A stretch of DNA of 6,640 bases from Candidatus Acetothermia bacterium (lineage in GTDB: Bacteria > Bipolaricaulota > Bipolaricaulia > Bipolaricaulales > Bipolaricaulaceae): the NCBI GenBank assembly GCA_003552425.1, contig PUMC01000090.1:1-6640 (forward strand), in the 5' to 3' direction. Shown here piece by piece: positions 1 to 6,640 of the stretch. Numbering within the stretch: the stretch's first letter is position 1; the number at the start of each line of letters is the position of its first letter. The notes under the pieces are model-generated. The model was not told the origin of the DNA. It saw only the letters and a list, made by a program, of their open reading frames with translations, and ran no database searches. The translations under genes were made by a program, and so were the position numbers.

Positions 1-14
1 ACCTGCTCACTCAT
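1..14 (-). CDS. Start of next gene in kaiC operon (partial; candidate kaiB)
   Basis: An ATG at 14-12 on the minus strand opens a frame reading Met-Ser-Glu-Gln before the window ends. It begins 8 nt past the kaiC-like stop codon. A GGGGTGA stretch about 9 nt upstream, overlapping that stop, could act as ribosome site. The spacing says the two genes are co-transcribed and probably translationally coupled. In many bacteria a KaiC homologue is followed directly by a KaiB thioredoxin-fold protein, so kaiB is the obvious candidate. That is inference from context: four residues cannot identify a family. A response regulator or histidine kinase would be the main alternatives. Confidence 0.5.
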
Positions 15-22
15 CACAGCAA

Positions 23-1762
23 TCACCCCATCTGTTCGTCCTCATCGTGGCTAATCTTGCGACTACGCTCCATGGCGGAGCGGTAGCCCGCCAGGCGTTG
101 CCGGCGCTCCTCCCTCTGGCGAAGCAGCCGCTCCGACTCCGCCTCGTTGGCGGCAAGCTCAGAGCGCAGCGCCTCCAACTGACTCTGCAAAGCCCGCCGC
201 TTGCGCTCCAGAGCTGCCTGCGAGCGCTCCAGCTCTTGCTCCATCTCCAGCGTTTGGGCCTGCTCGCGCGCCTCCTGCGCCAGACGGGCCGAACCGGTGA
301 GCACACCCTCCAGCCCCATGTAGGCCTCGATAAGCTGCACACCATTGTCCGTAAGCAGAAACTCGCGGATTTGATTGGAGTGCGCCATCCCGCGCGACTT
401 GATCACGTACAACCCACGGTTGCGCTCTCCACTGAGCTCGATCTCACGGAGGAGAAGCCATGTGTCGATCAGTGAGGAGATCTCGACCTCCGTGTGCTCG
501 ATCGCCGTTGTGGCCGAGGTCAGGTTGGTGAGGAGCATTGTGATCCCCTCCGACTTCAGGTAGTCGACCAACCGGACCAGCATGGCCTTGACCTCATGCG
601 GACTCCCAGAACCTTGAAACGCGGAGATGGGATCGACGATCACTACCGATGGTTGGAAGGCGTTGATCTCCTTAAGGGTGGTGGCCAAGTGCCCTTCAAG
701 TCCGTAAAGCGTGGGGCGCGCTGCATGGAGGCGAAGCAAACCTTGCTCCGTCCACGGCTTTAGGTCCAAGCCGATCGACCGCATGTTACGCAGGAACTGG
801 CTGGACGACTCCTCAAACAGGAAGTACAGGCACCGTTCGCCCTGACGGCATGTCGCGTCCGCGAAGTGAGCCGCTATACTGGTCTTTCCGGTACCTGCCG
901 TCCCAGAGACGAGTACGCTGCTGCCGCGGTAGTAGCCTTCCCCTCCGAGCATGGTATCCAGCTGCGAGATCCCAGTGGGGATACGTTCCTGCAGGCCTTC
1001 GTGCTCCAGCCCCAGGGAGGTCACCGGAAGCACCACGATCCCGTGCTCATCGATCATGAACGGATACTCGTTGGTCCCGTGCAGGGAGCCACGGTACTTC
1101 ATGACATGAAGCCGACGGGTGGACACCTGCTCGGTCACGCGATGATCGAGGACGATCACACAGTCCGAAACGTACTCCTCGATCCCGTAGCGCGTTAGCG
1201 TGCTGGCCCCGCTTTCGCCGGTGATCACCGCGGTCACACCCCGCTGCTTCAACCAGCGGAACAAGCGCCGCAACTCAGCCCTTAGGATAGCCGGATTGGG
1301 AAGGCCGCTGAACAGTGCCTCCAGTGTGTCGAGCACGACACGACGCGCCCCGATCGTGTCGATCGCGTGGCCCAAGCGGACGAACAGACCCTCAAGGTCG
1401 TACAGCCCCGTCTCCTCGATCTCGCTCCGCTCGACGTAGACGTGATCCACCACGAGCTTTCCCTCGTCCATCAACCCCTGGAGATCGAAACCGAGCGAGG
1501 CCACGTTCGCGGCAAGATCCTCGACGGTTTCTTCAAACCCCAGGAACACTCCCGGCTCGTTGTACTGAAGCGCGCCGTGCACGAGAAACTCCATGGAAAG
1601 GAGCGTCTTGGCGCAGCCCGCATTCCCGCAGACAAGCGTCGAGCGTCCAGCAGGGAGCCCACCCTGCGTGATCTCATCGAGGCCGCGTATCCCCGTGGGG
1701 GACTTGGGCAACCCGCTGCCGAAACCTTGCTCTACACACTGTTCCCGGTTCATCGACACCAT
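23..1762 (-). CDS. kaiC: KaiC-family dual RecA-domain ATPase with C-terminal coiled coil
   Basis: A 579-residue cytoplasmic ATPase with two tandem KaiC/RecA-like domains. Domain I (about 20-245) has Walker A GNAGCAKT at 46-53, the paired catalytic glutamates E77-E78 (FEET) and Walker B Asp145. Domain II (about 260-485) has Walker A GTAGTGKT at 287-294, E317-E318 (FEES) and Walker B Asp377. In cyanobacterial KaiC, domain II autophosphorylates at S431/T432, with T426 nearby. The aligned segment here (TEVEISS, 424-430) keeps hydroxyl residues at all three positions: T424, S429, S430. The domain I Walker A has Ala51 where Gly normally precedes the lysine. Residues about 491-570 form a charged heptad-like coiled coil in place of KaiC's short KaiA-binding tail. 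The frame is open to an ATG at 1891, but those extra 43 residues have no KaiC character. ATG 1762 begins just before the family homology and follows a purine-rich GAGAAGGGAG; ATG 1753 is an alternative. The gene follows the XRE-MEDS gene on the same strand and precedes a gene 8 nt away. Family assignment is firm; a true circadian role is not established. Confidence 0.93.
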   Translation of the reverse strand: MVSMNREQCVEQGFGSGLPKSPTGIRGLDEITQGGLPAGRSTLVCGNAGCAKTLLSMEFLVHGALQYNEPGVFLGFEETVEDLAANVASLGFDLQGLMDEGKLVVDHVYVERSEIEETGLYDLEGLFVRLGHAIDTIGARRVVLDTLEALFSGLPNPAILRAELRRLFRWLKQRGVTAVITGESGASTLTRYGIEEYVSDCVIVLDHRVTEQVSTRRLHVMKYRGSLHGTNEYPFMIDEHGIVVLPVTSLGLEHEGLQERIPTGISQLDTMLGGEGYYRGSSVLVSGTAGTGKTSIAAHFADATCRQGERCLYFLFEESSSQFLRNMRSIGLDLKPWTEQGLLRLHAARPTLYGLEGHLATTLKEINAFQPSVVIVDPISAFQGSGSPHEVKAMLVRLVDYLKSEGITMLLTNLTSATTAIEHTEVEISSLIDTWLLLREIELSGERNRGLYVIKSRGMAHSNQIREFLLTDNGVQLIEAYMGLEGVLTGSARLAQEAREQAQTLEMEQELERSQAALERKRRALQSQLEALRSELAANEAESERLLRQREERRQRLAGYRSAMERSRKISHDEDEQMG

Positions 1763-1944
1763 GCTCCCTTCTCTCCGGCCCCACTCCGGGCATTCCCCCT
1801 TCGGAAAGGGCAGCGCCACACAAAACGAGAGAGAGCCGACACATCGACACCACGTCAATGTTACCGAGAAGCGTACCGCTGGATCCAGCAAAACCGTGCC
1901 ATTGGATGGAACGGGAAGGGCATTCCATGCAGCAATCCGCCGAT
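1763..1944 (-). other. Intergenic spacer between XRE-MEDS gene and kaiC
   Basis: This is 182 bp between two same-strand genes. I see no convincing -35/-10 pair: a TTGACG on the minus strand near 1855 has no matching -10 at 16-18 nt. There is no hairpin followed by a T run, so read-through from the XRE-MEDS promoter is plausible. It contains a 12-bp perfect palindrome GCTGGATCCAGC at 1878-1889, a small hairpin CCCTT-TCCG-AAGGG (minus) about 40 nt upstream of the kaiC start, and a 9-bp direct repeat GGGCATTCC at 1788-1796 and 1918-1926. None is strong enough alone to be called regulatory. Confidence 0.5.
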
Positions 1945-2787
1945 CTACACCGAAGAGGGGGAACTCTCCAACGGCAGGTCCAGGTTCGCTGCTTCCAGAA
2001 TCCGAATCGCCGTCGTGAGGTGGCGGTCTTCGTGGAACGGGTTATCCACAACACCCTGCGGTACGACAATCCTGGGCTGCAGTTCGAGGAGAAGCCCTCC
2101 AAGCATGGGGTCTCCGAGCACCTTGGGAGGATAGACAACAAGGGCGCGGTCTTCACCGTGGATGTGGTAGAAGACATCGACCGATCGGTTAACCACGATC
2201 AGCTTCTCGACAAGGCGCTCAACATCGCGGAGAGGACGCAGATCGATCAGCCAGCGCACACGCTTGAACCCGGCTTCGCGCGCAGCAAGATCGGCGGCCA
2301 CCATGTCCGAGACAGCGACCTTCGGACGGAACATGGCCGGTTCGTTCCCCCACACACGGCAGAGCGGGATCCTCACAATCTGGTCCGCCTCGATCGCGGC
2401 GGACCACTCTCCATCGTCGACCGCGAGTTCGGCCAGCGTGTCCTCGAAGCGGCCTTCGTCGGCGCAGGCAACGGTTACCCTGTCCCCACGCTCCAGTCCC
2501 TGCTGCAGGTACATCCCCACAATCGGGGACCCATGATCGCTGAAGAAGGCGATCTTGCCAGGCCCTTCCAGCGGGGCCACCTGCTCTGTGTGAATCCAGG
2601 CGTCGAGGTTGGTCGCGTAAGCAGCATACTGCTTCGAGATCTCCAGGAGTTCACCGAGGCTCGGCCGGGCAAGACCGCGCTCCCAACGCGACAGCGTCGT
2701 CCAATGGATGCCGAGCAGGTAGGCGAGGTCTCCCTGGCTCATCCCCATGCGGCTGCGGATGCTCCGGATCCAGCTGCCGAATGCCAC
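1945..2787 (-). CDS. XRE-family HTH regulator with MEDS-type sensory domain
   Basis: A 280-residue predicted transcription factor. Residues about 5-60 form an XRE/Cro-like helix-turn-helix (MSQGDLAYLLG at 16-26, then TTLSRWERG at 30-38 with the recognition helix). Residues about 75-250 resemble the MEDS domain known from DcmR-type regulators of one-carbon metabolism. The visible MEDS features are a core beginning near FFSDHGSP (81-88), LQQGLERGDRVTVACADE at 94-111, a hydrophobic strand ALVVYP (215-220) and the closing PRIVVP...DNPFHE segment (238-253). MEDS domains are predicted small-molecule sensors; the ligand here is unknown. The start is GTG at 2787, fixed by a near-perfect Shine-Dalgarno AGGAGGTGA 3 nt upstream (AGGAGG core 6 nt from the start). 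It is first in the direction of the kaiC-like gene and divergent from a ribbon-helix-helix gene. It may regulate that shared region or the kaiC operon. The HTH call is very secure; the MEDS call is from pattern memory and good but unverified. Confidence 0.88.
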   Translation of the reverse strand: MAFGSWIRSIRSRMGMSQGDLAYLLGIHWTTLSRWERGLARPSLGELLEISKQYAAYATNLDAWIHTEQVAPLEGPGKIAFFSDHGSPIVGMYLQQGLERGDRVTVACADEGRFEDTLAELAVDDGEWSAAIEADQIVRIPLCRVWGNEPAMFRPKVAVSDMVAADLAAREAGFKRVRWLIDLRPLRDVERLVEKLIVVNRSVDVFYHIHGEDRALVVYPPKVLGDPMLGGLLLELQPRIVVPQGVVDNPFHEDRHLTTAIRILEAANLDLPLESSPSSV

Positions 2788-2790
2788 GGC

Positions 2791-2799
2791 TCACCTCCT
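2791..2799 (-). promoter_or_regulatory. Near-perfect ribosome binding site for XRE-MEDS gene
   Basis: On the minus strand AGGAGGTGA ends 3 nt before the GTG start at 2787. This matches the complement of the 16S anti-SD tail along nine bases. It decides the GTG start and predicts high initiation, unusual for a regulator that is often made at low level. Confidence 0.85.
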
Positions 2800-2814
2800 G
2801 GCGCGCCCGTTTCC

Positions 2815-2844
2815 TTGACAACGGGTTCGCAGTTGCAATAGTAT
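2815..2844 (+). promoter_or_regulatory. Candidate sigma-70 promoter for the ribbon-helix-helix gene
   Basis: A consensus -35 TTGACA (2815-2820) is followed after 18 nt by TAGTAT (2839-2844, 4 of 6 to TATAAT). An overlapping TATAGT at 2842-2847 is a better -10 but 21 nt away. Transcription would begin near 2851, giving a leader of roughly 87 nt before the ATG at 2938. The -10 overlaps the first operator-like repeat, so binding there would be expected to block this promoter. On the opposite strand TATACT (2845-2840) could serve as -10 for the XRE-MEDS gene, but I find no good -35 for it. Confidence 0.45.
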
Positions 2845-2882
2845 AGTACTTGTGCTATCCATGGTATAGCATACGCGCTATA
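2842..2882. repeat. Tandem operator-like repeat, TATAG-N8-CTAT twice, 23 bp apart
   Basis: Two interrupted palindromes lie in tandem: TATAGTACTTGTGCTAT at 2842-2858 and TATAGCATACGCGCTATA at 2865-2882. Each has TATAG facing CTAT across 8 nt. The copies start 23 bp apart, about two helical turns, and 13 of the first 18 aligned bases (from 2841 and 2864) agree. Conserved positions are concentrated in the half-sites, as expected for protein recognition. The second copy is also nested in GCATA-N7-TATGC (2869-2885). It sits between two divergent DNA-binding-protein genes, over the candidate -10 boxes. Autoregulation by the ribbon-helix-helix or XRE protein is inferred. Confidence 0.6.
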
Positions 2883-2937
2883 TGCACGACCCGTACCCCG
2901 GTTTCTAAAGAGACCGTACACAAGTAAGGAGACGAGG

Positions 2938-3123
2938 ATGCCCGGACCTGGAACCACAACGAAAACGCTTGACAAGATCTCTATCTACATCCCGCAGAAG
3001 AAGGCAGAGCAGGGTGTGCTGCAACGACTGCGCAAGCTGGGCGAGAAGAAGGATCGCTCGATCAACTACATGGTGGTCGAAGCCATCCTGCACTACCTGG
3101 AGCGCGAAGAGAAGAAAGCTTAG
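2938..3123 (+). CDS. Ribbon-helix-helix (Arc/CopG-like) DNA-binding protein
   Basis: A 61-residue protein and the only plus-strand gene. Residues 12-18 (DKISIYI) look like the DNA-contacting beta strand. Residues about 23-36 form the first helix, and 40-57 (RSINYMVVEAILHYLERE) match the second helix of the Arc/CopG/MetJ fold, including the Ser-Ile-Asn turn typical of the family. Such proteins bind DNA as dimers, often cooperatively on tandem sites, as repressors, antitoxins or plasmid copy-control proteins. The ATG at 2938 follows AAGGAG with 6 nt spacing. No toxin-like partner lies downstream: the gene ends 70 nt before a terminator. A lone transcriptional regulator therefore fits better than a type II antitoxin. 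The tandem TATAG-N8-CTAT repeats upstream are a natural candidate for its operator. Confidence 0.85.
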   Translation: MPGPGTTTKTLDKISIYIPQKKAEQGVLQRLRKLGEKKDRSINYMVVEAILHYLEREEKKA

Positions 3124-3193
3124 TCTGCCGCTTCCATCACTGAACAACGGTGCTCCCGAAGCCCCTTGAGGCTATGCGTCTGCCGTCATGCGC

Positions 3194-3228
3194 AACCGGA
3201 GCCAAGAAGCTCTTTGGCTCCGGTTTTT
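3194..3228 (+). terminator. Rho-independent terminator of the ribbon-helix-helix gene
   Basis: A perfect 12-bp stem, AACCGGAGCCAA (3194-3205) with TTGGCTCCGGTT (3214-3225), encloses an 8-nt loop. It ends in a TTTTT run at 3224-3228. It lies 70 nt past the stop codon at 3123. The T run is only on the plus-strand side, so it mainly stops plus-strand transcription. On the minus strand the same hairpin lies about 13 nt beyond the tRNA 3' end and might act weakly for that transcript. Confidence 0.9.
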
Positions 3229-3238
3229 CGTTGGCGAC

Positions 3239-3315
<77 letters not shown>

Positions 3316-3327
3316 AAGCTGTTCGCC

Positions 3328-3356
3328 ACTATAGCCACGGGCGCGGCGCTGTTCAA
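3328..3356 (-). promoter_or_regulatory. Sigma-70-like promoter of tRNA-Ile
   Basis: On the minus strand TTGAAC (3356-3351, 4 of 6 to the -35 consensus) is separated by exactly 17 nt from TATAGT (3333-3328, 5 of 6 to the -10 consensus). The -10 ends 12 nt before the mature tRNA 5' end, leaving a short leader for RNase P to remove. Position and spacing together make this a convincing promoter, and it shows the tRNA is transcribed separately from the threonine synthase unit upstream. Confidence 0.75.
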
Positions 3357-3374
3357 GGGCCGCTGCGCTTCACG

Positions 3375-4502
3375 CTACAGTGCCTTGAGGCCGGTGCCCG
3401 TGAGAACGACCACAACGTCCGCGCCAGGGGGGATGGCCCCGCGCGCGATCAGTTCCTCCAACGCTGCCGTGGCGAGGGCCGACGTGGGTTCGGCAAGGAT
3501 TCCCTCCTCACGGGCCAGCACTTCTTGGGCCGTTTTGATCGCCGGCTCCGGGATCGCGGCACCACCCCCATCCGAAGCACGCACCGCGGCAAGCACCTGC
3601 CGTCCCCGTTCCGGCCGGGGAATCGAAGCACCCTCAGCAAGCGTGGGCGCGGGTTCGACCTCCACGGGATCATCCCTTCCCTCATCAAGCGCCCGGACCA
3701 GGGGCGCACAAGAGGCAGGCTGCGCGATGTGGAGATGGGGAAGGACATACTGCGCTCCCATGCGCGCAAAACCTCGAGCAAGGCCAAGCAACAGCCCACC
3801 CGCACCCGCCGGCGTGACCAGATGCCAGTCATGCACCCTCGAACGCTCCAGAAGGAGCTCCATGGCCAGCGTCGTCAGCCCCTCGATGAAGTAGGGCGAA
3901 AGGTTGTGCGATGCGTAGACCCAGCCGTCGCTGCCTCCGCAGGCTTCGCGCACCGCTTCCTCGCACCGGTGGCGAGGGCCTGTCACCACGCTCAGTTGCG
4001 CACCGTATGCACGGATCTGGGCAAGCTTTCGGGGGGAAGCGTGTTCGGGGACGAAGAGCCGTGCGCGCATCCCTGCCCGCGCGGCATAGGCCGAGAGCGC
4101 CGCACCGGCGTTACCGGAGGAGTCATCAGCAACAGCGCACACGCCCAGAGCTTGGAGCACCGCAACGAGCACGGCCGCGCCACGGTCCTTGAACGATCCC
4201 GTCGGGTTCCCGCCCTCCAGCTTGAACCACAGGTTGATCCCCAACTGTGGACCAAGTACGCGCGATGCCACCAGGGGGGTGCTCCCTTCGCCCAACGTGA
4301 CCGGCACGACGGGGGGAAGCAACGCGGCGAACCGCCAACCACCATCGGCGTGCTGCGTGGAGAGTTCGCTGGGGAAGGCCTCGGGGGGATCGTAGTACAG
4401 GGGCTCCCCACAGCGTGGACAGGGATTGGGATCTGGCCTTGGGGGCGTGCGGTGGTTGCAGGCTGGGCACACGAGCACACCCGGAACACGGGCATTCGAC
4501 AT
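3375..4502 (-). CDS. thrC: Threonine synthase (PLP-dependent, zinc-ribbon N-terminus)
   Basis: A 375-residue fold-type II PLP enzyme, most likely threonine synthase, which converts O-phosphohomoserine to threonine plus phosphate in the cytoplasm. The N-terminus has a CPAC...CPRC zinc ribbon (C12, C15, C28, C31), as in many short bacterial and archaeal threonine synthases. GEGSTPL (71-77) is typical of the family. K105 in GSFKDRG is the PLP-binding lysine. SSGNAG (128-133) holds the ring-contacting Asn131. A glycine-rich turn AGAGG (232-236) probably binds the PLP phosphate. SPYFIEG (202-208) and AEPTSA (337-342) resemble threonine synthase more than threonine dehydratase. The length is normal for the short form. 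ATG 4502 has GGGAGGGA upstream, which begins within the stop codon of the preceding gene; the gap is 12 nt, so the two are probably co-transcribed. No homoserine kinase or homoserine dehydrogenase is adjacent, so function rests on the protein itself. Confidence 0.87.
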   Translation of the reverse strand: MSNARVPGVLVCPACNHRTPPRPDPNPCPRCGEPLYYDPPEAFPSELSTQHADGGWRFAALLPPVVPVTLGEGSTPLVASRVLGPQLGINLWFKLEGGNPTGSFKDRGAAVLVAVLQALGVCAVADDSSGNAGAALSAYAARAGMRARLFVPEHASPRKLAQIRAYGAQLSVVTGPRHRCEEAVREACGGSDGWVYASHNLSPYFIEGLTTLAMELLLERSRVHDWHLVTPAGAGGLLLGLARGFARMGAQYVLPHLHIAQPASCAPLVRALDEGRDDPVEVEPAPTLAEGASIPRPERGRQVLAAVRASDGGGAAIPEPAIKTAQEVLAREEGILAEPTSALATAALEELIARGAIPPGADVVVVLTGTGLKAL

Positions 4503-4514
4503 GCGGATCCCTCC

Positions 4515-5411
4515 CTAACCGGCGGTCTCGATCCTCAAGTTGTAACGGATGTTCCCTTCGGTCTCCCGCACCAAGCGCAACGCCCAGTCTCCGTCCTGAT
4601 CAGCCCTGTACGAGAGTTCGAGGGCACCCTCACCGCGCACGCTGGCCGACAACGTGCCGTCCGGTGCCACGAGCTGGAGCGCGCCGCTTCCACCGGTGAA
4701 CGTGATCTCCAAGGCGATGTGCTCACCCCTGATCAGGGGAACGAGGTACCGGCGCGTTTCCTCAACGATCCCGCGGTCCCGAGGAAGGACGCCGGTGCGC
4801 TCGACCGGTGCGTCGACGTCACGCACTGTCAGAGGCCCTCCTACCCCGAGGGCAGTTCCCCCAAGCGGGGACTCGTGAACCGTCGTCGGGGGGGGAAACT
4901 GTGCCATGCGCCCTGCAGTTCCCACGTCCACTGCCGGGCAGCGCAGGCGTACCGAGTGCTCCGTGATCCCAAGCACCTGCTGCCAATGGGTGCGCTCCAG
5001 CCTTACCTCGAGGCAAGTTCCTACCCGTAGGGCCCTGCGGGAGACCACCAACTGTCCGGCGTACGCGAAGTAGTCCTCTCCGTTGCGCATCAACGCGAGC
5101 ACCACCCGGTGCGTTGTCGACGGGCCGCCCGTGGGCCGTAGCCGCACAAGTGTGCTCTGCGTCGCAGCTGGCTGCTCACCCCGCACAGCCGGCACGAACA
5201 CCAGCACATCGAAGACAAGGGTGCTCATGTCCAGCGGAATACGGTGGAACTGGAACCGCGCATAGTGCCCGTCCGCCTCGAGCCAGTGCCCTGGCTGATC
5301 GGAGGCACTCACGCAGTAGTAGGCGTCGCTGTAGATCCACGCCGCCGTCCCGGCAATCGAAACCGCCAACACCGCACACACAACCGTCGCTGTCTTCCTG
5401 AATAGCCTCAT
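4515..5411 (-). CDS. Membrane-anchored/secreted protein with PPC-like C-terminal domain
   Basis: A 298-residue protein I do not recognise as a named family. Residues 1-7 are basic (MRLFRK) and 8-27 hydrophobic, giving an uncleaved anchor or signal peptide; AGTAAW near 20-25 could allow signal peptidase I cleavage. The body is beta-rich and largely soluble, so it is probably extracytoplasmic. Residues about 222-295 resemble the bacterial pre-peptidase C-terminal (PPC) beta-sandwich: LIRGEHIALEI, then LQLVAPDGTL, ELSYRADQDGDWALRL and a final tyrosine-containing strand RYNLRI. Three cysteines (C33, C133, C158) lie beyond the membrane segment. ATG 5411 is preferred because GAGGGG is about 8 nt upstream; ATG 5417 has the same purine run directly abutting it. 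It precedes threonine synthase by 12 nt, an unexpected partner that may be only shared transcription. The secretion call is strong, PPC moderate, function unknown. Confidence 0.75.
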   Translation of the reverse strand: MRLFRKTATVVCAVLAVSIAGTAAWIYSDAYYCVSASDQPGHWLEADGHYARFQFHRIPLDMSTLVFDVLVFVPAVRGEQPAATQSTLVRLRPTGGPSTTHRVVLALMRNGEDYFAYAGQLVVSRRALRVGTCLEVRLERTHWQQVLGITEHSVRLRCPAVDVGTAGRMAQFPPPTTVHESPLGGTALGVGGPLTVRDVDAPVERTGVLPRDRGIVEETRRYLVPLIRGEHIALEITFTGGSGALQLVAPDGTLSASVRGEGALELSYRADQDGDWALRLVRETEGNIRYNLRIETAG

Positions 5412-5621
5412 CGCCATCCCCCCTCAAGGCTGCGTTGAACGCTCGTAATGCCACAGCTACTGTGCGGGAGCGTGTGATCTGGACAAAGGGTCGACGACCG
5501 CTTGAGAGAGGAGAAGGGCGAAGCGTGTAGGGGGAACACGGCCCCATGCCTAGGGGTAGAACGGAAGGTCAGGGGTGCGACACTGGCGCGACTAACAGGA
5601 CAGGTGTCCCTCCGCGCTGCG
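5412..5621 (-). other. Intergenic region between uppP and the PPC-like gene
   Basis: About 210 bp with no supported gene; open frames here are short and lack a ribosome site or family character. A perfect short inverted repeat CACAG-CTA-CTGTG at 5452-5464 lies about 40 nt upstream of the PPC-like start and could be an operator, but is small. On the minus strand TTGTCC followed 17-18 nt later by CAGTAG is only a weak promoter match. Just past the uppP stop, GGACA-GG-TGTCC (5598-5609) has too small a loop and no T run to be a good terminator. Confidence 0.4.
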
Positions 5622-6404
5622 CTATACGAGCTGCGCGATCAGGGTGGCAAGCCCCACCAGCACGCAGTAACCGGCGAACCACCGTAGGCGCCGACGCCGC
5701 ACCACCAGGAGGAGCAAGCGGATGGCCACAAGACCCGAGAGCAGCGCAGCCACACCTGCCACGACCATCCCCCAGCTTTCCTCAGGGCTGAGGGGGGGCC
5801 GCCCCGGCTCCAGGAACAGTTCCCAAACACCCGCACCCAGGATCGCTGGGATGGAGAGCAAGAACGAAAAGCGGGCCGCCTCCATGGGCCGGAGCCCCGA
5901 TGCAATACCGGCGGAGATCGTCGTCCCTGAGCGGGAGACACCTGGAAGGAGCGCCAGCGCTTGGCCGAGCCCGGCGGCAAGGGCGTTCGAGACGCGTGGT
6001 TCGCTCCGCTGGGCGCGCGATGCACACAGATCCCCGATGATGAGCGCGGCGGCCGTGAGCAAGAGCATCGCCCCCACAAGGCTTGGGGCGCCGAACGCCC
6101 GCTCCACAGCCCCACGTGCTGTGAGCCCAAGGGCGACCACCGGTACGGTGCCCAGGACCAGAAGACCGATGTAGGCACGCTCCTTGCCTCCACCGCGGGT
6201 GACCGCCCGCAGAAGGCGGTAGAGATCCCTGCGGAAGAAGACAAGCACGGCCACCAAGGTCCCCAAGTGCACGACGGCCTCCAGCGCTACACCGGGGGGC
6301 GACCAGCCAAGGAGCCATTGTGCGAGCACCAGATGGCCGGAACTGCTCACCGGAAGGAACTCGGTGATGCCTTGCACGATGCCCAGGAGTACGTAATAAG
6401 TCAC
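5622..6404 (-). CDS. uppP: Undecaprenyl-diphosphatase (BacA/UppP)
   Basis: A 260-residue polytopic membrane enzyme that dephosphorylates undecaprenyl pyrophosphate to recycle the lipid carrier for peptidoglycan and other envelope polymers. Its activity underlies intrinsic bacitracin tolerance. Both family signatures are present: QGITEFLPVSSSGH at 11-24, containing the (E/Q)xxxE motif (Q11, E15) and His24, and PGVSRSGTT at 154-162 with Arg158. Several hydrophobic helices follow the usual order, and the protein ends in a helix GYCVLVGLATLIAQLV. The open frame extends to ATG 6464, but homology starts at residue 2 (TYYVLLGIVQG) when the GTG at 6404 is used. That GTG overlaps the upstream TGA as GTGA. 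No ribosome site is visible before it, so translation is probably coupled to the LysM gene. The 260-aa length is normal for the family. Confidence 0.95.
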   Translation of the reverse strand: MTYYVLLGIVQGITEFLPVSSSGHLVLAQWLLGWSPPGVALEAVVHLGTLVAVLVFFRRDLYRLLRAVTRGGGKERAYIGLLVLGTVPVVALGLTARGAVERAFGAPSLVGAMLLLTAAALIIGDLCASRAQRSEPRVSNALAAGLGQALALLPGVSRSGTTISAGIASGLRPMEAARFSFLLSIPAILGAGVWELFLEPGRPPLSPEESWGMVVAGVAALLSGLVAIRLLLLVVRRRRLRWFAGYCVLVGLATLIAQLV

Positions 6405-6640
6405 GGGAGCAGCAACAGCACTGCCAGCAACAGCGCAACACCCAGTCCCCCGATGATCGGCCACAGGCCGGGGCCCGGGGGCGTCGTATCTGGCAATGGT
6501 TCCGGTTCCGGTTGGGGCTCTGGGTCCGGTTCGGGTTCCGGTGTCGGTGTCGGTTCCACCCCTTTCGGCAGATACAATTCCTGGCCCTCATATATCACAT
6601 TGGGGTCTTCCAAATCATTGATTTCCATTAAAATATCTAC
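6401..6640 (-). CDS. LysM-domain protein with Glu-Pro linker and C-terminal membrane helix (partial)
   Basis: The 3' part of a gene that runs off the right edge; 79 residues are visible and the frame is open at 6640. The first residues (VDILMEIN, then DPNVIYEGQELYLP) match the second half of a LysM peptidoglycan-binding repeat, including its usual Asn and the closing I-x-x-GQ-x-L-x-x-P. A proline/glutamate-rich linker of about 30 residues follows. The last 21 residues (LWPIIGGLGVALLLAVLLLLP) are a hydrophobic helix at the extreme C-terminus, so the protein is probably tail-anchored with LysM facing the wall or periplasm. The ATG at 6628 lies inside the LysM motif and is not the start. The TGA stop overlaps the uppP GTG by 4 nt. 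A wall-binding protein coupled to lipid-carrier recycling fits a shared envelope role. The upstream domain content is unknown. Confidence 0.85.
   Translation of the reverse strand, partial: VDILMEINDLEDPNVIYEGQELYLPKGVEPTPTPEPEPDPEPQPEPEPLPDTTPPGPGLWPIIGGLGVALLLAVLLLLP
6498..6557 (-). repeat. Low-complexity GGAACC/GAACCG repeat encoding Glu-Pro linker
   Basis: On the minus strand a degenerate 6-bp unit near GAACCG is repeated about ten times, encoding alternating Pro with Glu, Asp, Thr or Gln. It forms the spacer between LysM and the membrane helix. Such tracts can change length by slippage in 6-bp steps without breaking the frame. Confidence 0.85.

What the first reader, a model, noticed from the sequence alone, without database searches (positions are those of the whole stretch)
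1..3123. KaiC-type ATPase module with two different DNA-binding regulators
Seen: a dual-RecA KaiC homologue, an XRE HTH fused to a MEDS-like sensor on the same strand directly upstream, a further gene starting 8 nt after kaiC, and a divergent ribbon-helix-helix gene sharing the control region. KaiC homologues outside cyanobacteria usually sit beside kaiB and histidine kinases. Pairing with a MEDS small-molecule-sensor-type regulator would suggest a ligand-gated or metabolic-state-gated KaiC system. Functional coupling is inferred from layout only.
Basis: partly seen in the sequence, partly recalled or inferred. Interest (0 to 1): 0.75.

Follow-up and report, generated by a model that had tools for sequence, protein, structure and literature searches.

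The report
KaiC-fold repressor beside a clock operon
In an uncultured bacterium, a DNA-binding protein whose sensor half is a worn-out copy of the clock-protein fold sits just before a clock-like gene set, but comparison with relatives suggests its usual partner is a small neighbouring regulator gene and that the clock genes joined later in one lineage.

The parts
1945..2787 (-). XRE-MEDS one-component regulator, 280 aa, GTG start; HTH about residues 3-55 and KaiC-fold MEDS domain about residues 70-252 (2032-2580)
23..1762 (-). kaiC, two RecA-like domains, KaiC2/Rhodobacter type, C-terminal extension aligned to the coiled coil of 8DBA (about 23-290)
1..14 (-). start of the next gene, inferred kaiB (ATG at 14, MSEQ), 8 nt after the kaiC stop
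   Evidence: window ends here
2938..3123 (+). 61-aa ribbon-helix-helix-like gene of a multi-copy phylum family
2815..2820 (+). -35 box TTGACA of the RHH promoter
   Evidence: an equivalent box in 9 of 9 loci compared
2839..2844 (+). -10 box TAGTAT of the RHH promoter, 18-nt spacer
2843..2858 (.). operator-like palindrome 1, ATAGTACTTGTGCTAT (one mismatch), overlaps the RHH -10 box
2866..2881 (.). operator-like palindrome 2, ATAGCATACGCGCTAT
3194..3225 (+). intrinsic terminator-like hairpin after RHH (13 pairs), making RHH likely monocistronic
   Evidence: 1 found in the region, 1.4 expected in shuffles, so only position and stem length speak for it

Best explanation
XRE-MEDS is a one-component repressor of the DcmR kind. 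An N-terminal XRE helix-turn-helix binds TAGC-N6-GCTA palindromes that overlap the -10 box and start of the divergent RHH gene, shutting that promoter (and, where the two genes are divergent, perhaps its own). The C-terminal MEDS half is a KaiC-fold domain that has lost the ATP-binding loop; binding of an unknown small ligand there would release the DNA. RHH, a short DNA-binding protein, would carry the signal on. In the window's lineage a KaiC2-type kaiC-kaiB-kaiB-PAS gene set, probably acquired by gene transfer, sits downstream of xre-meds (gap 182 nt to the first kaiC ATG) and may be read from the xre-meds promoter, so the same signal could set the dose of the Kai proteins. Shown: gene order, absence of a P-loop motif, the palindrome and its co-occurrence, distribution in the phylum. 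Predicted: the fold. Inferred: which protein binds the palindrome, repression rather than activation, ligand, read-through, transfer.
Against: No binding data. Two XRE-MEDS copies have no palindrome within 300 bp upstream: G001 C17, where RHH lies 1.3 kb away and has it, and G002 C29, whose 9-kb contig shows neither RHH nor palindrome upstream. The xre-meds promoter is weak by consensus (8 of 12 in the window). Profile comparison of the XRE-MEDS family with KaiC found nothing (hhalign probability 0.2); the kinship rests on predicted fold and on the literature. MAG incompleteness may hide kaiC copies. No tree was made for the transfer.
Confidence: 0.57

Rival explanations
1. The palindrome belongs to the RHH protein, which represses its own gene; XRE-MEDS is only a neighbour.
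For: RHH proteins often autoregulate (recalled). In the ten XRE-MEDS contigs the palindrome was found only upstream of RHH; it is absent at the two xre-meds genes without a divergent RHH neighbour, and it also stands before a distant RHH gene in G001.
Against: 33 of 34 other RHH genes examined lack it although many share the same DNA-contact strand; a palindrome with about 11 bp between half-site centres suits an XRE dimer (recalled).
Confidence: 0.25
2. A true clock module: XRE-MEDS and KaiC act together, the regulator sensing a ligand or the KaiC/KaiB state and setting kaiC expression.
For: Same strand, short gap, no promoter or terminator found between; order kept in G001 with kaiB-kaiB-PAS following; the sensor half has a KaiC-like predicted fold.
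Against: Of 9 phylum copies with a readable downstream side 1 has kaiC; 4 have nitroreductase, 2 KsgA, 1 aconitase, 1 a sigma-70 factor. The 65% relative P0003 sits on a 24,243-base contig and none of the 120 listed KaiC hits shows that contig length (indirect).
Confidence: 0.15
3. kaiC is an unrelated neighbour with its own unrecognised promoter in the gap.
For: The gap is long for an operon, and a stretch just before kaiC is well conserved with L001 (76% mean column identity over the whole aligned piece); kaiC looks acquired.
Against: No sigma-70-like promoter on the minus strand there.
Confidence: 0.3

Closest known systems
KaiC of Rhodobacter sphaeroides (PDB 8DBA, 8FWI; KaiBC hourglass clock, PMC10076222)
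   Same: Two RecA-like domains aligned over query residues 15-567, paired serines at the phosphosites (S428/S429 of reference 26-1759), C-terminal extension aligned with the coiled coil, kaiB next
   Different: Host is Acetothermia/Bipolaricaulota by its relatives; XRE-MEDS gene upstream; window copy has Ala for a Gly of the CI P-loop kept in ten aligned relatives
DcmR of Methylobacterium (MEDS is named after it; called a repressor in the dcmRABC cluster, PMC12750041 passage)
   Same: Regulator with a MEDS sensor, called a repressor
   Different: XRE helix-turn-helix here; proposed target is an RHH gene, not a dehalogenase; ligand unknown
iKaiC (inactivated KaiC) domains of archaeal signalling proteins, including MEDS (PMC5847659, table passage)
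   Same: KaiC-like fold without ATP-binding loop used as a signalling part
   Different: Joined to XRE instead of response-regulator or kinase domains, and bacterial
CopG/RelB-type ribbon-helix-helix proteins
   Same: Short strand-like segment followed by two helices
   Different: Below the curated cut-offs; no toxin gene beside it; multi-copy lineage family

Membership tests
KaiC2 / Rhodobacter-type KaiC | two KaiC domains | tested here: met
   PF06745 two stretches, PRK09302 740 bits
KaiC2 / Rhodobacter-type KaiC | two adjacent serines at the phosphosites | tested here: met
   EISSLIDTW aligned to LSSLMDGW of 8DBA; KaiC2 homologues display two serines (PMC5520375 passage)
KaiC2 / Rhodobacter-type KaiC | C-terminal coiled-coil extension | tested here: met
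   sequence alignment with 8DBA to query residue 567; not tested by fold
KaiC2 / Rhodobacter-type KaiC | kaiB in the same gene cluster | tested here: met
   two KaiB genes in L001; in the window only the first 14 nt are visible
KaiC2 / Rhodobacter-type KaiC | ATPase, autokinase, timing | not testable with these tools
   needs protein
MEDS (PF14417) | profile score over the curated cut-off | tested here: inconclusive
   window copy 28.5 against 29.8; relatives 37.6, 45.2, 29.9
MEDS (PF14417) | KaiC-like fold without a P-loop (iKaiC) | tested here: met
   predicted fold only; motif absent in 12 of 12
DcmR-like ligand-responsive repressor | binds operator, released by a small ligand | not testable with these tools
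   operator only predicted
Ribbon-helix-helix / CopG | profile score over cut-off | tested here: not met
   12.8 and 19.8 bits against 20.5; single-sequence model pLDDT 67.9, two helices in the expected places
Type II toxin-antitoxin (RelB-like) | toxin gene beside the antitoxin | tested here: not met
   RHH is followed by a terminator-like hairpin and a tRNA gene on the other strand; RelB-like model 21.6 against 50

The most novel reading that the evidence does not exclude
XRE-MEDS is a transcription factor grown out of the KaiC fold that, in this lineage, contacts KaiC or KaiB directly and turns the state of a KaiBC timer into transcription without a two-component output.
Probability: 0.06. 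Interest if true: 0.85.

Novelty: new variant of a known kind. Interest (0 to 1): 0.42.

Why it matters
It gives a degenerate-KaiC (MEDS) regulator a candidate operator and a recurrent target gene, which makes the DNA-binding half of this domain class testable with two small proteins and a 60-bp DNA. It also records a KaiC2-KaiB-KaiB cluster in Acetothermia/Bipolaricaulota, a deep-branching phylum of mostly dark habitats (recalled), where it is rare. If the regulator were tied to KaiC it would bear on the open question of how KaiBC timers outside cyanobacteria reach transcription.

Tried and rejected
Profile-profile comparison of the XRE-MEDS family with KaiC gave no match. RHH as a TA antitoxin: no toxin neighbour. 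PADLOC scan gave HTH matches for XRE-MEDS, none for RHH and one P-loop match for KaiC. Scan of viral contigs with KaiC: no relative. A wider regulon: the short strict form ATAGC-N6-GCTAT was found in 30 of 100 genomes, and the reversed control matches about as often, so the short form is not informative by itself; the longer form is. In G001 one strict match lies on C366 near a contig end after an outer-membrane-like gene and was not explained. RHH structure from a single sequence was poor and was not searched. Literature: no paper held both 'MEDS domain' and 'XRE family'; 'kaiC' with 'Bipolaricaulota' gave one paper, seen only in the listing; 'acetothermia' with 'circadian' gave two, seen only in the listing. 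These searches cover open-licence PMC only.

Papers seen: passages only of PMC5847659, PMC10076222, PMC5520375, PMC8784404 and PMC12750041; other papers only as listings.

Rows dropped before counts: one search had 24 of 100 genomes with a match; 16 of them matched the HTH part only and are not counted as XRE-MEDS. Duplicate loci of one place were dropped (listed in the script). Of the RHH matches (the list was cut) 42 distinct places were examined: 8 near XRE-MEDS and 34 others.

Full report
What is there. The minus strand of the window carries, in order, a 280-aa regulator (2787-1945), a 579-aa KaiC (1762-23) and the first 14 nt of a further gene. The plus strand carries a 61-aa gene (2938-3123) followed by a 13-pair hairpin with a T run (3194-3225) and, on the minus strand, tRNA-Ile. 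Further up the minus strand lie a threonine-synthase-like gene, a 300-aa gene without a Pfam or NCBIfam match, and bacA. No genome is held for the window; its nearest relative found is an Acetothermia MAG contig, L001, with 75% identity in XRE-MEDS, 91% in KaiC, 90% in the threonine-synthase-like protein and 93% in RHH.

The KaiC gene set is ordinary. KaiC scores 740 bits to PRK09302 and its best solved relative is the Rhodobacter sphaeroides KaiC with its coiled-coil tail. The paired serines of the phosphosites are present, as in KaiC2 (passage of PMC5520375). In L001 kaiC is followed by two KaiB genes (91.5 and 89.9 bits) and a PAS protein cut by the contig end, so the gene that starts at window position 14 is almost certainly kaiB. 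Among 100 held genomes of the phylum this KaiC type is in 1 and KaiB over cut-off in 2; six other genomes have two-domain KaiC-like proteins of at most 33% identity, and the remaining matches are short stretches. This pattern fits acquisition by gene transfer; no tree was made and MAGs are incomplete.

Neighbours. Ten XRE-MEDS copies were found in 8 of 100 genomes. The upstream side can be read in nine: a divergent RHH gene adjoins it in seven (G001 C90, G002 C28, G031, G030, G018, G003, G040); at G001 C17 RHH lies 1.3 kb downstream in convergent orientation; at G002 C29 no RHH is seen on the 9-kb contig. The downstream side can be read in nine: kaiC at G001 C90; nitroreductase in G030, G018, G039 and G040; KsgA in G002 C28 and G031; aconitase in G003; a sigma-70 factor at G001 C17. 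P0003, 65% identical, sits on a contig of 24,243 bases and none of the 120 listed KaiC hits shows that contig length, which suggests no close kaiC beside it (indirect).

The palindrome. In nine loci compared (the window, the seven with adjacent RHH and G001 C17) the RHH gene has a -35 box (TTGACN or TGGACA) 17-18 nt before a TANNAT -10 box, and the palindrome begins in the last bases of that -10 box. In the window and in G001 C90 the first palindrome has TAGT in its left half and a second, perfect one lies 23 bp on. In G030, G018, G003 and G040 two palindromes overlap by sharing GCTAGC. Of RHH genes examined, 8 of 8 with XRE-MEDS nearby have it and 1 of 34 others has it, that one in G001. Many RHH genes without the palindrome carry the same DKISIYIP strand, so the palindrome tracks XRE-MEDS rather than RHH sequence. 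Against this, the two xre-meds genes without a divergent RHH neighbour (G001 C17, G002 C29) have no palindrome upstream, so RHH remains a candidate binder. Position over the -10 box argues for repression. The counts are of related genomes and are not independent.

Reading. The evidence favours a local one-component repressor with a degenerate KaiC-fold sensor, whose commonest target is a small RHH gene, and which has different genes behind it in different lineages. The kai set stands downstream in one lineage and may share the transcript, since no minus-strand promoter or terminator was found in the gap, but nothing ties the two functionally.

Noticed in passing
window 1604-1627, minus strand: The CI-domain P-loop of the window's KaiC reads GNAGCAKT: Ala replaces a Gly that the ten aligned relatives keep. 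It could be real or a sequencing error.
   Followed up: partly
phylum of G001: The RHH family is multi-copy, up to 13 matches in a genome, in 62 of 100 genomes, with a nearly fixed core; its role is unknown.
   Followed up: partly
L042, L043, L045, L046: In four genomes a nitroreductase gene follows XRE-MEDS directly, overlapping or nearly overlapping its end: a recurrent pair that may hint at a redox ligand.
   Followed up: partly
L038 6273-7475: At G001 C17 a sigma-70 factor gene lies between XRE-MEDS and the palindrome-bearing RHH gene.
   Followed up: no
G095 C14:72513-74596: A more distant KaiC-like gene (33% identity) lies beside a KaiB-like match (35.1 bits, cut-off 27) in another genome of the phylum.
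   Followed up: no
window 4515-5417, minus strand: A 300-aa protein with no Pfam or NCBIfam match.
   Followed up: no
L046 and P0126-P0131: The predicted proteins start MLYYSVDI, at an ATG inside the palindrome and next to the -10 box, so these starts are probably too far upstream.
   Followed up: partly
window and L001: XRE-MEDS is 75% identical between the two while its neighbours are 90-93%, so the regulator evolves faster than its surroundings.
   Followed up: no
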